This document shows, piece by piece, positions 1 to 64,000 of a stretch of DNA of 64,000 bases. The notes under the pieces were generated by a model. The model did not search any database and was not told where the DNA came from. It was given only the letters and a program-made list of their open reading frames with translations. Every line of letters starts with the position of its first letter. Position 1 is the first letter of the stretch. Both the position numbers and the translations under genes were made by a program. The DNA comes from an uncultured Ruminococcus sp. (lineage in GTDB: Bacteria; Bacillota; Clostridia; Oscillospirales; Ruminococcaceae), in the NCBI GenBank assembly GCA_902776945.1, contig CACYSH010000001.1, positions 22,882-86,881 of the forward strand. Reading direction: 5' to 3'.

Positions 1-840
1 CATGTTGTAGGGCGACTGGATTATGGTACCCGTTAGGGTCTGATCCATAAGGAACGAGATCTCGGTATCGTTGGAATTGTAGCCGATAACTCTTACCTTG
101 CCTGAAAGATCCAGTTCGGAAACAGCGTCGCAGGCACCGATAGTCGATTTCTCGTTTGTGGTATAGATAAGTTTAAGATCAGGGTGGGCTTTTATAGCGT
201 CAATTGCCTGCTGCTTTGCGGAGGCAGAATCACCGTCGCAGGATACTTCGACAACAAACTGAATGCCTTCCGAGCCTTCACTTGCCTTTAAAGCCTGTTT
301 AAAGCCGTTTACACGGTCGCTGGCGGCGCTGGAAGTCTGGGAGTGCTTGATGATAGCTACTTTGCCCTTGCCGAAGAGAATGGAGTTGTTGGCGTTTCTT
401 CCCGCGATATTGCCTGCCGAAAGATTATCGGTGCCGATGTAGGAAACGCCTTTGAACGAGGTCGGAGCGTCGATCGCAATGAGCTTTATTCCGGCGTTCT
501 GTGCAGCGCTGAGGTCGTCGTTAAGAGCGGAGGGGTCATTGGGAGCAAAAACGATAGCCTTTGCTTTTTCGGCGATCGCCTGCTGAATGAGCTTTTTCTG
601 GGTATCAATATCATTCGTGTTCGTTGCGTTCTCGTATACGATGTTGTATCCAAGCTCGCTGCCTGCGTCCTCAGCGCCTTGCTGAACCAGATCCCAGAAC
701 TGAATGCCCTGCGACTGTCCGATAACATAAATAGTTTCCGTTTTTTGAGAACTGCCACAGCCCGAGCCTGCAAACGCCATTGAAAAAGCAAGAGCGCAGG
801 CGGTTATCCGCGATAGCAATCCGCGTTTTTTTCTGTTCAT
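1..840 (-). CDS. Sugar ABC transporter substrate-binding lipoprotein (3' end outside window)
   Basis: Translating the minus strand from the ATG at 840 gives a signal peptide with a basic start, a hydrophobic stretch and a lipobox-like cysteine at residue 28 (GSGCGSS). A type-1 periplasmic binding fold follows: YVIGQSQGIQFW, a QKKLIQQAIAEK helix, VFAPNDPSAL, and LIAIDAP. This is the Peripla_BP_4/RbsB-like family, which captures sugars or related small molecules at the outer face of the membrane and hands them to an ABC permease. 280 residues are visible; the family is usually 320-380, so the C-terminus lies beyond position 1. The ribosome site AAGGAGG sits 8 bases before the ATG. Permease and ATPase genes would be outside the window, so the substrate cannot be named. 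Confidence 0.88.
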   Translation of the reverse strand, partial: MNRKKRGLLSRITACALAFSMAFAGSGCGSSQKTETIYVIGQSQGIQFWDLVQQGAEDAGSELGYNIVYENATNTNDIDTQKKLIQQAIAEKAKAIVFAPNDPSALNDDLSAAQNAGIKLIAIDAPTSFKGVSYIGTDNLSAGNIAGRNANNSILFGKGKVAIIKHSQTSSAASDRVNGFKQALKASEGSEGIQFVVEVSCDGDSASAKQQAIDAIKAHPDLKLIYTTNEKSTIGACDAVSELDLSGKVRVIGYNSNDTEISFLMDQTLTGTIIQSPYNM

Positions 841-868
841 AATAAGCTGAACCTCCTTAATATGAAAT

Positions 869-897
869 ATTATAGCCGATTGTAAAACTCAAATCAA
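869..897 (-). promoter_or_regulatory. Sigma-A-type promoter of the binding-protein gene
   Basis: On the minus strand TTGATT and TATAAT are separated by 17 bases, about 30 bases upstream of the start codon at 840. Confidence 0.65.
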
Positions 898-1433
898 TGC
901 TGTAAATACGCAGATCTTGCAATTATGCAGGTGGGTTTTCCCGGATTTTTGAAGTTACAAATGGGCATAACCATTTCAAGATCTCCATATTGCAGCAAAT
1001 GACTTTTTTGACTTTTGCAGTCAGCTAATGAAATATTAGATTTCCCGCCAACGGGCAAGCGTACCGCGGGCAGGTGCCGCGCACATAAGAACGCGGTGTG
1101 TCCTTTTTGAAGGACATATATCCACAATTAATATTTTATCACAAAATCAACAAAAATACAAGCGGTAAGGGCTGACTATTATGACGAAATTTTTTTTATC
1201 TATTTGTGCAATATTAACCAACGCCGCAAAGGCTGCCGAAAAACCGCATTACAGGCGGCGCTTTCAGTATACCTTATTTATATAATTTATATATATTCCC
1301 GTATAAAAGCGACCGCGCTGCGGTCATTAATTTCGGATAAAAAAGCAGTCGGGCGGCAGCGGCGTTTAGTACGTTTTGCATACCAAAAATTGCTCTTGTA
1401 CATAAAAATTCACTTTTTTCTGTTGATTAATAC
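898..1433. other. Intergenic stretch without a recognisable gene
   Basis: Divergent intergenic region. Open frames here are short, lack a ribosome site and have no recognisable composition. A small GC-rich patch around 1040-1100 could fold, but I see no named RNA. Confidence 0.5.
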
Positions 1434-1462
1434 TTGACAACTTTATTAATAAGTGCTATACT
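1434..1462 (+). promoter_or_regulatory. Strong sigma-A-type promoter of the signalling cluster
   Basis: TTGACA, 17-base spacer, TATACT. It lies about 130 bases before the first gene of the 1.6-8.2 kb cluster, and no other equally good promoter is visible before the last gene of that cluster. Confidence 0.8.
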
Positions 1463-1590
1463 ATAAATAAGTGGATTTATATGAGGGTCGTTTGCGCACT
1501 TTTGCATGAACAGACGGCGGCCTCTGCAAGATATAAAATTATTAAATTATTAATGTGATATAAAATTATTAATGTCAGGAGAGTTGGTTT

Positions 1591-2634
1591 ATGCAGTGTG
1601 AAAAATGCCGTGCGGAGATCACGCCGGGCGAGCCTGTATGCCCCGAATGCGGAGCCTTGACGGTACAGAACGTCGAGGGCTTTGAATGTACCAAACAGAT
1701 CGAGCGTCAGCTGGCAGCCATGATAGATCAGCAGGGCAAGGAGGTCATAATGGACTCCAAGCTGTTCGTGGCTCTCATTCAGGATTTCGTGCCGGAATTT
1801 GATAAGGAACGCCGGCTGCTCATTAATATGCACAAGGCAGGGATCATCCACGATATGCTCGAGGAGGAGGATCAGTCGATAGGTATCTCGAAGGCAAGGG
1901 GATATATGCTCAACGACCTCTTTATAGCGGAACACGCCGCGGAATTTGTTCTCGTCTGCTTCTGCTATATGCTGGGCTGGCCGTATGAGTCTTCGATGAG
2001 AGAGAGGGAGCCCGAGGAGGAAGACGACGATTTTGATTCGATCGTGGAGGTGGCGGCACCCGTCAGCATGGAGGATAAGGTGTTCATGCCGATAGACGCG
2101 ACGCGCTTCCGCTTCAAAAAGGATATTCGCATTCCCGACGGCTACACCAAGATCGACAGCTTCTGCTTCGACGGCTGGAGCAGGCTGAAATCCGTGGTGC
2201 TTCCCGATTCGCTTATGGGTATCGGAGAATATGCTTTCTCGGAATGCACCAACCTGCGCAGCATCGAGATCCCCGAGCGCGTGAAGATCATCAAGGGCGG
2301 CGCATTCAACCAGTGCAGCAAGCTCACCATAATCAAGATACCCGACGGTATTCTTGAAATAGGCGACAATACGTTCGCATTCTGCGAGAGCCTGGCGGAG
2401 GTAGACGTTCCCCCGTCGGTCAGCAGTATCGGCGTACAGGCATTCGCGGGCTGCGACGCTCTGAAAAAGCTCTATCTGCCCGAAAGCGTCAAGTTCATTG
2501 ACGAAAGCGCGTTCCTCTACTGCCCGAACCTTACGATACATTGCTACGAAAATTCGTATGTGCATAAATTCTGTCTTGCTCACAAGATCAGAGTGGAAAC
2601 CGTTGCCAAGGGCGAGGGGCTTTCCAAGAAATAA
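1591..2634 (+). CDS. Zinc-ribbon protein with BspA-type leucine-rich repeats
   Basis: 347 residues, no signal peptide, so probably cytoplasmic. The N-terminus is a zinc ribbon with Cys3, Cys6, Cys17 and Cys20. A helical middle part ends in an acidic stretch (EEEDDD near residue 145). From about residue 175 onward there are five or six LRR_5/BspA-like repeats of about 23 residues, each with an IP...V..I...AF..C..L pattern. Such repeats normally mediate protein binding. The start is supported by AGGAGAG 9 bases upstream. It is the first gene after the promoter at 1434 and is followed 38 bases later by the kinase gene, so it may be a scaffold or substrate of the kinase/phosphatase module (inference). 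A second protein of the same architecture is encoded at 61205. Confidence 0.85.
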   Translation: MQCEKCRAEITPGEPVCPECGALTVQNVEGFECTKQIERQLAAMIDQQGKEVIMDSKLFVALIQDFVPEFDKERRLLINMHKAGIIHDMLEEEDQSIGISKARGYMLNDLFIAEHAAEFVLVCFCYMLGWPYESSMREREPEEEDDDFDSIVEVAAPVSMEDKVFMPIDATRFRFKKDIRIPDGYTKIDSFCFDGWSRLKSVVLPDSLMGIGEYAFSECTNLRSIEIPERVKIIKGGAFNQCSKLTIIKIPDGILEIGDNTFAFCESLAEVDVPPSVSSIGVQAFAGCDALKKLYLPESVKFIDESAFLYCPNLTIHCYENSYVHKFCLAHKIRVETVAKGEGLSKK

Positions 2635-2672
2635 TCATCATTTACAATAAGTGGAAGGAATGAGATCAAGAA

Positions 2673-4016
2673 ATGGTAGAGCTTAAAATTGGTCAGGAGG
2701 TCGAGCTGGAATACGGCGGAAAGTGCAAGGTGCTGAAGCTCATAGGAAGCGGCGGTCAGGGTCATGTTTACCTCGTCGAATTTAACAGCACCAACTGGGC
2801 TTTGAAATGGTATGACATCGACAAGATGAGAAAGCCCAAGGAGTTCAGGAAAAATATACAGAACAATATCAACGACGGTCCTCCCTCGAATAAGTTCCTG
2901 TGGCCTAAATATCTTACCAAGGATATGCCCGACGGCACCTTCGGCTACCTTATGGAGCTGAAGCCCGATAACTTCGATTCGTTCGTGGATATACTCAATA
3001 CCTACAAGCTCGTTATCGACCCGCAGACAGGTCACGCAGTAAAGCGCCCTGTACGGTTCAGCAGTCTTTTCGCTATGGTAACAGCTGTAATAAATATTGT
3101 AAACGCTTTCAGACAGCTCCACCGCTCAGGTAAGAGCTATCAGGATCTGAATGACGGCGGCTTCTTTATAAATGTTGATACGGGTGCCGTGCTTGTCTGT
3201 GACTGCGATAATATCGCTCCCGACGGCTCGAACTTCGGTATCGGCGGAAAGCCCGGATATATGGCTCCCGAGGTAGTAAGAGGTATCGCCAAGCCTAACG
3301 TTCAGACAGATAAATATTCGCTCGCGGTCGTACTCTTCAAGCTGCTTTTCAGGGGCGACCCTATGGAGGGCGAGAAGGTCGTAAAGGACGTATGCCTGAC
3401 AGAGGCTTCCGAGCTTCGCCACTACGGCTCCAACGCGATATTCGTTTACGACCCCGACAACGACACCAACCGCCCGATAAGAGGCATTCACGACAACGTT
3501 ATCAAGTTCTGGAGACTTTACCCCGATTACATCAAGGACGCATTTATCCAGTCCTTTACCGCAGGTATCTCCGAGCCTAACAAGCGCATAATAGAAAACG
3601 AGTGGCAGAAGCTGTTTATCAGGCTCCGCAGCGAGATAATCACTTGCGGCTGCGGCAGAACGAACTTCACCTCGATGTTTGAAAAGCCCACCGATAATAC
3701 CTATAAATGCCCCAAGTGCGGTATGGAATTTGTAACATTAGGTTTCTCTAACCGTGATTTCCGTATGCCGCTCTATATAGGTTGCCGTTTCTTCGAATGC
3801 GAGATAGACCCCGATTCCGACGACTTCCTGCACGTTGCGGGCGAGCTCGTCGAGAATAAGCTCAAACCCGGCGTGCTCGGCATCAAGAACTGTTCCGAAA
3901 AGACCTGGAGGGCGAAAATGCCGGACGGTCAGTTCTATGATATAGCTCCCGGAAAGGGTTTCCCCGTGTGGAAGGGTCTTGAGATCGACTTCGGCGCGGT
4001 AAAAGCAAAGATATGA
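2673..4016 (+). CDS. Divergent Ser/Thr protein kinase with C-terminal zinc ribbon
   Basis: 447 residues. A kinase fold is recognisable: glycine loop GSGGQGHVYLV (25-35), the ATP-anchoring lysine in ALKWY (Lys45), a catalytic loop YQDLNDGGFFIN in which Asp158 aligns with the HRD aspartate, Asp177 in CDCDN in place of DFG, and the APE motif at 198-200. The lysine and asparagine that usually follow the catalytic aspartate are replaced, so it is an unusual but probably active kinase. After the kinase domain comes a zinc ribbon (CGCG...CPKCG, about 327-353) and a C-terminal beta-rich part. Together with the vWA gene (4082) and PP2C gene (4928) it forms the kinase/vWA/phosphatase triad known from TerY-type stress systems. 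Substrate unknown. Confidence 0.85.
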   Translation: MVELKIGQEVELEYGGKCKVLKLIGSGGQGHVYLVEFNSTNWALKWYDIDKMRKPKEFRKNIQNNINDGPPSNKFLWPKYLTKDMPDGTFGYLMELKPDNFDSFVDILNTYKLVIDPQTGHAVKRPVRFSSLFAMVTAVINIVNAFRQLHRSGKSYQDLNDGGFFINVDTGAVLVCDCDNIAPDGSNFGIGGKPGYMAPEVVRGIAKPNVQTDKYSLAVVLFKLLFRGDPMEGEKVVKDVCLTEASELRHYGSNAIFVYDPDNDTNRPIRGIHDNVIKFWRLYPDYIKDAFIQSFTAGISEPNKRIIENEWQKLFIRLRSEIITCGCGRTNFTSMFEKPTDNTYKCPKCGMEFVTLGFSNRDFRMPLYIGCRFFECEIDPDSDDFLHVAGELVENKLKPGVLGIKNCSEKTWRAKMPDGQFYDIAPGKGFPVWKGLEIDFGAVKAKI

Positions 4017-4081
4017 GAGAGTTTGCGGCTTGAAAGCTATATAAATGTAAATAAGCTGATACGAAAGGGAGTTTGTATTTT

Positions 4082-4879
4082 ATGAGCAAAGATAATACCA
4101 AGGGTTACAGCGGGCTGCTTGACTTTGACGATGACGACCCGCTCAATGCTACCGCAGTTTCTAAAAAGAGCCTGGTAATCTTCTTCCTGATAGATACCTC
4201 GGGAAGTATGAAGGGCAAAAAAATGGGTGAGCTTAATACCGTTATGGAAGAGCTTATCCCCGAGATCAGAAGAGTCGGCGAGGCTGATACAGACGTTAAG
4301 ATCGCCGTACTCACATTCTCTACCGACGTAAGGTGGATGTACTCGCAGCCTATCTCTATTGAGGAATTTGAATGGGCAAGGCTCCGCGCCGACGGCGTTA
4401 CCAGCATGGGCGAGGCTTTCAAGGAGCTTTCGATAAGAATGTCGAGAGGTCAGTTCCTTAACTCTCCTTCGCTTTCCTTCGCGCCCGTTATATTCCTTAT
4501 GACGGACGGCTATCCCTCCGACGACTACAAGGCGGGTCTTAAACTGCTCAAGGCGAACAGCTGGTACAAGTTCGGTCTGAAAGCCGCGCTTGGTATCGGT
4601 AACGAGGCTAACGACGATATGCTCGCGGAATTTACCGGTTCCAAGGAGACAGTAGTTCACGCTTATTCGGGCGGACAGCTCGCACAGATGATCAAGATCG
4701 TAGCCGTTACCGCTTCGCAGATAGGTTCGAAGTCCATGACCCTTTCCGACGAGAACGATAAGGAGCTTCAGGATGAGGACGTATTCGCTGCCAAGCAGAC
4801 CCTGCTCGGTCAGCAGATCCAGGAGCTTGTCGGAAATCAGAACGACGGCGACACAGTGCCTTTCGATACCGGTTGGTAA
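4082..4879 (+). CDS. TerY-like von Willebrand factor A domain protein
   Basis: 265 residues, almost entirely one vWA domain. The metal-ion-dependent adhesion site is intact: DTSGS (Asp38-Ser42), Thr107 in GVTSMG and Asp142 in MTDGYP. No signal peptide or membrane segment, so it acts inside the cell. The ATG at 4082 is preferred because AAAGGGA lies 11 bases upstream; a TTG nine bases earlier would leave too little spacing. In TerY-type modules the vWA protein is co-encoded with a kinase and a PP2C phosphatase, as here, and probably serves as a metal-dependent adaptor or phosphorylation target. An acidic run (DFDDDDP) precedes the domain. Confidence 0.87.
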   Translation: MSKDNTKGYSGLLDFDDDDPLNATAVSKKSLVIFFLIDTSGSMKGKKMGELNTVMEELIPEIRRVGEADTDVKIAVLTFSTDVRWMYSQPISIEEFEWARLRADGVTSMGEAFKELSIRMSRGQFLNSPSLSFAPVIFLMTDGYPSDDYKAGLKLLKANSWYKFGLKAALGIGNEANDDMLAEFTGSKETVVHAYSGGQLAQMIKIVAVTASQIGSKSMTLSDENDKELQDEDVFAAKQTLLGQQIQELVGNQNDGDTVPFDTGW

Positions 4880-4927
4880 TTCGTATTTGAGACACTACTG
4901 ACCTATCGAAAGGAGAAGCTGATACAG

Positions 4928-5884
4928 ATGTTTAATGGTTTTAGCCACTCGGTAATGGGTGCGAGCCATGAGGCCAAGAATATAGTGTGCCAGGACAGCT
5001 CGGCACACAAGGTTCACGACAAGTACGCCATTTGCGTGGTTGCCGACGGACATGGAAGTAAAAAACACTTCCGAAGCAACATCGGCTCACGCTGCGCCGT
5101 TGAGGCAACCGTGGAGACGATAGAAAGATTTTATGAGAATGTGGACGAGCTGGAAACTAACCTTCCGGCAAATTCCAAGCTCATAATCAGAAATATCGAA
5201 AAGCAGATAATCGCCAACTGGAATGTCAAGGTAATGGAGCATCTGCTTCACAATCCCATCACCGACGAGGAAAAGAGACCATTTACTGTATTGGAGTTCG
5301 AGGCGATACCGCCCGAATCCTATTACGGTACTACTCTTATAGCAGCTGTTATCGGCAGGGATTATACTTTCGGGCTTCAAATCGGCGACGGCAGCCTTGT
5401 GGCTGTTTTCGACGATGCGTGGACTATCATGCCTATGGACTATGAGGAGTCGAATCCTGCGAATATCACCGCTTCGATGTGCAACTCAAACGCGGCTTCT
5501 ATGTTCGACAGCTTTTACAAGAGGGATAAAGTGCCGCTGGCGCTGTTTGCTTCGACCGACGGTCTTTATACCTCTTTCGGAAGTGACAGTGATTTTCTTG
5601 ATTATCACACTATCCTTTGCAGCCAGCTGGGCGATCTGAAAAATTTTGAGCCTTCAATAGTTAAGAATTTACAGAAAAGATCGCACTTCGGCACAGAGGA
5701 CGACATTTCGCTTTCGTGTGTATTTAATGACGAACTGCTTGCGGCAAAGCAGCATATCGTGAACGATAAGGTTACTGAAAACCGTGAGCTTGCCAAGTCA
5801 AGAAAGAAAGAGCTTATGCGCGATATGCACAAACAGAGAGACGAGGTCGTAAAAAGACGCGCTGAGGAGTTACACAAGCGCTGA
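4928..5884 (+). CDS. PP2C-family protein phosphatase
   Basis: 318 residues with PP2C-type signatures: CQDSS near residue 21-25, VVADGHGSKKH (38-47) carrying metal-binding Asp40 and Gly41, a GTTLIAAVIGRDY strand pair, IGDGSL, and ASTDGLYTS near residue 213. These residues bind the two metal ions that activate water for phosphoserine/threonine hydrolysis. The C-terminal 50 residues are charged and probably a coiled coil (KSRKKELMRDMHKQ). GAAAGGAGAAGC precedes the ATG. It is the third member of the kinase/vWA/phosphatase triad and would reverse the kinase at 2673 (inference from context). Confidence 0.85.
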   Translation: MFNGFSHSVMGASHEAKNIVCQDSSAHKVHDKYAICVVADGHGSKKHFRSNIGSRCAVEATVETIERFYENVDELETNLPANSKLIIRNIEKQIIANWNVKVMEHLLHNPITDEEKRPFTVLEFEAIPPESYYGTTLIAAVIGRDYTFGLQIGDGSLVAVFDDAWTIMPMDYEESNPANITASMCNSNAASMFDSFYKRDKVPLALFASTDGLYTSFGSDSDFLDYHTILCSQLGDLKNFEPSIVKNLQKRSHFGTEDDISLSCVFNDELLAAKQHIVNDKVTENRELAKSRKKELMRDMHKQRDEVVKRRAEELHKR

Positions 5885-5941
5885 ACCACACTTGCAATAT
5901 AAATTGCTTGCTATATTTTTATTGAATGGGGAATTTTTAAA

Positions 5942-6862
5942 ATGGGAAATAAAAACAGGAAAGATAATATTCCGGTGCTGATATTGTGCTCGCTGGTATT
6001 TAATGGCTGCGCTGCGTATAATGCAATATCAGCAAGTCACGGTCACAACGGACTTGCAGGAGTAATCGGTCAGATAGAAGTTGTGGCTTCGCTGCTGATG
6101 GTGCTGTTTGCCTTTAAGAAGGGCTTTATTGCGGGCTGCATATTTAATGGCGTAAACGCATTTTTCGTACTTTTTATGCAGGTGATCAAAGCCGATAATA
6201 AGGGTGCACTTCCGGGCTGTGCGGTTTCGCTCATCTCTATCGTTACGCTTTCGATAATCTATCACTACGTTAAAAAGACCAGAAAGATCAACGATGAGCT
6301 TTCCGAAAGCTATGAAAAGGCGGTAGAGCAGGCTAATCTGCTTAAAGAAAAGGACGAATCGCTCCAATTCCTTGCCTATTACGACACGCTTACAGCAATG
6401 CCCAACAGAGCGATGTTTATAGATAACCTTAACGAAAGACTGAAAGAATCGAAAAACACCACGATACTTTACATAGACCTTGATAATTTCAGACATATCA
6501 ACGATACCTTCGGACATAACCTCGGAGACGATCTGCTGAAGATCTATGCGGAAAGGCTCAACAAGCTCTGCGGTAAAGAAATTTTTGCCGCTAAGATAGG
6601 CGGCGACGAGTTCGGCATAATCCTGGGCGAGGAGTATGCACCCGCTGAAATGGTGAACAACTTCGCCGCAAACGTGGCAAGAGAGTTTTCCGAGCCTATC
6701 AATATAAGAGGAGATGTCTTTTCCATAACAGCCAGTTTTGGCGCTTCAAATTTCCCGAATGATACCCGCAGCGCGGAGGATCTGTTCCGGTGTGCCGAGA
6801 CTGCGATGTTTACCGCAAAGGCTAACGGCAAGAATCAGCTTTGCTTCTACGTCAGAAGATAA
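5942..6862 (+). CDS. Membrane diguanylate cyclase (GGDEF) protein
   Basis: 306 residues. Three to four hydrophobic segments lie within residues 10-110, followed by a coiled-coil linker (about 115-142) and one GGDEF domain starting at YYDTLTAMPNR. The active-site motif IGGDEF (219-224) is intact, so synthesis of cyclic di-GMP is likely. The RxxD inhibitory site usually found just upstream is absent (GKEIFAAKI), so product inhibition through that site is not expected. It lies 57 bases after the phosphatase gene and in the same direction, so it may belong to the same transcript; a functional link with the triad is only suggested by position. Confidence 0.88.
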   Translation: MGNKNRKDNIPVLILCSLVFNGCAAYNAISASHGHNGLAGVIGQIEVVASLLMVLFAFKKGFIAGCIFNGVNAFFVLFMQVIKADNKGALPGCAVSLISIVTLSIIYHYVKKTRKINDELSESYEKAVEQANLLKEKDESLQFLAYYDTLTAMPNRAMFIDNLNERLKESKNTTILYIDLDNFRHINDTFGHNLGDDLLKIYAERLNKLCGKEIFAAKIGGDEFGIILGEEYAPAEMVNNFAANVAREFSEPINIRGDVFSITASFGASNFPNDTRSAEDLFRCAETAMFTAKANGKNQLCFYVRR

Positions 6863-6937
6863 CTGTGAATTGCTTATTGCAGCAACGCTGCATCAATAAA
6901 ATTTCAAAATCTCACGAAAGGAAAATTGGTGTATAAT

Positions 6938-8224
6938 ATGGAAATTGGCGCATTTTACAATACTGCAATATCCTTCGCGGATAAAGTAAAGCAGGAAAAA
7001 CCAAATTTTGCCGAGGGCACCGATGCCTCTGTTTCCCTTATCATGACAGACAAGCAGGAGATCTTCTCCGGCGTGTCCAGCGTTAAGTTCGTTGAGGGAT
7101 CCGTGGCTCCTTTGCATTCCGAGGAAGCCGCCGTAGCTGCTATGCTGACCGCGGGCGAGACAGTAGCAAAGCAGATGATAACAGTGGATTTCGCGGAACA
7201 CAATGTGCTTAAGCCCTGCGGCGAGTGCATTGATAAGCTGATAAAAATGAACGAAGCAAATGCCGATTGCGATGTGTCGCTTTCGCCCGAGGAATCCGTA
7301 AAGGCTCTGGCGCTTAAAGCGATCAATTCTCCCGAAGATGATTTTATGTCCGGCTTTGAGGACGCAGATTCTCCCGAGCTTGGCGCTCCCGCAGACTTTG
7401 TTGCGGGCTTTGAGGTCGATGAATCGAATCCTTTCGCCTTTGATGCGGATTCCTCTGCGGACGCTCCCGATGTTGTAGCCTTTGCAGGCTCCGGCACAAC
7501 GCAGAAACCGACGGCGCAGCCTTTCGGCGCTACTCCTGTTCAGTCGGTTCCGCTGCGTACTCAGCAGCCTATGGGCGGTGGATTTACTTCGAATCAGGGT
7601 TTTGGTATGCCTCAGCAGGGTTTTCCGCAGCAGGGCTATCCTCAGCAGGGCTACCCGCAGCAGGGTTATCCGCAGCAGGGTTATGCGCAGCCGGGATTCC
7701 AGCAGGCTGGCTATCCGCAGCAAGGTTTCCAGCAGGGCTACCCGCAGCAGGGCGGTTATCCCCAGCAGGGCGGTTATCCGCAGCAGGGCGGCTATCCCCA
7801 GCAGGGCGGTTATCCGCAGCAGGGCAGCTATCCTCAGCAGGGCGGCGGCTTGGGCATGAACAGCCAGTTTATGAATAATCCGCTGGCTGGCGCTGCACCG
7901 TATCCGCAGCAGAGACAGGGCGGCTCGGTTCATATAACGGGCGCGGGCGCTACCAGCCGTTACCAGGGTCAGGCGCTTTCGCAGAGCCAAAGCTCGGTTC
8001 TTTCGCAGAATCTTGGCGGAAAAGCGGGCGCTTTCAGAAAGCGTTTCGACAGTATGTTCGATGACGACGACGATGATACCACTACCGAATCGGCGGCGGA
8101 TACATCGGCAGCCGACGGCGACGAAGCGACCGAAGCTAACGGCGGAATGAGCAAGAGCGATCTGCTCAAGATGCAGAAGGAAAGAAAGAAAGTCGCAAAG
8201 AACAATTCCAAATTCAGAAGATGA
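6938..8224 (+). CDS. Cytidine-deaminase-like domain fused to a Pro/Gln/Gly/Tyr repeat tail
   Basis: 428 residues. The first 110 residues resemble the cytidine deaminase fold: a strand pair ending in SGVSSVKF, then [11 protein letters not shown] (His60, Glu62) and [10 protein letters not shown] (Cys94, Cys97). These are the zinc ligands and proton-shuttling glutamate of the family in correct order and spacing. An acidic linker follows, then about 80 residues of repeated [10 protein letters not shown] units (coded by 7611-7848), then a charged C-terminus ([15 protein letters not shown]). The start ATG is supported by AAAGGA 16 bases upstream; an earlier TTG at 6926 is less likely. It is the last gene of the signalling cluster, 75 bases after the GGDEF gene, and is followed by a strong terminator. 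The substrate (free nucleoside, nucleic acid or none) is unknown. Confidence 0.78.
7611..7848 (+). repeat. Tandem coding repeat (QQGYP units)
   Basis: About 15 imperfect copies of a 15-18 base unit around CAGCAGGGCTATCCG, in frame within the deaminase-like gene. The copies are close enough at the DNA level to vary by slippage. Confidence 0.85.
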
Positions 8225-8254
8225 TAATTTGCTCATACTCATAAATAAAATTCT

Positions 8255-8284
8255 CCCCCGCCGGGCTATCGGCGGGGGATTTTT
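8255..8284 (+). terminator. Rho-independent terminator of the signalling cluster
   Basis: Perfect stem CCCCCGCCG / CGGCGGGGG with a 6-base loop, followed by ATTTTT, 30 bases after the stop of the deaminase-like gene. Confidence 0.9.
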
Positions 8285-8360
8285 GCATTTGTTCACGCGC
8301 CCGCGGCATAAACAACAAAAAGCCGCGCATTTCTGCACGGCTCTGTATAGAAAGGATATG

Positions 8361-8888
8361 TTATTTAAATTCAATGCCCCAGTTAGAACTTACCTTACGG
8401 TACAATTTTAGCTTGACGCTTGATTTTTGCTGACGATACATATAAAAAACACCAATAATAGCTACTACCGAAAGAACGCCGCCGACAATAAACGCCAAAG
8501 ATGTCTTGTCAAGAACATTCTTGAAAATAATTATCGAAAGCACCCAGACAATAACGAGCGCAACCGCAATGATCGGCAGACAGAAAGAAGTAAAGCTCCT
8601 GTTCATGACCTTGATGTAGTGCAGTATCTCCTTATTGCTGAAATTCTCATAATAACGTGCAATGAAAGTATCGGGAGCCGCCCATTTGCAGAAATCCTTC
8701 AGTGTTTCGAACTGTATATTATAATCCTGCCCGGTATCGGTAACACGATACTTGACATTTATACCCGAAGTGTCATCGGAACCCATTATGTGAACCATTG
8801 TACCGGCTCTCGCCTGATTACTAATGTTTTTGCACACAAGAAACTTTCTGTCAACAGCTTCGTCGATATTGTTGAGCAAATACGTCAT
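8361..8888 (-). CDS. Hypothetical protein with two membrane segments
   Basis: 175 residues. The N-terminal 90 residues are soluble and contain no motif I recognise (KFLVCKN, ARYYENFSNKE). Two hydrophobic stretches follow (about 98-121 and 129-148), then a basic C-terminal tail, so both ends probably face the cytoplasm. The ATG at 8888 is chosen because GGAAGGAAG precedes it at proper spacing; an upstream in-frame start at 8969 has no ribosome site. It converges on the terminator at 8255 and has its own promoter at 8984. Confidence 0.7.
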   Translation of the reverse strand: MTYLLNNIDEAVDRKFLVCKNISNQARAGTMVHIMGSDDTSGINVKYRVTDTGQDYNIQFETLKDFCKWAAPDTFIARYYENFSNKEILHYIKVMNRSFTSFCLPIIAVALVIVWVLSIIIFKNVLDKTSLAFIVGGVLSVVAIIGVFYMYRQQKSSVKLKLYRKVSSNWGIEFK

Positions 8889-8983
8889 ATAGATCTTCCT
8901 TCCCTGATGTATGAATATGAAATATTGAGCAAAGCTCCCGCTTCCTGAAAGCGTCGTCTTTAATCGCAATATACTTATTATAT

Positions 8984-9012
8984 ATTATACCACGTTTCTT
9001 TTAAAAATGCAA
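8984..9012 (-). promoter_or_regulatory. Promoter of the two-membrane-segment hypothetical
   Basis: TTGCAT, 17-base spacer, TATAAT on the minus strand. It implies a 5' leader of about 90 bases. Confidence 0.55.
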
Positions 9013-9334
9013 GGATAATTTGAGTTTTTTTATTATTTAAGCCATAAAGAACGTGTAAAAAAATACAGCACAAAAAGTTGCTAAAATATAAATATTGCAC
9101 AAAAATGCAAAACTCTAACAAACTGATACCGTAAATAATATCAGCCGAGGGGGAAAAATCACTCCCCGCAGGCTGATTCCGGCGGCGAGTGAACTCCCTA
9201 TTTATATTATATACTGACAAATACGATTTGTCAAGCCTATTTTTCAACATTTAGCATAAAAAAAGAATTTGTCCAAATAAAGGTCACGCTTGCGGATAAA
9301 ATATCAATATTTAGTAAAATAATCTTTCGGTATC
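9013..9334. other. Divergent intergenic region with a small inverted repeat
   Basis: No gene seen. TCAGCC at 9141 and GGCTGA at 9171 flank a GGGGG/CCCC core, giving a possible hairpin of unknown role. Confidence 0.4.
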
Positions 9335-9363
9335 TTGACAAAGCGAACCAAAAATGCTACAAT
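9335..9363 (+). promoter_or_regulatory. Consensus promoter
   Basis: TTGACA, 17-base spacer, TACAAT, located about 50 bases before the GTG start at 9417. Confidence 0.75.
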
Positions 9364-9416
9364 GAATATATAGCGGCATTTTTACAGCAGCCGCACGGGA
9401 AACGGAGTGAGAAAGA

Positions 9417-10040
9417 GTGAGTTCGGGCAGCGGGATAAATACGGTTTCCGGCAGCGCGGAAAATGCGCCGACTGAAAGGGCAATGAGGAAATATGCCGTT
9501 TACAAGTCCAAGACGGGCTTTTATTGTTATGAATATCACGACACGCTCGAATCGCTTGAAGGGACGATGTTCGCACAGATCATCACCGAAGAGCAGCTGC
9601 CCGTAGTGCTTGACGGCAAGGGCGGCTATTACCGTTTTACCGACGGCGACTACAATTTTGTGGAGGTCATTGAATCCGACAAGGAAGACCCTCTGCCGCT
9701 TGAAAAGATGTTTTTCAAGAATGACGATGATTTCAAGCTCGGTTGGATGTCTCCCGACGGCGATACATATTCCTGCGATTTTACGGGACATACCAAAGCC
9801 GCGATAATGATATGCAAGAAGTATTTCCCACACGCGAGACTTCCCGAAAGAACGCTCGGCAAGGCGGGCTGGCTGAAAATAATCGACTCGTGGGACGGCA
9901 CCGAAAGACAGCACGGGCAGTTTGTTTATTCGCTGACGGGAAGGCTTACCAACCGCCAGGCGGACAGGCTTTTTGATTTGGGACTGTATAATAATCCCGA
10001 AGTAAAGGAGATGCTCGGAGCGAGCGAGAATGAATGGTGA
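9417..10040 (+). CDS. Hypothetical cytoplasmic protein
   Basis: 207 residues, not recognised. GTG start, 8-10 bases after CGGAGTGAG. The first 25 residues are low complexity (Ser/Gly/Ala), followed by an alpha/beta region with YKSKTGFYCYEY, several acidic loops (DNDD-like) and a C-terminal helical part (LTNRQADRLFDLG). No membrane segment or signal peptide. A consensus promoter lies directly upstream, and the small zinc-ribbon gene begins 26 bases after its stop, so the two are probably co-transcribed. No function is proposed. Confidence 0.68.
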   Translation: MSSGSGINTVSGSAENAPTERAMRKYAVYKSKTGFYCYEYHDTLESLEGTMFAQIITEEQLPVVLDGKGGYYRFTDGDYNFVEVIESDKEDPLPLEKMFFKNDDDFKLGWMSPDGDTYSCDFTGHTKAAIMICKKYFPHARLPERTLGKAGWLKIIDSWDGTERQHGQFVYSLTGRLTNRQADRLFDLGLYNNPEVKEMLGASENEW

Positions 10041-10066
10041 TGGTTTCTCAAATAGGAGGAATTTTC

Positions 10067-10231
10067 ATGAAATGCAGTAACTGCAATGAAGAAATGAAAA
10101 TGGATTATGAGATGAAGGTTCACGGCGCTTCGCTGCTGGCTTATATCTCGCTGAAAAAGGATAAGGACGAGAAGCAGATCAAAGCGGCTGTCTGCCCGAA
10201 GTGCGGCAAGGTCGAGTTTTATACTGCTTGA
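10067..10231 (+). CDS. Small zinc-ribbon protein
   Basis: 54 residues with CSNC near the N-terminus and CPKCG near the C-terminus, the two knuckles of a zinc ribbon. The ATG at 10067 has a perfect AGGAGG eight bases upstream. Possibly a rubredoxin-like fold or a small adaptor; function unknown. It is co-directional with the preceding hypothetical gene. Confidence 0.75.
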   Translation: MKCSNCNEEMKMDYEMKVHGASLLAYISLKKDKDEKQIKAAVCPKCGKVEFYTA

Positions 10232-10263
10232 TTTATCCTGATTTTGGTAAAAGTATTGTTCTC

Positions 10264-10300
10264 CCCCGCACCGCAGTCAAAGACGGTGCGGGGAATTTGT
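10264..10300 (+). terminator. Rho-independent terminator
   Basis: Stem CCCCGCACCG / CGGTGCGGGG with a 10-base loop and an AATTTGTTT tail. Confidence 0.82.
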
Positions 10301-10411
10301 TTGATTCGGAAGTCCGCGTGGAGCCTTGCAATAGTATTATTATGCGGCTGATTTATACAGATGTACAGAAAATTGAAAGCTCACCCGCGGAAAAATCAAT
10401 AAAATGTGATA

Positions 10412-10441
10412 TTTACAAAGCCCGCGGCGGTGTGGTATAAT
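10412..10441 (+). promoter_or_regulatory. Promoter of the topoisomerase genes
   Basis: TTTACA, 18-base spacer, TATAAT, about 55 bases before the first topoisomerase gene. Confidence 0.6.
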
Positions 10442-10493
10442 AATATTTGAATTTTAAAACTGCTACGATTACGGAAGGAATGTGTGAGTTTTG

Positions 10494-12491
10494 ATGACAA
10501 ATAAGAAAAACGACTACGGCAACGATTCGATCGAGGTGCTTGAGGGCGCTGACAGAGTAAGAAAACGTCCGGCTGTTATTTTCGGTTCCGACGGTCTGGA
10601 GGGCTGCAAGCATTCGGTCTTTGAGATCCTTTCCAATTCGATAGACGAGGCTCGCGACGGTCACGGCAGCAAGATAATTCTCACCAAGTTCGCCGACGGC
10701 AGCTTTCAGGTCGAGGACTTCGGACGCGGCTGCCCCGTGGACTTTAACCCCGTTCAGCAGCGCTATAACTGGGAGCTTGTTTACTGCGAATTGTACGCCG
10801 GAGGCAAATATCACAACAACGACGGCGCGGGCTACGAATTTTCGCTCGGCTTGAACGGTCTCGGCGCGTGCGCCACACAGTATGCCAGCGAATATATGGA
10901 CGTTACCGTTTACCGCGACGGTTGCGAATATTCCCTGCATTTCGAAAAGGGCGAGAACGTCGGAGGTCTTAAAAAGAAGGAATTTAAAGGCAAACGCACA
11001 GGAACGATCCAGCGCTGGAAACCCGACCTCGAAGTGTTTACCGAGATCGACATAGAGCCTGATTACTTTGTCGATATGCTCAAAAAGCAGGCGGTCGTAA
11101 ATCCGAATGTGGAATTTATCCTGCGGCAGGAAAAGCCCGATGGCGAGTTTGAGCAGCAGAGCTTTATCTATGAAAACGGCATTTCGGACTATGTTGCGGA
11201 GATAGTCGGCGAAAACGCGCTGACTTCCGTGCAGTACGTCACGGGCGACGGCATGGGTCGCGACCGCGCCGACATGGACGATTACCGTGTTAAGCTCGGC
11301 GTGGCGTTCACCTTCTCGAACAAGGTGAAAATTACCGAATACTTCCACAATTCGAGCTTTCTGGAGCATGGCGGCTCGCCCGAAGACGCGGTAAAGCTCG
11401 CGTTCACCTACATGATCAACAAGTGGATAAAGGATAACAATAAATATACAAAGAACGAAAAGCCCATAAGCTACTCCGATGTGGAGGAATGCCTTGTGCT
11501 GGTTTCGTCGAGCTTTTCGACCGTCACAAGCTACGCAAATCAGACTAAAAAGGCTATCTCGAACAAGTTCATCAAGGACTACATGAACGAGTTTTTGCGG
11601 CATCAGCTGGAGGTCTACTTCATCGAAAAGCCCGACGAGGCGCAGAAGATCTGCGAACAGGTGCTTATCAACAAGCGCAGCCGCGAAAAGGCGGAGGAAA
11701 CGCGCCTTAATATCTCGAAGCAGCTGACTCAGAAGATCGACCTCGCAAATCAGGTGGCGAAGTTCAACGACTGCCGCTCTAAAGACGTGTCAAAGCGCGA
11801 GCTTTACATCGTGGAGGGCGATTCGGCGTTAGGTTCGGTAAAAATGGCGCGTGACGCGGAATTTCAGGCAGTCATTCCGATTCGCGGAAAAATACTCAAC
11901 TGTCTGAAAGCCGACTACGCCCGCATTTTCAAGAGTGAGATAATCACCGACCTGATAAAAGTCCTCGGCTGCGGCGTTGAGGTGCAGACCAAATCTAACA
12001 AGGAGCTTTCGACGTTCAATCTGAACGGTCTGCGCTGGAACAAGATCATAATCTGTACCGATGCCGATTACGACGGCTTCCAGATAAGAACGCTTGTTCT
12101 TACGATGATCTACCGCCTTGCGCCCACGCTTATCAATATGGGCTATGTCTACATCGCGGAGTCGCCGCTGTTCGAGATAACCGTTACCGAAAAGAACAAG
12201 GAAAAGACCTATTTCGCCTACGACGAGAGCGAAAAGGCGGACATTTTAAAGAAGATCGGCAGCAAGAAATATACTTTACAGCGCTCGAAAGGACTTGGCG
12301 AGAACGAGCCTGAAATGATGAGCCTTACGACGATGAACCCGCAGACACGCAGGCTTATCAAGGTAAATCCCACCGACGCAGACCGCACCGCCGAGATGTT
12401 CGATATGCTTTTAGGCGACAATTTGCAGGCGCGTAAAGACCATATAAACGAGTTCGGGCATGATTATCTCGATCTTGCCGATATTTCGTAA
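10494..12491 (+). CDS. parE: Type IIA DNA topoisomerase, ATPase/TOPRIM subunit (ParE/GyrB-like)
   Basis: 665 residues. The GHKL ATPase domain begins with VLEGADRVRKRP and ILSNSIDEARDG and continues with FGRGCP and GLNGLGACAT, which form the ATP pocket. The TOPRIM domain carries YIVEGDSALGS (catalytic Glu) and CTDADYDGFQIRTL (metal-binding Asp pair). The protein works as a tetramer with the ParC/GyrA-like product of 12739. Several positions normally strongly conserved are changed: VIFGSDG instead of MYIGSTG, EGDSALGS instead of EGDSAGGS, DADYDGFQIRT instead of DADVDGSHIRT. It is therefore probably a divergent ParE or a paralogous topoisomerase, not the housekeeping GyrB. ATG at 10494 directly follows a possible TTG start. 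Confidence 0.88.
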   Translation: MTNKKNDYGNDSIEVLEGADRVRKRPAVIFGSDGLEGCKHSVFEILSNSIDEARDGHGSKIILTKFADGSFQVEDFGRGCPVDFNPVQQRYNWELVYCELYAGGKYHNNDGAGYEFSLGLNGLGACATQYASEYMDVTVYRDGCEYSLHFEKGENVGGLKKKEFKGKRTGTIQRWKPDLEVFTEIDIEPDYFVDMLKKQAVVNPNVEFILRQEKPDGEFEQQSFIYENGISDYVAEIVGENALTSVQYVTGDGMGRDRADMDDYRVKLGVAFTFSNKVKITEYFHNSSFLEHGGSPEDAVKLAFTYMINKWIKDNNKYTKNEKPISYSDVEECLVLVSSSFSTVTSYANQTKKAISNKFIKDYMNEFLRHQLEVYFIEKPDEAQKICEQVLINKRSREKAEETRLNISKQLTQKIDLANQVAKFNDCRSKDVSKRELYIVEGDSALGSVKMARDAEFQAVIPIRGKILNCLKADYARIFKSEIITDLIKVLGCGVEVQTKSNKELSTFNLNGLRWNKIIICTDADYDGFQIRTLVLTMIYRLAPTLINMGYVYIAESPLFEITVTEKNKEKTYFAYDESEKADILKKIGSKKYTLQRSKGLGENEPEMMSLTTMNPQTRRLIKVNPTDADRTAEMFDMLLGDNLQARKDHINEFGHDYLDLADIS

Positions 12492-12500
12492 GACACGGTT

Positions 12501-12719
12501 ATGACTATTGTAATAATATTGCTGCTTGTCTGCGCGGCGGCGGGGCTTGCTGTTTCCGCCGTGATGACTGTGAAGCTGTTCAAGGGCTTCACCGCCGATG
12601 AGACCGCGGAGGGCAGGATAAAACGCTTGAAACAATACCGTATCCGGATAATAATTACCTATATTATAACCGTCGGGCTGATAACTGCGGCGGCAGTTCT
12701 GAAAATGATAAATCGCTGA
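12501..12719 (+). CDS. Small membrane protein between the topoisomerase subunits
   Basis: 72 residues with two hydrophobic helices (about 2-26 and 48-68) separated by a short polar loop (TADETAEGRIKR). It begins 9 bases after the parE-like stop and ends 19 bases before the parC-like start, so it is translated in the same operon. No clear ribosome site; translational coupling is likely. Function unknown. Confidence 0.6.
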   Translation: MTIVIILLLVCAAAGLAVSAVMTVKLFKGFTADETAEGRIKRLKQYRIRIIITYIITVGLITAAAVLKMINR

Positions 12720-12738
12720 CCGAAAGGGAAGGAAAGTA

Positions 12739-14985
12739 ATGGCAAAGAAACCAACAAAAAAAGAACCCAAGTTAGATAAGAACAAATTCCCCGACGCATA
12801 CATAGCGGGCGGCGGAACGGTGGTCGAGGAGGCTATAACCGACACCCTCGAAAAGAACTATATGCCCTACGCCATGAGCGTTATCGTGTCGAGAGCGTTC
12901 CCCGAGATAGACGGCTTCAAGCCATCGCACCGCAAAATACTTTATACTATGTACAAAATGGGTCTGCTGACGGGCGCACGAACCAAGTCGGCGAATATAG
13001 TCGGGCAGACCATGAAGCTCAATCCGCACGGCGATCAGGCTATCTACGAAACAATGGTTCGTCTTGCCCGCGGAAACGAGACCCTGCTGCACCCCTACGT
13101 TGACAGCAAGGGCAACTTCGGCAAGGCTTATTCACGCGATATGTCCTACGCTGCCTCGCGTTACACCGAAGCAAAGCTGGCTCCGATCTGTGCCGAGCTT
13201 TTTAACGACATCGACAAGGACACCGTGGATTTCGTGCCGAACTACGACAACGAAATGCTCGAACCCACGCTGCTGCCTGCGGCTTTTCCCTCGATACTCG
13301 TAAACGCTAACGTGGGTATCGGCGTTTCTATGGCTTCGTCGGTATGCTCGTTCAATTTGCAGGAGATATGCGAAACGACGATAAATCTCATGAAAGACCC
13401 GAACTGCGACCTGCTCGATACGCTGAAAGGACCTGATTTCGCGGGCGGCGGGCTGATGCTCTACGATGAGGACACCCTGAATGATGTCTACCGCACGGGG
13501 CGCGGCTCGATAAAGCTCCGCGCAAAGTGGGAGTACGACAAGCCGAATAACGCGATAATCATTAGCGAGATACCCGCGACCACGACCGTTGAGGTCATAA
13601 TCGAGAAGATAATCGCGGGCGTTAAGGCGGGCAAGCTGCGCGAGATCTCGAACGTCCGCGACGACACCGACCTTTCGGGTCTTACCATAACTATCGACCT
13701 GAAAAAAGGCAGCGACCCCGACAAGGTAATGCAGCGGCTGTTCCGCATGACCCCCTTGCAGGACGCTTACGCCTGCAATTTCAATATTTTGGTACACGGC
13801 TATCCGAAGGTAATGGGTGTGCGCGAGATACTTGACGAGTGGATAAAATTCCGCGTTGACTGCGTTCGCCGCCGCACCAATTTCGACCTTGCGAAAAAGC
13901 GCGAAAAGCTGCATTTGCTCGAAGGTCTTGAAAAGATACTGCTCGACATCGACAAGGCGGTGAAGATCGTCCGCGAGACCGAAGAAGAATCGGACGTTGT
14001 GCCGAATCTGATGATAGGCTTCGGTATCGACGAGATACAGGCGGAGTATGTCGCGGAGATAAAGCTGCGCCACCTCAACCGCGAGTACATTTTAAAGCGC
14101 ACCAAGGACATCGAAGACCTGAAAGCCGAGATAGCCGCACTTATGGAAATTGCCGAGAGCGACAAGAAGATCAAGGCGGTAATTGCGAAAGAGCTTAAAG
14201 ACATCATCAAGAAATATGCGCAGCCGCGCCGCACACAGTTTTTCTACGCTTCGGACATCGTGGAGCCTGACGAGGACGACGAAACGCCTGATTTCCCCTG
14301 CACGCTGTTTGTCACCGAAAGCGGCTATTTCAAGAAGATTCTGCCGAACAGTCTGCGCATGGCGAGCGAGCAGAAGCTCAAAGAGGGCGACCGCGTTTCG
14401 CAGGAGATCGAGACCACCAACCGCGCCGAGCTGCTGTTCTTTACGACGGGCGGCAACTGCTACAAGTCGCGGGTGTCGGCGTTTGCGGAGACCAAAGCGA
14501 GCGTTATGGGCGACTATATCCCCGCGAAGCTGGGCTTTGACGACGGCGAGGAGCTTGTGGCTGTCGTGAATACGTTTGATTATTCGGGTTATATGATATT
14601 CGTCTATGCGGGCGGCAAGGCGGCGAAGGTTCCGCTCAACGCTTATGAGACCAAGACCAACCGCAAGAAGATCCTGAACGCGCTTTCGGTCAAGGACGGG
14701 ATAGTGGCGGCGCTGTTTGTCGCGGAGAATGAGCAGATAATGCTGCGCTCGTCTAATAACCGTGCGATGATCTTTGATACGGCGCTGCTTCTGCCAAAGG
14801 CGACCAAGAACACGATAGGCGTGGCGGTATTTTCGTTGAAGGCGAAGGCGCAGGTCATTTCGGCGAAGGTGGTAAGCGCCGAAGAAGCGGACGCGCTGAA
14901 AAAGTATTGTTTCAAGACGATACCGACAACGGGCGCTTTGGCGAAGGATCTGCCCGACCCCGATCAGATAGATATGAAGCTGTAA
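12739..14985 (+). CDS. parC: Type IIA DNA topoisomerase, breakage-reunion subunit (ParC/GyrA-like)
   Basis: 748 residues. The breakage-reunion domain begins with YMPYAMSVIVSRAFPEIDGFKPSHRK and contains the catalytic tyrosine in SRYTEAK (Tyr142) that forms the transient link to DNA. A coiled-coil tower (about 370-480) and a C-terminal beta-pinwheel-like part follow. In the quinolone-resistance region the motif reads NPHGDQAIYETMVR: Gln100 occupies the place of Ser83 and Glu104 that of Asp87 of E. coli GyrA. The ribosome site AAAGGGAAGGAAAG precedes the ATG. A terminator follows directly. Confidence 0.88.
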   Translation: MAKKPTKKEPKLDKNKFPDAYIAGGGTVVEEAITDTLEKNYMPYAMSVIVSRAFPEIDGFKPSHRKILYTMYKMGLLTGARTKSANIVGQTMKLNPHGDQAIYETMVRLARGNETLLHPYVDSKGNFGKAYSRDMSYAASRYTEAKLAPICAELFNDIDKDTVDFVPNYDNEMLEPTLLPAAFPSILVNANVGIGVSMASSVCSFNLQEICETTINLMKDPNCDLLDTLKGPDFAGGGLMLYDEDTLNDVYRTGRGSIKLRAKWEYDKPNNAIIISEIPATTTVEVIIEKIIAGVKAGKLREISNVRDDTDLSGLTITIDLKKGSDPDKVMQRLFRMTPLQDAYACNFNILVHGYPKVMGVREILDEWIKFRVDCVRRRTNFDLAKKREKLHLLEGLEKILLDIDKAVKIVRETEEESDVVPNLMIGFGIDEIQAEYVAEIKLRHLNREYILKRTKDIEDLKAEIAALMEIAESDKKIKAVIAKELKDIIKKYAQPRRTQFFYASDIVEPDEDDETPDFPCTLFVTESGYFKKILPNSLRMASEQKLKEGDRVSQEIETTNRAELLFFTTGGNCYKSRVSAFAETKASVMGDYIPAKLGFDDGEELVAVVNTFDYSGYMIFVYAGGKAAKVPLNAYETKTNRKKILNALSVKDGIVAALFVAENEQIMLRSSNNRAMIFDTALLLPKATKNTIGVAVFSLKAKAQVISAKVVSAEEADALKKYCFKTIPTTGALAKDLPDPDQIDMKL

Positions 14986-14990
14986 AAAAA

Positions 14991-15020
14991 GCCCCGTTCA
15001 GAGCGAGAACGGGGCTTTTT
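14991..15020 (+). terminator. Rho-independent terminator of the topoisomerase operon
   Basis: Stem GCCCCGTTC / GAACGGGGC with a 7-base loop and a T run, six bases after the stop. Confidence 0.92.
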
Positions 15021-15180
15021 TCAAGATAAAGAGATAAAAGATATGCCAAGTGAGGGGGAAAAATGCCGGTTCCGGCGCACGGACGCTGGAACCCGTGTCT
15101 GTCCTCACCGTATGTTCTCTTGAAAAGCCGAAAAACCGCGCTGTTCAGACAGTTTGTAACCATTTGTAATTAAAATGTAA
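15021..15180. repeat. Degenerate intergenic repeat (GGTGAG...GCCGG type)
   Basis: Contains AAGTGAGGGGGAAAAATGCCGG and CACGGACGCTGGAACCCGTGTCTGTCC, broken here to keep fragments short; similar wording recurs near 17095, 20045 and 26220 in the forward or inverted sense. No gene. Confidence 0.45.
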
Positions 15181-15209
15181 TTGAAATAATTAACAAAATA
15201 TTGTATAAT
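15181..15209 (+). promoter_or_regulatory. Promoter of the cytidylate-kinase-like gene
   Basis: TTGAAA, 17-base spacer, TATAAT, 72 bases before the start codon. Confidence 0.65.
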
Positions 15210-15280
15210 TTATAGAGAATAATTGTACAATGGGTTATTATTGCCTTATATTAATTGTGCAAATGAATGGGGGAGAGAAT

Positions 15281-15976
15281 ATGAGTAAATACAGAGCGAT
15301 CGCAATAGAAAGACAGTATTGCAGCGGCGGCAGAGAGATAGCGAAGCTCGCAGCGGAAAGGCTGGGCTTTGCCTGCTACGACAAGGAGCTTGCCGAAATG
15401 ACCGCCAAGGAACTGGGCGTTCCCTACGAGCAGATCGTGAAATACGAGGAGCTGCCAAGCCCGGTGACGTTCCAGCTTTCGTTCAAAAAGGGCGTTGACC
15501 GCAGTAAGCATATGCACGAGGCTGTTTTCGAGGTGCAGGCGGAAATAATCACCAAGCTGGTGCAGAAGGAGCCGTGCATAATCGTCGGCAGGTGCGCCGA
15601 TTATATCCTTAAAAACAACGTGCCGACGCTTTCGGTGTTCGTTTACGCGACCCACGAAAGCCGCTTGCAGCACGCTATGGAATGCCACGCCCTCACCTAC
15701 GAAGAGGCGCAGTACGCTATCAAGCGCATGGACAAGAAACGCGCCGAGTATTACAAGCTAAACACGCGCAAGGAATGGGACTCCATGACGGGATACGATC
15801 TCTGCATAAACAGCGGCAGACTGGGGCTTGACGGCGCGGCACGGCTGTTAGCGGATTTTGTCAGCGGCTCCGTGAAGAAGGAGGACAGCGCTCTTGCGGC
15901 GTTCCTTCCCGACCCGCCGCCCGGCACGATACCCGCCTCCGCCGCAAAGACTTCCGAAGATGAAGAAGAGGGATAA
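15281..15976 (+). CDS. Cytidylate-kinase-like protein
   Basis: 231 residues of the cytidylate kinase-like family (PF13189 type). It starts with AIAIERQYCSGGREIAKLAA, in which the SGGREIA segment takes the place of a P-loop, followed by CYDKELAEM, a central GRCADYIL motif and RMDKKRAEYYK, typical of the LID region of this family. The Gly-rich ATP-binding element is shortened relative to true Cmk, so nucleotide kinase activity is likely but the substrate is not certain. The last 35 residues are Pro/Ala/Glu rich and probably disordered. GGGGGAGAG precedes the ATG. Confidence 0.8.
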   Translation: MSKYRAIAIERQYCSGGREIAKLAAERLGFACYDKELAEMTAKELGVPYEQIVKYEELPSPVTFQLSFKKGVDRSKHMHEAVFEVQAEIITKLVQKEPCIIVGRCADYILKNNVPTLSVFVYATHESRLQHAMECHALTYEEAQYAIKRMDKKRAEYYKLNTRKEWDSMTGYDLCINSGRLGLDGAARLLADFVSGSVKKEDSALAAFLPDPPPGTIPASAAKTSEDEEEG

Positions 15977-16040
15977 GCCTGCCGTATTCTGCGCGGTCAG
16001 AGAATAGGATTTCGCCGCCGTGACCGAGCTTTTTTAGCAG

Positions 16041-16069
16041 TTGACACCGCGCCGCGATAGTGCTATAAT
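16041..16069 (+). promoter_or_regulatory. Perfect consensus sigma-A promoter
   Basis: TTGACA, 17-base spacer, TATAAT, about 40 bases before the GTG start at 16108. Both hexamers match the consensus exactly. Confidence 0.88.
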
Positions 16070-16107
16070 ATGAATGACCGTATCTGACGAAATTGGAGGT
16101 ATGCAAG

Positions 16108-17082
16108 GTGAAATGCCCGAAATGCGGCGGAATGATATTGCTGAAAAAAGGCGATAAATGCCCGAAATGCGGTGAACCGCTCGCCGACAAAAAGGATAAC
16201 GATAAAGACAAAAGCGATAATAAGGACAGCCGCCGCGAGATCGTTCCCGCCGTAAAGCTAAAAAAGGACGGCGGCGAGGGCGGGGAACTCCGCGAAAAGC
16301 CTGCCCGTGAGAAGGCTGAAACGCAGGAAAGCCCTTCCGACAAGGATAATAAGGATAACAAAGATAATAAAGACAGCCGCAAAAAGCTTGAAAAGCGCAA
16401 AAAGGGTAAGGTCATCGAGGTGAAAACCGCCGACGATAAGCCCGCCGCCGTGCGGAAGATAAATTTTAAGGCGATAGCGATCATTTCAGCCGCTTTCGTG
16501 CTTGTCGTTTTGGTGCTGATTTTGGTGATGAATTACCGCTCTGCGGAGGGCGAAAGGTACGCCGAAAGCGCTTACGACTATATCGGAAAGACCGTCCGCG
16601 ACCTTAACGACGCTATGTCGGGCAAGGTCTACTATGCGGACAGCTCGAAATTCGCGGGCGTGAATAATGCAGTGAGGTTCGACGCTATCGCCGAGAGCGG
16701 CAAGGCGGTCAAGGCGGGCGGCGTGAAGTATCCGCGCTGGGCTGTTACCCTGAAAAACGACAGGAACGGCGGATTCATCAGCGATGTTATCTATACTGAT
16801 TTTTCCGTTGTAAAGAACGATATGCGCGGTGTTAAGACTGACGGCGTTATCAATATTGACAAGTTCAGCGAGGGCGAGAAGAAGAGCAGCGTTCTGCGCG
16901 AGATAAAGCCGCGTCCGTACAGTATAAGCTGTTCGCAGACGGGTATAATTGTGTATACATACAAATATTGGTATAAGCTCGATAACGGAGATGAGCAGGC
17001 GGCGATTTTGCGTGTGGGATTTTCGGAGAAGGGCGATTATAAGTATTCCTCGACGGAGTTGATAATCCCGCCGAATATGTAG
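16108..17082 (+). CDS. Zinc-ribbon membrane protein with extracellular domain
   Basis: 324 residues. N-terminal zinc ribbon (CPKCGG...CPKCGEP), then a 90-residue highly charged Lys/Asp/Glu linker with DNKD repeats, one membrane helix (about 127-148, IAIISAAFVLVVLVLILVM), and a C-terminal 170-residue domain expected outside the cell. The extracellular part is not recognised (motifs YAESAYDYIGKTVRDLND and YSISCSQTGIIVY). GTG at 16108 is preferred because GGAGG lies eight bases upstream; a TTG at 16093 would overlap that site. Possibly a membrane sensor or anchor; function unknown. Confidence 0.75.
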   Translation: MKCPKCGGMILLKKGDKCPKCGEPLADKKDNDKDKSDNKDSRREIVPAVKLKKDGGEGGELREKPAREKAETQESPSDKDNKDNKDNKDSRKKLEKRKKGKVIEVKTADDKPAAVRKINFKAIAIISAAFVLVVLVLILVMNYRSAEGERYAESAYDYIGKTVRDLNDAMSGKVYYADSSKFAGVNNAVRFDAIAESGKAVKAGGVKYPRWAVTLKNDRNGGFISDVIYTDFSVVKNDMRGVKTDGVINIDKFSEGEKKSSVLREIKPRPYSISCSQTGIIVYTYKYWYKLDNGDEQAAILRVGFSEKGDYKYSSTELIIPPNM

Positions 17083-17439
17083 AAAGCTATCGGCGAGACA
17101 GACATGGGATCCAGTGCCCGTGCGCCGGCGAGGGGTCAATCGCACGAGGGTTTTGATTTCTGCACAATTGGGGAATATCCGTGTGCAGGGGCGCAAATTT
17201 GTACGTCCGTGAATTTCCGTGCTCTCGCGTAAATTCTTTGCGAAATATCGCCTGTCGGCATGAACCGTAGGTTCATGCAAACTTCGTTCAGACCGCTCAG
17301 ACTCTGTGGGAAGACACTTTGCACGAACAAGTTCGTGCCACCCCCTTTCCTAAGACTTTTGGTTTGCCCTCGCTTTGCGTGTTTTGGAATATTATTCTTT
17401 GCTTGCGCATAAAATAGATCACAACTTTGTGGCTATGGG
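17083..17439. repeat. Intergenic repeats (families G and A)
   Basis: No gene. About 17093-17145 is a family G copy (GAGACAGACATGGGATCC... GGCGAGGGGTCAATCG), also seen at 20042 and 26222. About 17288-17390 is an inverted family A copy with the palindrome GCACGAACAAGTTCGTGC at 17321-17338 followed by CCTAAGACTTTTGGTTTGCC. Confidence 0.7.
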
Positions 17440-17448
17440 GTGATCTTT

Positions 17449-17853
17449 ATGCGGAGCAGGAAAAATATCCCTGCGGGTGGACTTCTGGGCGCAGCCGCTG
17501 CGGCAGTTTGCGGTTCGGCGGCGGTATTCGTGCTGATACTTGTTTTCGGCTTCATAATGACAAGAATCGACATCGGCGACGGCGTGCTTTCGGTGCTTAC
17601 TTCGGCGGCACTATGCGTCGGAGCGTATTTCGGCGGCTATGTCGCGGCAAGAAAACGCCGTCAAAGCGGTCTGCTTATGGGTACGCTCTCGGGGCTGATG
17701 ATGTTCGGTGTTATCTTCGCGGGTTCGTACTTTTTTGCGGGGACGGCGGGCGGCTTTTCAGGCTCGGCAAAGCTCGTCATGACGCTCGTTTGCGGCGCGG
17801 TCGGCGGCATCGTGGGCGTAAATTCCAAAAGCAACTGGTTCAGGATAAAATAA
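17449..17853 (+). CDS. TIGR04086/YrzE-like membrane protein
   Basis: 134 residues with four hydrophobic helices (about 9-35, 43-62, 72-95, 102-122). Small residues dominate them (GAYFGGYVAARKRRQ between helices 2 and 3), the pattern of the TIGR04086 family found in spore-forming Firmicutes. GGGGTGATC, complementary to the end of 16S rRNA, sits five bases before ATG 17449; a GTG at 17440 overlaps that site. In many Clostridia this gene is next to the SCIFF locus, as here. Biochemical role unknown. Confidence 0.75.
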   Translation: MRSRKNIPAGGLLGAAAAAVCGSAAVFVLILVFGFIMTRIDIGDGVLSVLTSAALCVGAYFGGYVAARKRRQSGLLMGTLSGLMMFGVIFAGSYFFAGTAGGFSGSAKLVMTLVCGAVGGIVGVNSKSNWFRIK

Positions 17854-17939
17854 TTTTATCGGGCGTTCATTTTGCGTTAATAAATACGTCCGCGAAATAT
17901 GCTATAATAATATAAATACTTTAATTGGAGGTAATCACA

Positions 17940-18083
17940 ATGAAGCATATCAAGACCATTAACAAGGCTAACCTCAAGCAGTCTGCGGCAAAGGGCGGCT
18001 GCGGCAAGTGCCAGGCTTCCTGCCAGTCTGCCTGCAAAACTTCCTGCACCGTTGCAAATCAGAAGTGCGCAAGAGAGGACTAA
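17940..18083 (+). CDS. scfA: SCIFF ranthipeptide precursor
   Basis: 47 residues beginning MKHIKTINKANLKQ, with six cysteines at 21, 24, 28, 32, 36 and 43: the six-cysteines-in-forty-five-residues peptide. Established for the family: the radical-SAM maturase ScfB links cysteine sulfur atoms to alpha or gamma carbons of downstream residues, here probably Thr/Ser/Asn between the cysteines. TTGGAGG precedes the ATG, and the maturase gene is 75 bases downstream. A TATAAT at 17903 is a plausible -10 box with no clear -35. Confidence 0.95.
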   Translation: MKHIKTINKANLKQSAAKGGCGKCQASCQSACKTSCTVANQKCARED

Positions 18084-18110
18084 TGCTCGTTCGTTGAGAC
18101 ATTTTCATGA

Positions 18111-18142
18111 AAAGGGACGTTCTCGGAATGTCCCTTTATTTT
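18111..18142 (+). terminator. Attenuating hairpin between scfA and scfB
   Basis: Stem AAAGGGAC / GTCCCTTT with an 11-base loop and ATTTTTT tail. It would let the precursor be made in excess of the enzyme by partial termination. Confidence 0.65.
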
Positions 18143-18158
18143 TTGGAGGTATATTTCT

Positions 18159-19529
18159 ATGATACATAAATTTAAAAACAGCGGCATGAATATCCTGCTT
18201 GACGTAAACAGCGGCGGCGTTCATGTCGTTGACGATATGACATACGAGCTGCTTGATTTCTGCGAGCCGCCCCTTGCTGGAGATATTCCTGCGGCGGCGC
18301 TGGTGGCTCTTCAGGAAAAGTATTCCGTGGAAGAGCTTGCCGAATGCTGGGACGAGCTTAAATCGCTTTATGCCGACAAGATACTTTTTTCGGAGGACGA
18401 TTACGAAAAGTACGCCGAAACAGCCGTAGCCTCGCCGATAAAGTCGATGTGCCTTATCGTCGCTCAGGACTGCAACCTGCGCTGCGAATACTGCTTCGCG
18501 GGTAAGGGCGATTACGGTCAGGGGCGTATGCTCATGGACTTCGAAACGGGCAAAAAGGCGATAGATTTTCTTATGCAGAAATCCGCCAACCGCGAGAATC
18601 TTGAAATAGATTTCTTCGGCGGCGAACCGCTCATGAATTTCGAGGTCGTTAAGCAGATAGTCGAATACGGCAGGGAGCAGGAAAAGAAATTCGGCAAGCA
18701 TATCAATTTCACGATAACGACCAACGGCACGCTGCTGACCGATGAGCGTATTCAGTATATCAACGAAAATATGTATAACGTCGTGCTTTCGGTGGACGGC
18801 AGAAGATCGGTCAACGACCGCATGAGACAGTACCCGAACGGCACGGGAAGCTATGACAGCTTTATCGGCAAATACAAAAAGCTCGTCGAGCTGCGCGGCG
18901 ACAAGGAATGGTACGTCCGCGGAACCTACACAAAGTACAATCTTGATTTCTCGGAGGACGTAATGAGCCTTTACGCGGAGGGCTTCGAGCAGATCTCCGT
19001 TGAGCCTGTTGCCGCCGAGAGCAAGGAGCCTTACGCGCTTTCCGAGAGCGATCTGCCGCGCATTTTCGCCGAGTACGACCGCCTTGCCGACCGCATAAGA
19101 CAGATACGCGCTTCGGGCAGATTTATCAATTTCTTCCATTTTATGCTCGACCTCGATCAGGGTCCCTGCGCGGTTAAAAGGCTGCGCGGCTGCGGCTGCG
19201 GAAACGAATATGTGGCTATCTCCACCGACGGCGATATTTACCCATGTCATCAGTTTGTCGGTCATGAGGAGTACAAAATGGGTTCGCTGAACGACGGCTC
19301 ATTCAACCACGACCTGAAAAAGGAATTTGCGGGAGCGCACATTTATTCCAAGCCCGACTGCCGCAAATGCTGGGCGAGATTCTATTGCAGCGGCGGGTGC
19401 AACGCGAACAATTATCTGTACATGGGCGACATTAAAAGCTCGTATAAGGTCGGCTGCGAGATCGAGAAAAAGCGCGTGGAATGCGCGATCGCCCTTAAAG
19501 CCGAAAAAATGCTGGAGAACGCCGAATGA
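18159..19529 (+). CDS. scfB: SCIFF maturase, radical SAM/SPASM
   Basis: 456 residues. An N-terminal RRE/PqqD-like part (1-90, VHVVDDMTYELLDF) recognises the leader. The radical SAM core has CNLRCEYC with Cys105, Cys109 and Cys112 binding the 4Fe-4S cluster, and GGEPLMNF. The C-terminal SPASM region has many cysteines (CAVKRLRGCGCG, CHQF, CRKCWARFYCSGGC) for auxiliary clusters. The enzyme installs thioether bridges in the ScfA peptide. GGAGG precedes the ATG at good spacing. The stop overlaps the start of trmL by four bases (ATGA). Confidence 0.95.
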   Translation: MIHKFKNSGMNILLDVNSGGVHVVDDMTYELLDFCEPPLAGDIPAAALVALQEKYSVEELAECWDELKSLYADKILFSEDDYEKYAETAVASPIKSMCLIVAQDCNLRCEYCFAGKGDYGQGRMLMDFETGKKAIDFLMQKSANRENLEIDFFGGEPLMNFEVVKQIVEYGREQEKKFGKHINFTITTNGTLLTDERIQYINENMYNVVLSVDGRRSVNDRMRQYPNGTGSYDSFIGKYKKLVELRGDKEWYVRGTYTKYNLDFSEDVMSLYAEGFEQISVEPVAAESKEPYALSESDLPRIFAEYDRLADRIRQIRASGRFINFFHFMLDLDQGPCAVKRLRGCGCGNEYVAISTDGDIYPCHQFVGHEEYKMGSLNDGSFNHDLKKEFAGAHIYSKPDCRKCWARFYCSGGCNANNYLYMGDIKSSYKVGCEIEKKRVECAIALKAEKMLENAE

Positions 19530-20029
19530 ACAGGCTGAATATCGTGCTTGTCGAGCCGCAGATCCCGCAGAATACAGGCAATATCTCGCGTACCTGCGCG
19601 GTGACGGGTGCGGCGCTGCATCTTGTGAAGCCATACGGATTCACGATAACCGACAAGCAGCTCAAACGCGCCGGACTTGATTACTGGGATAAGCTGGAGA
19701 TTTACGAATATGACAGCTTTGACGAGGTCAAGCGCGGCAATCCGGGCGGGGAGTTTTATTACTTTACGACTAAGGGGCGGACGGTTCACAGCGAGGCGGC
19801 TTATTCTGCCGAAAGACCCGTGTTTATCGTGTTCGGGCGGGAGGATAAGGGCTTGCCGGAGGATCTGCTTTATGCGAATCCGGATAGTTGTGTGAGGATA
19901 CCGATGCGACCGACGCTGCGTTCGCTGAATCTTTCGAACTCGGTGGCGATAGCAACATATGAAGTGCTGCGGCAATGGGATTATCCCGATCTCGGGAGAG
20001 AGGGAAAGCTGACGCAGTATACATGGTAA
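19526..20029 (+). CDS. trmL: tRNA (cytidine/uridine-34 2'-O)-methyltransferase
   Basis: 167 residues, full length for TrmL, a SPOUT-class methyltransferase that modifies the wobble base of certain leucine tRNAs. Typical motifs are present: NIVLVEPQIPQNTGNISRTC at the N-terminus, FGREDKGLP and IPMRPTLRSLNLSNSVAIA, the last forming the trefoil knot that binds S-adenosylmethionine. Translationally coupled to scfB by the four-base overlap. Confidence 0.95.
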   Translation: MNRLNIVLVEPQIPQNTGNISRTCAVTGAALHLVKPYGFTITDKQLKRAGLDYWDKLEIYEYDSFDEVKRGNPGGEFYYFTTKGRTVHSEAAYSAERPVFIVFGREDKGLPEDLLYANPDSCVRIPMRPTLRSLNLSNSVAIATYEVLRQWDYPDLGREGKLTQYTW

Positions 20030-20039
20030 AAAGCAAGCA

Positions 20040-20262
20040 GACGGTGAGACAGACACGGGGTTCGGTGTCCGTGCGCTGGCGAGGGGTCAACCGCACGAAC
20101 AAAGTCGGGTAATAATCGCAAATTGTGCGGTTCAAAAATAAAATCGGCAATTTATGAGAAAGCCCACAAAAACAAGCAGATTGTAAAAACCTGTAAAACG
20201 TGACAGGAGCAAGTGGATTGCCGATTTTATTGTGCGAAAGAGCGCAGCGATTTTTGCACAAC
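20040..20262. repeat. Intergenic repeats (family G then family B)
   Basis: 20042-20097 is a family G copy (GGTGAGACAGACACGG...GAGGGGTCAACCGCACG). 20140-20228 is a family B element: AAAATCGGCAATT at the left end and ATTGCCGATTTT at the right end, followed by a second hairpin GTGCGAAA...TTTTTGCAC to about 20260. Other B copies are at 21247, 26395 and 34618. Confidence 0.75.
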
Positions 20263-20396
20263 AATAGCGCAAGGCAGGGATTTTCGAGGAAGTCTATTAT
20301 TTTGAAAAACAGGACGGATTTGAGTGAAAAGGTCGTGGCAAGCCCCGACACTACAAAATGTAGCGAAACATACGAAAAAGGGAGGGAGCAGGCTGA

Positions 20397-21164
20397 ATGC
20401 CATATACCGGAACATATATTTTCGCGGGCAGAACGGTGAGGATAACCTCGCTTTTTGAGCGGGTTCACGATTACTGCGCCGATTACCGCTGCGAGGACTT
20501 ACCTTCTACCGACATTTCGGTGAACATCACGGCGGAGGACATCGCGGCGGAGCGGGGAAGGCTTTCCTCGTCGCGGGCGGCGGACGACTATATCGAGGAG
20601 CTTGCCGTTTACCGCGTTATCGCGGAGAATATGCCACGCTTTGATACCATTCTTTTCCACGGGTCGTGTGTTGCCGTTGATGACAGAGGTTATTTATTCA
20701 CAGCACCCTCCGGCACGGGAAAATCCACCCATACGGCGCTGTGGCGCAGGCTGCTCGGCGAAAGGGCGGTCATGGTCAACGACGACAAGCCGCTTATCCG
20801 CGTTTCGGGCGGGGAAGTCACGGTTTTCGGCACGCCCTACAACGGCAAGCACCGTCTTGGCGAAAATATCTCGGTGCCGCTTGCGGGTATCTGCTGCCTT
20901 GAACGCGCCGCCGAAAACGCCATACGCCGTGCGGAGAGGGACGAGCTTTATCCGCTGCTGCTGCGGCAGATGTACCGCCCGTATTCGCCCGACGCGCTGG
21001 CGAGGTCGCTTGCGCTTTTCGACAAAATGACAGGCGAGGTAAGGCTGTTCCGGCTCGGCTGCAATATGGACATCGGCGCGGCGGAGTTGGCGTTCGCGGC
21101 AATGACAGCAAAACCAAAAGTCTTAGGAAGGGGGTCGGCACGAACAAGTTCGTGCAAGGGATAA
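20397..21164 (+). CDS. HPr-kinase-like (RiPP-type) kinase
   Basis: 255 residues. The HprK C-terminal-type P-loop APSGTGKST is at 103-111, preceded by FHGSCVAV and followed by MVNDDKPL, where Asp129/Asp130 would bind magnesium, and GTPYNGKH. HprK homologues of this size are known as peptide kinases or accessory proteins in RiPP clusters, including some lasso-peptide clusters. The start is supported by GGGAGGGAGC. The domain ends near MTAK; the remaining residues KVLGRGSARTSSCKG are coded by a family A intergenic repeat, so the original stop was probably replaced by insertion of that element. Genes downstream encode a beta-helix protein, a short peptide and an ABC exporter. Confidence 0.78.
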   Translation: MPYTGTYIFAGRTVRITSLFERVHDYCADYRCEDLPSTDISVNITAEDIAAERGRLSSSRAADDYIEELAVYRVIAENMPRFDTILFHGSCVAVDDRGYLFTAPSGTGKSTHTALWRRLLGERAVMVNDDKPLIRVSGGEVTVFGTPYNGKHRLGENISVPLAGICCLERAAENAIRRAERDELYPLLLRQMYRPYSPDALARSLALFDKMTGEVRLFRLGCNMDIGAAELAFAAMTAKPKVLGRGSARTSSCKG

Positions 21165-21205
21165 CTCTTCTTCAGAAGGGTTTCCCCCAGAGACTGAGCG
21201 GTTAA
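21107..21205 (+). repeat. Family A repeat overlapping a gene 3' end
   Basis: Contains AAAACCAAAAGTCTTAGGAA and the palindrome GCACGAACAAGTTCGTGC (21139-21156). The first ~55 bases are translated as the C-terminus of the HPr-kinase-like protein. Confidence 0.75.
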
Positions 21206-21246
21206 AGCATTGTGAGAAATAGTAAGAATCCGATCCGGTCAAAATT

Positions 21247-21370
21247 AAAATCGGCAATTTCAAGAAAAAGTGACAAAAACGCAGAAGTGTTAAAATCAGC
21301 AGAACGTGACAGAAACAAAGAAATTGCCGATTTTAATTTGCGAAAGAGCGGAGCGATTTTCGCAAACGAA
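21247..21370. repeat. Family B inverted-repeat element
   Basis: Ends AAAATCGGCAATTT (21247-21260) and AAATTGCCGATTTT (21321-21334) are perfect inverted repeats of 14 bases around a 60-base centre, followed by the companion hairpin TTTGCGAAAGAGCGGAGCG... to 21370. 21371-21600 holds further repeat debris (GGCGGGAGCAAGCCCCCGCC) and no gene. Confidence 0.78.
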
Positions 21371-21641
21371 TTGCATGAAGGCTAAAATATCATCACAGCG
21401 AGGGAAATTCACGGACGCGCAATGCACGCCCTCTACAATATTTGGCGTTGTGAAACCATGTAGATTTGCAAGGCAACGGGCGGGAGCAAGCCCCCGCCCT
21501 ACAACAATCCGCGCAAGCGGTTGGAAAAAACATGACGGGCGGGGCAATGCTCTCTCCTGCGATAAATTTAATGCTGTTTAATATAGTTGTATGTTATTGG
21601 AAACTGTCCAAAAAATATTGCTCCAATTTGCCCGAAAGGAC

Positions 21642-21670
21642 TTGACTTTTTTAACTCGGTGTGATATAAT
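21642..21670 (+). promoter_or_regulatory. Promoter of the beta-helix/peptide transcript
   Basis: TTGACT, 17-base spacer, TATAAT, about 80 bases before the beta-helix gene. Confidence 0.75.
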
Positions 21671-21752
21671 TATAATGTTAAATTATCTGTTCGCGGGTGA
21701 AATGCGTCTCCGCGGGGTATGTTATTATAATTATTAAGGGAGGATAAGGCAA

Positions 21753-24221
21753 ATGAAGGAAAATACTAAGTCAATGCTGCGCAGAACAGTTGCCGCTGTT
21801 CTCGCACTGACGATAGTTTCAGGCGTTCCTGCACAGGTTTTCCCGAAATTGTTTGTCGATACGGCTGTTACTGCAAGCGCGTATACCGTATCTGCGGGCA
21901 AGTTTGAAGATCTTCAGGAATATGTTAAGAACAGCGATCCTATCACTATCATGCTTACGGATAACATGGTTCCGACCAAGAGCAAGTACTTTAAAGTAAC
22001 CGGCTCCGATGTTACCGTTGACCTTAACGGCTACAAGGTAATAGGCAATTCCCAGTCCACCAGCTACCCGGTATTCCAGGTAGAACCGGGCTGCAAGCTC
22101 ACCATTGTTGATAATTCTACCCAGGGAACCGGCGTTATCACCGGCGGCGTGGGGCTTGGCGCTATCTATGTAAAGACAGGCGGAACGCTTGTTCTTAAAT
22201 CGGGTACGATCAGCGGCAACGTGTCGAAAAAGGTCAATTACGGCGGTGCGGTTACGCTGGGCAGCCCGAACAACTTAAGCGGCACCACCAGCTTTATCAT
22301 GACGGGCGGCACTATCAAGAACAATACCGCTTACGGCGAGTCCTCCGTCTGCTACGGCGGCGGCGTTCTTTGCCACGATTACAGCGTGTTTGAGATGTCC
22401 GGCGGTACGATCACCGGCAACGAGGCTTCGCAGAATACCGCCAGAAACAGCAACGGCGGCGGCGTGGCACTGAGACAGTACGCTACATTTAAACTGAGCG
22501 GCAACGCCGTTATCTCGGAAAACAAGGCGAAGAGAGGCAGCGCCGTTGGTCTGTCCGCCGCTACTGCGAATTTCGAAATGACCGGCGGTACCATAAAGGA
22601 AAATATCTGTCAGGTTTCGGCAACGGGCAGCAATGACAGTAACATTGGCGCGGTCTCCGTTGAGGCAGGCACCTGCTCTGTCAGCGGCGGCAGCATTATC
22701 AATAACATCAGCAAGGTTCCTTCCGAGCTTCGCGGCGCGGGCATTTCGTTCGGCTCGACCCTGAATCTTTCCGGCAATGTAAATGTCACCGGAAACTATA
22801 TGCTTATCGGAAATTCCACGACCAAGAAGTATTCGAATATCCGTCTCGGAAACAATCAGGTTATTAATATCGTTGCGCCGCTTGCCGATACGGCTAAGAT
22901 TGGCGTAAGTGTTTTCGGCGATCAGATCATTACAAGCGGCTGGGCTTGCATGAGCGGCAAAGCGCCCAAGGATTACATCACCATAGACGATCTTTTCGAT
23001 GATAGTTATTATGCTACGCTTGCGACGAGCGGCGAGGTAAGAGCTACCAAGGAAGACCAGAATGCCCAGCAGAAGGACAGAAAATTCACGGTAAACGAGA
23101 ACGGCTCTGCTTACAGCGGCAGCAAGGTGACTGTAACGACGACCGCAGACAGCACGCAGCTTGCTACTAACGTGAATACTGTTATCAAGTCGGGCAAGAA
23201 TGTAACTCTTGATATTAAGCCCAAGAGCGGCGTTAAGATCGACAAAGTTACCTACAAGTACGGCAATACCGAAAAGACTATTACTGCGGACAGCAGCGGC
23301 AAGTATTCGTTCGTTATGCCCGATTCTGACGTAACGGTGAACATTGTTACCTCCGACGTTGAGGAGCCTGTTGCCCTGAAGCAGCGCAGCGTAAGCCTTG
23401 AAGGCGATATTTCGTTAAATTACAAGCTCTCTGTTCCCGAAAGCGTAAGGGATACCGCAGTAATGCAGTTCACCGCAGATTTCGGCAACGGCGTTGAGAC
23501 CATAAAGGTCAAGGGTACCGCTGATTCGAACGGACTTGTTGTCTTCAAGTGTCCTGTTACCGCAAAGAATATGACGACCGAGATCTCTGCAAAGCTCGTC
23601 AGCGGCACTAAGGTTCTTTGGCCCGCAAGCGGTGCCGATAAGTATTCGATAAGAGAGTACGCCAAGAGCTATTTCGATGATATTGACAAGCTCGACAGCG
23701 GAAGAAAGTATGAAAAAGCTATCAAGGCGATGCTGAACTACGGCGCTTACTCGCAGCTGTACTTTGACTATAAGACCGACGATCTTGCCAACAGTATCCT
23801 TGCGGAAAGCGACAGAACCGTTACCGACCTGACGACCTACGGCAAGAAGTTCGATACTTCTACTCTGCCTTCGGGTGTAAGGACGCGCTCGAATCTCCTG
23901 CTCACCGACAAGATCGCCGTATCGGTTATCTTCAAGGACGCTGACAAGCTGGAATATGTTGACTCCGACAAGTCCGTAACAGTTGCAGTAAATAAGGCGA
24001 GCGACGGTCTTGAGCTTCTCATTTCGGATATTCTTGCGCTCAATGTCGGCAAGACTTACAGCATAAAGGTAACTAAGGGTACCACGACCAAGACTATCAA
24101 GTACGGTCCCTCGTTCTATTGCCATAACGTTATTGACCGCAACAAGGGCAATGACGAACAGCTTAAGCTGCTGATCCAGGCTCTCTGCAAGTTCAGCAAC
24201 GCGGTTGAAGCATTATCTTAA
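21753..24221 (+). CDS. Secreted parallel beta-helix protein
   Basis: 822 residues. Signal peptide of about 43 residues (KSMLRRTVAAVLALTIV..., cleavage near TASA). Residues about 100-370 consist of beta-helix rungs rich in GG/GTI motifs (FIMTGGTIKNNTA, FEMSGGTITGNEA, FKLSGNAVISENKA), as in polymorphic-outer-membrane-like or adhesin-type Gram-positive proteins. Residues about 440-540 form Ig/Big-type repeats (VTVTTTADSTQLATNV), and the C-terminal 270 residues are an unrecognised domain also predicted extracellular (FDDIDKLDSGRKYEKAIKAMLNYGAYSQLYF). No LPxTG, dockerin or membrane anchor is visible. GGGAGG precedes the ATG. A 40-residue peptide gene follows after 37 bases. Confidence 0.82.
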   Translation: MKENTKSMLRRTVAAVLALTIVSGVPAQVFPKLFVDTAVTASAYTVSAGKFEDLQEYVKNSDPITIMLTDNMVPTKSKYFKVTGSDVTVDLNGYKVIGNSQSTSYPVFQVEPGCKLTIVDNSTQGTGVITGGVGLGAIYVKTGGTLVLKSGTISGNVSKKVNYGGAVTLGSPNNLSGTTSFIMTGGTIKNNTAYGESSVCYGGGVLCHDYSVFEMSGGTITGNEASQNTARNSNGGGVALRQYATFKLSGNAVISENKAKRGSAVGLSAATANFEMTGGTIKENICQVSATGSNDSNIGAVSVEAGTCSVSGGSIINNISKVPSELRGAGISFGSTLNLSGNVNVTGNYMLIGNSTTKKYSNIRLGNNQVINIVAPLADTAKIGVSVFGDQIITSGWACMSGKAPKDYITIDDLFDDSYYATLATSGEVRATKEDQNAQQKDRKFTVNENGSAYSGSKVTVTTTADSTQLATNVNTVIKSGKNVTLDIKPKSGVKIDKVTYKYGNTEKTITADSSGKYSFVMPDSDVTVNIVTSDVEEPVALKQRSVSLEGDISLNYKLSVPESVRDTAVMQFTADFGNGVETIKVKGTADSNGLVVFKCPVTAKNMTTEISAKLVSGTKVLWPASGADKYSIREYAKSYFDDIDKLDSGRKYEKAIKAMLNYGAYSQLYFDYKTDDLANSILAESDRTVTDLTTYGKKFDTSTLPSGVRTRSNLLLTDKIAVSVIFKDADKLEYVDSDKSVTVAVNKASDGLELLISDILALNVGKTYSIKVTKGTTTKTIKYGPSFYCHNVIDRNKGNDEQLKLLIQALCKFSNAVEALS

Positions 24222-24258
24222 TATTTTAAATAAATAAAAAGTAATGGAGGATAATGGT

Positions 24259-24381
24259 ATGAAGACAGAGTACACACCCGTATCGGTAGAGCTTATTGAG
24301 CTTACCGCAAATGATGTTATTACCGATTCCACTCCCTATATCTGGGACGACGATGACTACGATGATACCACAAATACCTGA
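24259..24381 (+). CDS. 40-residue acidic peptide, RiPP-precursor-like
   Basis: Encodes 40 residues starting MKTEYTPVSVELIEL and ending in a Trp-Asp4-Tyr-Asp2-Thr-Thr-Asn-Thr tail. The leader shows the pattern Y..P.VE.IEL....VIT, which resembles the YxxPxLxxLxxxxT leader of Firmicute lasso and other RiPP precursors recognised by RRE domains; the acidic tail would be the core. No cysteine and no double-glycine. GGAGG is nine bases upstream of the ATG. It is co-transcribed with the beta-helix gene, followed by a terminator and an ABC exporter gene. No lasso cyclase or protease gene lies nearby, so the type of processing is open. Confidence 0.7.
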   Translation: MKTEYTPVSVELIELTANDVITDSTPYIWDDDDYDDTTNT

Positions 24382-24410
24382 TTTTCGCGGGTGAAAAACT
24401 GAGTGATGAA

Positions 24411-24446
24411 AAAGCGGCAGGCGGCTTAGGCTTCCCGCCGCTTTTT
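24411..24446 (+). terminator. Terminator after the peptide gene
   Basis: Stem AAAGCGGC / GCCGCTTT with a loop that itself can pair, followed by a T run. Leaky termination could link the peptide to the exporter gene. Confidence 0.72.
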
Positions 24447-24493
24447 GTGTTGAAAGGGGGGCGCGGGCAATAGGGGCGAAAAAAGACAGCGCC

Positions 24494-26200
24494 GTGAAAT
24501 GGCTGTGGCGCGTTCCGGGAAGAAAAAAGCTGTTCGTCCTGATGCTTATCGTTATACAGGCATTGAGCGGCGGCAGCGGCGTTTTGTACGCGCTGCTGCT
24601 GAGAAGCGTGGTTGACAGCGCGGTAAGCGGCAGCCGCGAGGGCTTTGTGAAAAGCGCCGCTGCGCTGGTAGCTTTGGCGGCAGGTCAGCAGGCGCTTAAT
24701 ATGTTTGCACGCTATTTCAACGAGCTTACGCGCTCCACGCTCGAAAATACTTTTAAAGAACGTCTGTTCGGGAATCTGCTTGCGAAGGATTTTTCAAGGA
24801 TAAGCGCCGTACATTCTGGCGAATGGCTCAACCGCCTGACGAACGACGCGGTTATCGCGGCAAACGGCTATGTGGAGATAGTCCCCGGGTTGGCGGGAAT
24901 GACCGTCCGGCTGATAAGCGCGGTGGTCATGCTTTCGGTGCTGGAGCCGCGTTTTGCCTGCGTGATCGTTCCCGGCGGCGCGGCGATAGTAGTTCTTGCG
25001 TCCATGTTCCGCAAGGCGATGAAGCGCCTGCACAAGAACGTTCAGGAAAGCGACGGCAGCTTGCGCGTGTTCTTGCAGGAGCGAATAGGCAGCATGATGA
25101 TGATTCGTTCGTTTGCCGCCGCCGACACCGCCGCCGTTCAGGCGCGGGAGAAAATGAATGCTCACAAGTCGGCGAGAATGAAGCGGGTGAGGTTTTCGAA
25201 TATCTGCAACGTGGGGTTTGGTACCGCGATGAGTGGAATGTATGTCGCGGGCGTGTGCTACTGCGGCTACGGGATACTCACGGGCGCTATGTCCTACGGT
25301 ACGCTCACGGCGGTAACGCAGCTTATCTCGCAGGTGCAGTCGCCGTTTGCAAATATAACAGGCTATCTGCCGAAATTTTACTCGATGACGGCAAGCGCCG
25401 AGCGGCTCATGGAGATCGAGAGCTTCGGCAGCGACTGCGAAGCCCCGCCGCTGCCGCTTGACGAGGTGACGGCGGCGTATCGCGGCAGGATAAAGAGCTT
25501 TGGTCTGAAAAACGCCGATTTTACCTACTATCCGTTCACCGAAAAGGCGGACGGGCTTTCAAAAGAGGATCAGCCCGTTGTGCTGAATAATATCTCGGTC
25601 GAGATAAACAAGGGCGAATATGTGGCGTTCACGGGGCAGAGCGGCTGCGGAAAGTCTACTGTGCTTAAACTCATGATGTGTATTTACCGGCTTGACGGCG
25701 GGGAGAGGTTCCTGCGGCTGACGGACGGCAGCGCGGAGCTTACGGCGGAGTGGCACAGGCTTTTTGCCTACGTTCCGCAGGGAAATCAGCTTATGACAGG
25801 CACGATACGCGACATTGTGACGTTTGCCGACCGAAGCGCCGTTAATGACGACGACCGGATAAACGAAGCGCTGCGGATAGCCTGCGCGGAGGAATTTGTC
25901 GGCGGGCTTGAAAACGGCGTTGATACGCTGCTCGGCGAGCGTGGAACGGGGTTGTCGGAAGGGCAGATGCAGCGCATAGCGATAGCGAGGGCGTTGTTTT
26001 CGGGGAGTCCCGTGCTGCTGCTGGACGAATCGACGAGCGCTCTTGACGAGGATACCGAGAAAAGGCTGCTCGAGAATCTGCGGAGAATGACGGATAAAAC
26101 AGTCGTGATAGTAACGCACCGTCCGGCGGCGCTTTCGATATGCGACAGGGTGCTAAGGTTCACGGAGCAGGGCATAACAGAGATAAAAGATAAAAGATAA
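24494..26200 (+). CDS. ABC exporter, fused permease and ATPase
   Basis: 568 residues. Six membrane helices occupy about residues 13-300. The ATPase domain has Walker A GQSGCGKST (about 382-390), signature LSEGQMQRIAIARAL, Walker B VLLLDEST and the switch histidine in VIVTHRP, so it is a complete half-transporter that works as a dimer. No N-terminal C39 peptidase is present, so it would export a substrate already cleaved or not needing cleavage. The start is uncertain: GTG at 24494 is used, about 15 bases after AGGGGCG, and no better codon is in frame. Placement after the acidic peptide suggests peptide export (inference). Confidence 0.85.
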   Translation: MKWLWRVPGRKKLFVLMLIVIQALSGGSGVLYALLLRSVVDSAVSGSREGFVKSAAALVALAAGQQALNMFARYFNELTRSTLENTFKERLFGNLLAKDFSRISAVHSGEWLNRLTNDAVIAANGYVEIVPGLAGMTVRLISAVVMLSVLEPRFACVIVPGGAAIVVLASMFRKAMKRLHKNVQESDGSLRVFLQERIGSMMMIRSFAAADTAAVQAREKMNAHKSARMKRVRFSNICNVGFGTAMSGMYVAGVCYCGYGILTGAMSYGTLTAVTQLISQVQSPFANITGYLPKFYSMTASAERLMEIESFGSDCEAPPLPLDEVTAAYRGRIKSFGLKNADFTYYPFTEKADGLSKEDQPVVLNNISVEINKGEYVAFTGQSGCGKSTVLKLMMCIYRLDGGERFLRLTDGSAELTAEWHRLFAYVPQGNQLMTGTIRDIVTFADRSAVNDDDRINEALRIACAEEFVGGLENGVDTLLGERGTGLSEGQMQRIAIARALFSGSPVLLLDESTSALDEDTEKRLLENLRRMTDKTVVIVTHRPAALSICDRVLRFTEQGITEIKDKR

Positions 26201-26730
26201 AAGATAAAAGATATTTCGCAAGGTGAGGGATAATGCCGGATCCAGCGCCGGCTCGCGCTGGCGAGGGGTCAAGGGGGCGAGGAGCCCCCTTGCAGGGTAT
26301 GGGACAGCACCCCATTTGCGCCAACGGCGCAACCCACGCAAAGCCGACAAATCAAGCAAATCGTAATTATCCGCAGAGGTGAGCGGTCAAAAATAAAATC
26401 GGCAATTTCAAGAAGATCTAACAAAAACGCAGAATTGAATAGCTCTGCAAAATTGAGCGGGAACAAGCAAATTGCCGATTTTAATTTGCAAAAGAGCGCA
26501 GCGATTTTTGCAAAGAAAACGCAGGGCAGGCAGATCCTTACCGACAGGGCAGGATTTGCGGACAGACGGGCGGGAGTTGAACTCGTCCCCGCCCTACACC
26601 TTATTTTGTGCGGGTTACATATTGTAGGGGCGTGCATTGCGCGTCCGTGAATGCCCGCAAAACCGCGATTTTACAGTAATTTTGAATAGGTTAGTGCGTA
26701 TGGGTGCAAGCCCCCACCCCACAATCAATA
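26201..26730. repeat. Cluster of intergenic repeats (families G, B, F)
   Basis: 26219-26275 is a G-type copy; 26395-26482 is a family B element with 14-base ends, continuing to 26515; 26640-26725 contains GCAAAACCGCGATTTTACAG...TTGAATAGGTTAGTGC, repeated at 46612-46655. No gene is seen here. Confidence 0.7.
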
Positions 26731-26816
26731 AATAGGTATGTATTATCATCAAGCCCAACGAGAGATTGCTGATAAATGTAATAAAACTGATTTTCGTGAA
26801 AATTTCAAAATACCTA

Positions 26817-26845
26817 TTGAAAAATCCTGAAAAATAAGTTATAAT
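26817..26845 (+). promoter_or_regulatory. Promoter of pta
   Basis: TTGAAA, 17-base spacer, TATAAT, about 57 bases before the start codon. Confidence 0.7.
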
Positions 26846-26901
26846 ATTTATATACCGCTCTGCGGCAAACCAGTCAATAATTTATTGGAGGTATAAATAT
26901 C

Positions 26902-27918
26902 ATGGGAATGTTTGACAAGCTGATCGCCAATCTTAAGGCGAGCAAGAAAACTATTGTTTTTACAGAGGGTACCGACGCTCGTATTCTTTCGGCGGCTGAC
27001 AGGCTGCTTAAAGAGGAGCTTATGGACGTTGTTCTCTGCGGCAAGGACGACGAGGTAAAGGCTGCGGCTGCTGCCGGCAATTTCGACATCAGCGGTGCTA
27101 CTGTCGTTGACCCCGAGACCTACCCCGAGTTCGATTCTCTCGTAGCTCAGATGGTAGAGCTTCGCAAGGGCAAGATGACCGAAGACGAATGCCGTGCGGC
27201 TCTCAAGAAGTCCAACTACTTCGGCACCATGCTCGTTAAGGCGGGCAAGGCTGACGCTCTGCTGGGCGGCGCTACATACTCCACCGCCGACACCGTTCGT
27301 CCCGCTCTCCAGATCATCAAGACCAAGAAAGGCTCGAACCTTGTAAGCTCTTCGTTCATTCTGTTCCGCGAGAAGGACGGCGTTGAGGAAAAGATCGCTA
27401 TGGGCGACTGCGCTATCAATCTCGGCTACACCGACAGGCTCGACAAGGACGGCAACGTGGTTCTTTCGGCAGCCCGTCAGCTTGCTGAGGTAGCTGTTGA
27501 GACTGCCCGCACCGCTGATTTCTTCGGCATCGACCCGAAGGTAGCCGTTCTTTCGTTCTCGACCTACGGCTCGGGCAAGGGCGGCACGGTACAGCTCAGT
27601 CATGACGCTGTTATTGAGGCTCGTCAGCTTGCTCCCGATCTCGTTATCGACGGCGAGTTCCAGTTCGACGCGGCGGTATCGGCAGAGGTTGCCAAGACCA
27701 AGTGCCCCGACAGCAAGGTAGCGGGTCAGGCGAACACCTTCATCTTCCCGCTTATCGAAGCAGGCAACATCGGCTACAAGATCGCGCAGAGACTGGGCGG
27801 CTATGAGGCTTACGGCCCGATCCTCCAGGGTCTGAACGCGCCTATCAACGACCTTTCCCGCGGCTGCAACGCCGACGAGGTTTACAAAATGGCGATAATC
27901 ACCGCAGGCATGGCTTAA
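26902..27918 (+). CDS. pta: Phosphate acetyltransferase
   Basis: 338 residues, the normal length of short bacterial Pta. It converts acetyl-CoA and phosphate to acetyl phosphate, the first step of acetate formation with ATP gain. Family signatures: KTIVFTEGTDARIL, NYFGTMLVKAGKADALLGGATYSTADTVRPALQIIKT, SFSTYGSGKGG and the C-terminal GPILQGLNAPINDLSRG. GGAGG lies 11 bases before the ATG. No acetate kinase gene is adjacent; it must be elsewhere. Monocistronic, with own promoter and terminator. Confidence 0.96.
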   Translation: MGMFDKLIANLKASKKTIVFTEGTDARILSAADRLLKEELMDVVLCGKDDEVKAAAAAGNFDISGATVVDPETYPEFDSLVAQMVELRKGKMTEDECRAALKKSNYFGTMLVKAGKADALLGGATYSTADTVRPALQIIKTKKGSNLVSSSFILFREKDGVEEKIAMGDCAINLGYTDRLDKDGNVVLSAARQLAEVAVETARTADFFGIDPKVAVLSFSTYGSGKGGTVQLSHDAVIEARQLAPDLVIDGEFQFDAAVSAEVAKTKCPDSKVAGQANTFIFPLIEAGNIGYKIAQRLGGYEAYGPILQGLNAPINDLSRGCNADEVYKMAIITAGMA

Positions 27919-27920
27919 TG

Positions 27921-28043
27921 AAGTGAACAGTTAAGAGTGAATAGTGAATAGTTAAGGAGTCCGCTTCGCGGACGTATTTAATAATTTGAATATGCGCCGC
28001 AGGCGCTCCTTAACTATTCACTATTAACTATTCACTTTTAACT
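27921..28043. repeat. Family C inverted-repeat element
   Basis: Left end AGTGAATAGTGAATAGTTAAGG and right end CCTTAACTATTCACTATT are inverted repeats (shown in part). Two small hairpins lie inside (GTCCGCTTCGCGGAC, GCGCCGCAGGCGC). Four more copies occur at 40014, 41658, 42797 and 59580. Confidence 0.82.
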
Positions 28044-28046
28044 GAT

Positions 28047-28088
28047 AAAACAGACCCGGCAGACAATCAAGCCGCTGGGTCTGTTTTT
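28047..28088 (+). terminator. Terminator of pta
   Basis: Stem AAACAGACCC / GGGTCTGTTT, with an additional GGC/GCC pair inside, followed by TTTCT. The family C element sits between the stop codon and this terminator. Confidence 0.85.
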
Positions 28089-28138
28089 CTATTTTTTGGA
28101 GGAAGGTATTTATCTTATCCGTTTTGTTGTCTGCTTTC

Positions 28139-28321
28139 TTATCGGTTATAGAAGTATTCGCTGGTGAAGGATTCGTATTCGGCTTCAAAATCGCCGGCGG
28201 GTTCGTCGATCATCGCGCTGATAAAGTCGTCAATGTCGGTGCAGCTGACCGCTTTGCGCCTGTCTTTGCCGAAGTGTCTGAGGTTCCTTAAAAATTCCGC
28301 AAATTTGTTGATTTTTTTCAT
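28139..28321 (-). CDS. Small hypothetical protein
   Basis: 60 residues, basic first half (FAEFLRNLRHFGKDRRK) and acidic second half (IDDFISAMIDEPAGDFEAEYE). AAGGAGACGATC is well spaced before the ATG at 28321. Not recognised; no cysteines pairs, no membrane segment. It could be a small regulator or a short peptide of unknown role. Confidence 0.6.
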   Translation of the reverse strand: MKKINKFAEFLRNLRHFGKDRRKAVSCTDIDDFISAMIDEPAGDFEAEYESFTSEYFYNR

Positions 28322-28491
28322 TTTGATCGTCTCCTTTTTGTTCTGTACATAGTGTTTGTGTGTTGATGTGTATTATTGGGGGTTTCTATTATATTAGACG
28401 ATTTACAAGCCAAAAAAGTTTACGATATTTTATTAATTCTTTGTAAACGTTATATGAACCGAGACTTTTGATATTTTTGGCATTTATGCCA

Positions 28492-28520
28492 TTGACCTGA
28501 CGGACAAAATATGTTATAAT
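28492..28520 (+). promoter_or_regulatory. Promoter of the DUF3592-like gene
   Basis: TTGACC, 17-base spacer, TATAAT, 63 bases before the GTG start at 28584. Confidence 0.72.
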
Positions 28521-28583
28521 CGGATTGCGGCACAAAAGACAAAATCGCGATAACGCGATAAAAAGAAAAGGAGAATACAGATC

Positions 28584-29096
28584 GTGGAGAGTATTTCGGG
28601 AACGGAAGTGCAGAGGAAAAAGCCTTTATATATGCCCGAAGCGCCGCGAGGGCTTATCACGTTTTTTACGGCGATGTGGTTTATAATCGGGCTGATATTC
28701 TGCGCTTTGGGATTCGGGAAGATCATAGGCTATAACGTGCTGAAAAGCCAATGTACGCAGGCGGTCACGGTGATTCCGCAGAATGCGGAGGAGGGGTTTT
28801 CGCACGGCTGGTCGAATGGCGGGTCTACCCGCGAGGATTATTTCGCGGTGGATTATGTTTATGAGTATGGCGGGAAGGATTACAGCGTTTCGCGCAAATA
28901 TCCGAAATCGGCTTTTGGCGGCGAGACTGCCGATGTGTATATGCAGTCTGTTGGGGCGATGATAGACCCTGATAAGCCTTCGCGGATATTTTTCGGCGAT
29001 AAGTTTTCGGGAATGTCGGCGGTGATTGCGGTAACGGGATTGGGTTTCATTGGCGGCGGAGTGTATATGCGCAAGGTAAACGAGAGACCCGCGTAA
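28584..29096 (+). CDS. DUF3592-like membrane protein
   Basis: 170 residues with one membrane helix near 23-47 and a second near 146-163. Between them is a beta-rich extracytoplasmic part containing YVYEYGGKDYSVS and a VYMQSVGAMIDPDKPSRIFF strand, the usual DUF3592 pattern (Y.Y...G..Y......P...........V.Y.P.NP). GTG start, AAGGAG 11 bases upstream. Function of the family is not known. Confidence 0.7.
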   Translation: MESISGTEVQRKKPLYMPEAPRGLITFFTAMWFIIGLIFCALGFGKIIGYNVLKSQCTQAVTVIPQNAEEGFSHGWSNGGSTREDYFAVDYVYEYGGKDYSVSRKYPKSAFGGETADVYMQSVGAMIDPDKPSRIFFGDKFSGMSAVIAVTGLGFIGGGVYMRKVNERPA

Positions 29097-29125
29097 ATGC
29101 TATTTTTATGCCCAAATAACCGAAA

Positions 29126-29232
29126 CCGCAAAGCGAGGGCAAACTAAAAGTCTTAGGAATGGGGTGGCACGAACAAGTTCGTGCGGGGGATAACCCTTCC
29201 TAAGACTTTTGGTTTTGTCCTCATTTTGCGGT
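29126..29232. repeat. Complete family A element (long imperfect hairpin)
   Basis: Outer arms CCGCAAAGCGAGGGCAAAC.. and ..TTGTCCTCATTTTGCGG and inner arms AAAGTCTTAGGAA / TTCCTAAGACTTT are inverted repeats; the centre is the palindrome GCACGAACAAGTTCGTGC. It ends in TTTTTT, lies between convergent genes and may act as a bidirectional terminator. Confidence 0.82.
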
Positions 29233-29245
29233 TTTTTGATTGCCT

Positions 29246-29689
29246 TCAAATGTAATACATATCCCCGCCGCCCGTGCTTTTTCGGTATTCGCCAATAACA
29301 TCTGCAAGCGTCATGCTCTCGGTAAACTGCCGCATATATCCGTTCAGCTTATTCCACAAACAACTGTTTACCGACGAAAGTATGTCATTCCCCAACGTTT
29401 CCTCAGCTTCGTGCGCATCGGCTAAAATATTGTTATCAAGCGCGTTAAGCACCTCCGAAAGATATATCCTTTCCGCAGGCCGCGAAAGCACATACCCCCC
29501 GCGTGAGCCTTTCATGCCCTTGACAAATCCGCCCTGCCGCAGTCCTATTATGATCTGCTCCAGATACTTCTGCGAAATGTTCTGCCGCTCGGCTATCTCC
29601 GCCGACGACACCGTGCAGCCGTTCTCGGAATTGAGCGCTATGTCAGCAAGCGCAACAAGCCCGTATTCTACCCTTGTAGATACCTTCAT
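29246..29689 (-). CDS. Rrf2-family transcriptional regulator
   Basis: 147 residues. Winged-helix start MKVSTRVEYGLVALADIAL, recognition helix region EIAERQNISQKYLEQIIIGL and the wing GMKGSRGGYVLSRP match Rrf2. The three cysteines that bind the 2Fe-2S cluster in IscR are not present; only one cysteine (NSCLWNKL) lies in that loop, so cluster binding of the IscR kind is doubtful. It is the last gene of the suf operon and two bases from sufU, so it probably senses iron-sulfur status, possibly through another ligand set. ATG at 29689 is preferred, 11 bases after GGAGG. Confidence 0.85.
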   Translation of the reverse strand: MKVSTRVEYGLVALADIALNSENGCTVSSAEIAERQNISQKYLEQIIIGLRQGGFVKGMKGSRGGYVLSRPAERIYLSEVLNALDNNILADAHEAEETLGNDILSSVNSCLWNKLNGYMRQFTESMTLADVIGEYRKSTGGGDMYYI

Positions 29690-29690
29690 C

Positions 29691-30131
29691 TCATTGCGCA
29701 CCTCCCGAAACGGCTTCGTCAAGCAGCCTGCCGAGCGTGTTCCAGCCCAGCTGGGCGCATTTTACCCTCGCGGGCATTTTCGAGATGTTCTGCAAAGCGC
29801 CCGCCTCTTCAAGCTCTTCAAGCTCCTCGTCGGTGATAGCGCTGCCGATCATTCGCCCGAAAAGCTCCTTGAGATGAAGCGCCTCGTCAACCGATTTGCC
29901 GATTATCAGTTCAAGCATGATGTCGGTAGAAGCCTGCGACACCGCACACCCCACGCCCGTAAACGCGCCGTCAGTTATAATGCCGTTCTCGATATTGAGG
30001 TGCAGGGTCAGCTGGTCGCCGCAGGTGGGGTTCAAGCCTGCGCAGGTACAGCTCGCGCAGGGCAGCTCGTGCAGGTGCAGCGGGTGAAGATTGTGGTCAA
30101 GCAGCACCTCGTTGTAGATGTTATCCGTCAT
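29691..30131 (-). CDS. sufU: SufU zinc-dependent sulfurtransferase
   Basis: 146 residues. The SufU/IscU fold with LNPTCGDQLTL (first Cys and Asp), GVGCAVSQASTDIM and MPARVKCAQLGW gives the Cys-Asp-Cys-Cys set that binds zinc. SufU receives persulfide sulfur from SufS and passes it to the SufBCD scaffold. The GKSVDEAL insertion typical of Gram-positive SufU is present. Its start overlaps the end of sufS by 11 bases, so the two are translationally coupled. Confidence 0.93.
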   Translation of the reverse strand: MTDNIYNEVLLDHNLHPLHLHELPCASCTCAGLNPTCGDQLTLHLNIENGIITDGAFTGVGCAVSQASTDIMLELIIGKSVDEALHLKELFGRMIGSAITDEELEELEEAGALQNISKMPARVKCAQLGWNTLGRLLDEAVSGGAQ

Positions 30132-31266
30132 AGCCCATTCTCCTCCTTACCGTTTTCAGCGCGTCGATAAAGCGCCTTATGTCCTGCTCATCGTTGTAAA
30201 ATGCAAGGCTCATTCTCGCCGTTGACTGCACGCCCAAATGCTGATGAAGCGGCTGTTCCGTGAATGTCAGGATCCCGTGATGATCGTCAGCGTCGTCAGC
30301 GCCGAGTATATTAACGTGCGGGATCTTTTTCATCTCGTCGAAGGCAAGCGCCGTCAGCTCGTTTTCGCGCTTTTCGATAAGCTCAAAGCCCAGTTCATTG
30401 ATGTAGTCGATAGCCGCGTGAAGCCCCACCGCGCCGCCGACGTTTACCGTGCCTGCCTCGAACTTGTGCGGCAGCTCGGCGTAGGTCGCGCCCTCGCGGG
30501 TGACGTATTCTATCATCTCGCCGCCCGAAAGGAACGGCGGCATTTTTTCGAGCAGCTCTTCACGACCGTACAGCACGCCTATCCCCATCGGCGCAAGCAT
30601 TTTATGCCCCGAAAATGCAAGGAAATCAACGCCCAGCTCGCGCACATCAACAGGGATATGCGGCACACTCTGCGCTCCGTCGCAGACGATCACCGTGCCG
30701 TTCGCATGGCATATCTCCGCAAATTCTTTAATGGGATTGAGCCGCCCGAACACGTTCGAGATCTGTGCTATGGCGAATAATTTTGTGTGCGGTGTGAGTG
30801 CTTTTTTAAGCGCTTCCGCCGTGTACCCGCCGGATTTGTCGCATTCGAGATAGTTTAATTTCGCGCCCTTTTCCTTAGCAAGTAACTGCCAGGGGAGCAG
30901 GTCGGAATGATGCTCCGAGACCGCCACAAGTATCTCGTCGTCGGCGGAAATGTTAGCCCGCCCCCACGAATACGCCACAAGATTAAGGCTTTCGGAGGCG
31001 TTGCGCGTGAAGATTATCTCCTTGCTGCTTTCCGCGTCGATGAACCCTCTCACGGCTTCGCGGGCGTTTTCGTAAGCGTCGGTAGCCTTCACGCTAAGGT
31101 TGTAAAGCCCGCGCAGGGGATTGGCGTTTTCCTCAAAGTAATATTTTTCGGCGCGTTCGATAACCCGGCGCGGCTTCTGCTGCGTTGCGGAGTTGTCAAG
31201 ATATACCAGGTCTTTGTATACCTCAAAGACGGGAAAATTTGCCTTTGAAAGCAGTTTGTCATTCAT
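30121..31266 (-). CDS. sufS: SufS-like cysteine desulfurase with missing catalytic-cysteine segment
   Basis: 381 residues. A class V PLP enzyme: FEVYKDLVYLDNSATQQKP, RNASESLNLVAYSW, AVSEHHSDLLPW, FAIAQISNVFG, CDGAQSVPH, and the PLP lysine in AFSGHKMLAPMGIG. Near the C-terminus the usual sequence GI.TF....VHPHDV...LD..GI..R.GHHCAQPL is shortened to GILTFTEQPLHQHLG: about 25 residues, including the catalytic Cys of the RxGHHC motif, are missing while the reading frame is kept. The rest continues normally (STARMSLAFYN). Desulfurase activity with SufU is therefore doubtful unless this is an assembly error. ATG 31266 overlaps sufD by eight bases. Confidence 0.9.
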   Translation of the reverse strand: MNDKLLSKANFPVFEVYKDLVYLDNSATQQKPRRVIERAEKYYFEENANPLRGLYNLSVKATDAYENAREAVRGFIDAESSKEIIFTRNASESLNLVAYSWGRANISADDEILVAVSEHHSDLLPWQLLAKEKGAKLNYLECDKSGGYTAEALKKALTPHTKLFAIAQISNVFGRLNPIKEFAEICHANGTVIVCDGAQSVPHIPVDVRELGVDFLAFSGHKMLAPMGIGVLYGREELLEKMPPFLSGGEMIEYVTREGATYAELPHKFEAGTVNVGGAVGLHAAIDYINELGFELIEKRENELTALAFDEMKKIPHVNILGADDADDHHGILTFTEQPLHQHLGVQSTARMSLAFYNDEQDIRRFIDALKTVRRRMGYDG

Positions 31267-32089
31267 CGTCCTCACCTCGCCCTATCCGCGCTTTAATGCG
31301 CCTTACGGTCTCCTCGTCGTCTATTTTGTCAAGTATCTGACGGATCTTGGCATTTGCCGCAAGCTCGTAAATTTTTTCCTCGTCGATACCTCTTGACTGC
31401 ATATAGAATACTTGCTTTTCGTCAAGTCTGCCTATCGATGCGCCGTGACTGCCCTCAACGTCCTCCTCCGCGCATAGGATAAGCGGAACGGTCTTGTTTA
31501 CGGCTTCGTCGCTTAATATCAGAACTTCTTCCTTTTCGCTGCCCTTAGCGCCGACAGCGCCGTTTTTAAAGTCGATAGTACCCTTGAAAATCTTTTCCGC
31601 CGAGCCGTTCAGCACGCCGCGTGCGTTTATCTCCGAGACCGTTTTTCTGCCTGTATGATCCGCCAGAAGATTAATGTCGAGCTTATCGCCCTCGTTCAGA
31701 AGATAGCCTAAATCTGCGGAAAAACGCGCCTTTCTGCCGTTAAGCCCAGCGGTTATGCCGCTTACTGTGCCGCCGCCCAAATACAGCTGCACCAGTTCAA
31801 AGCCTGCGTTTGCGCCGACCTCCGCCGTGACCTGCGAGACCGCTTTTCCCTGCACATCGAACACCTGAACGAGCTTTACGTTCGCACCGTCCGCAGCGCT
31901 GATTTGTACATCTGTAAAGCCTTCGCGGTCGATATATATGACAGCTGTTTTGCTCTCGCCCTCCGCTGCGGTTATCTCATGCGATTCGGTTTCATATTTT
32001 TCTATATCGTCTTCTGCAAAATTCACCCCGAGCCAGCGGAAGGTCGGCACGGGCAGCGTATTAAGTTTTGTATTGCTCATGTTTTTCAC
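31259..32089 (-). CDS. sufD: SufD scaffold subunit
   Basis: 276 residues, shorter than many SufD proteins. The C-terminal part has the SufB/D core: GTIDFKNGAVGAKGSEKEEVLILSDEAV, CAEEDVEGSHGASIGRLDEKQVFYMQSRGI, which contains the histidine of the SHGAS motif in SufD. With SufB and SufC it forms the BC2D scaffold on which Fe-S clusters are built. GTG at 32089 overlaps the sufB stop and follows AAGGGAG at good spacing; ATG at 32080 is an alternative. Confidence 0.9.
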   Translation of the reverse strand: MKNMSNTKLNTLPVPTFRWLGVNFAEDDIEKYETESHEITAAEGESKTAVIYIDREGFTDVQISAADGANVKLVQVFDVQGKAVSQVTAEVGANAGFELVQLYLGGGTVSGITAGLNGRKARFSADLGYLLNEGDKLDINLLADHTGRKTVSEINARGVLNGSAEKIFKGTIDFKNGAVGAKGSEKEEVLILSDEAVNKTVPLILCAEEDVEGSHGASIGRLDEKQVFYMQSRGIDEEKIYELAANAKIRQILDKIDDEETVRRIKARIGRGEDDE

Positions 32090-33495
32090 CCGACGCTCCC
32101 TTTCATTTCCAGCCCGATAAGGTTGTTCATCTCTACCGCGTATTCAAGCGGCAGCTCCTTTGAAACGTTGTCCGCAAAGCCGCGAACTATCATCGCCCGC
32201 GCCTGTTCCTCGCTGAGTCCGCGTGACATAAGATAGAAAACTGTTTCGTCGCTTATCCGCCCGATCTTCGCTTCATGCCCTACATCGCAGTGTTTTGTGC
32301 GAATATCCATGACAGGCACGGTGTCCGAGCGGGAGATTCTGTCAAGCATGAGCGATTCGCAGTTGACCGAGCTTTTGCTGCCGTGAGCGTTTTCCTTAAC
32401 GACTACGGCGCTCCTGAACGTGCTTACCCCGCCCGACTTGCTTATGGACTTTGTGTTCATATACGAAGATGTGTCGGGGGCGTTGTGGACGATCTTAGCG
32501 CCCGTGTCGAGGTTCTGACCCTCGCCCGCGAATGTAATGCCCGTGAACTCTGCGCGGGCGTTCCTGCCGTTTAATATACTCATAGGATAGAGATACGAAA
32601 CGTGCGAGCCAAAGCTGCCCGATACCCATTCTATCGTGCCGCCCTCTTCTACAAGAGCGCGTTTGGTGTTCAGATTGTACATATTTTTCGACCAGTTCTC
32701 GATAGTCGAATATCTGAGCTTCGCGCCCTTGCCGACGTAAAGCTCAACGCACCCCGCATGGAGCGCCGCCTCGTAATATTTCGGAGCCGAACATCCCTCG
32801 ATAAAGTGCAGATAAGCGCCTTCCTCAAGGATTATCAGCGTGTGTTCGAACTGTCCCGCGCCCTTTGCGTTTAGTCTGAAATAGCTTTGCAGCGGTATGT
32901 CAAGGTGAACGTTTTTCGGCACATACACGAACGACCCGCCCGACCATACTGCGCCGTGCAGCGCCGCGAATTTGTGGTCGGTCGGCGGCACGAGCTTCAT
33001 GAAATGCGATTTTATCATGTCGGCGTACTTCGGGTCGTGCATGGCGGATTCAAGGTCGGTGTAGACCACGCCCGACTGCGCGACCTCCTCGCGCACGTTG
33101 TGGTAAACAAGCTCGCTGTCGTACTGTGCGCCCACGCCCGCGAGCGATTCGCGCTCCGCCTGCGGGATACCCAGCTTTTCAAAGGTCTCCTTGATGTCTT
33201 CGGGAACGTCGTTCCAGTCGCTGTTCATGCGGCTTTTCTGCCTGATATAGGTAACTATCTTGTCAACGTCAAGCCCCGCAATGTCGGGCCCCCAGTTCAC
33301 CATTGGCGTGCGGTTGTATATTTCGAGCGATCTCAGGCGAAATTCCCTCATCCAGTCGGGGTCGTTCTTTTCCTCCGAGATAGCCGCGATTATGTCGGGA
33401 GCTATGCCGCTTTCGAGGTATTCGCTCTCGTCCTCCGCGTAGCGGAAATCGTAGCGGGAGCGGTCAATGTCTATAACTTGTGTTTTCTTTTCCAT
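32086..33495 (-). CDS. sufB: SufB scaffold subunit
   Basis: 469 residues, full length. Conserved blocks: FRLRSLEIYNRTPMVNWGPD, GVVYTDLESAM, HGAVWSGGSFVYVPKNVH, YLHFIEGCSAPKY, CVELYVGKGAKLRYSTIENWSKNMYNLNTKRA, and the cysteine-containing CESLMLDRISRSDTVP. These match SufB of the SUF Fe-S assembly complex. Its ATG overlaps the sufC stop by one base (TAATG), giving coupling in the operon sufC-sufB-sufD-sufS-sufU-rrf2. Confidence 0.97.
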   Translation of the reverse strand: MEKKTQVIDIDRSRYDFRYAEDESEYLESGIAPDIIAAISEEKNDPDWMREFRLRSLEIYNRTPMVNWGPDIAGLDVDKIVTYIRQKSRMNSDWNDVPEDIKETFEKLGIPQAERESLAGVGAQYDSELVYHNVREEVAQSGVVYTDLESAMHDPKYADMIKSHFMKLVPPTDHKFAALHGAVWSGGSFVYVPKNVHLDIPLQSYFRLNAKGAGQFEHTLIILEEGAYLHFIEGCSAPKYYEAALHAGCVELYVGKGAKLRYSTIENWSKNMYNLNTKRALVEEGGTIEWVSGSFGSHVSYLYPMSILNGRNARAEFTGITFAGEGQNLDTGAKIVHNAPDTSSYMNTKSISKSGGVSTFRSAVVVKENAHGSKSSVNCESLMLDRISRSDTVPVMDIRTKHCDVGHEAKIGRISDETVFYLMSRGLSEEQARAMIVRGFADNVSKELPLEYAVEMNNLIGLEMKGSVG

Positions 33496-34247
33496 TACTT
33501 TGCTCCCTGCTGTGAAAATCTCTCAAAGCCGTTTTCAATCACGTCATCGACAAGCTCCGCGCCGCCCTCTGCGGCTATCCTGCCCGCCGAAAGTATATGC
33601 GTTTTGTCAACGGTCAGCGCTTCGAGAATCTTGGTGTTGTGGGTGATGACGATAAGCGCTCCGCCCGTGCGCTTTTTATATTCCTCGATGCCCTTTGAAA
33701 CGGTCTTTACCGCGTCAACGTCAAGCCCCGAGTCGGTCTCGTCGAGGATAGCGAGCTTCGGTTCGAGGATAAGCAGCTGCAATATTTCTGCTTTTTTCTT
33801 TTCGCCGCCCGAAAAGCCCACGTTAAGATCGCGGTCGGCGTAGGACTTGTCCATTTCGAGCAGTTCCATAGCGGCGTAGAGTTTTTTCTTGAAATCCCAG
33901 AGCTTTATGCGCTTGCCTGTGACCTGTTCAAGCGCGTTTCTTAAAAATTCCGCAAGCGTTATGCCGGGTATCTCAATAGGGTTCTGAAACGAGAGGAACA
34001 GCCCCAGCCGCGCCCTTTTGTCAGCCGAAAGCTCCGTGATGTCCTCGCCGTTAAAGACGATCTTTCCGCCCGTGACGGTATATTCGGGACTGCCCATGAT
34101 GACCGAGCCGAGCGTTGATTTTCCCGCGCCGTTGTGACCCATAACAACGTGAGTTTCCCCCTCGCCGACGGCAAGCGAAACTCCGTGCAGCAGCTCTGTT
34201 TCCTCAGCGCCTGCCGACAAATTCTCTATTTTAAGTAATTGTGACAT
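33495..34247 (-). CDS. sufC: SufC ATPase
   Basis: 250 residues. ABC-type ATPase: Walker A MGHNGAGKSTLGSVIMG, Q-loop LFLSFQNPIEIPGIT, signature GFSGGEKKKAEILQ, Walker B LAILDETDSGLDVDA and switch His in VITHNTKIL. The E-T-D-S-G-L-D sequence after Walker B is typical for SufC. It drives conformational change of SufBD. ATG at 34247 is chosen because AAAGGAAAG is directly upstream; in-frame codons up to 34307 lack a site. First gene of the operon. Confidence 0.97.
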   Translation of the reverse strand: MSQLLKIENLSAGAEETELLHGVSLAVGEGETHVVMGHNGAGKSTLGSVIMGSPEYTVTGGKIVFNGEDITELSADKRARLGLFLSFQNPIEIPGITLAEFLRNALEQVTGKRIKLWDFKKKLYAAMELLEMDKSYADRDLNVGFSGGEKKKAEILQLLILEPKLAILDETDSGLDVDAVKTVSKGIEEYKKRTGGALIVITHNTKILEALTVDKTHILSAGRIAAEGGAELVDDVIENGFERFSQQGAK

Positions 34248-34295
34248 ACGATCTTTCCTTTCGTTCACATTATTCCTACAATGTTGATATGATTT

Positions 34296-34324
34296 ATTAT
34301 ATCGCATAAAACATACTATGTCAA
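34296..34324 (-). promoter_or_regulatory. Consensus promoter of the suf operon
   Basis: TTGACA, 17-base spacer, TATAAT on the minus strand, about 50 bases upstream of the sufC start. Confidence 0.85.
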
Positions 34325-34798
34325 TAGGTAATGTGTATTTTCGTGATAATCACTAAAGTGAGAGCGTATTATTGGCGAAAGCCTATCATTTTGCTATGGA
34401 TTTCGACCTTATGTCAAGTTAATTGTGCGAATGATAAAATATCATCAAGGTAGGGGAAAAAGCGCAGACAAACAAAAAGGGCGGGGAATCTGCCCCGCCA
34501 TACAATATATGTTATTTATCTGTGAAAAAACTTGTAGGGCGGGGGCTTGCTCCCGCCGCTTTCCAGCAAATCCTGCACCTTCGGTAAGAATCTGCCCGCC
34601 CCGCTCTTTCGCAAAATAAAATCGGCAATTTCTTTGTTTCCGCTCTGTTTTGCTGATTCATTCATTTCTGCGTTTTTGTTAGATTTTCTTAAAATTGCCT
34701 ATTTTAATTTTGAACCTAACACTTTTCTTTTTACCGTTAGCTTGCTGATACCGTCGGCTTTTGTGGGGGAAGACTTTTGGTATGCCCCTGTTTTGCGT
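34325..34798. repeat. Intergenic repeats with a family B element
   Basis: 34618-34631 AAAATCGGCAATTT and 34692-34705 AAATTGCCTATTTT bracket a family B copy, flanked on the left by CGCTCTTTCGCAAAATA; 34530-34560 holds TAGGGCGGGGGCTTGCTCCCGCC. 34765-34796 ends in a family A fragment (GACTTTTGGTATGCC). No gene. Confidence 0.7.
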
Positions 34799-35335
34799 TT
34801 ACTGCAAGATAGTTGCTATCTTCCCGATAATATCCGACATCGCGGCTATATCATCAAGCGTTCTGCCCGTTTCAAGCGAATGATTAGCGCCCGGATATGT
34901 ATACAACGGCACATCATTTTCCCCGCAAAGCCGCTCTATATCGGACGTAGCCGCCCATTGATCGGCAGTCCCGTGAAATGCGGTGCAGCCCTGCGCGGGA
35001 AAATCAAAGGTAAACGTCAGCGGCGTGAGCAGCACCGCGTCGGCGCTTATCTTCCTGCTTTCGCGGTAGGCAAGACAAACTATCGTCCCGAGACTTTTCC
35101 CGATAAACACCACGCGGGAATACGCGGAAAAATCGACCTTTTCAAGCTGCTTTCCGGTAAGCGCAAGAGCGCGGCGCGGAGCCTCCTCCTTGCTGCCAAG
35201 CTCCGAAAATACCAGCTTTTTCGTTTCATAACCCATTGACCCCGCGAGCTTTTCGGCGTAATAAAGAAGCGGCTTGTCGCAATGATAGCCTATCCCGGGA
35301 AACAGCACGCAGAGCTTTTTGGCGTTTTCTGACAT
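34799..35335 (-). CDS. Small alpha/beta hydrolase
   Basis: 178 residues. LCVLFPGIGYHCDKPLLYYAEKLA at the start, nucleophile elbow VFIGKSLGTIVCL (Ser of G-K-S-L-G), and TYPGANHSLETG near the C-terminus supplying His. Asp may be in HGTADQW. This is a minimal alpha/beta hydrolase resembling small esterases; substrate unknown. AGGAGG precedes the ATG. It lies 28 bases downstream of ppk in the same direction and may share its transcript. Confidence 0.78.
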   Translation of the reverse strand: MSENAKKLCVLFPGIGYHCDKPLLYYAEKLAGSMGYETKKLVFSELGSKEEAPRRALALTGKQLEKVDFSAYSRVVFIGKSLGTIVCLAYRESRKISADAVLLTPLTFTFDFPAQGCTAFHGTADQWAATSDIERLCGENDVPLYTYPGANHSLETGRTLDDIAAMSDIIGKIATILQ

Positions 35336-35362
35336 ATATATTTCCTCCTGTTTTTACTGTTT

Positions 35363-37486
35363 TTACTGAACGTTCCTGCTTTCCGCCGTGTCGTAGAAAT
35401 ATTCCTGCACGCAGAAATCGTCCTTGCCCGTGCGCAGCCGCTTATATGTGCCGTCGGGCAGCATGAGCCTCGCCTGCGCCGTGTCTTTCAGCAGGTCGTC
35501 AAAAATGCCGCTTATCCGCGCCTTGATGTCCGCGTCAAATATCGGCACGGCGACCTCCACACGCTTCAAGGTGTTGCGCGTCATGAAGTCCGCCGATGAA
35601 ATGTATATCCTGCGCTCGTCGGGCTTTTCGGCGCTGCCGAAGATGTAAATGCGCGAATGCTCCAGCAGTCTGCCGACTATGCTTACTATCCTGATATTGT
35701 CCGTATAGCCCTTTATTCCCGGCTTTAAGCAGCATATCCCGCGTATCACCATGTCGATCTTTACGCCCGCCTGCGAAGCCGCTATTAGCCGCTCCATGAT
35801 CTTTACGTCTGTCATGGAGTTCAGCTTTACGCCGATGTACGCAGGCTCGCCGTTTTTGGCTTTCTTTATCTCGCCGTCGATGCAGTCGATTATCCTGTTT
35901 TGCAGACAATGCGGCGCTACAAAAAGATTCTCCGATTCGGCGACCGTTTCGCCCATCATTATCTTGCGGATAACGTTGCTTGTTTCAACGCCGATGTCGC
36001 GGTTGGCGGTAATCAGCGAAAGATCGGTATACAGCCGCGCCGTTGATTCGTTGTAGTTGCCCGTGCCGATCTGCGTTATGTACTGCACCGATTTGCCGTT
36101 GCGGCGCGTTATCAGGCATATTTTGGAATGTACTTTCAGCCCGTCGATACCGTAGACCACGCGGCAGCCCGCCTGCTCCAGCTGCTTCGACCAGTTGATA
36201 TTGTTTTCCTCGTCGAAACGCGCTTTCAGCTCCACAAGTACGTCAACTTCCTTGCCGTTTTCCGCCGCGTCGGTAAGCGCCTGGATAACTTTGGAATGCG
36301 GCGCAAGGCGGTAAAGGGTCATCTGTATCGAAATTACGTTCTTGTCCGCCGCCGCCTGCTGCAAAAGATTCAGGAACGGCGTTATGGATTCATACGGATA
36401 ATGCAGCAGAACGTCCTTTTTAAGCACCTGCGGAATAACGTTTGTTTCCGAAAGACTGGGCGAGCGCTGCGGGGTGCGCGGCTTGTAGAAAAGCTCGGGG
36501 CGGTCGGCGAGAGCTTCCTTTATCGGCTTGATATAGTCGTCGGAAATAGGCGCTTTTGTGCGGAAAACCCAGTCCCGCCCGAGTTTCAGCAGGCTGCAAA
36601 GCTCCTCGACGACGGCTTCGGAAAGCTCACGCGAAAGTTCGAGCTTTACGGGCGCGAGCTTCTTGCGCATTTTGATGACCTCCGCAATATGCGAGCGGTA
36701 GTCAAGCTCTTCATCGTAAACGCGCTCTTCGTCAAGGTCGGTATTGCGGATAATGCGGATAAGCGATTTTTCAATGACCTTGTAGCCGTGGAAAATATCG
36801 GCAAAATAGTGCAGGATAACTTCATCGACGGGAACGACGGTCACGCCGCCCGTGCCTGACATACCTGTAAGCACGATCGAGCGCGGGAACATCGGCGAAA
36901 GCGACGGCACGATAGCAAAGCGCCGTTTGCCGTTTTTTGTCTCCAAAACCGCAAAGCCGTAGACCTCCTTATTTTTAAGGAACGGGAACGGCTGTTTTTT
37001 GCCGAGTATCGTCGGGAACAGCAGCGGGCGAATATCAGATTCGAACTTCATGCGGATATAATCGGATTCGCTGCGGGTAAGGTCGCGGAAACCCGAAAGG
37101 CGCAGTCCGTAATCGGCGACGCGCTCCATAATGTCGGCGTAAGCCTTGTCGCGGCGCTCGGAGAGCCTGACGACTTCGGGGCGTATCTCGTCGAGCTGTT
37201 CGCGGGGGCCCATTCCCGAGCGGCTGTCGATGCTTGCGCCGGGTACGAAAAGCGCGTCATGCAGACCGCCCACGCGCACCATGAAGAACTCGTCAAGGTT
37301 GCTGCGGAAGATCGAGACAAAGCCCAGCCGTTCAAGCAGGGGATTGTGCGGGTCTTCGGCTTCTTCGAGAACGCGCTCGTTGAAACTGAGCCATGAAAGC
37401 TCGCGGTTTAAGAAGCAGCGGTATTTATCGTCGGCGGCGGAAACCTTTACCGGAGCGCCTGAATTATTTGTTTTGGGATTGCTCAT
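35363..37486 (-). CDS. ppk1: Polyphosphate kinase 1
   Basis: 707 residues, normal PPK1 length. It polymerises the gamma phosphate of ATP into polyphosphate. N-terminal domain: FLNRELSWLSFNERVLEEA and FVSIFRSNLDEFFMVRVGGL. Catalytic part: HYPYESITPFLNLLQQAA (containing the first active-site His region), ALTDAAENGKEVDVLVELKARFDEENN, GCRVVYGIDGLKVHSKICLITRR with the autophosphorylated histidine in VHSK, and RIYIFGSAEKPDERRIYISSADFMTRNT. CTGGAGGTCATC precedes the ATG. Confidence 0.96.
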   Translation of the reverse strand: MSNPKTNNSGAPVKVSAADDKYRCFLNRELSWLSFNERVLEEAEDPHNPLLERLGFVSIFRSNLDEFFMVRVGGLHDALFVPGASIDSRSGMGPREQLDEIRPEVVRLSERRDKAYADIMERVADYGLRLSGFRDLTRSESDYIRMKFESDIRPLLFPTILGKKQPFPFLKNKEVYGFAVLETKNGKRRFAIVPSLSPMFPRSIVLTGMSGTGGVTVVPVDEVILHYFADIFHGYKVIEKSLIRIIRNTDLDEERVYDEELDYRSHIAEVIKMRKKLAPVKLELSRELSEAVVEELCSLLKLGRDWVFRTKAPISDDYIKPIKEALADRPELFYKPRTPQRSPSLSETNVIPQVLKKDVLLHYPYESITPFLNLLQQAAADKNVISIQMTLYRLAPHSKVIQALTDAAENGKEVDVLVELKARFDEENNINWSKQLEQAGCRVVYGIDGLKVHSKICLITRRNGKSVQYITQIGTGNYNESTARLYTDLSLITANRDIGVETSNVIRKIMMGETVAESENLFVAPHCLQNRIIDCIDGEIKKAKNGEPAYIGVKLNSMTDVKIMERLIAASQAGVKIDMVIRGICCLKPGIKGYTDNIRIVSIVGRLLEHSRIYIFGSAEKPDERRIYISSADFMTRNTLKRVEVAVPIFDADIKARISGIFDDLLKDTAQARLMLPDGTYKRLRTGKDDFCVQEYFYDTAESRNVQ

Positions 37487-37723
37487 GATGACCTCCAGAT
37501 GATCGCCGCACGGAGCTTGTTGAGAACATCTAAAAATTCCTGCACGGCGGAATAAATTTATATTTATTATATCAATAAAAAATCAAGATTTCATGAACAT
37601 ACTATATATTTTTCGTAAGAAATATATGGTAGGGAATATTCTTGGATCCGCAGGGGAAAATATTGCTCCTTACAGCGTAATATTTTATTTACGTTTTTTT
37701 TACATAAAACATCATTTTACCCA
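37487..37723. other. AT-rich leader region of ppk1 and tRNA-Pro
   Basis: Divergent intergenic region without a gene. It is AT-rich; no clear repeat family member. Confidence 0.4.
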
Positions 37724-37752
37724 TTGACAGACCCGGATTTATGTGATATAAT
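37724..37752 (+). promoter_or_regulatory. Promoter of tRNA-Pro
   Basis: TTGACA, 17-base spacer, TATAAT, 12 bases before the tRNA. Confidence 0.85.
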
Positions 37753-37764
37753 AATACTGTTGTT

Positions 37765-37837
37765 CGGGGTGTGGCGCAGGTGGTAGCGCGCTACCTTGGG
37801 GTGGTAGAGGCCGTGGGTTCAAGTCCCGTCACTCCGA
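37765..37837 (+). tRNA. tRNA-Pro (anticodon GGG)
   Basis: Acceptor arms CGGGGTG and CACTCCG pair over seven bases. D arm GCGC...GCGC, anticodon stem CTACC / GGTAG with loop TTGGGGT giving anticodon GGG, and TTCAAGT in the T loop. Discriminator A; CCA is not encoded. Own promoter and terminator. Confidence 0.95.
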
Positions 37838-37848
37838 CTAACGCAAAG

Positions 37849-37879
37849 CTCGCAGATTGAAAGGTCTGCGAGTTTTTTT
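37849..37879 (+). terminator. Terminator of tRNA-Pro
   Basis: Stem CTCGCAGA / TCTGCGAG, 8-base loop, followed by TTTTTTTG. Confidence 0.9.
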
Positions 37880-37904
37880 GTTTAATAAAGCCAACGACTA
37901 TCGC

Positions 37905-37966
37905 AAAGTGAGGGCAAACCAAAAGTCTTAGGAAGGGGTTGGCACGAACGAGTTCGTGCAGGGGCA
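37905..37966 (+). repeat. Family A repeat copy
   Basis: Starts CGCAAAGTGAGGGCAAACC, continues AAAAGTCTTAGGAAGGGG and the palindrome variant GCACGAACGAGTTCGTGC. Confidence 0.75.
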
Positions 37967-38035
37967 TTCGCAAGCTAATCGGAAAAAGAAAATTGAACGG
38001 TCAAAATTAAAATCGTGCCGACAAGCAAGCATCAC

Positions 38036-38068
38036 AAAAAAACGACCGTTTTTTCGGTCGTCTTTTTT
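38036..38068 (-). terminator. Terminator at the end of the nitrogenase-like operon
   Basis: Stem ACGACCG / CGGTCGT with A-rich left and T-rich right flanks, nine bases after the stop of the NifX-like gene; read on the minus strand it ends in a T run. Confidence 0.85.
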
Positions 38069-38076
38069 TATCTCTT

Positions 38077-38409
38077 TTATATCAGCTTATCGGCGATGAA
38101 CTTTTTCAGCACCGCGTCAATGCTGCCGTTCACCTCGAATACACGCACGCCCTTGCTGATAAGATACGCCGCCGCGCCTTCGCCGATCTTCTGCACAAGC
38201 ACCGCGCCGCAGTCCGAAAGCAGCTCGATTATCTTGTCAAAGCGTGTGGTGTCATGTCCGAGCTGGTGCTGACACGCCGCAACCGCGTCCCGCACTTCGA
38301 GAAAGGTATAGTCTGTCTCGCCCAGCTCGTACACGCGGAAAAACTTTGCGTGACCGAAATGCTCGTTTATCGTGAACCCGTCAGATGTGGCAATCGCTAT
38401 CTTTGCCAT
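38077..38409 (-). CDS. NifX/NafY-like cofactor-binding protein (distal)
   Basis: 110 residues of the dinitrogenase iron-molybdenum-cofactor family: MAKIAIATSDGFTINEHFGHAKFF, with the usual HFG motif, and DCGAVLVQKIGEGAAAYLISKGV. In nitrogenase systems such proteins hold NifB-type or finished cofactor. It also carries cysteines at VAACQHQLGH and LLSDCG. Last gene of the nitrogenase-like operon, but separated from nifK-like by a hairpin and repeats, so expression may be reduced. GCGAGG precedes the ATG. Confidence 0.85.
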   Translation of the reverse strand: MAKIAIATSDGFTINEHFGHAKFFRVYELGETDYTFLEVRDAVAACQHQLGHDTTRFDKIIELLSDCGAVLVQKIGEGAAAYLISKGVRVFEVNGSIDAVLKKFIADKLI

Positions 38410-38424
38410 ATTTATTTCCTCGCT

Positions 38425-38462
38425 TTCAAAAACATCTCCCGCCGCCTGACGGGAGATATGTT
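38425..38462 (-). terminator. Hairpin after the NifK-like gene
   Basis: On the minus strand, stem ATCTCCCG / CGGGAGAT and flanking AACAT/ATGTT followed by TTTTG. It may attenuate expression of the distal NifX-like gene. Confidence 0.6.
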
Positions 38463-38561
38463 TCTTTTCTTTGAATTACATAAATGCGGTTCTGCTCTTG
38501 TAGGGAATATGCTGACCTTCGCAAATTAAAATCGGCTTCTTGCTATTTCTCATGAGGCCTG

Positions 38562-38622
38562 AACCGCTCAGACTCTGGGGGCAACCCTTCCTAAGACTTT
38601 TGGTATGCCTTTGTTTTGCGCA
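38562..38622 (-). repeat. Family A repeat fragment
   Basis: Contains CCTTCCTAAGACTTTTGGTA and TGCCTTTGTTTTGCGC, the right half of family A. Confidence 0.65.
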
Positions 38623-38641
38623 AGTTGACGGCATTCATTTG

Positions 38642-39982
38642 TTATTTATATGTCGCCAATGCGGTATTGTAAATATCCTCAATTACCCGCAATCCGCCCG
38701 TATATCCTACATAATTTGTCGTCAGCACAATGCGGTACGGCGTGGGACAGGCAATCGAAAGGAAGTCCGCATTTATCTCCGCCGCAAGCTCCTTATCCCA
38801 GCCGCTGCCTAAAATAAGCCCTCTGCCCTTGTGCTTCAAGCCGCGGATAACGTCCTGCATAGCGCCCGCGTCGGGGTCGAAATATACGGGAATCTCGCGC
38901 TTGTCGGAGGTCGCCCTGATGTCCGCCGCTATCTGCTCCTGATACTTCGCGGGAACATTATCGACAATAAACTGCTCCTTCGGCACAAGCCCCGTTTCAT
39001 GCAGCAGGAACTTCGTCAAGCCCACTACATACCCCGCGTCATGCAGGATATGCACATAGCTCGGCAGACCGTAGCGGAACTCCAGCAGGAACGTTGCGAG
39101 GTTGTCAAGCTCCTCGTAATAAGCCTTTTCCTCCTCCGCGATGAATGCGCGGGCTTTCTTCTCGTCGATCTCCGCGCCCTGTTCAAGCGCAAATTCAAGC
39201 ACGCCGTTTAAGAATTTCGTGGTCTCGTTCGCGCCGATAGGCAGATAGCCGAACTTGTAAAAAGGCTGACCGTATCTGCGCTGTAAATTTTTAACTATCG
39301 GCTCGCCGTACCAGGGAGAAATGAACACATTAAAGTTCGCCTTCGGTATCGTCTGCCATTCCTTAACGCCGCCCGAATGCGGTCCGAAGAGAATGTTAGC
39401 CTTTAAGCCAAGCCCCGCCAGCAGGCGCTTGTACTCTTTCAGATTGCCTTTCCAGAACTGATCCTGATAGGGGATAGAAGCTATTACGTTCACAAGATTC
39501 TTTTCCGAACGCGCCGGGTTATCGTCCTCAAAGCGGCTTACATACTGGTCGATTATCGCGTTGACGACCGCCGAATGCGAAACGTAGTTATTGGACTTGA
39601 AGCCCGATGTTTCAACATGGACGATCGGTCTGTCTTCCTCGTAAAGAAATTCGTCGGTAACGCTTGCCACATCGTCGCCCACGATACCCGCCGTGCAGCC
39701 CGTAACGACTACCTGCAAATCGGTATCAAGCACCTTGTAGGTGTTCTTTATAATATTGCGGAGCCTGTCGGTGCCGCCGAAAACTACCTCTTTCTCGCTG
39801 AAATTGGTGCAGGGCGCAGTCTCGCCGCCCGCGTAGCCCGCCGAGCGCTCAAAAAAGCCTTTTATCATAACGCCGCAGCCGGGTCCCGAATGAAGTATCG
39901 GCACGGCGCGGGGAATAGCTACCACCGTCTGCAAAGCGCCGATAGCGCAGGTGTAGCGCTCCTGTTCAATCAATCCTGCCAT
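38642..39982 (-). CDS. NifK-like nitrogenase component 1 beta subunit homologue
   Basis: 446 residues. P-cluster cysteines of NifK are kept: Cys12 (RYTCAIGALQ), Cys36 (HSGPGCGVM) and Cys96 (VTGCTAGIVGDDV), with the same spacing as in NifK (24 and 60 residues here). The N-terminal extension of true NifK is absent. An extra cysteine (APCTNFSEKEVVFGG) lies in the position of the second motif of this family, and GSGWDKELA closes the C-terminal part. With the NifD-like and NifH-like products it should form a two-component reductase. AAAGGAG precedes the ATG. Not true nitrogenase: sequence is shorter and NifE/N are missing. Confidence 0.9.
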   Translation of the reverse strand: MAGLIEQERYTCAIGALQTVVAIPRAVPILHSGPGCGVMIKGFFERSAGYAGGETAPCTNFSEKEVVFGGTDRLRNIIKNTYKVLDTDLQVVVTGCTAGIVGDDVASVTDEFLYEEDRPIVHVETSGFKSNNYVSHSAVVNAIIDQYVSRFEDDNPARSEKNLVNVIASIPYQDQFWKGNLKEYKRLLAGLGLKANILFGPHSGGVKEWQTIPKANFNVFISPWYGEPIVKNLQRRYGQPFYKFGYLPIGANETTKFLNGVLEFALEQGAEIDEKKARAFIAEEEKAYYEELDNLATFLLEFRYGLPSYVHILHDAGYVVGLTKFLLHETGLVPKEQFIVDNVPAKYQEQIAADIRATSDKREIPVYFDPDAGAMQDVIRGLKHKGRGLILGSGWDKELAAEINADFLSIACPTPYRIVLTTNYVGYTGGLRVIEDIYNTALATYK

Positions 39983-40013
39983 AAAAACAATTCTCCTTTA
40001 TAATGACAACTTT

Positions 40014-40168
40014 GTAAAAAGTGAATAGTGTATAGTGATTGCACCAACTTCGTTGGTGCCGTGAAAAGTTATGGTGTCCGCTAATGTGAGAAATATTAGT
40101 GCGGGGCGCAGCCTCCGCATAATATGCGCCGCAGGCGCACCTTAACTATTCACTATTCACTTTTAACT
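40014..40168. repeat. Family C element between nifK-like and nifD-like
   Basis: Left end GTGAATAGTGTATAGTG, right end CCTTAACTATTCACTATTC. The inside carries hairpins (CACCAACTTCGTTGGTG, GCGCCGCAGGCGC). It fills the gap between the two genes almost completely. Confidence 0.8.
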
Positions 40169-41634
40169 TATTTTCCAAGAAATGTGTAGGGTTCCTGTTC
40201 GAGCCACCACTTTGTGTAGGGGTTGGACGAGTGCTTCGCAAGGTTCTTTACGAACTCGTCGTTTTCTATCGTTTCGAGGATTCTCTCGCCGTAATTTACA
40301 AGCCCTTCGTAGCCCATGCCGAAATGTTCGTCGCCGATTAGCAGCGAGGGTATGCCGAGCTTCGCGCCCCACAGGGTCATGCCGCCGTGCCGCGCAAGAA
40401 GTATATCGGGCTTTATGCGGTTAAGCACATTCACCAGCTCAAATTCCTGCTTGTTGCAGACGTTGTAGTTCGGTACGTCGCCGTAGTCCTCTACTGTGTG
40501 GCGGAGCGTGTCGGAGCGTTCGTCCTCGTTGTCGTACTGCTGGTCGTGGTGGAAGATCGCCGCACCCTGCGGCTCCATGCCAAGCTCTTTAAGCAGTGCA
40601 AGCAGCGAATGTCCGTGCGACGCGCCCGCCGTAACGTAGGCGGTCTTGCCTTTCAGCTTTTCGCGCAGGGCTTCTATCTTCGGCAGATATTCCGCCTTTT
40701 TGCGGGCGAGTAAATCCTCTGCCTCTTTTTCCTTGCCGAGAATTTGCCCCAGCTCGCGGAACCAGCGGTCGGTCTGCGCTATGCCATAAGGGGGAGAATT
40801 GCGTATCTCCGGTACGCCGAAGCTCTGCTCCAGCGCCGCGCCGAGATAGCTGCCGAGCGTGGAGCAAGCCTGCACGGTCAGCGCCGCTTCGCTCGAATAG
40901 CTAAGACTATCCACCGTCGAGAAGGGCGTGATGTAATTCGGCTCGTAACCCAGTTCGCCGAACCATTCGCGGAAAATATCGCTGCCCCAGAAGTTTATAA
41001 CGTTTATGATATTGCGCTTTTGTCTTGCGGGCTTGATTATCTTTCGTGCAATGCCGTGATAGCCCGCGTCAAAGCCCGATGTCCACATCTTCGAGCGGAA
41101 ACCCTCGCAGAACACCGCCACAACCGGGATTCCAAGCTCCTTTTCGGCGGCGTTGGTAACGCTTTCAACGTCGTCGCCGATAATGCCCGCCGCGCAGGTC
41201 GTGATAACGAATATCGCCTTCGGCTTTGCGCGTTTAAATACCTCGCGGATAGCGGCTTCGAGCTTTTTGCCGCCGCCGTAAATGGTGTCTTTTTCCTCTA
41301 AGTTGGTCGAAAAAATCTTGCGCTGTGTGGGGTGGTCGAGCTGCCGCAGATAGGCGTTTACCCTGTATGTAAAAGCGAACTCATGCAGGCAGGTAGAGCA
41401 GCCGACGGGACCGTGCGAGATTATCGCCGCGTCCTGAATAAGCGTAAGCGTACAGGCGGCGTTGGACGTTCCGCAGCCTAAGCACTGGCTGAACGAGCGG
41501 TTTTTGTCCTTTAGCTTTCCGCACCCGGAGCAGGCGGAAACAAGCTCCTTGGCAGTCCCCTGAAAGCCCGTTATCGAGCCTAAGCGTATCTCGCGTATCT
41601 CGACTTCGGGTATATCCAAATTAACTTTACTCAT
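40168..41634 (-). CDS. NifD-like nitrogenase component 1 alpha subunit homologue
   Basis: 488 residues. Cysteines Cys54, Cys79 (ISHGPVGCS) and Cys147 (ITTCAAGIIGDDVESV) match the P-cluster ligands of NifD. Cys257 in VQACSTLGSYLGAALEQSFG aligns with the FeMo-cofactor ligand Cys275, and His437 (GDEHFGMGYEG) lies near the region of the cofactor-binding His. Additional cysteines at 35, 38, 51, 61 and 82 are not in true NifD and could bind another cluster. The enzyme is thus expected to hold a NifB-derived cofactor, unlike protochlorophyllide or F430 reductases. GAGGAG precedes the ATG. Confidence 0.9.
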   Translation of the reverse strand: MSKVNLDIPEVEIREIRLGSITGFQGTAKELVSACSGCGKLKDKNRSFSQCLGCGTSNAACTLTLIQDAAIISHGPVGCSTCLHEFAFTYRVNAYLRQLDHPTQRKIFSTNLEEKDTIYGGGKKLEAAIREVFKRAKPKAIFVITTCAAGIIGDDVESVTNAAEKELGIPVVAVFCEGFRSKMWTSGFDAGYHGIARKIIKPARQKRNIINVINFWGSDIFREWFGELGYEPNYITPFSTVDSLSYSSEAALTVQACSTLGSYLGAALEQSFGVPEIRNSPPYGIAQTDRWFRELGQILGKEKEAEDLLARKKAEYLPKIEALREKLKGKTAYVTAGASHGHSLLALLKELGMEPQGAAIFHHDQQYDNEDERSDTLRHTVEDYGDVPNYNVCNKQEFELVNVLNRIKPDILLARHGGMTLWGAKLGIPSLLIGDEHFGMGYEGLVNYGERILETIENDEFVKNLAKHSSNPYTKWWLEQEPYTFLGK

Positions 41635-41657
41635 ATTTAATCTCCTCGTTATTGAAA

Positions 41658-41882
41658 TAGTGTAGAGTGAATAGTGAATAGTGAATAGTTAAGGTGTCCG
41701 CTTCGCGGACGATATTATGCGGACGCAGGCACGAGCTTTGCTCGTGCAAGCGCCGCAAAAAAGTTGTTGCTCAAAAGGGATAATCAGTGCGCGGCGAAGC
41801 CGGCGCATAATACGCGCCGCCTGCATGAACGAGTTCATGCCTGCTCCTTAACTATTCACTATTAACTATTCACTATTAACTT
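41658..41882. repeat. Family C element between nifD-like and nifH-like
   Basis: Begins AGAGTGAATAGTGAATAG and ends CCTTAACTATTCACTATTAA with a nested repeat of the right end. Internal hairpins include GTCCGCTTCGCGGAC and GCACGAGCTTTGCTCGTGC. Confidence 0.82.
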
Positions 41883-41884
41883 TT

Positions 41885-42748
<864 letters not shown>

Positions 42749-42796
42749 TTACCTCTTTCATATTTATTGTAATTATTTTTATTGCTGTATAGCAAA

Positions 42797-43027
42797 AGTG
42801 AATAGTGTACAGTGAATAGTGTATAGTGTATAGTGAATAGTTAAGGTATCGCCTTGCGGCGATGCTGCGCGGCGATGACATGAACAAGTTCATGCAGCCG
42901 CGCATTGATTCGTTGAGCTCGTCAGTTTTGAGCCAAAAGTATGTAGTGAATATGATGCGGAGCGAAGCGAACGCAATAACGCGCCGCAGGCGCACCTTAA
43001 CTATTCACTATTAACTATTCACTTTTT
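42797..43027. repeat. Family C element between nifH-like and nifB-like
   Basis: Left end AAGTGAATAGTGTACAGTG, right end CCTTAACTATTCACTATTAA. Internal palindromes include ATGAACAAGTTCAT and GCGCCGCAGGCGC. The third successive gap of the operon filled by this family. Confidence 0.82.
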
Positions 43028-43040
43028 TAGCCTTTTGGTT

Positions 43041-43922
43041 TTATCCGTGCGAAAATGTATCCTTGCGGGACAGCCTTTGCAGGTCTATATAAATCTGCTC
43101 GCCGTAATCCTTCCCGCCCGGTATTCCTACCGCGTCAGCCCGGCACCGCTGACAATGCCTGAATACGTCTATATATTTCGACGCTTTCAAAATAGCCCTT
43201 TCAAGCTCCATGCAGTCAGGCTCCCGACTGTCTTTCAGCTTATGATTCGGTATCAGCGGGATAATGTTGTAAATGTCCGCCCCCGCTTCCGCGACCGTCC
43301 GCGCCACTTCCTCGATATGCTCGCCGTTAATATCGGGAACAAACACCGTGTTGACTTTGAGCGTTGTCCCCGATTCGCTTATCAGCCTTATGCCTTTGAG
43401 CTGCTGCTCAATAAGTATCTCAGCCGCTTCGATACCTGTGTAATGCCTGCCGTGCCACACAATGCCGTCGTTTAACTGCGCTTCTATCGCGGGGTCAACG
43501 GCGTTCACGGTGACGGTCAGCGAATCTATCCCGACCTCGATTATCTCCTGCGCCTTCTCGGCAAGCAGCAGACCGTTCGTACTCATGCACTTTATAAGCT
43601 GCGGAAATTCCTGCTTTATCAGCCTGAACGTTTCCAGCGCGTAGGGGCTGGCTAACGTGTCGCCGGGCCCCGCAATGCCCGCAACGTGTATCTCGGGACA
43701 GACCTCCAAAGCTCTGCGTATCGCGTCAAGCGCTTCGTGCGGAGTTATGACCGTCCTGCTCACGCCGGGTCGCACCTCGTAGCTGTTGAAGCTCCTCTCG
43801 CAGAAACGGCACTCTATATTGCAGCTCGGACTTATCGGAAGATGGATCCGCCCGTTATTGCTTTTTTCGCCCCGCGCAAAGCAGGGGTGTTTTGTCGTTA
43901 ATTCCTCGTATGAGACCGCCAT
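43041..43922 (-). CDS. NifB-like radical SAM cofactor-assembly protein
   Basis: 293 residues. Radical SAM motif CNIECRFC (Cys34, Cys38, Cys41), followed by HVAGIAGPGDTLASP, LCMSTNG-type KCMSTNGLLL, TVTVNAVDP and IPLIPNH, all characteristic of NifB, which builds the carbide-centred Fe8S9C NifB-co. A C-terminal CQRC pair is also typical. There is no fused NifX domain, as in archaeal-type NifB. ATG at 43922 is chosen because GGGAGGCGG lies nine bases upstream. It overlaps the NifX-like gene by 25 bases. Confidence 0.92.
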   Translation of the reverse strand: MAVSYEELTTKHPCFARGEKSNNGRIHLPISPSCNIECRFCERSFNSYEVRPGVSRTVITPHEALDAIRRALEVCPEIHVAGIAGPGDTLASPYALETFRLIKQEFPQLIKCMSTNGLLLAEKAQEIIEVGIDSLTVTVNAVDPAIEAQLNDGIVWHGRHYTGIEAAEILIEQQLKGIRLISESGTTLKVNTVFVPDINGEHIEEVARTVAEAGADIYNIIPLIPNHKLKDSREPDCMELERAILKASKYIDVFRHCQRCRADAVGIPGGKDYGEQIYIDLQRLSRKDTFSHG

Positions 43923-44269
43923 TTGTCCGCCTCCCATTGTTTTTCTTCCAGTAGCAGACAAAGCGCCTGCTCTATGTCAAGCGGTATCTGATACGCCGCT
44001 TTGCCATGCTCTCTTATGAACTGTAACGCGCCGGGACCTATCCTCTGCGCGACTATCGCCGAAACGTCCGAAAGCGTTTCTATCACCGCGTCGAATTTTG
44101 ATATGCTGTGCGTTCCGCCGTCGCACGGCGGAAGAGCATCGCGGCTCTCCAAAAGCTCGCATTCCTCTTTTTCGGTATCGAGCTTTGCTATGTAGAACTT
44201 GTCCGCCGCGCCGAAATGCCTGTCGATACGCACGCCGTCCGAGCTTGCAAATGCTATCCTGTAAATCAC
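43898..44269 (-). CDS. NifX/NafY-like cofactor-binding protein (proximal)
   Basis: 123 residues of the dinitrogenase iron-molybdenum-cofactor family: IAFASSDGVRIDRHFGAADKF with HFG, and VSAIVAQRIGPGALQFI. Probably carries NifB-co from the adjoining NifB-like enzyme. GTG start preceded by CGGAG. The 3' end overlaps nifB-like, so the two are translationally coupled. Confidence 0.87.
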   Translation of the reverse strand: MIYRIAFASSDGVRIDRHFGAADKFYIAKLDTEKEECELLESRDALPPCDGGTHSISKFDAVIETLSDVSAIVAQRIGPGALQFIREHGKAAYQIPLDIEQALCLLLEEKQWEADKWRSHTRN

Positions 44270-44316
44270 AATTTTTCTCCGTTATTCAATTTACTCCCGC
44301 AAATCTACATGGTTTC

Positions 44317-44344
44317 GCAAAACTATAAATGCGTTCATTTATAG
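44317..44344 (-). terminator. AT-rich hairpin after the cysteine-synthase-like gene
   Basis: CTATAAATG / CATTTATAG stem of nine pairs with a 4-base loop directly after the stop, followed on the minus strand by TTTTG. Weak; might partially separate the sulfur genes from the nitrogenase-like genes. Confidence 0.45.
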
Positions 44345-45250
44345 TTATTCAAATAATCCCGTGCTGAAATATCTGTCGCCTCTGTCGGGGAAAACTACCA
44401 CTATATTTCCCTTGTCGATCGTCTTGGCGAGCTTTAACGCCGCCGCCATAGCCGCCCCCGATGACGAACCCGCTATAATGCCCTCGTTCCGTGCAAGCAG
44501 CTTTACCGTCGCAAACGCTTCCTCATCATTGACCTTTATTACTTTATCAACAAGCGTGATGTCCATAGTGTCGGGGATAAAGTCGTTGCCGATGCCCTCG
44601 ATATTGTAATCGAAGTGTTCGCCGCCGCCAATGGTCGAGCCTTCGGGGTCGGCAAGGACTCCCTGAGTGTTTCCGTGTTCTTTTAAATACCTCACGATAC
44701 CTGTATAAGTTCCGCCGCTGCCCGCGCCCGCAACAAGATAGTCTATATCGCCTTTCAAATCCTCATATATCTCTTTGCCTGTGCCTTCGTAATGCGCGAG
44801 GGGGTTGTTCGGGTTCTTGAACTGCTCCAGCGATACCGAACCGGGTATCTGCGTTTTAAGCTCTTCGGCTTTGCGCACCGCGCCGAGCATACCCTCCGAG
44901 CGGGGAGTGTTTATGACCTCCGCGCCGAGCGCCCGCATGAGCGCCTGTTTCTCTGCGGAGAATTTTGTCGGGACGGTGAATATCACTCTGTAACCTCTGC
45001 CGAGTGCTGCGAACGCTATCCCCAGTCCCGTATTGCCTGCGGTGGCTTCAATTATCGTGCCGCCTTTTTTTAGCCTGCCCTCTTTTTCGGCTGCCCTGAC
45101 CATATACTCGCCGATACGGTCTTTAACGCTCCCGGAGGGGTTGTACATTTCGAGCTTTGCATATATATTAACGTCGGGGGAGACCCCCATATTTGTAAGG
45201 CGCACAAGGGGCGTATGTCCGATAAGCGCGTGCATATTTTCGTAAAGCAT
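44345..45250 (-). CDS. Cysteine synthase / MccA-like cystathionine beta-synthase
   Basis: 301 residues, PLP fold type II. PLP lysine in NPSGSVKDRIGEY, phosphate-binding EATAGNTGLGIAFAA, VAGAGSGGTYTGI and GSSSGAAMAAAL. The EATAGNTG form, instead of EPTSGNTG of CysK, is found in O-acetylserine-dependent cystathionine beta-synthases such as MccA of Bacillus subtilis. The preceding gene encodes a cystathionine lyase/synthase like MccB, so the pair can convert homocysteine to cysteine, or make cysteine from sulfide. It starts two bases after the upstream stop. Confidence 0.9.
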   Translation of the reverse strand: MLYENMHALIGHTPLVRLTNMGVSPDVNIYAKLEMYNPSGSVKDRIGEYMVRAAEKEGRLKKGGTIIEATAGNTGLGIAFAALGRGYRVIFTVPTKFSAEKQALMRALGAEVINTPRSEGMLGAVRKAEELKTQIPGSVSLEQFKNPNNPLAHYEGTGKEIYEDLKGDIDYLVAGAGSGGTYTGIVRYLKEHGNTQGVLADPEGSTIGGGEHFDYNIEGIGNDFIPDTMDITLVDKVIKVNDEEAFATVKLLARNEGIIAGSSSGAAMAAALKLAKTIDKGNIVVVFPDRGDRYFSTGLFE

Positions 45251-45251
45251 T

Positions 45252-46409
45252 TTATTTTACCTCGCTTGCGGCGATAGCCTGATCTATGTCGGCGAGAATG
45301 TCGTCAATGTTCTCAATGCCTATCGAAAGTCTTATAAGCCCGTCGGTAATGCCGACCTTTTTGCGTATCTCTTCGGGTATCGAAGCGTGCGTCATGCTTG
45401 AAGGGTGGCAAACGAGCGATTCCACGCCGCCGAGACTTTCCGCAAGCGTGACAAGCTGCAAGCTCTCGAAAAATACCTTAATATCGTAATTATCCTTAAG
45501 CTCAAAGGAAATCATCACGCCGCCGTTTTTCGCCTGACGCTTGTTGACCTCGTAGCCCTTGTCGGTCGGCAGTCCCGGATAGTGAACGCTCTTTACCGCG
45601 CTGTGCTTTGAGAGATATTCGGCAGCCTTTTCGGCATTGTAAACGTGCCTGTCAAGCCGCACGCCGAGCGTTTTTATACCCCTTATCAGCAAAAAGCTGT
45701 CGAACGGCGGAAGCACGCCGCCCGTTGAATTTTGCAGGAACGCGAGCCTTTCGGCAAGCTCCTTTGTCTTTACGACCGCAAGCCCCGCCACAACGTCGCT
45801 GTGACCGCCGAGATACTTTGTCGCGCTGTGGATAACGATGTCAGCGCCAAGCGTCAGAGGTCTTTGCAGATAGGGTGTCATGAACGTGTTGTCAACGATG
45901 ACGAGCAGTCCGTGCCTGTGGGCTATCTCTGCGACGGCGCGAATGTCCGTGACTGTCATGAGCGGGTTTGCGGGGCTTTCGATAAGCACCGCCTTAACGT
46001 CGGGGGTGATGTCTTTCTCGAAAGCCTGCGGATTTTCCGTGTCTGAAATAGTATAGCTTATGTTAAAGTGATTGAAAACCTTGTCAAGCAGGCGGAAGGT
46101 GCCGCCGTACACGTTCGAGGAAATAAGCACTCTGTCGCCCGAGTTCAGCAGGCTGAGGACTGCCGTTTCCGCCGCAAGACCGCTTGCGAAAGCGAATCCT
46201 GCTTCGCCGCCTTCAAGCTCCGCGATAAGGGCTTCGAGCGCCTCGCGGGTGGGATTGCCCGTGCGTGAATATTCGTAGCCGCGCATTTTCCCGAGACCGT
46301 CCTGCTTGAAGGTCGAGGTCTGATAAATCGGGACGTTTACCGCGCCCGTGCGTTCGTCAATTGAAATGCCGCCGTGTATAAGCGCGGTCTCTATATTTTT
46401 GTAGCTCAT
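45252..46409 (-). CDS. Cystathionine gamma-lyase/gamma-synthase family enzyme (MccB-like)
   Basis: 385 residues, PLP fold type I trans-sulfuration family. Signatures: YEYSRTGNPTREALEALIAELEGGEAGFAFASGLAAE, LISSNVYGGTFRL, ESPANPLMTVTDI, DNTFMTPYLQRPL and the PLP lysine in SATKYLGGHSDV. Lyase and synthase cannot be separated by sequence; the partner MccA-like gene argues for the reverse trans-sulfuration lyase. ATG at 46409 has AAAGGA nine bases upstream; another ATG two codons earlier is too close to it. Promoter and operator lie upstream (46485-46538). Confidence 0.9.
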   Translation of the reverse strand: MSYKNIETALIHGGISIDERTGAVNVPIYQTSTFKQDGLGKMRGYEYSRTGNPTREALEALIAELEGGEAGFAFASGLAAETAVLSLLNSGDRVLISSNVYGGTFRLLDKVFNHFNISYTISDTENPQAFEKDITPDVKAVLIESPANPLMTVTDIRAVAEIAHRHGLLVIVDNTFMTPYLQRPLTLGADIVIHSATKYLGGHSDVVAGLAVVKTKELAERLAFLQNSTGGVLPPFDSFLLIRGIKTLGVRLDRHVYNAEKAAEYLSKHSAVKSVHYPGLPTDKGYEVNKRQAKNGGVMISFELKDNYDIKVFFESLQLVTLAESLGGVESLVCHPSSMTHASIPEEIRKKVGITDGLIRLSIGIENIDDILADIDQAIAASEVK

Positions 46410-46484
46410 TTTCATCTTTCCTTTCGTTGTTATATTATTATCATATTTAACATATTGATTTACTATGATTTGTGCTGTGATTAT

Positions 46485-46513
46485 ATTCTACATCTTTTTT
46501 ATGCGTTTGTCAA
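46485..46513 (-). promoter_or_regulatory. Promoter of the sulfur/nitrogenase-like operon
   Basis: TTGACA, 17-base spacer, TAGAAT on the minus strand, about 70 bases before the MccB-like start. Confidence 0.65.
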
Positions 46514-46522
46514 TATCAAAAT

Positions 46523-46538
46523 GTGATAACGTTGTCAC
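46523..46538. promoter_or_regulatory. LacI-type operator GTGATAACGTTGTCAC
   Basis: 16-base near-perfect palindrome with a central CG, the form recognised by LacI/CcpA-family proteins. Its centre is 17.5 bases upstream of the -35 box, about position -52. Confidence 0.7.
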
Positions 46539-46725
46539 GGGCTGGAACGGTTCAGCGCGTGACAGGGTTTTACGCACGGGTGCGCAACGCTCATGCTCGT
46601 GAATGTCCCGCAAAACCGCGATTTTACAGCATTTTTGAATAGGTTAGTGCATATGGGGACAAGCCGCCGCCCTGTAAGTCTTATGATAGTTTAGCTTTGT
46701 GCAAGTTGACGGCATTGCTCATTTA
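46539..46725. repeat. Intergenic repeat fragment (family F)
   Basis: GCAAAACCGCGATTTTACAG and TTGAATAGGTTAGTGC match the copy near 26660. No gene. Confidence 0.55.
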
Positions 46726-47802
46726 TCAGATATAATACTCAGGCTCGTTAAGTTCCCCGAACGGACGGCAGCTCTCTCTTATAACGAGCGTTCCCTCTAC
46801 TTCAAGCCGCGAGACAGTCTTGTGACCGCCCTTTATCCTGTCAAGCAGCAGCATCAGCGCGAACCTCACCATTTCGTTTTTCGGCAATGCTATCGTTGTC
46901 AGCATGGGCTTGGTGTACTGTGCCGCGTCAATGTCGTCGCTCGAAATTATCGAGGGCAGATACCCCCTCGCCCGTCGCCTGTTCATCGCCTTTATCATGC
47001 CGACCGCGAGTATATCGTTTGCGCAGTAGATACCCGACGGCGGGTCGGGCAGCGCGGCAAAGTATTCAAACGCGGTAATGCCGTTGGCTTCGTTCGGGAG
47101 CGTGTCGCAGATGTAGTCTATGTCGGAGGAAAGTCGGCTGTCCGTCAGCGACCTCTGATACCCTGTGAACCGCGATTCGCTGTGACAGTCGCCGACATAG
47201 CCTATCCTGGTATGTCCCAGCTTTACGAGATACGCAATAGCCGTCTGCGCGATCCTGCTGCCGTCGCAAAGCACCTCGTCAACTTCGTAATTTGTGGAAT
47301 TGCGGTTTATCGAAACTATGTTCTTTTCCTTTGCTTTCAGCTGTTTGAGCGCCTTGCCGGTCACTTTGCCGACGATGATAAGCCCGTCCGAACGGTGTTC
47401 GCTTTCGCTGTAAAGGCTCTCGACAAGTGTGGTCAGCTTGTCGCCGCGTGCCGCCTTTTCATCGGAAAACTCCGCGCAGTGCCACACGTTCCCGACGATA
47501 CAGCCGCTTGTGCGCAGCTCCTTTTCGAGCAGCATCAGCAGCTCATCGTAAAAGGGGTCAGCCGCTTCGTGCGCGAACCTTGTCAGCAGTATATTTATGT
47601 GAAGGATTCGTTCGGCAGACCGCCCGCCGCCCGATCTCAGCGACCGTGCGTTTGCGTTTGGTATGTAGCCGATAGTCCGTGCCGCTTCAAGCACGCGCCG
47701 TTTTACGTCCTCGTCGGAGCATTTTCTCGAAGGGTCGTTAAGTATCCGCCCGACCGTCGAGACTGACACGCCCGTCATTTCCGCTATTCGTTTTAACGAC
47801 AT
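46726..47802 (-). CDS. LacI-family transcriptional regulator
   Basis: 358 residues. N-terminal helix-turn-helix MSLKRIAEMTGVSVSTVGRILN and hinge GYIPNANARSLRSG; then a periplasmic-binding-type effector domain with RSDGLIIVGKV, GHTRIGYVGDCHSESRF, PPSGIYCANDILAVG and VEGTLVIRES. ATG at 47802 follows AAAGGGTGATAAG. The gene sits between metY and the mccB/mccA/nitrogenase-like genes, and matching palindromes occur upstream of all three promoters, so it probably controls itself, metY and the operon. The inducer is unknown. Confidence 0.9.
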   Translation of the reverse strand: MSLKRIAEMTGVSVSTVGRILNDPSRKCSDEDVKRRVLEAARTIGYIPNANARSLRSGGGRSAERILHINILLTRFAHEAADPFYDELLMLLEKELRTSGCIVGNVWHCAEFSDEKAARGDKLTTLVESLYSESEHRSDGLIIVGKVTGKALKQLKAKEKNIVSINRNSTNYEVDEVLCDGSRIAQTAIAYLVKLGHTRIGYVGDCHSESRFTGYQRSLTDSRLSSDIDYICDTLPNEANGITAFEYFAALPDPPSGIYCANDILAVGMIKAMNRRRARGYLPSIISSDDIDAAQYTKPMLTTIALPKNEMVRFALMLLLDRIKGGHKTVSRLEVEGTLVIRESCRPFGELNEPEYYI

Positions 47803-47853
47803 ACTTATCACCCTTTCCGTGCATTTCTATAATATTCATATAGGATAAGTATG

Positions 47854-47882
47854 ATTATATCATTTTAAACCCGAGCTGTCAA
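47854..47882 (-). promoter_or_regulatory. Promoter of the LacI-family gene
   Basis: TTGACA, 17-base spacer, TATAAT on the minus strand. Confidence 0.8.
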
Positions 47883-47904
47883 GTAGGGTATTTGTAAACT
47901 TTCT

Positions 47905-47920
47905 GTGATTACGTTGTCAC
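47905..47920. promoter_or_regulatory. LacI-type operator GTGATTACGTTGTCAC
   Basis: Same 16-base palindrome with one change. Centre 30.5 bases upstream of the -35 box. Confidence 0.65.
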
Positions 47921-47924
47921 TGGG

Positions 47925-47957
47925 AAAAAGACATCTCCGCGCATCGGCGAAGATGTC
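47925..47957 (-). terminator. Hairpin upstream of the LacI-family promoter
   Basis: Stem GACATCT / AGATGTC with an inner CGC/GCG pairing; read on the minus strand it is followed by TTTTT. May stop transcripts arriving from metY. Confidence 0.55.
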
Positions 47958-47989
47958 CTTTAATATGTGTCTCATGAAATCATTGTAGA

Positions 47990-48135
47990 GTCGGGGCTTG
48001 CTCCGACCTGTGCGCCCGTTCGTGGAACAATGTGCCTGTTCGTGGGCGCACACATAGGTGCGCCCCTACACAAAATCGGGTTACATAACATATATTGTAG
48101 GGGTGCGCATTGCGCGTCCGTGAATGCTCGCAAAC
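47990..48135. repeat. Intergenic repeat (family D)
   Basis: GGGCGCACACATAGGTGCGCCCC is a hairpin at 48045-48066 (only part shown in words), followed by TTGTAGGGGTGCGCATTGCG. Related copies lie at 51578 and 62206. Confidence 0.6.
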
Positions 48136-48328
48136 TTGCGTAATTACGTTGTTTTAAGTTAACTATAAATGAGCGCTTTTCAGCAAACTGCATAAATAAT
48201 CATTGTTAGATGAAGTCCATACATCGGGACTGCGGGGGAAAACACGGACGCATACCCCCTCACGATATGCGTTACTATTTTTGGACAGTTAAGTGAAAAC
48301 CCTACGCTATTACTACAAAAATCATAAT

Positions 48329-48498
48329 GTAGTCGGGTAGTCGGCAGATTTCTCAAACTTTATAAAATACTTATCATTCTTTTTTTTGAAAGTTTACGAT
48401 TTTTACCGACTACCCGACTACAAATGCTCAAAACCATTGATATTACGGGGTAAAACCGTAGTCGGTACTTTCTGATTCTGCCGACTACAACCGACTAC
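48329..48498. repeat. Iteron-like cluster of the octamer GTAGTCGG
   Basis: Seven copies: two in tandem at 48329-48344, two in tandem inverted at 48406-48421 (a perfect 16-base inverted repeat with the first pair), one direct at 48458-48465 and two inverted at 48481-48488 and 48491-48498. Between the arms is an AT-rich centre. No coding region. Function unknown. Confidence 0.8.
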
Positions 48499-48573
48499 AA
48501 TGACGTATCGACTTTATTCCTCCCAAAAGTTCTTTTTCTGTTTATATATGGGAACTATGCGCAGTCTAATAGG

Positions 48574-48663
48574 GGCGGCGGGGGCAATGGCACGAACTAC
48601 GTTCGTGCAGCCACCCTACAAAGTCAACATACAATTATTTATGTCGTTTACTATAACTATTAA
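48574..48663 (+). repeat. Family E repeat
   Basis: GGCGGCGGGGGCAATGGCAC, the palindrome GCACGAACTACGTTCGTGC, then a CCCTACA...CAATTATTTATGTCG tail. A nearly identical copy is at 60868-60955. Confidence 0.78.
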
Positions 48664-48667
48664 CTTT

Positions 48668-49957
48668 TTAAAGCAGTCCTGCCGCCTTGAAAGCCTGTTC
48701 AAGATCGTTGATAAGGTCGTCAGCGTCCTCCAAGCCCGCCGAAATGCGGATCAGATTATGCGGTATATCCGCAAGCCTGAACTCCTCCTCATTAAGCTCC
48801 GAATGCGTGGTATTCGGCGAATCGACAATGAGCGAACGTGCGTCCCCGAGATTAACATGATAGTGGAAAAGCTCGATATTGTTGAGGAAAGCCGCCTCCT
48901 GCTCGGGCGTACCCTTTATGCCGAACGAAAGCACTCCGCCGCCGCCGTTCGGGAGATTCTTCTCCGCAAGCTCCCTGAACTTGTAGCTCTTTAAGGAGGG
49001 GTGACGTACCCACTCAACAGCGGGCGAGCTTTCGAGATACGCGGCGATCTTCGCGGCGTTGGCGCTCTGCTTTGCCACACGCTCCGAAAGCGTTTCAAGC
49101 CCGATTATGCCGAGATAAGCGTCCTGCGGCGAAAGCGCCGCGCCCAGCAGATTGAGGTAAACGAGAATCAGACGGAAGATAAAGAAGTTGTCGGGGAATA
49201 TCTCGTCGGGGGACTTGCCTTTCAGCATAACGATCTTTTCGTAGAACTGGGGATATTTTTCTTTTGTGTAATAGCTCATGTTGCCGTTGTCGAGGATAAC
49301 GCCCGCGATGATATTTCCGTGACCCGTCAGCGCCTTAGTCGCCGAGTATACAACGATGTCCGCGCCGTGTTCGAGCGGTCTGTAAAGGTAGGGCGTGGCA
49401 AGCGTGTTATCAACTACTACCGGAACACCGTGCCTGTGGGCGACTTCGGAAATGCCGTCTATATCGAGCAGATAGGCGTTAGGATTGGAAATGCTCTCGA
49501 CATAGACAGCCTTAACGTCGTCGGTTATCTCGGCTTCGAGCCTTGCGGGGTCAAGCACCGCGTCGGTCAGCTTTATCTTAATGCCAAGCTCGGGGAAAAG
49601 CCTGTCAAATGCGTCTATCGTGCCGCCGTAGAGATAGGGCGAGGCGAGTATAGTGCCGCCCTTTGCCGCGAGGTTCAGCAGGGTGTAGCTGATAGCCGCC
49701 ATACCCGAACCCACCGCGACGGCGTTCTTTGCGCCGTCAAGCGCCTTTACGCGCTCGGCAAAATAGTTTACGGTCGGATTGCCTACGCGGGTATAGAGGT
49801 AGCCCGCTTCCTTGTAGGTAAAGAGGTTCTGTGCGTGGTCGGTGCTTTTGAAGTCGTAAGCCGTCGTCTGATAAATGGGCGGCGAGATAGCGAGGTTGTT
49901 GTCCTGCGGATTATAGCCCGCCTTTATTTTTCTTGTGTCGAATTTAAGCTCTGACAT
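48668..49957 (-). CDS. metY: O-acetylhomoserine sulfhydrylase
   Basis: 429 residues, the usual length of MetY; this is longer than cystathionine synthases because of an insertion around GILDNGN...FPQFYEKIVMLKGKSP. PLP fold type I with YLYTRVGNPTVNYFAERV, VGSGMAAISYTLLNL, YVESISNPNAYLLDI, DNTLATPYLYRPL and the PLP lysine in YSATKALTGHGN. It makes homocysteine from sulfide, or methionine directly from methanethiol, with O-acetylhomoserine. AAAGGAAAG precedes the ATG. Methanethiol use would fit the nitrogenase-like C-S reductase downstream (inference). Confidence 0.94.
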   Translation of the reverse strand: MSELKFDTRKIKAGYNPQDNNLAISPPIYQTTAYDFKSTDHAQNLFTYKEAGYLYTRVGNPTVNYFAERVKALDGAKNAVAVGSGMAAISYTLLNLAAKGGTILASPYLYGGTIDAFDRLFPELGIKIKLTDAVLDPARLEAEITDDVKAVYVESISNPNAYLLDIDGISEVAHRHGVPVVVDNTLATPYLYRPLEHGADIVVYSATKALTGHGNIIAGVILDNGNMSYYTKEKYPQFYEKIVMLKGKSPDEIFPDNFFIFRLILVYLNLLGAALSPQDAYLGIIGLETLSERVAKQSANAAKIAAYLESSPAVEWVRHPSLKSYKFRELAEKNLPNGGGGVLSFGIKGTPEQEAAFLNNIELFHYHVNLGDARSLIVDSPNTTHSELNEEEFRLADIPHNLIRISAGLEDADDLINDLEQAFKAAGLL

Positions 49958-49993
49958 GATGATCTTTCCTTTCGGTTTGTTTTTGATGTTCTA

Positions 49994-50022
49994 ATTTTAC
50001 ATGAAACAGGCGGAAAGGTCAA
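49994..50022 (-). promoter_or_regulatory. Promoter of metY
   Basis: TTGACC, 17-base spacer, TAAAAT on the minus strand. Confidence 0.65.
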
Positions 50023-50031
50023 TCTCAAAAG

Positions 50032-50047
50032 CTGATAACGTTGTCTT
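50032..50047. promoter_or_regulatory. LacI-type operator upstream of metY
   Basis: CTGATAACGTTGTCTT. Its centre is 17.5 bases upstream of the -35 box, the same distance as at 46523. Confidence 0.65.
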
Positions 50048-50136
50048 GCAGCGGGTCGGATACGTCCCCGACTGCGCGGAAAAGCGGTCGGAAAGCGCCG
50101 TGAAACGCTCCGCCGCGCCGCGTCGGCGGAAATGTA

Positions 50137-50150
50137 TGATAACGTTGTCA
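50137..50150. promoter_or_regulatory. Second LacI-type operator upstream of metY
   Basis: TGATAACGTTGTCA, centre 104 bases from the first site. Confidence 0.55.
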
Positions 50151-50226
50151 GTCTGCAACAGCGCCGTATTGCGCGGTATCTGCGCGGAGAAAATGCGGCT
50201 CGGGAAAGCGTATCGGCACGGCAATA

Positions 50227-50240
50227 AGAATACGTTATCA
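50227..50240. promoter_or_regulatory. Third, weaker LacI-type site
   Basis: AGAATACGTTATCA: one half matches the palindrome, centre 90 bases beyond the second site. Confidence 0.35.
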
Positions 50241-50302
50241 CAAATGCTTCATGTTATAGAAATATCCTGTATCCGCCGATAGAGCTTGTTGATACCCGCC
50301 GA

Positions 50303-50331
50303 TAAAAAAGAGCGGAGAAACGCTCTCCGCT
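50303..50331 (-). terminator. Terminator of the dockerin/LRR gene
   Basis: Stem GAGCGGAGA / TCTCCGCTC, with a T run on the minus strand. Confidence 0.88.
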
Positions 50332-50358
50332 CAGAATATCATGTTATGCCTTGCCGTA

Positions 50359-51459
50359 TCAGCCGAGAACGATTTTCCAGCCTGCGGCTTTTTTCTGCAC
50401 CATAACCAGCTCTTCAACGTCGATAGTGCCGTTGCCGTCCAGGTCGGCGGCTTTTTTAACGCTTTCGGCAACCTTCCAGCCTGCTGTGGCTTTCTGCATA
50501 AGAACGATGTCGTCAACGTCTACCGCGCCGTCGCCGTTGAGGTCGCCGGGAACGGCGCTTGCGCCGTCAAGGGCGATAAATGTAAAGCCGTTGTTTTTGG
50601 CGTAGGTCTCGGCGGCGGTGCCTTTGCAGCCTTTTATGGTAAAGCCTTCGGAACAGCCATTGAACGTATAGTCGCCAATGCTTGTAACGCTTGCAGGGAT
50701 AGTTATGCTTGCAAGGTTTGTACAGTCGCGGAAAACGTTTTGCCAAATAGTAGTAACGCTGTCCGGGATAGTTACGCTTTCAAGACTGCTGCAATCGTAG
50801 AAGGTCATGTCGGCAATGCTTTTAACGCTGTTCGGGATAACTACGCTTGTGAGTTTACGGCAGCTGCTGAAAGCGCGGGCGGCTATTTCCCTGACGCTGT
50901 TCGGGATAGTTACTCCTGTAAGGTTCTTGCAGCCGGAAAAAGCGCCTGTGCAGATTATCTCAACGCTGTCGGGGATAATAACGTTTCCTTCCGCTGTCTG
51001 TCCGTCAATAAGATTGTTGTTGACAATTACAAGGGGATTTTCCTTTCTCTGCGCTTCAAGCCAGTCAGTCCCCATAAAAGCGGTACGGTCTAAATACTCA
51101 ACAGTCTCCGCGAAGGTCACTTCGGAAATGTTATTAAAGCCGTAAAATGCGAAATCGGATATGCTCATCACTCCGCTTTGTATGACTACCTTAACAATAT
51201 CATCCCGGTATGCGCTCCAGGGTCTTGAATCGTTCTTTCCGGTCATGCTGAACCAGTCCATATACCCCGTGCCGCTTATGGTGAGCGTACCTTCGCTGTC
51301 AAGCGTATATGTCAGATTATCCCCGCATTTGCCGCTGTCAACGATAGTCGCCGCGTTTGCCGTCAGCGAAAAGCCCCCGAATGTCCCCGTCGGGAGTGCC
51401 CCCGCCCCCGAAAATACGACCGCCAGCGCCGCCAGTCCGTTGATAAAACGTTTGTTCAT
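50359..51459 (-). CDS. Secreted LRR protein with dockerin
   Basis: 366 residues. Signal peptide (FINGLAALAVVFSGAGALP..., cleavage near ANAA). Residues about 40-120 form a small beta domain (LTYTLDSEGTLTISGTG), then about six BspA-type LRR units with IPNSV..I...AF..C pattern. The C-terminus is a type I dockerin with two calcium-binding repeats (GDLNGDGAVDVDDIVLMQK and DLDGNGTIDVEELVMVQK), each followed by a KxAAGW-like segment. Dockerins bind cohesins of a cellulosome scaffold, so this product is probably attached to a cell-surface complex. ATG follows GGAG-type site; terminator downstream. Confidence 0.9.
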   Translation of the reverse strand: MNKRFINGLAALAVVFSGAGALPTGTFGGFSLTANAATIVDSGKCGDNLTYTLDSEGTLTISGTGYMDWFSMTGKNDSRPWSAYRDDIVKVVIQSGVMSISDFAFYGFNNISEVTFAETVEYLDRTAFMGTDWLEAQRKENPLVIVNNNLIDGQTAEGNVIIPDSVEIICTGAFSGCKNLTGVTIPNSVREIAARAFSSCRKLTSVVIPNSVKSIADMTFYDCSSLESVTIPDSVTTIWQNVFRDCTNLASITIPASVTSIGDYTFNGCSEGFTIKGCKGTAAETYAKNNGFTFIALDGASAVPGDLNGDGAVDVDDIVLMQKATAGWKVAESVKKAADLDGNGTIDVEELVMVQKKAAGWKIVLG

Positions 51460-51577
51460 GTAAAAAAACTCCTTTGCGAAATTATTATAGCTAATATTAT
51501 ATCATGTCCGTTCAAAAAAGTCAATCGGCGGCGCAAAAACGGCACGGAAATCAATTTTGCTCCATATGTTGGTAGTC

Positions 51578-51663
51578 TTGTAGGGGCGCACCTATGTGTG
51601 CGCCCATTTTTATGGGTCAAAAGGCGCAGTTTGCGGGCGCTCACGCAGGAGCGCCCCTACAAA
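51578..51663. repeat. Family D hairpin
   Basis: TTGTAGGGGCGCACCTATGT at the left and AGGAGCGCCCCTACAA at the right are inverted repeats; the left part can also self-pair (GGGCGCAC...GTGCGCCC). Confidence 0.72.
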
Positions 51664-51742
51664 ATTCACAAATATCGTTATGCGATTTTTGAAAATTGAT
51701 TTCCGCAAAAACGGCGGAGTCAAGCCCCGCCGTCCGATTTGT

Positions 51743-54100
51743 TTACAGAATTATTTCCGCACTTGTGCCGCCGCTTACCTTTACATACTTATCCGTATTC
51801 GATACCCTTACGGTAAAGCTCTTGTCTGTTTCGGTGAACGAAAGCGCTATCCTGCCGCCGTTTCGCGCCGCCGTGATGTCGAAGACCTTGTTCGCTTCGG
51901 TGTCGTAAACAGAAGCCGAGCAGGAACAGCCGTCGGCAAGCTCGTAAATGACGATCTCCGCGTTATCAAGATAATCGTATTCCACATCGCCCGCAAAATC
52001 GCCGTAGATTATCATGCTGTTCGGCTTCGCCAGCGCGGGCATTTCGAGATAGCTGCACTTATGCTCGTACCATTTGCCGCCTTCAAGCACCTTGCCCGTG
52101 ATAATGTCCGTCCACCTGCCCGCCGGGACGTAATACTGCGCCATGCTTTCGTCGTTGAGTATCGGCGCGGCTAAGATGTTCTCGCCGAACATATACTGCC
52201 TGTCGAGCGTGAGACAGCTCGGGTCTGCCGCGTAGTCGATGACCATTGCCCGCATTACGGGAACGCCCGTTTCGTGGGTCTTTATCGCCTGCGCCCATAT
52301 ATACGGCATAAGTCTGCCCTTGAGGTTCGCAAAGAATTTCAGCACGTTCGAGCAGGATTCGGGTTCGCGGCTGTCGTTATCGAAAAGCCACGGAACGCGG
52401 TAGCTCTGATTGCCGTGCAGGCGGCTGTGCGAGCTGAACATTCCGAACGCCGCCCAGCGCTTGTAAATATCCGCTGTCGCGGTGGCTTCAAAGCCCGCCA
52501 TATCGTGCGAGGTGTAGCCGAATCCCGAAATGCACAGCGAAAGACAGCCGCGAACGACCTCCGCCATTGAGTTGTAATTGCCCGAGCAGTCGCCGCCCCA
52601 ATGTACGGGGAACTTCTGCCCGCCCGCAGTCGCCGAACGCGCAAACAGACAAGCCTTGTTTTCTCCGTAGTATTCTTTAAGCACGTTAAACACGCACTGA
52701 TTGTACAGATATGTGTAGAAATTGTGCATTGCGATAGGGTCGCTGCCGTCAAAATACTTTATGCCGCGTGTGGGAATGCGCTCGCCGAAATCGGTCTTGA
52801 AGGTGTCCACGCCCATTTCGCAGAGGGCGCGGAGCTTCGAGGCGTACCACTTGCACGCTTCGGGATTGGTAAAGTCAACGATAGCCATTCCCGACTGCCA
52901 TTCGTCGGTCTGGAAAACGCTGCCGTCGTCGCGGTGGATAAAATAGCCGCCCGCCAAGCCCTCGTCAAACAGCTTCGAGCGCTGTCCGATGTAGGGATTT
53001 ATCCACACGCAGGTATGCAGACCCTTTTCCTCGTGGAGCCGCTTTAACATCGCGGGCGGGTCGGGGAACTGGGACTTGTCCCATTCGAAATTGCACCATT
53101 CGTACCCCTTCATCCAGAAGCAGTCGAAATGGAACACCTGCAACGGAATACCGCGTTCTGCCATACCGTCGATAAAGCTGGTTATTGTCTCCTCGTCGTA
53201 GCTTGTTGTGAAAGAGGTGGTCAGCCAGAGACCGAACGAGAACGCGGGCGGCAGAGAGGGCTTGCCCGTGAGCGTGGTATAGCCTTCAAGCGCCTGCGCG
53301 ACGGATTCGCCGCCGAAAACGAAGTATTCGAGCTGTTCGCCCGGAACGGTCATGCTGACCTTTGACACCGTGTCGGAGCAGACCTCGTAGGACACCTTGT
53401 CGGTGCTGTTGACGAACACGCCGTAGCCGCGTGAGGACACAAAAAACGGCACGGATTTATATGACTGGTCGGAGCAGGTGCCGCCGTCGGCATTCCAAAT
53501 ATCGACGGTCTGACCGTTTTTTGTAAACGTTGTGAATTTCTCGCCGAAGCCGTAGAAATATTCGCCGACGGAAGTATCAAGCTGTTCGCGGATATAGGTG
53601 CGGCGGAGGTCGGCGGGGTAGCTCCAGAATGTTTCGTCGAGCTGGGTATGCAGGGCGGCTTCCTTAACGTAGGCGCTTTCGAACACCACGCCGGTGGAGC
53701 GCCACGCGCCGCCTGTCAGCCGCTTGCCTTTGTAATAATATGTGAAGCTCCAGTTCTCGCGGGAAACGACGAGCTTTGTGTCGCCCGAGATAAGCACGGC
53801 TTCCTTGTCGGTTATCTCGACGGCGGGTTTGTAGCCGCAGTCCTCGTTAAGCGGGAAGTGGGGGGCGTTATCCACGAAGCCCTTGTGGTGAGTGATCGTC
53901 ACGCGGATACAGTTTTCCTGCGTGGAAGAGTAGCGTATTTCGAGATTAGCGCCGCCCAGGGTTTCGTAGCGCTGGCGTACTACCCAGGGGGTAGCGAGGA
54001 TAGTGAAGCCGTTTTCGGAGGGAGTGACCTCGTAAGCCTGATTGGCGTAATTTACCTCATAGCCGCGTTTATTGAGCCAGAAGCCGTCTGCAAATTTCAT
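51743..54100 (-). CDS. GH31 alpha-xylosidase-like glycoside hydrolase
   Basis: 785 residues. Family 31 enzyme closest to YicI-type alpha-xylosidases: WQSGMAIVDFTNPEACKWYASKL and FKTDFGERIPT with the nucleophile Asp, FPVHWGGDCSGNY with the acid/base Asp, SGFGYTSHDMAGFE and SHSRLHGNQSYRVPW. No signal peptide with this start, so it acts on oligosaccharides taken up by the cell, probably xyloglucan-derived isoprimeverose units. ATG at 54100 has AAGGAGGACG upstream; longer in-frame extension to 54310 covers a repeat and is not expected to be translated. Confidence 0.92.
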   Translation of the reverse strand: MKFADGFWLNKRGYEVNYANQAYEVTPSENGFTILATPWVVRQRYETLGGANLEIRYSSTQENCIRVTITHHKGFVDNAPHFPLNEDCGYKPAVEITDKEAVLISGDTKLVVSRENWSFTYYYKGKRLTGGAWRSTGVVFESAYVKEAALHTQLDETFWSYPADLRRTYIREQLDTSVGEYFYGFGEKFTTFTKNGQTVDIWNADGGTCSDQSYKSVPFFVSSRGYGVFVNSTDKVSYEVCSDTVSKVSMTVPGEQLEYFVFGGESVAQALEGYTTLTGKPSLPPAFSFGLWLTTSFTTSYDEETITSFIDGMAERGIPLQVFHFDCFWMKGYEWCNFEWDKSQFPDPPAMLKRLHEEKGLHTCVWINPYIGQRSKLFDEGLAGGYFIHRDDGSVFQTDEWQSGMAIVDFTNPEACKWYASKLRALCEMGVDTFKTDFGERIPTRGIKYFDGSDPIAMHNFYTYLYNQCVFNVLKEYYGENKACLFARSATAGGQKFPVHWGGDCSGNYNSMAEVVRGCLSLCISGFGYTSHDMAGFEATATADIYKRWAAFGMFSSHSRLHGNQSYRVPWLFDNDSREPESCSNVLKFFANLKGRLMPYIWAQAIKTHETGVPVMRAMVIDYAADPSCLTLDRQYMFGENILAAPILNDESMAQYYVPAGRWTDIITGKVLEGGKWYEHKCSYLEMPALAKPNSMIIYGDFAGDVEYDYLDNAEIVIYELADGCSCSASVYDTEANKVFDITAARNGGRIALSFTETDKSFTVRVSNTDKYVKVSGGTSAEIIL

Positions 54101-54506
54101 AAGCGTCCTCCTTAAAAAAAGATAAAAAGATAAGAGATATAAGATAAAAGATATGTAAGGCGCAAAGTTGGAGCAAACCAAAAGTCTTTGGAAAGGGGTT
54201 GGCACAAGACCGAACCAATCAGCGTGGCAAGCGGCGGGAGCAAGCCCACGCCCTACAATTTGTGTATAGGCGGTCGAAATAATAGTGACATAAGGAAAAA
54301 ACCAAGCCAATCACCCGTGATATTATCATTTTATATCAGAATCGGCGAAAATGCAATATAAATTTTATGTCTTTCACGGAGATATTAACATTTTTCACTA
54401 AAGAAAAAAGTAAATTTTTCGTTAATGCACAAAAACCGACGATTTGCGTCGGGTTTCGCGCTTTTTCGGCAATAATTAATTTATTCTTAAAAATCAGCTG
54501 TTATTA
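54101..54506. repeat. Divergent intergenic region with family A fragment
   Basis: 54157-54210: CGCAAAGTTGGAGCAAACCA and AAAGTCTTTGGAAAGGGG, a diverged family A copy with a disrupted palindrome. The rest is AT-rich with no gene. Confidence 0.55.
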
Positions 54507-54535
54507 TTGAAAAAAATGTCGGAGTGATATATAAT
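54507..54535 (+). promoter_or_regulatory. Promoter of the PurF-like gene
   Basis: TTGAAA, 17-base spacer, TATAAT. Confidence 0.7.
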
Positions 54536-54603
54536 AGAAGTGCGGGCAATTTTTTCAGCCCGAAAATATGTATAACAAAAACTATACAAAGGGAGATATA
54601 ATT

Positions 54604-56019
54604 ATGGGCGGTTTTTTTGGAGCGGTAAATAAGTCTGACGAGAGCTGTGCCATTGATGTATTTTACGGCACTGATTATCATTCACATCTGGGTACGCGGC
54701 GCGCCGGTATGGTCATGTACGATAAGGAAAAGGGTTTCGACCGCGCTATACACAATATCGAAAATTCGCCCTTCCGTACCAAGTTCGACAGCGATGTTTC
54801 GAATATGACGGGCTTTATGGGTATCGGCTGTATCTCCGATTACGAGGCGCAGCCCCTGCTTATCCGCTCGAAGCTCGGCACCTACGCAATTACCACCGTC
54901 GGCAAGATCAACAACACCGACGAGCTGCTTGACAAGGTTTTCGAGAACAGCCACCTGCATTTCTTCGAGATGAGCGGCGGCGAGGTAAACGCCACCGAGC
55001 TTGTGGCGGCTATCATCAATCAGAAGGAAACCATTTTAGAGGGCATCAAGTGCGCTCAGGAGCTTATCGACGGCTCTATGACAATGCTTGTTATGACTAA
55101 GGACGGCATTTACGCCGCCCGCGACCGTCTGGGGCGTACTCCCTGCGTTATCGGTCAGCGCGAGGACGGCTGGTGCATGGCGTTCGAGAGCTTTTCGTAT
55201 CTCAATCTGGGCTACACACATTATAAAGAGCTGGGTCCCGGCGAGATAGATTTTATCTCCCGCGAGGGCGTTGAGGTGCTTGCCGAGCCGCGCCGCGAAA
55301 TGAAAATCTGCACGTTCCTGTGGATCTATTACGGCTATCCCGCAAGCTCCTACGAGGGCGTGGGCGTTGAGGAAATGCGCTACAACTGCGGCAGACTTCT
55401 TGCCCGCCGCGACAACGCAAAGCCCGATCTTGTCGCGGGCGTTCCCGATTCGGGTATAGCTCACGCGGTGGGTTATTCCAACGAATCGAAGATACCTTAT
55501 TCAAGACCGTTCATAAAGTACACGCCCACATGGCCGCGTTCCTTCATGCCGACAAGTCAGCAGCTGCGCAACCGTATCGCGAAGATGAAGCTGCTGCCTG
55601 TCGAAAGCCTTATCAAGAACAAGAGCCTTCTGCTTATTGACGATTCGATAGTGCGCGGAACTCAGCTGCGCGAAACGACGGAATATTTGTTCCGCAGCGG
55701 CGCTAAGGAAGTGCATATCCGTCCGGCTTGTCCTCCGCTGTTGTTCGGGTGCAAGTATCTGAATTTCTCGCGTTCAAATTCGGAAATGGACTTGATAACC
55801 CGCCGCATTATTGCCGACCGTGAGGGTGCTGATGTGACGGCGGCGCGGCTGCTTGAATATGCCGACCCTGAATCGACTTGTTATGCGGAAATGGTCGATG
55901 AGATAAGGAAGAGACTGAATTTCACGTCGCTGCAATTCCATAGGCTGGACGATATGCTTGAAGCGGCGGGAATCGAGAAATGCAAGTTGTGTACCTATTG
56001 TTGGAACGGACAGGAATAA
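54604..56019 (+). CDS. Amidophosphoribosyltransferase-like protein lacking the glutaminase cysteine
   Basis: 471 residues, length and layout of PurF (N-terminal glutaminase plus C-terminal phosphoribosyltransferase). True PurF begins (M)CGI; here the start reads MGGFFGAV, and the other glutaminase residues are also changed (HLGTRRAG in place of HRGQESAG, MGIGCISDYEAQP in place of GHxRYST...NAQP). The PRPP-binding loop LLLIDDSIVRGTQL is intact. A C-terminal CKLCTYC could be an iron-sulfur or zinc site. It may be an ammonia-using or regulatory paralogue. ATG 54604 follows AAAGGGAG; an upstream in-frame ATG at 54568 has no site. Confidence 0.85.
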   Translation: MGGFFGAVNKSDESCAIDVFYGTDYHSHLGTRRAGMVMYDKEKGFDRAIHNIENSPFRTKFDSDVSNMTGFMGIGCISDYEAQPLLIRSKLGTYAITTVGKINNTDELLDKVFENSHLHFFEMSGGEVNATELVAAIINQKETILEGIKCAQELIDGSMTMLVMTKDGIYAARDRLGRTPCVIGQREDGWCMAFESFSYLNLGYTHYKELGPGEIDFISREGVEVLAEPRREMKICTFLWIYYGYPASSYEGVGVEEMRYNCGRLLARRDNAKPDLVAGVPDSGIAHAVGYSNESKIPYSRPFIKYTPTWPRSFMPTSQQLRNRIAKMKLLPVESLIKNKSLLLIDDSIVRGTQLRETTEYLFRSGAKEVHIRPACPPLLFGCKYLNFSRSNSEMDLITRRIIADREGADVTAARLLEYADPESTCYAEMVDEIRKRLNFTSLQFHRLDDMLEAAGIEKCKLCTYCWNGQE

Positions 56020-56130
56020 AAGCTAAAACCATAAATTATCGTTTTTTAGATAAAGCCTGTACATGAATACGGCGGGAGCAAGCCCCCACACCGTGTAAAC
56101 CTTAAATTGCGGATAGTGGATCTATGGAAT

Positions 56131-56167
56131 AAAAAAGAACCGGAATACAGACCCCGGTTCTTTTTTT
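56131..56167. terminator. Bidirectional terminator
   Basis: AAAAAAGAACCGG / CCGGTTCTTTTTTT with a 10-base loop, between convergent genes. Confidence 0.88.
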
Positions 56168-56184
56168 CAATTCAATATAACCGC

Positions 56185-57072
56185 TCAACGCCGCGAGATA
56201 AACTCCGCCGCTACCGTTACCGCCGGCAGCGTTAATCCGCTCAAAAGCGTTGTCACCGCAAAAAATTCCGAACACCGCTCGGGATTCTTGTCAAACTGGA
56301 TCGCAAACATCGTCCCCGTCGTCGCTACCGGACACGCCGACGCTATCGTTACTACTATCAGCACAATATGCGGCGCTCCGGGCAGCATCAGGATAAGAAA
56401 CGAGATCATCGGCAGCGCAAGCAGTTTAAGCCCCGCCACAAGATACAGCCCGGGATTTTTCAGCGCCTGCACAAAATTCGTCTGCGACACCGCCGACCCC
56501 GCTATCAGCATCGCAAGCGGCGTGTTCATGTCGGAAATGTATTCCAGCGAGGTACTTATCATATCAGGCAGCCGCAGCTGCGTTACATAACATATCAGCC
56601 CGACGAAAACCGCGATGACCGACGGCGACCGCAGCGCCTTTACGAACGATTTCATGTCGCGGCTCTCTTTCATAGTCATAAGCCCGTGCGTCCATACCAG
56701 TATGTTGAAAAGCGTTATGTACGCCGTGAGATAAAGCACGCCCTCGTCGCCGTAGATGCCGCGTATCAGCGGTATGCCGATGAATCCGCAGTTTGAATAG
56801 ACCACCGAAAAGCGTTCGAGAGTATAGTCGGGGCGCTTTTTTGATATGATAAACGTTGAGAGCAGTATTGTCACGGTGAACGATATTCCCGAAAGCAGGA
56901 AAGACCACATCAGCCCATGAAGCAGCTCGCTGCTGTATTCGCTCTGATACGACATGAATATCAGCAGCGGATTGACGATATAAAGCGCCACCGCCGAAAG
57001 CGTTTTGTTGCCTTCCTTCGTGATAAGCCCCTTCAAGCCGCAGCCAAGACCTATCATAAGGATTATGAACAT
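56185..57072 (-). CDS. AEC-family transporter
   Basis: 295 residues with eight to nine hydrophobic helices, auxin efflux carrier family: IVNPLLIFMSYQ, YSNCGFIGIPLIRGIYGDEGVLYLTAYITLFNI, NTPLAMLIAGSAVSQ and CPVATTGTMFAIQFDKNPERCSEFFAVTTLLS. In bacteria such proteins export or import malate or other small acids. Translation upstream of ATG 57072 stays open and hydrophobic for 17 codons (TAIVILRQIGI), as expected for the first helix, but offers no ATG, GTG or TTG start before the TGA at 57127. The start is therefore uncertain. AAGGAAGC lies 48 bases upstream. Confidence 0.8.
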   Translation of the reverse strand: MFIILMIGLGCGLKGLITKEGNKTLSAVALYIVNPLLIFMSYQSEYSSELLHGLMWSFLLSGISFTVTILLSTFIISKKRPDYTLERFSVVYSNCGFIGIPLIRGIYGDEGVLYLTAYITLFNILVWTHGLMTMKESRDMKSFVKALRSPSVIAVFVGLICYVTQLRLPDMISTSLEYISDMNTPLAMLIAGSAVSQTNFVQALKNPGLYLVAGLKLLALPMISFLILMLPGAPHIVLIVVTIASACPVATTGTMFAIQFDKNPERCSEFFAVTTLLSGLTLPAVTVAAEFISRR

Positions 57073-57164
57073 TATGCCTATCTGCCGCAGTATGACTATT
57101 GCAGTATCCGTAACGACCGCTTCCTTTCATAACAGTAATAAACGACATTTGTTTTTTGACATAT

Positions 57165-57480
57165 ATTGCAGGGCGGGGCTTGCTCCATACGCACTAACCT
57201 AATATAAAAATATCAAAAACACGGTGGTTTTTGGGTTCACACGGGCGACTGCTGCATTAACTTTGTTAATGTCAACAAGTCCGTGCCATGCTCGCCCGGG
57301 TGACCTTAAAAGCCAGTGTGTTTTCGAGATAGGTTTGCATTAGGTTATTGCATATAGGGCTTGCCCGCAAAACCCGCCCTTATCGGGAAGGATCTGCCTG
57401 TCCTGCGTTTTCTTTGCAAAAAACGTTTTTTTGTGGGAACCCCTTCCCGGGACTTTTGTTTTGCCCTCATTTTGCGGATT
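57165..57480. repeat. Intergenic repeats including a family A fragment
   Basis: TGCAGGGCGGGGCTTGCTCC (57168), GAACCCCTTCCCGGGACTTT and TGCCCTCATTTTGCGG (57436-57478). No gene. Confidence 0.55.
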
Positions 57481-57666
57481 TTTTGGGCTTTGTTATTCGC
57501 TCAATTATTTTATCATATTTTCAACGCTAAGTCAACAGATTATACTTGTAATACTCTATTGTGGCAATTTTTAGAGCATATTTAACAAAAAATGTGTAGA
57601 TTTGCGGAAAAAGAAATGCTATAATTATTTATATATTGCTGTATCGCTATAAGGGGTGATGTTTCT

Positions 57667-59574
57667 ATGATTAATTCTTTGAAAACCTTTGCTTTCTTTG
57701 GCTGTGCGCTTACCAGCTTTTACCGCAGAGGACTCTGCCGCTCGTTCAATCTCGCCGCAAAAGAGCTTGGCGTGAATCTTGTCTTCTTTAATTCGCTCGG
57801 CAAGATCGGCAATAAATACGCCCAGTACGGCGACTATGAATTTGATTTTCTCGATTACGTCAACGCCGACGCATTTGACGGCATTATCTTCGACGGCGAG
57901 GGCTATAATGTTGATATTATGCTGACTACCGTTATTGAAAAGTGCCGCCGCGCAAAATGCCCTGTCGTTTCAATAAGCAGTATCGTTGACGGCTTTTATA
58001 ATATTGATTTTGATGACGCGGGCGGTCTTAAAATGATCATCGAGCATCTTATTGAAGTTCACGGCTTTACAAAGTTGGGCTTCATGTCGGGCTACCTTAC
58101 TCACCCCGACGCGCAGCTGCGCCTTGCCGAGTTCCGCGAGGTAATGCGGGCGCACGGCTTTCCGGAGGACGGCTGCGGCGTTTTCGAGGGCGATTTTTGG
58201 TTCCATAAGGGTGCCGAAGCTGCCGATTATTTTCTCTCTCTGCCCGAACGTCCGGAGGCGATCGTCTGTGCCAACGACTATATGGCTATCGCGCTTGCGG
58301 CGGAGCTGAAAAAACGCGGGCTGAGAGTTCCCGAAGACATCGCCGTTACGGGCTATGACGGCTCTTCCGAAGGTCGGGAGTTCCTGCCGCATATCACATC
58401 TGTTACAAGAGAAAGAGACGACATCGCCCGCCGCACGCTGGAGCTGCTTTTGGAGCTTGCGGAGAAAGGCGGCAAAAAGGATTTGCCGATCGATAAAAAC
58501 AGGCTTATTATTCGCCCGCGACCTATTTATACCCAGTCCTGCGGCTGCGAACAGCTTGATTATCAGATAGAAGCGGAGAACATAAACCACGTTTACGCGC
58601 TTAATCGCCGCTTCAGCTATAATCTTTATGATACCGAGTCGCTTGTGCTTAAACTGAACAAGGTCGATTCCGTACCCGCACTTGACAGGGTTTTCCGCGA
58701 GCAGCCCATAAACTTCGGCGAATACTCTCACCAGGTGCTTATGATGCACATTGACCCGGAGGGGCGACCTTCTTACGACAGTGATTTCACCAGCCCGACG
58801 GGGCGCTTTGTCCCCTCGATATGGATAGACAACGACAAAAAGCTCGTAAAGAGCGACATTCCCTACGACGGAATGACTCTTATCCCCGATGTGACAGACG
58901 AAGAGCCGCATTTCTTCTACGTTATGAGCGTACATTGTGCCGAACGTATGTTCGGGTACGCGATAGTCGAAATGGCGGAAGAGGACATATTCAACGAATT
59001 TTACAACGTGTGGCTGCTGAACATCTCTATCACGCTTGAAAGGCTTTTCAAGAACGACCGAATCAACAGGCTTATCGGCTCGCTTGAAGCGCTGAGTATA
59101 CTTGACGGGCTTACGGGGCTTTTGAACCGCCGCGGCTTTGAGGAGCGTTCGCGTGAATCAATGGGCGCTATCATCGGCAGAAAGACGGTCTGCACTATGG
59201 TAATAGACATGGACGGCTTGAAGCGCATAAACGATGATTTCGGGCATTTCGAGGGCGACTGCGCTATCAGGACGGCGGCGGAGCTTATTGCGAAATGCTG
59301 TGAATCGAACGAGATAGCGGGGCGTGCGGGCGGCGATGAGTTCTACATTTTCGCCACGAATTACAGCGAGAAGAAGGCAGCCGATTTTATCGGGCGGCTG
59401 ACGGGGCTGATCGACGGCTATAACCGCACCTCCTGTAAGCCCTATAAAGTAGAGATAAGTTACGGCTATTATATAACTGAAATAGATCGCGGCGCACGCC
59501 TTGAAGACCTCATATCGGTGAGTGATTCGCGTATGTATGAGCAAAAGCAGGCAAAGCCGAACCGAAGAAGCTGA
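57667..59574 (+). CDS. Cytoplasmic ligand-sensing diguanylate cyclase (PBP-GGDEF)
   Basis: 635 residues without a signal peptide or membrane helix. Residues 5-280 are a LacI/periplasmic-binding-type sensor: ADAFDGIIFDGEGYN, PVVSISSIVDG, GFTKLGFMSGYLTHPDAQLR, PEAIVCANDYMAIALAAELKKRGLRVPEDIAVTGYDG, shown here in parts. There is no DNA-binding domain in front. A middle domain (about 300-470) follows, then GGDEF starting LDGLTGLLNRRGFEE with AGGDEF intact. The inhibitory RxxD site is absent (ESNEIAGR). Effector binding, perhaps a sugar, would control cyclic di-GMP synthesis. A start is supported by AAGGGGTGATG. Confidence 0.88.
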   Translation: MINSLKTFAFFGCALTSFYRRGLCRSFNLAAKELGVNLVFFNSLGKIGNKYAQYGDYEFDFLDYVNADAFDGIIFDGEGYNVDIMLTTVIEKCRRAKCPVVSISSIVDGFYNIDFDDAGGLKMIIEHLIEVHGFTKLGFMSGYLTHPDAQLRLAEFREVMRAHGFPEDGCGVFEGDFWFHKGAEAADYFLSLPERPEAIVCANDYMAIALAAELKKRGLRVPEDIAVTGYDGSSEGREFLPHITSVTRERDDIARRTLELLLELAEKGGKKDLPIDKNRLIIRPRPIYTQSCGCEQLDYQIEAENINHVYALNRRFSYNLYDTESLVLKLNKVDSVPALDRVFREQPINFGEYSHQVLMMHIDPEGRPSYDSDFTSPTGRFVPSIWIDNDKKLVKSDIPYDGMTLIPDVTDEEPHFFYVMSVHCAERMFGYAIVEMAEEDIFNEFYNVWLLNISITLERLFKNDRINRLIGSLEALSILDGLTGLLNRRGFEERSRESMGAIIGRKTVCTMVIDMDGLKRINDDFGHFEGDCAIRTAAELIAKCCESNEIAGRAGGDEFYIFATNYSEKKAADFIGRLTGLIDGYNRTSCKPYKVEISYGYYITEIDRGARLEDLISVSDSRMYEQKQAKPNRRS

Positions 59575-59579
59575 CGAAG

Positions 59580-59783
59580 AAGTTAATAGTTAATAGTGAA
59601 TAGTGAACAGTTAAGGAGCGCCTGCGGCGCATTATTGCGAAAGCCTGCACGAATAAGTTCGTGCAGGCTCCGCTTGTTATTGGCGCAATTGAGGGTCAAA
59701 AACTGCGGAGCGAAGCATCCGCAATTTTATCGCCGAAGGCGATACCATAACTATTCACTATTCACTGTTCACTTTTCACTATA
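59580..59783. repeat. Family C element
   Basis: Left end GTTAATAGTGAATAGTGAAC, right end CCATAACTATTCACTATTCA; internal hairpins include GCGCCTGCGGCGC and TGCACGAATAAGTTCGTGCA. It begins six bases after the stop of the preceding gene. Confidence 0.8.
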
Positions 59784-59787
59784 TTCA

Positions 59788-60519
59788 CTATTTTCTTCCT
59801 ATCGGTGCGATATAGTCTAACGGGTCTATCCAACTGCCGTTGCGTTTCAGCCCGAAATGCAAATGCGAGGGCATCGCGGATTCTATCTCCGCCGAATCGC
59901 CGACAGCGCCTATCGTCTGCCCCGACTGCACCATGTCGCCTTCCTTCACCGCAACCGCCGACGAAAGATTATAATAGTAACCCATTATCCCGCTGCCATG
60001 ATCTATAATGACCGTATACCCCCAAAGCGGATCCTCGCGAACCTGCGTGACCTCGCCTTTGTTCATCGCCTTGACCGCCGTGCCGCGCTCCGCCTTGATG
60101 TCAATGCCGTCGTGGGTCTTCCATACGCCGGTAGTCTCGCTTTTGACGAGCGCACCGCCGCTGTAAGGCGCGAGAATCTCGCCGTTTACGGGCATGACGT
60201 TCGGCTGCGTGTCGGGAACGGTCGTTTTGGGTTCTTCGGTCACGCGGGGCTTTTCGGCGGGTTTGACGGTCGAGCTTACGGTGCCGGGCTTTTCGCGGGG
60301 AACGTCCGTTTGCTTTTTGTCGGCGGCGCGGACGATCTCGTTGCTGTCGGCGTTTTTTATGCCCTCGTAAGCGGGGGGCGTTTCGAGCGAGTTTATCGCC
60401 TTGCCGTAAGCCACAGCGCCTGCCGCGACCGAGAGTGCCAGCACTCCGGCAAGTGTGATGTAAGCGCCCTTGCCGCCGAGAAGTATACCCAGCCGTGTGT
60501 CCTTTAAATTCCTCATCAT
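59788..60519 (-). CDS. M23/LytM-domain membrane protein (SpoIIQ-like)
   Basis: 243 residues. One N-terminal membrane helix (about 18-40), a Pro/Lys/Glu/Thr-rich spacer, then a C-terminal LytM domain (about 125-240): THDGIDIKAERGTAVKAM with first zinc ligands His and Asp, and SHLHFGLKRNGSWIDPLDYI with HxH. Unlike Bacillus SpoIIQ, the zinc ligands are complete, as in clostridial SpoIIQ, which acts with SpoIIIAH between mother cell and forespore. It might also be a plain endopeptidase. AAAGGA precedes the ATG by 11 bases. Confidence 0.82.
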   Translation of the reverse strand: MMRNLKDTRLGILLGGKGAYITLAGVLALSVAAGAVAYGKAINSLETPPAYEGIKNADSNEIVRAADKKQTDVPREKPGTVSSTVKPAEKPRVTEEPKTTVPDTQPNVMPVNGEILAPYSGGALVKSETTGVWKTHDGIDIKAERGTAVKAMNKGEVTQVREDPLWGYTVIIDHGSGIMGYYYNLSSAVAVKEGDMVQSGQTIGAVGDSAEIESAMPSHLHFGLKRNGSWIDPLDYIAPIGRK

Positions 60520-60713
60520 AAGAAGATCATTCCTTTCGTTTTGGGAAATAATGTTTTTCCTGATGATATTATTGCCTGTTTTCGCGGGGTTATTCACACG
60601 CGGATAAATATTTTCGGGAAAGACCAATAATCGCATTATAGTAACCGTCATAATAAATTGCTATCTATAAATGAGCATTGCCGTCAGTTTACACAAAACA
60701 GGAATATCAGAAG

Positions 60714-60955
60714 GCTTGTAGGGCGGCTGCACGAACTTGTTCGTGCCATTGCCCCCGCCGTCCTCATGATAAGGCTTTATCTAATGATAATTATTTATGC
60801 AATTTAACCGTAATATGGGTCAATTGGCGAGGTCAATTTATAGCGGTGAGGGTAAATTGGCGAGGTAGGCGGCGGGGGCAATGGCACGAACTACGTTCGT
60901 GCAGCCGCCCTACATAATCAACGAACAATTATTTATGTCGTTTACTATAATTTGC
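60714..60955. repeat. Inverted pair of family E repeats
   Basis: 60714-60760 carries TGTAGGGCGGCTGCACGAAC and the palindrome GCACGAACTTGTTCGTGC, then GCCATTGCCCCCGCCG; 60868-60955 carries the direct copy like the one at 48574. The rest of 60652-61133 has GAGGTCAATTT/GGTAAATTGGCGAGGT short repeats (60825-60868) and no gene. Confidence 0.72.
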
Positions 60956-61133
60956 GAGAAGAGCGGTCTGAACAAGTTCAGACAGGCGATATTTCGCAAA
61001 CGAATTGCGCGAATGTCCCGAAATCGCAGCGACGGGGCGAGATTTGCGCATTATACAGCATACCCGCGCAGGTGTGCCAATAAACGGCGTAAATGGCTTA
61101 AATTTGATTTTTGTTCTCTTTTTTCAGACATAC

Positions 61134-61162
61134 TTGACAAAAGCCGCCATAAAGTGTATAAT
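61134..61162 (+). promoter_or_regulatory. Consensus promoter
   Basis: TTGACA, 17-base spacer, TATAAT, about 43 bases before the ATG at 61205. Confidence 0.85.
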
Positions 61163-61204
61163 TGTATCATGCTTCCCTGAAAGTCGAAACGGAGGAATTA
61201 TAAC

Positions 61205-62173
61205 ATGAGCAATAATTTAAAGGCGTGCGTTAAATGCGGAAAGCAAAGCCTTGCGGATATGTGTTTCTGCGGATACTGCGGCGAGCCGTTCTGGGAGGAA
61301 TATAAGGTCTGTAACGGGTGCGGCAGGCAGAACCTCGCCGAAATGAGCTTCTGCGGATACTGCGGCGAACAGCTCGGGAAAGAGATCGTGAAAGTTACCG
61401 TTCCTCCGGCGGCAAACGCTCCTGCAAAACAGCCTTCTGCGGCTATCGGCGCAATAAAATCCAAACCGCGCAGGGTCTCCGTGCAGTCCGATAAGGATTT
61501 TCAGATAGTGAACGGCGAGCTGACAAGGTACTGGGGAGAGGGCGGCGACGTAGTTATCCCGCAGGGCGTTGTGTACATCGGCGAAAGGGCGTTCAGCGAC
61601 TGCGTTACGCTCACAAGCGTTGTTATTCCGGGCAGCGTTACCGGGATCGGCAATTTCGCTTTCGAGGGCTGCGGCGCTTTGCTTAACGTCAATATCGGCA
61701 ATGGGGTAACACATATCGGCGTTTCCGCGTTCGAGGGCTGTATTTCTCTTGAAAGCGCCGAGATTCCCGAAACGGTGGAGATGATCGGCGATTCGGCGTT
61801 TTACGGCTGCAGCGCTCTGCAAAGCGTAAATATCCCCGGGAGCGTGACGGACATCGGCTGGTATGCGTTCGCGGGCTGTGTTTCACTGAAAGATGTGAGC
61901 TTTAGTAAGGGCGTGAAGAGCATAGAGTTCGGCGCGTTTGCGGGCTGCCGTTCGCTGACAGATGCCGCTATTCCTTACGGAGTAATGACGATCGAGGAAA
62001 GAACGTTCATCGACTGTATTTCGCTTAAAGATGTGACTCTACCCGCAAGCGTGACGGACATCAAGGAGGACGCTTTCAAGGGCTGCCGCTTTACAATGCA
62101 CTGTCCGCGTGGTTCATACGCCGAGAGATATGCAAAAAAGCATTTTCTGACCTGCCGTCTTGCGACTACATGA
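61205..62173 (+). CDS. Double-zinc-ribbon LRR protein
   Basis: 322 residues, no signal peptide. Two tandem zinc ribbons (Cys8, Cys11, Cys22, Cys25 and Cys36, Cys39, Cys50, Cys53) with duplicated wording (MCFCGYCGEPF / MSFCGYCGEQL), a linker of about 40 residues, then seven or eight BspA-type LRR units with the pattern IP..V..IG..AF.GC..L. GGAGG lies before the ATG. Same architecture as the product of 1591, where it precedes a kinase/phosphatase module; here it is monocistronic. Confidence 0.85.
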   Translation: MSNNLKACVKCGKQSLADMCFCGYCGEPFWEEYKVCNGCGRQNLAEMSFCGYCGEQLGKEIVKVTVPPAANAPAKQPSAAIGAIKSKPRRVSVQSDKDFQIVNGELTRYWGEGGDVVIPQGVVYIGERAFSDCVTLTSVVIPGSVTGIGNFAFEGCGALLNVNIGNGVTHIGVSAFEGCISLESAEIPETVEMIGDSAFYGCSALQSVNIPGSVTDIGWYAFAGCVSLKDVSFSKGVKSIEFGAFAGCRSLTDAAIPYGVMTIEERTFIDCISLKDVTLPASVTDIKEDAFKGCRFTMHCPRGSYAERYAKKHFLTCRLATT

Positions 62174-62205
62174 GATTGTCAATGAATGAAATCGGGCTGC
62201 ATTAT

Positions 62206-62283
62206 GTAGGGGCGCACCTGCGTGTGCGCCCGCTAATAGGCGCGTTTTTTCCAACGGGCGCACACATAGGTGCGCCCCTACAA
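62206..62283. repeat. Family D hairpin
   Basis: GTAGGGGCGCACCTGCGTGT and GCACACATAGGTGCGCCCCT are inverted repeats around a short centre (ATAGGCGCGTTTTTTCC). Confidence 0.75.
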
Positions 62284-62338
62284 TAATTATGTGACTTGGT
62301 TTTATGTAGGGTCTATTGATAATGATTATTTCATAACA

Positions 62339-62375
62339 AAAAGTGAGCCGGGATATTCTCCCGACCCACTTTTAT
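62339..62375. terminator. Terminator next to the serpin fragment
   Basis: AAAAAGTGAGCCGGGA / TCCCGACCCACTTTT with few mismatches; read on the minus strand it follows the serpin stop by 23 bases and ends in a T run. Confidence 0.75.
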
Positions 62376-62398
62376 TTTTATCGCTTTATCGCAAAATA

Positions 62399-62565
62399 TT
62401 ATTTATTGACGGTATTCACCGCGCCGATGAACAGCGGGAAACCTGTCTCGTTGTCAACTATCGCATAGATGAACGGACGGTCAAGAGCTATATATTTCGG
62501 TTCGGGTTTGTCGGCGGCGCAGCCTACCATAAAAACGGCGGTGGCGGCTGCCGCTTTCGTGATTC
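62399..62565 (-). pseudogene. 3' fragment of a serpin gene
   Basis: On the minus strand the last 55 or so codons read TKAAAATAVFMVG (the hinge of a serpin reactive loop), then YIALDRPFIYAIVDNETGFP and LFIGAV, the conserved serpin C-terminal strand. The stop and a terminator are in place, but the remaining 350 residues of the serpin are missing: upstream of the hinge the sequence turns into the LRR gene of the opposite strand. Serpins in ruminococci can be cell-surface or dockerin-linked protease inhibitors (known of the group). Confidence 0.7.
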
Positions 62566-64000
62566 TGTTTCTGAATACCCACATCATGCTCGGCGAGCTT
62601 TTCGGAAAGCACGACATACTTTCGACCCATGCCACCGCCGTCGATCTCAGCGGAAGCGATTACGCGGATTACACCGCCCTCTCGCGGTTGAAGTCGTTGG
62701 AAACGATCGATCTGACCAATTCCTCGTTTTCGGAGCTGTCCTGTCTATACGGATGTGAGAGACTCAAAACCGTCCGGATGGCGGATCGGGAGCTTTCCGC
62801 GGAGGAGTGCATCGGGTTTTACAGGAACATGCCGGAGGCGCGGCTGATCTGCCGCGTGAAGCTCGGCGGGAGGACATATGATTCTAAGCTCACGCAGCTT
62901 ATCTCCGAAAAGGTGGATACGGCAACGCAGGTTCTCTATCCGGCTTTGCGAAACCTCAGATACCTCGATCTGCGAACCTGCGACGTCTCCGATGACACCT
63001 TCAAGACGCTTACGCGGGCGTTGCCGGATTGTCTTGTGATCATGCGCGTCACGATATGCGGAAGGGAATATACGACCGATTCGGAAACCGTCATGTTTGA
63101 GGGCGAGATCACCGAGGGAGAGGCCAACCGCGCAGGATACTTTAAGAAGCTGAAATCCATTGACATACAAAAATGCGCGAATCCCGAGATACTGAGTGAT
63201 TATCTTGCCGCTCATCCCGACGTCAGGCTGGTCAGATCCGTTGATCTTCTTGGCAGAAAATTCGGTTCCGAGGACGAGCTGATCGATTTGCGGGGGGAGC
63301 AGTACACGTTCAGCCAGGTCAGGGCGGCGCTGGACGATTTTCTTCCCAAGATGAAGACCGTCAAAAAGATTGATATGTGCGGGTGCGGCCTTTCCGATGA
63401 GTAAATGGAGGCGCTTTGTGCAGCCTATCCCTCCGTCAAGTTTGTCTGGATGATACACTTTGCCAAATGGGACGTCCGGACGGACGCGGTGGCGTTTTCC
63501 GCGCTCAACCGCAGCGGTTTTGCGAGATACAGTCAGAAGGATTACGCGCCGCTCTTCCGATACTGTACGGATCTGAGGGCGCTTGATCTGAAGCACAGCA
63601 TGATTACGGACATCTCCGGAATCTCATCGCTGAAAAAGCTGAGGGCGGTGGTTCTGACCAATAACAGGATCAAGGACATCTCCGCGTTTGCGGAGCTGAA
63701 GGAACTGGAGTATATCGAGATGAATGCGACCAATAGGGTGAAGAGTCTCGAGCCGCTCAGAGCCCTTCAGACCATCCGGTTCATCAACATGTGGGGGAGT
63801 GTCGGCATCTCCGATCTTTCGCCGCTGTACGATCATGAGAAGCTGGAAATCGCCATTTTTGAGCGGACCTTGCCCCGTGACGAGCAGAAGCGGTTCATCC
63901 GTTCCAATCCCGATTGCAAGACCTTTTTCGAGGTGGACAGCTTCACGATTACCACCAATCAGACGTGGAGAAGCAATCCTTACCGGATAAAATTAATGAA
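62566..64000 (+). pseudogene. Truncated and interrupted LRR protein gene (runs off the window)
   Basis: An LRR-type protein is readable from about 62570 (ATAVDLSGSDYADYTALSRL, SLETIDLTNSSFSEL, LRYLDLRTCDVSDDTF). At 63402 a TAA interrupts it (CGCGLSDE-stop); the same frame continues directly with MEALCAAYPSVKFVW and further LRRs (LRAVVLTNNRIKDISAFAEL, LEYIEMNATN) to the end of the window. The TAA probably replaces a CAA glutamine codon. The open frame upstream, back to 62469, is the complement of the serpin fragment, so the 5' end was lost at the junction. A fragment of a reading frame may still be expressed, but the gene is treated as broken. Confidence 0.68.

Follow-up and report, generated by a model that had tools for sequence, protein, structure and literature searches.

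A nitrogenase-like operon among sulfur amino acid genes of a Ruminococcus genome: a probable C-S bond reductase from a sister clade of methylthio-alkane reductase

The closest described systems to the locus reported here are nitrogenases and nitrogenase-like enzymes. In MarBHDK, the methylthio-alkane reductase (MAR) of Rhodospirillum rubrum (9fmg, 9d9u; PMC12552129), the metal ligands are C32, C56 and C121 of MarK and C66, C91, C158 and C270 of MarD, and the pair of cofactor ligands formed by Cys270 and His429, together with the loop I residue Arg428, has been proposed as the hallmark of MAR. The same study names Val70, Gln191 and His195 of NifD as essential for N2 reduction (PMC12552129). The nitrogenase-like IsrBHDK of Rhodobacter capsulatus also serves sulfur assimilation by C-S cleavage and has a radical SAM partner, but IsrD retains one P-cluster cysteine, lacking two, and has no cofactor ligands, and its radical SAM partner IsrB does not resemble NifB (PMC11423573). 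Endomicrobium proavitum has been reported to incorporate 15N2; this has been credited to a 'group IV nitrogenase' (Nfa), and the organism is cited as exceptional within group IV owing to its reported N2 fixation. The cofactor histidine is reported to be missing from its NifD. Heliophilum fasciatum is reported to reduce acetylene and to have no classical nif genes, and has been predicted to use an Nfa homologue. L-cluster-bound NifEN and NifB have been reported to reduce N2; no N2 reduction was observed with MAR, which has the same type of cluster.

The window analysed here is a stretch of 64,000 nucleotides from the genome of an uncultured Ruminococcus sp. that is closest to Ruminococcus albus. 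An initial annotation had placed a ten-gene operon at 38077-49957 on the minus strand; an ORF check of the window recovered all ten ORFs there, all on that strand, with profile matches that fit. The run starts with a MetY-like O-acetylhomoserine sulfhydrylase (48668..49957; PF01053; TIGR01326, 456 bits, cut-off 495) and a LacI-family regulator (46726..47811; PF00356, PF13377), which is a candidate operator binder. These are followed by two PLP enzymes, one mccB-like, of the cystathionine gamma-lyase/homocysteine desulfhydrase family (45252..46415; PF01053, as in the MetY-like protein; top NCBIfam profile PRK07671, 554 bits, cut-off 594), and one mccA-like, of the cysteine synthase/cystathionine beta-synthase family (44345..45250; PF00291; TIGR01136, 338 bits, cut-off 344). 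Next is a NifX-like protein, NifX1 (43898..44269; PF02579, 58 bits), whose ORF overlaps the 5' end of that for B, a radical SAM protein similar to NifB that lacks the C-terminal NifX domain (43041..43961). The remaining genes encode the Fe protein H (41885..42742; PF00142; TIGR01287 nifH, 457.8 bits, above the cut-off of 394), the nitrogenase component 1 subunits D (MarD-like, 40168..41634; PF00148, 303 bits) and K (MarK-like, 38642..39982; PF00148, 212 bits), and NifX2, a NifX/NafY-like small cluster-binding protein (38077..38409; PF02579, 80.3 bits) that scores 59 bits against the NCBIfam nifX profile TIGR02663, below its cut-off of 112. The top NCBIfam match of B is nifB TIGR01290, though below cut-off (263 bits, cut-off 344), and its best solved NifB match reaches 267 bits across 273 residues. 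It contains the NifB-type motifs HPC, CNIECRFC, EVRPG, AGPGD, TVTVN and CQRCRADAVG.

The similarity of D and K to MarDK spans nearly their full length (42-43% identity to MAR). The best PDB match of D is MarD (9fmg/9d9u, 451/450 bits), followed by NifD at 141 bits, and that of K is MarK (9d9u_C, 381 bits), followed by NifK at 67 bits. The predicted fold of D is nearest to 9fmg_A (TM 0.91, rmsd 2.0), with nitrogenase and NifEN chains at query-normalised TM 0.64-0.70 among the 50 matches listed. The NCBIfam profiles that D matches best are NifE (185 bits) and nitrogenase alpha (183 bits), with BchB at 65.5 and CfbD at 48 bits, while K scores alike against BchB (82 bits) and NifK (80 bits). Membership of the Bch/Chl or Cfb families is rejected on score: D is far from their profiles and nearest to MarD, and the best solved match of K is MarK. 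The Fe protein differs from that of MAR: H is closest among solved structures to Clostridium pasteurianum NifH (1cp2, 465 bits), with MarH (9fmg_D) at 280 bits, and is NifH-like rather than MarH-type by these scores, which stand in place of a MarH tree.

In the phylogeny, the window D falls within a clade that we call W (support 100/100) and R. rubrum MarD within clade M (100/100), and W and M are sister clades. AU tests rejected placement of the window D with M (p 9.6e-43) but did not reject attachment of the Nif branch beside W (p 0.06). The operon enzyme is a member of a separate sister clade and is not MAR proper. Measured against the initial annotation, which drew on MarHDK, D and K are indeed nearest to MarDK, but the enzyme belongs to a sister clade and its Fe protein is NifH-like.

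The cysteines listed in the initial annotation are all present, namely C99 and C134 of H, which are the Fe4S4 ligands, the CNIECRFC motif of B, and those of K and D. K C12, C36 and C96 and D C54, C79 and C147 align with MarK C32, C56 and C121 and MarD C66, C91 and C158 as the six P-cluster cysteines, and D C257 aligns with the cofactor ligand C270. The cofactor cysteine and relocated histidine with its arginine are present as C257, H416 and R415, and in all 25 W rows of a residue comparison that also held 13 M rows. The 25 W rows all retain C66, C91, C158, C270, W195, F199, H375, R428 and H429 (MarD numbering). Consistent with this, the predicted fold of D and its ligands would accommodate a P-cluster and an Fe8S9C-type site. 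The second sphere differs: His194 and Gln74 of MAR are both found in 13/13 M rows and neither is found in any of the 25 W rows, where they are replaced by I/V/M and T/M, respectively (M183 and T62 in the window). Because both are replaced, MAR substrates may go unused by clade W. In W, Cys-Thr/Met, Trp and Phe take the place of the N2-essential NifD residues Val70, Gln191 and His195, and NifD His442 is found in 0/25 W rows, the column being G in 24 and E in one.

There are six PF00148 matches in the window's own genome, which is 93% complete: D, K and four distant proteins on three small contigs. One of the four scores 65 bits against nifE (cut-off 505) and the other three were matched by Pfam alone. 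Neither NifE nor NifN was found across this genome, in agreement with the initial annotation. The best NifV match is likewise 65 bits. The operon shares its architecture, H protein and NifB with Mo-nitrogenase NifHDK, but identity with that enzyme is rejected because no NifE or NifN was found in the 93% complete genome and the equivalents of Val70, Gln191, His195 and His442 are replaced; the sulfur operon and its operator are further differences. Membership of Isr is also rejected, as the window has all the ligands and a NifB-like B.

There is a palindromic operator, TGACAACGTTATCA, copies of which precede metY, lacI and mccB. Site scans on the minus strand gave perfect copies upstream of mccB (46524..46537) and metY (50137..50150), and copies with one mismatch upstream of lacI (47906..47919) and metY (50033..50046). 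With up to two mismatches, the window holds 14 matches at 12 places (0.26 expected), and with up to one, the genome holds 20 (0 for the control). The four perfect genome copies are all at sulfur-assimilation genes: before metY, before mccB, before a cysE-type gene and, for the third copy, between the siroheme/hemA gene run and the sulfate transporter genes. In R. albus 8, one site precedes metE. Eight of the 12 places in the window lie outside the three promoters, four of these within operon ORFs; about 10 of 18 examined one-mismatch loci also fall within ORFs, and one perfect site in genome G001 precedes a membrane protein gene. The operators common to the nif-like operon and other sulfur genes suggest that they are co-regulated, as the initial annotation's reading would predict. 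Among the best 80 relatives, the LacI gene is present in 27/34 Ruminococcus-set loci and 0/46 others, and the regulator is therefore uninformative on other lineages. A search for a sulfur riboswitch found none. Set beside MarBHDK in enzyme features and gene content, the window operon has a NifB-like partner and a sulfur setting in common with it, and has the LacI gene and shared operator in addition. Neither the shared operator nor H416, the MAR-type cofactor histidine, with its adjoining R415, appears in the initial annotation.

Among the same 80 relatives, metY, mccA or mccB occurs in 57 of the 59 loci of at least 12 kb. Of these 59, 32 come from outside the Ruminococcus set, and 26 of the 32 additionally encode a transporter binding protein (MetQ, NMT1-type or OppA), against 1/34 of the loci within the set. 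NMT1/SsuABC-type transporters are found in 23/46 clade W loci outside that set and MetQ in 14/46, MetNIQ-type transporters also being common. Three genomes carry W and M in one locus, and three of 11 further genomes, not chosen for this, carry both; this coexistence argues against redundancy of the two enzymes.

Taken together, the data suggest that the product of the operon is quite probably a C-S bond reductase of assimilatory function, MAR-like in action, which belongs to clade W and feeds methionine and cysteine synthesis. The tests run, as far as they reach, favour the NifB-cofactor reductase for sulfur salvage that was first proposed, as a sister of MarHDK. NifB would make an Fe8S9C-type cofactor, with the NifX-like proteins as likely carriers, and this would be inserted into D without NifEN and held, by alignment, by C257 and H416. 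Homology points to electron transfer from H to the P-cluster of D/K at the expense of ATP. A thioether or related organosulfur compound would then be split reductively, methanethiol or sulfide being the probable product, which MetY could convert to methionine or homocysteine; the mccA- and mccB-like enzymes, judged by their family roles, may hand sulfur on to cysteine. A LacI-type repressor, putatively bound at the operator, would co-regulate metY, lacI, the operon and other sulfur-assimilation genes. To our knowledge, no clade W member has had its activity or metal content reported or a mutant described.

The enzyme probably acts on another substrate than MAR proper does. A special case of the C-S bond reductase, in which the enzyme is functionally MAR, uses the methylthio-alkane substrates of R. 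rubrum and differs in clade by drift, fits the identical metal ligands and Arg-His hallmark, the level of identity and the metY linkage, but we consider it doubtful given the rejection of a clade with M (p about 1e-42), the His194/Gln74 split and the occurrence of W with M in single loci and genomes. Reduction of an oxidised organosulfur compound such as a sulfonate or sulfoxide, in the manner of isethionate reductase and with release of sulfite or sulfide, is unlikely; Isr operates with SsuCAB, and the NMT1/SsuABC-type transporters of W loci, with an NMT1-type transporter also in the genome taken as E. proavitum, would suit such a substrate, whereas MetNIQ-type transporters are also common and the window has all the P-cluster and cofactor ligands, and the NifB-like partner, that Isr lacks.

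The genome taken as E. proavitum (G479) has two PF00148 matches only, a single D and K pair, and no NifEN was found there. Its D shares 71-72% identity with the window D and falls inside clade W (100/100). The window D thereby groups with what is probably E. proavitum NfaD, and clade W seems to correspond to the 'Nfa/group IV-A' proteins, which have been called a nitrogenase. Both loci contain metY, mccAB, B, H and two NifX genes; in the second of them, however, H comes from a different lineage (49% identity), the run includes an NMT1-type transporter and no LacI gene was seen. The operon could accordingly be read as a group IV-A nitrogenase that fixes N2 without NifEN, with the sulfur genes as passengers or for cluster assembly or, in a milder form, as a bifunctional enzyme. 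The reported 15N2 incorporation would then fall to this one D/K pair, and N2 reduction keeps some plausibility because a second diazotroph, Heliophilum, has been credited to the Nfa group; the N2 reduction by L-cluster-bound NifEN and NifB, the NifH-like score of H and a NifV match in the genome taken as E. proavitum (319 bits, cut-off 463) point the same way. We nevertheless judge this quite improbable, as that D/K pair itself sits among metY, mccB, mccA and the transporter, the N2-essential residues are replaced in W, MAR did not reduce N2, the window's own genome lacks detected NifEN and a strong NifV match, and the operators are shared with sulfur genes.

Should the E. proavitum enzyme belong to a sulfur operon and have a MAR-type active site, either N2 can be fixed by a MAR-like protein whose cofactor is free of homocitrate, or the reported N2 fixation has to be assigned elsewhere. 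It is possible, with a likelihood somewhat short of even, that all group IV-A (Nfa) enzymes, that of E. proavitum included, are a second and previously undescribed C-S bond reductase family and one part of a wider radiation of at least five MAR-related clades with separate substrates, that the cofactor histidine of E. proavitum has moved to the MAR-type Arg-His loop, and that many gut 'diazotrophs' inferred from nifH and nifB are sulfur scavengers. Counts of N2 fixation based on nifH in gut and rumen surveys may be affected, as the window H passes the NCBI nifH cut-off. The cellulose-degrading R. albus may be a rumen source of methanethiol and small hydrocarbons, and clade W would supply naturally occurring versions of a C-S cleaving enzyme whose pockets differ.

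Five additional cysteines (35, 38, 51, 61 and 82) had been thought to set D apart from plain NifD. Two of them, C35 and C38, are not conserved (12/25 and 14/25 W rows), and C61 is common to MAR. The other two, C51 and C82, lie beside the P-cluster ligands, are invariant in clade W (25/25 each) and, like the two NifX-like proteins and mccAB of the operon, distinguish the window from MarBHDK.

The ten minus-strand genes that the initial annotation had placed in one row (metY, lacI, mccB, mccA, a nifX-like gene, the NifB-like gene B, H, D, K and a second nifX-like gene) were all found, at 38077-49957. The names given to them agree with profile searches, those of metY, mccA and mccB being best hits that score under the curated cut-offs. 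This operon probably encodes a C-S bond reductase of a clade of D proteins, here called W, that is separate from methylthio-alkane reductase (MAR) proper. The genome to which the window belongs (G000) has a size of 4.0 Mb and a completeness of 93%, and the nearest named relatives of window D are in Ruminococcus MAGs (up to 99%), Ruminococcus sp. YE71 (96%) and R. albus 8, AR67 and KH2T6 (94%). Upstream of metY (50359-51459) there is a gene for a protein whose C-terminus, read from the sequence, is dockerin-like, which fits a cellulosomal Ruminococcus. The D family is widespread. Of 524 candidate stretches taken from 84,980 species genomes, 464 encode a relative, from whichever clade of the superfamily. 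Within the class, 391 genomes were sampled, and 24 of them, G000 counted, have at least one D-like hit at E<=1e-50; several hits, two to four, occur in some.

Window D scores 451 and 450 bits against R. rubrum MarD (PDB 9fmg and 9d9u) and 141 bits against the best nitrogenase alpha chain; window K scores 381 bits against MarK in comparison with 67 bits for the best NifK. A Bch or Cfb identity of D and K was ruled out by score only. The structure prediction proposed in the initial annotation was made for D (AlphaFold, 24 sequences, mean pLDDT 84.6, pTM 0.86; residues 37-39 and 47-52, with pLDDT <50, were excluded from the structural reading). Among the 50 chains listed, the closest structure is 9fmg_A (TM 0.91, rmsd 2.0 Å), and the 47 nitrogenase or NifEN chains give query-normalised TM values of 0.64-0.70. 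The Fe protein differs from that of MAR, window H scoring 465 bits against NifH of C. pasteurianum and 280 bits against MarH. The H tree has long branches and was drawn on solely for the existence of two H lineages. Window B has NifB-type motifs and matches solved NifB at 267 bits across 273 residues.

Trees of D were made in quick versions, the first with 47 rows, 12 of which are omitted from the later 69-row set, and then as a careful tree using 34 of the 69. Clade W (9 rows, 100/100) unites the window with R. albus, Kineothrix, Acetobacterium, Pectinatus, Coriobacteriales, Treponema and a putative Endomicrobium proavitum row, and R. rubrum MarD lies in clade M (7 rows, 100/100). W and the neighbouring group D2 form one side of the tree (99/98); X, Y and the deep D3 make up additional clades. 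When the window is constrained to M, the likelihood falls by 113 log units and the AU test rejects the arrangement (p 9.6e-43), so window D is not MAR proper. The earlier proposal of a MarHDK-like reductase stands in that MarD and MarK are the nearest solved proteins, but not as regards membership of MAR itself or the affinity of H. Isethionate reductase (Isr) is ruled out by the cysteine pattern. That the window enzyme is instead a nitrogenase seems improbable, but we retain this as a rival, made slightly more likely by the case of Heliophilum (below) and by the reported N2 reduction by NifEN and NifB bearing the L-cluster; both also slightly lower the standing of the C-S reading and of its extension to all of group IV-A. 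The AU test fails to reject a grouping with the Nif rows either for W (p 0.06) or for the putative E. proavitum row (p 0.053), so the root and the point where the long Nif branch joins are provisional. The column of the NifD cofactor ligand His442 holds Gly in 24 rows of clade W and Glu in one. NifV, which reaches its cut-off in none of six genomes, discriminates weakly here, because genome G044 misses the NifV cut-off though its VnfD, NifE and NifK pass theirs.

The reading as a W-type reductase is consistent with the residues of the active site. By alignment, window D has C66, C91, C158, C270, C73, W195, F199, H375, R428 and H429 (MarD numbering; roles in MarD as described in the available text of PMC12552129), and all ten are kept in 25/25 clade W rows of the 69-row set. 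The cluster types, the cleavage of a C-S bond, the substrate and the products of the window enzyme are predicted. MAR clade M has His194 and Gln74 in 13/13 rows, but clade W substitutes both: position 74 is Thr in 15 and Met in 10 of the 25 rows, position 194 is Ile in 10, Val in 10 and Met in 5, and the window has Thr and Met, respectively. The initial annotation held that extra cysteines set D apart from plain NifD. This is borne out for C51 and C82, which are invariant in clade W (25/25) and lie three residues from the P-cluster ligands C54 and C79, respectively. Outside W, the C82 column has Cys in a single row, one of the seven of D3, and lacks it throughout D2, M, X, Y, Z and Nif; the C51 column has it in 6/8 D2 rows, 4/4 Y rows, the sole Z row and 0/13 M rows. 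C35 and C38 are not conserved, and a metal site at these two was rejected. The deep D-like set D3 (L032, L113, L142, L147, L156, L177 and L178) has the four cysteine ligands, a His at MarD His429 in six of seven rows, no Arg428 in any of the seven and no Trp195 in six; some of its genes adjoin NifX, cysteine-synthase-like or ABC genes.

The gene neighbourhood was compared over 80 named loci, which are the best 80 of 464 and so biased towards the window, with hits called by bit-score thresholds against proteins of the window or of the related loci L094 and L030. K is present at 79 of the 80. At least one of metY, mccA and mccB is found at 57/59 loci of at least 12 kb and at 68/80 over all of these best loci. 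A LacI gene is present at 27/34 loci of the Ruminococcus set (L047-L079 and L081) in comparison with 0/46 others (L080 and L082-L126). A binding protein of the NlpA/MetQ, NMT1 or OppA type is encoded at 26 of the 32 other loci of at least 12 kb and at one of 27 such loci within the Ruminococcus set; transporter families were determined for L094, L030 and L031.

A palindrome, TGACAACGTTATCA, precedes mccB (46524), lacI (47906, one mismatch) and metY (50033, one mismatch, and 50137, perfect). The window has eight more places that differ from it at one or two positions, and four of these fall within operon ORFs. Whole-genome counts at up to one mismatch, in which palindromic sites may be counted twice, are 20, 17, 10 and 13 for G000, the genomes G001 and G012, and R. 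albus 8, against 0, 1, 2 and 1 for the control. Two of the four perfect sites in G000 are those at metY and mccB. The third precedes, by 150 bases, a run of genes that includes hemA-like and siroheme-synthase-type members; on its other side, at about 0.6-0.8 kb, are genes for a sulfate ABC binding protein and CysT (both above cut-off). The fourth lies 153 bases before an EpsC-type serine acetyltransferase gene (above cut-off), after which comes a MoeB/ThiF-type gene. R. albus 8 also has four perfect sites: one before metY, two before mccB and one 107 bases upstream of metE, which scores 1077 bits and passes its cut-off. Counting against a sulfur-gene pattern, the perfect site of G001 precedes the gene for a membrane protein of no identified family, and about 10 of 18 one-mismatch loci examined are inside ORFs; five are in metY, lacI or mccB promoters. 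We infer that the LacI protein binds TGACAACGTTATCA, presumably in response to an effector. Rfam searches for a riboswitch gave one tRNA only in the window and no match in seven related loci.

Of 294 genomes searched from the phylum to which the L115 genome is assigned (recorded as Elusimicrobiota), 10 have a match at E<=1e-20. Among these is G479, taken as E. proavitum, with a local G+C of 40% in comparison with a published 39%; PF00148 matches two of its proteins, a D and a K. This D shares 71-72% identity with window D, carries the W residues and has a His in the MAR-type loop. The genes lie on one strand in the order metY, NMT1 protein, SsuB-like, D, K, MetQ-like piece, nifX, mccB, mccA, B, nifX, H. 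The MetQ-like piece (L180:12956-13207) has 83 residues in comparison with 311 for the MetQ-like protein of L094. In the available text of PMC9147875, E. proavitum incorporates 15N2 with group IV genes as its only nif-like genes, Heliophilum fasciatum, a diazotroph as judged by acetylene reduction that has no classical nif genes, is predicted to use an Nfa (group IV-A) homologue, and groups IV-VI, commonly in multiple copies, are predicted in general to include sulfur roles. Further papers, as far as their accessible text goes, repeat the N2-fixation claim for E. proavitum, and one of them describes its NifD as being without the cofactor His. PMC11423573, in the portion available, places Nfa as a clade beside Mar and Isr and gives no role. 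The accessible portions of the literature searched hold no statement that group IV-A is a C-S reductase, with earlier remarks possible in North et al. (2020), Zheng et al. (2016) and Murali et al. (2025). Tentatively, group IV-A as a whole might be a second C-S reductase family within the wider MAR-related radiation.

W-type and M-type D/K genes occur together in a single locus in Pectinatus haikarae (L098), P. cerevisiiphilus (L103) and Ruminococcus UBA7013 (L079), three of the 14 genomes searched that were picked because both clades had already been observed there. M-type D was also found in three of the 11 further genomes, reached via named loci: R. albus 8, R. albus AR67 and Ruminiclostridium sufflavum, the last assigned via coordinates identical to those of G118, the source of the M row. 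This coexistence suggests that clade W is not redundant with MAR. The second D copy in Kineothrix is Y-type, and a search of G000 with window D recovered, besides the W pair, just a single match, weak and distant. In P. haikarae, D genes of the MAR superfamily number four within about 16 kb (G447:C1:343373-359621; L154, L098): two of type Y and one each of M and W.

D2 paralogue D/K pairs, 54-55% identical to window D, are present in the same genus (L030, G001:C15; L031, G008:C103). The stretches fetched hold no H or B, and the neighbours are Opp-type transporter genes and metY, or MetNIQ-type genes. G000 also has a second nitrogenase-like set on contigs C205, C276 and C168 (L027-L029), with NifH-like proteins about 50% identical to window H. 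The set, to which G001:C34 (L034) was also assigned, includes several distant PF00148 proteins, and a radical SAM protein is encoded on C276 and in G001; the set is possibly Isr-like or of another group. MAR-superfamily operons are plasmid-borne in Candidatus Chlorohelix allophototropha, with transposase genes within the flanks, and in Treponema saccharophilum, with two D/K pairs (L127, L128). This location suggests mobility.
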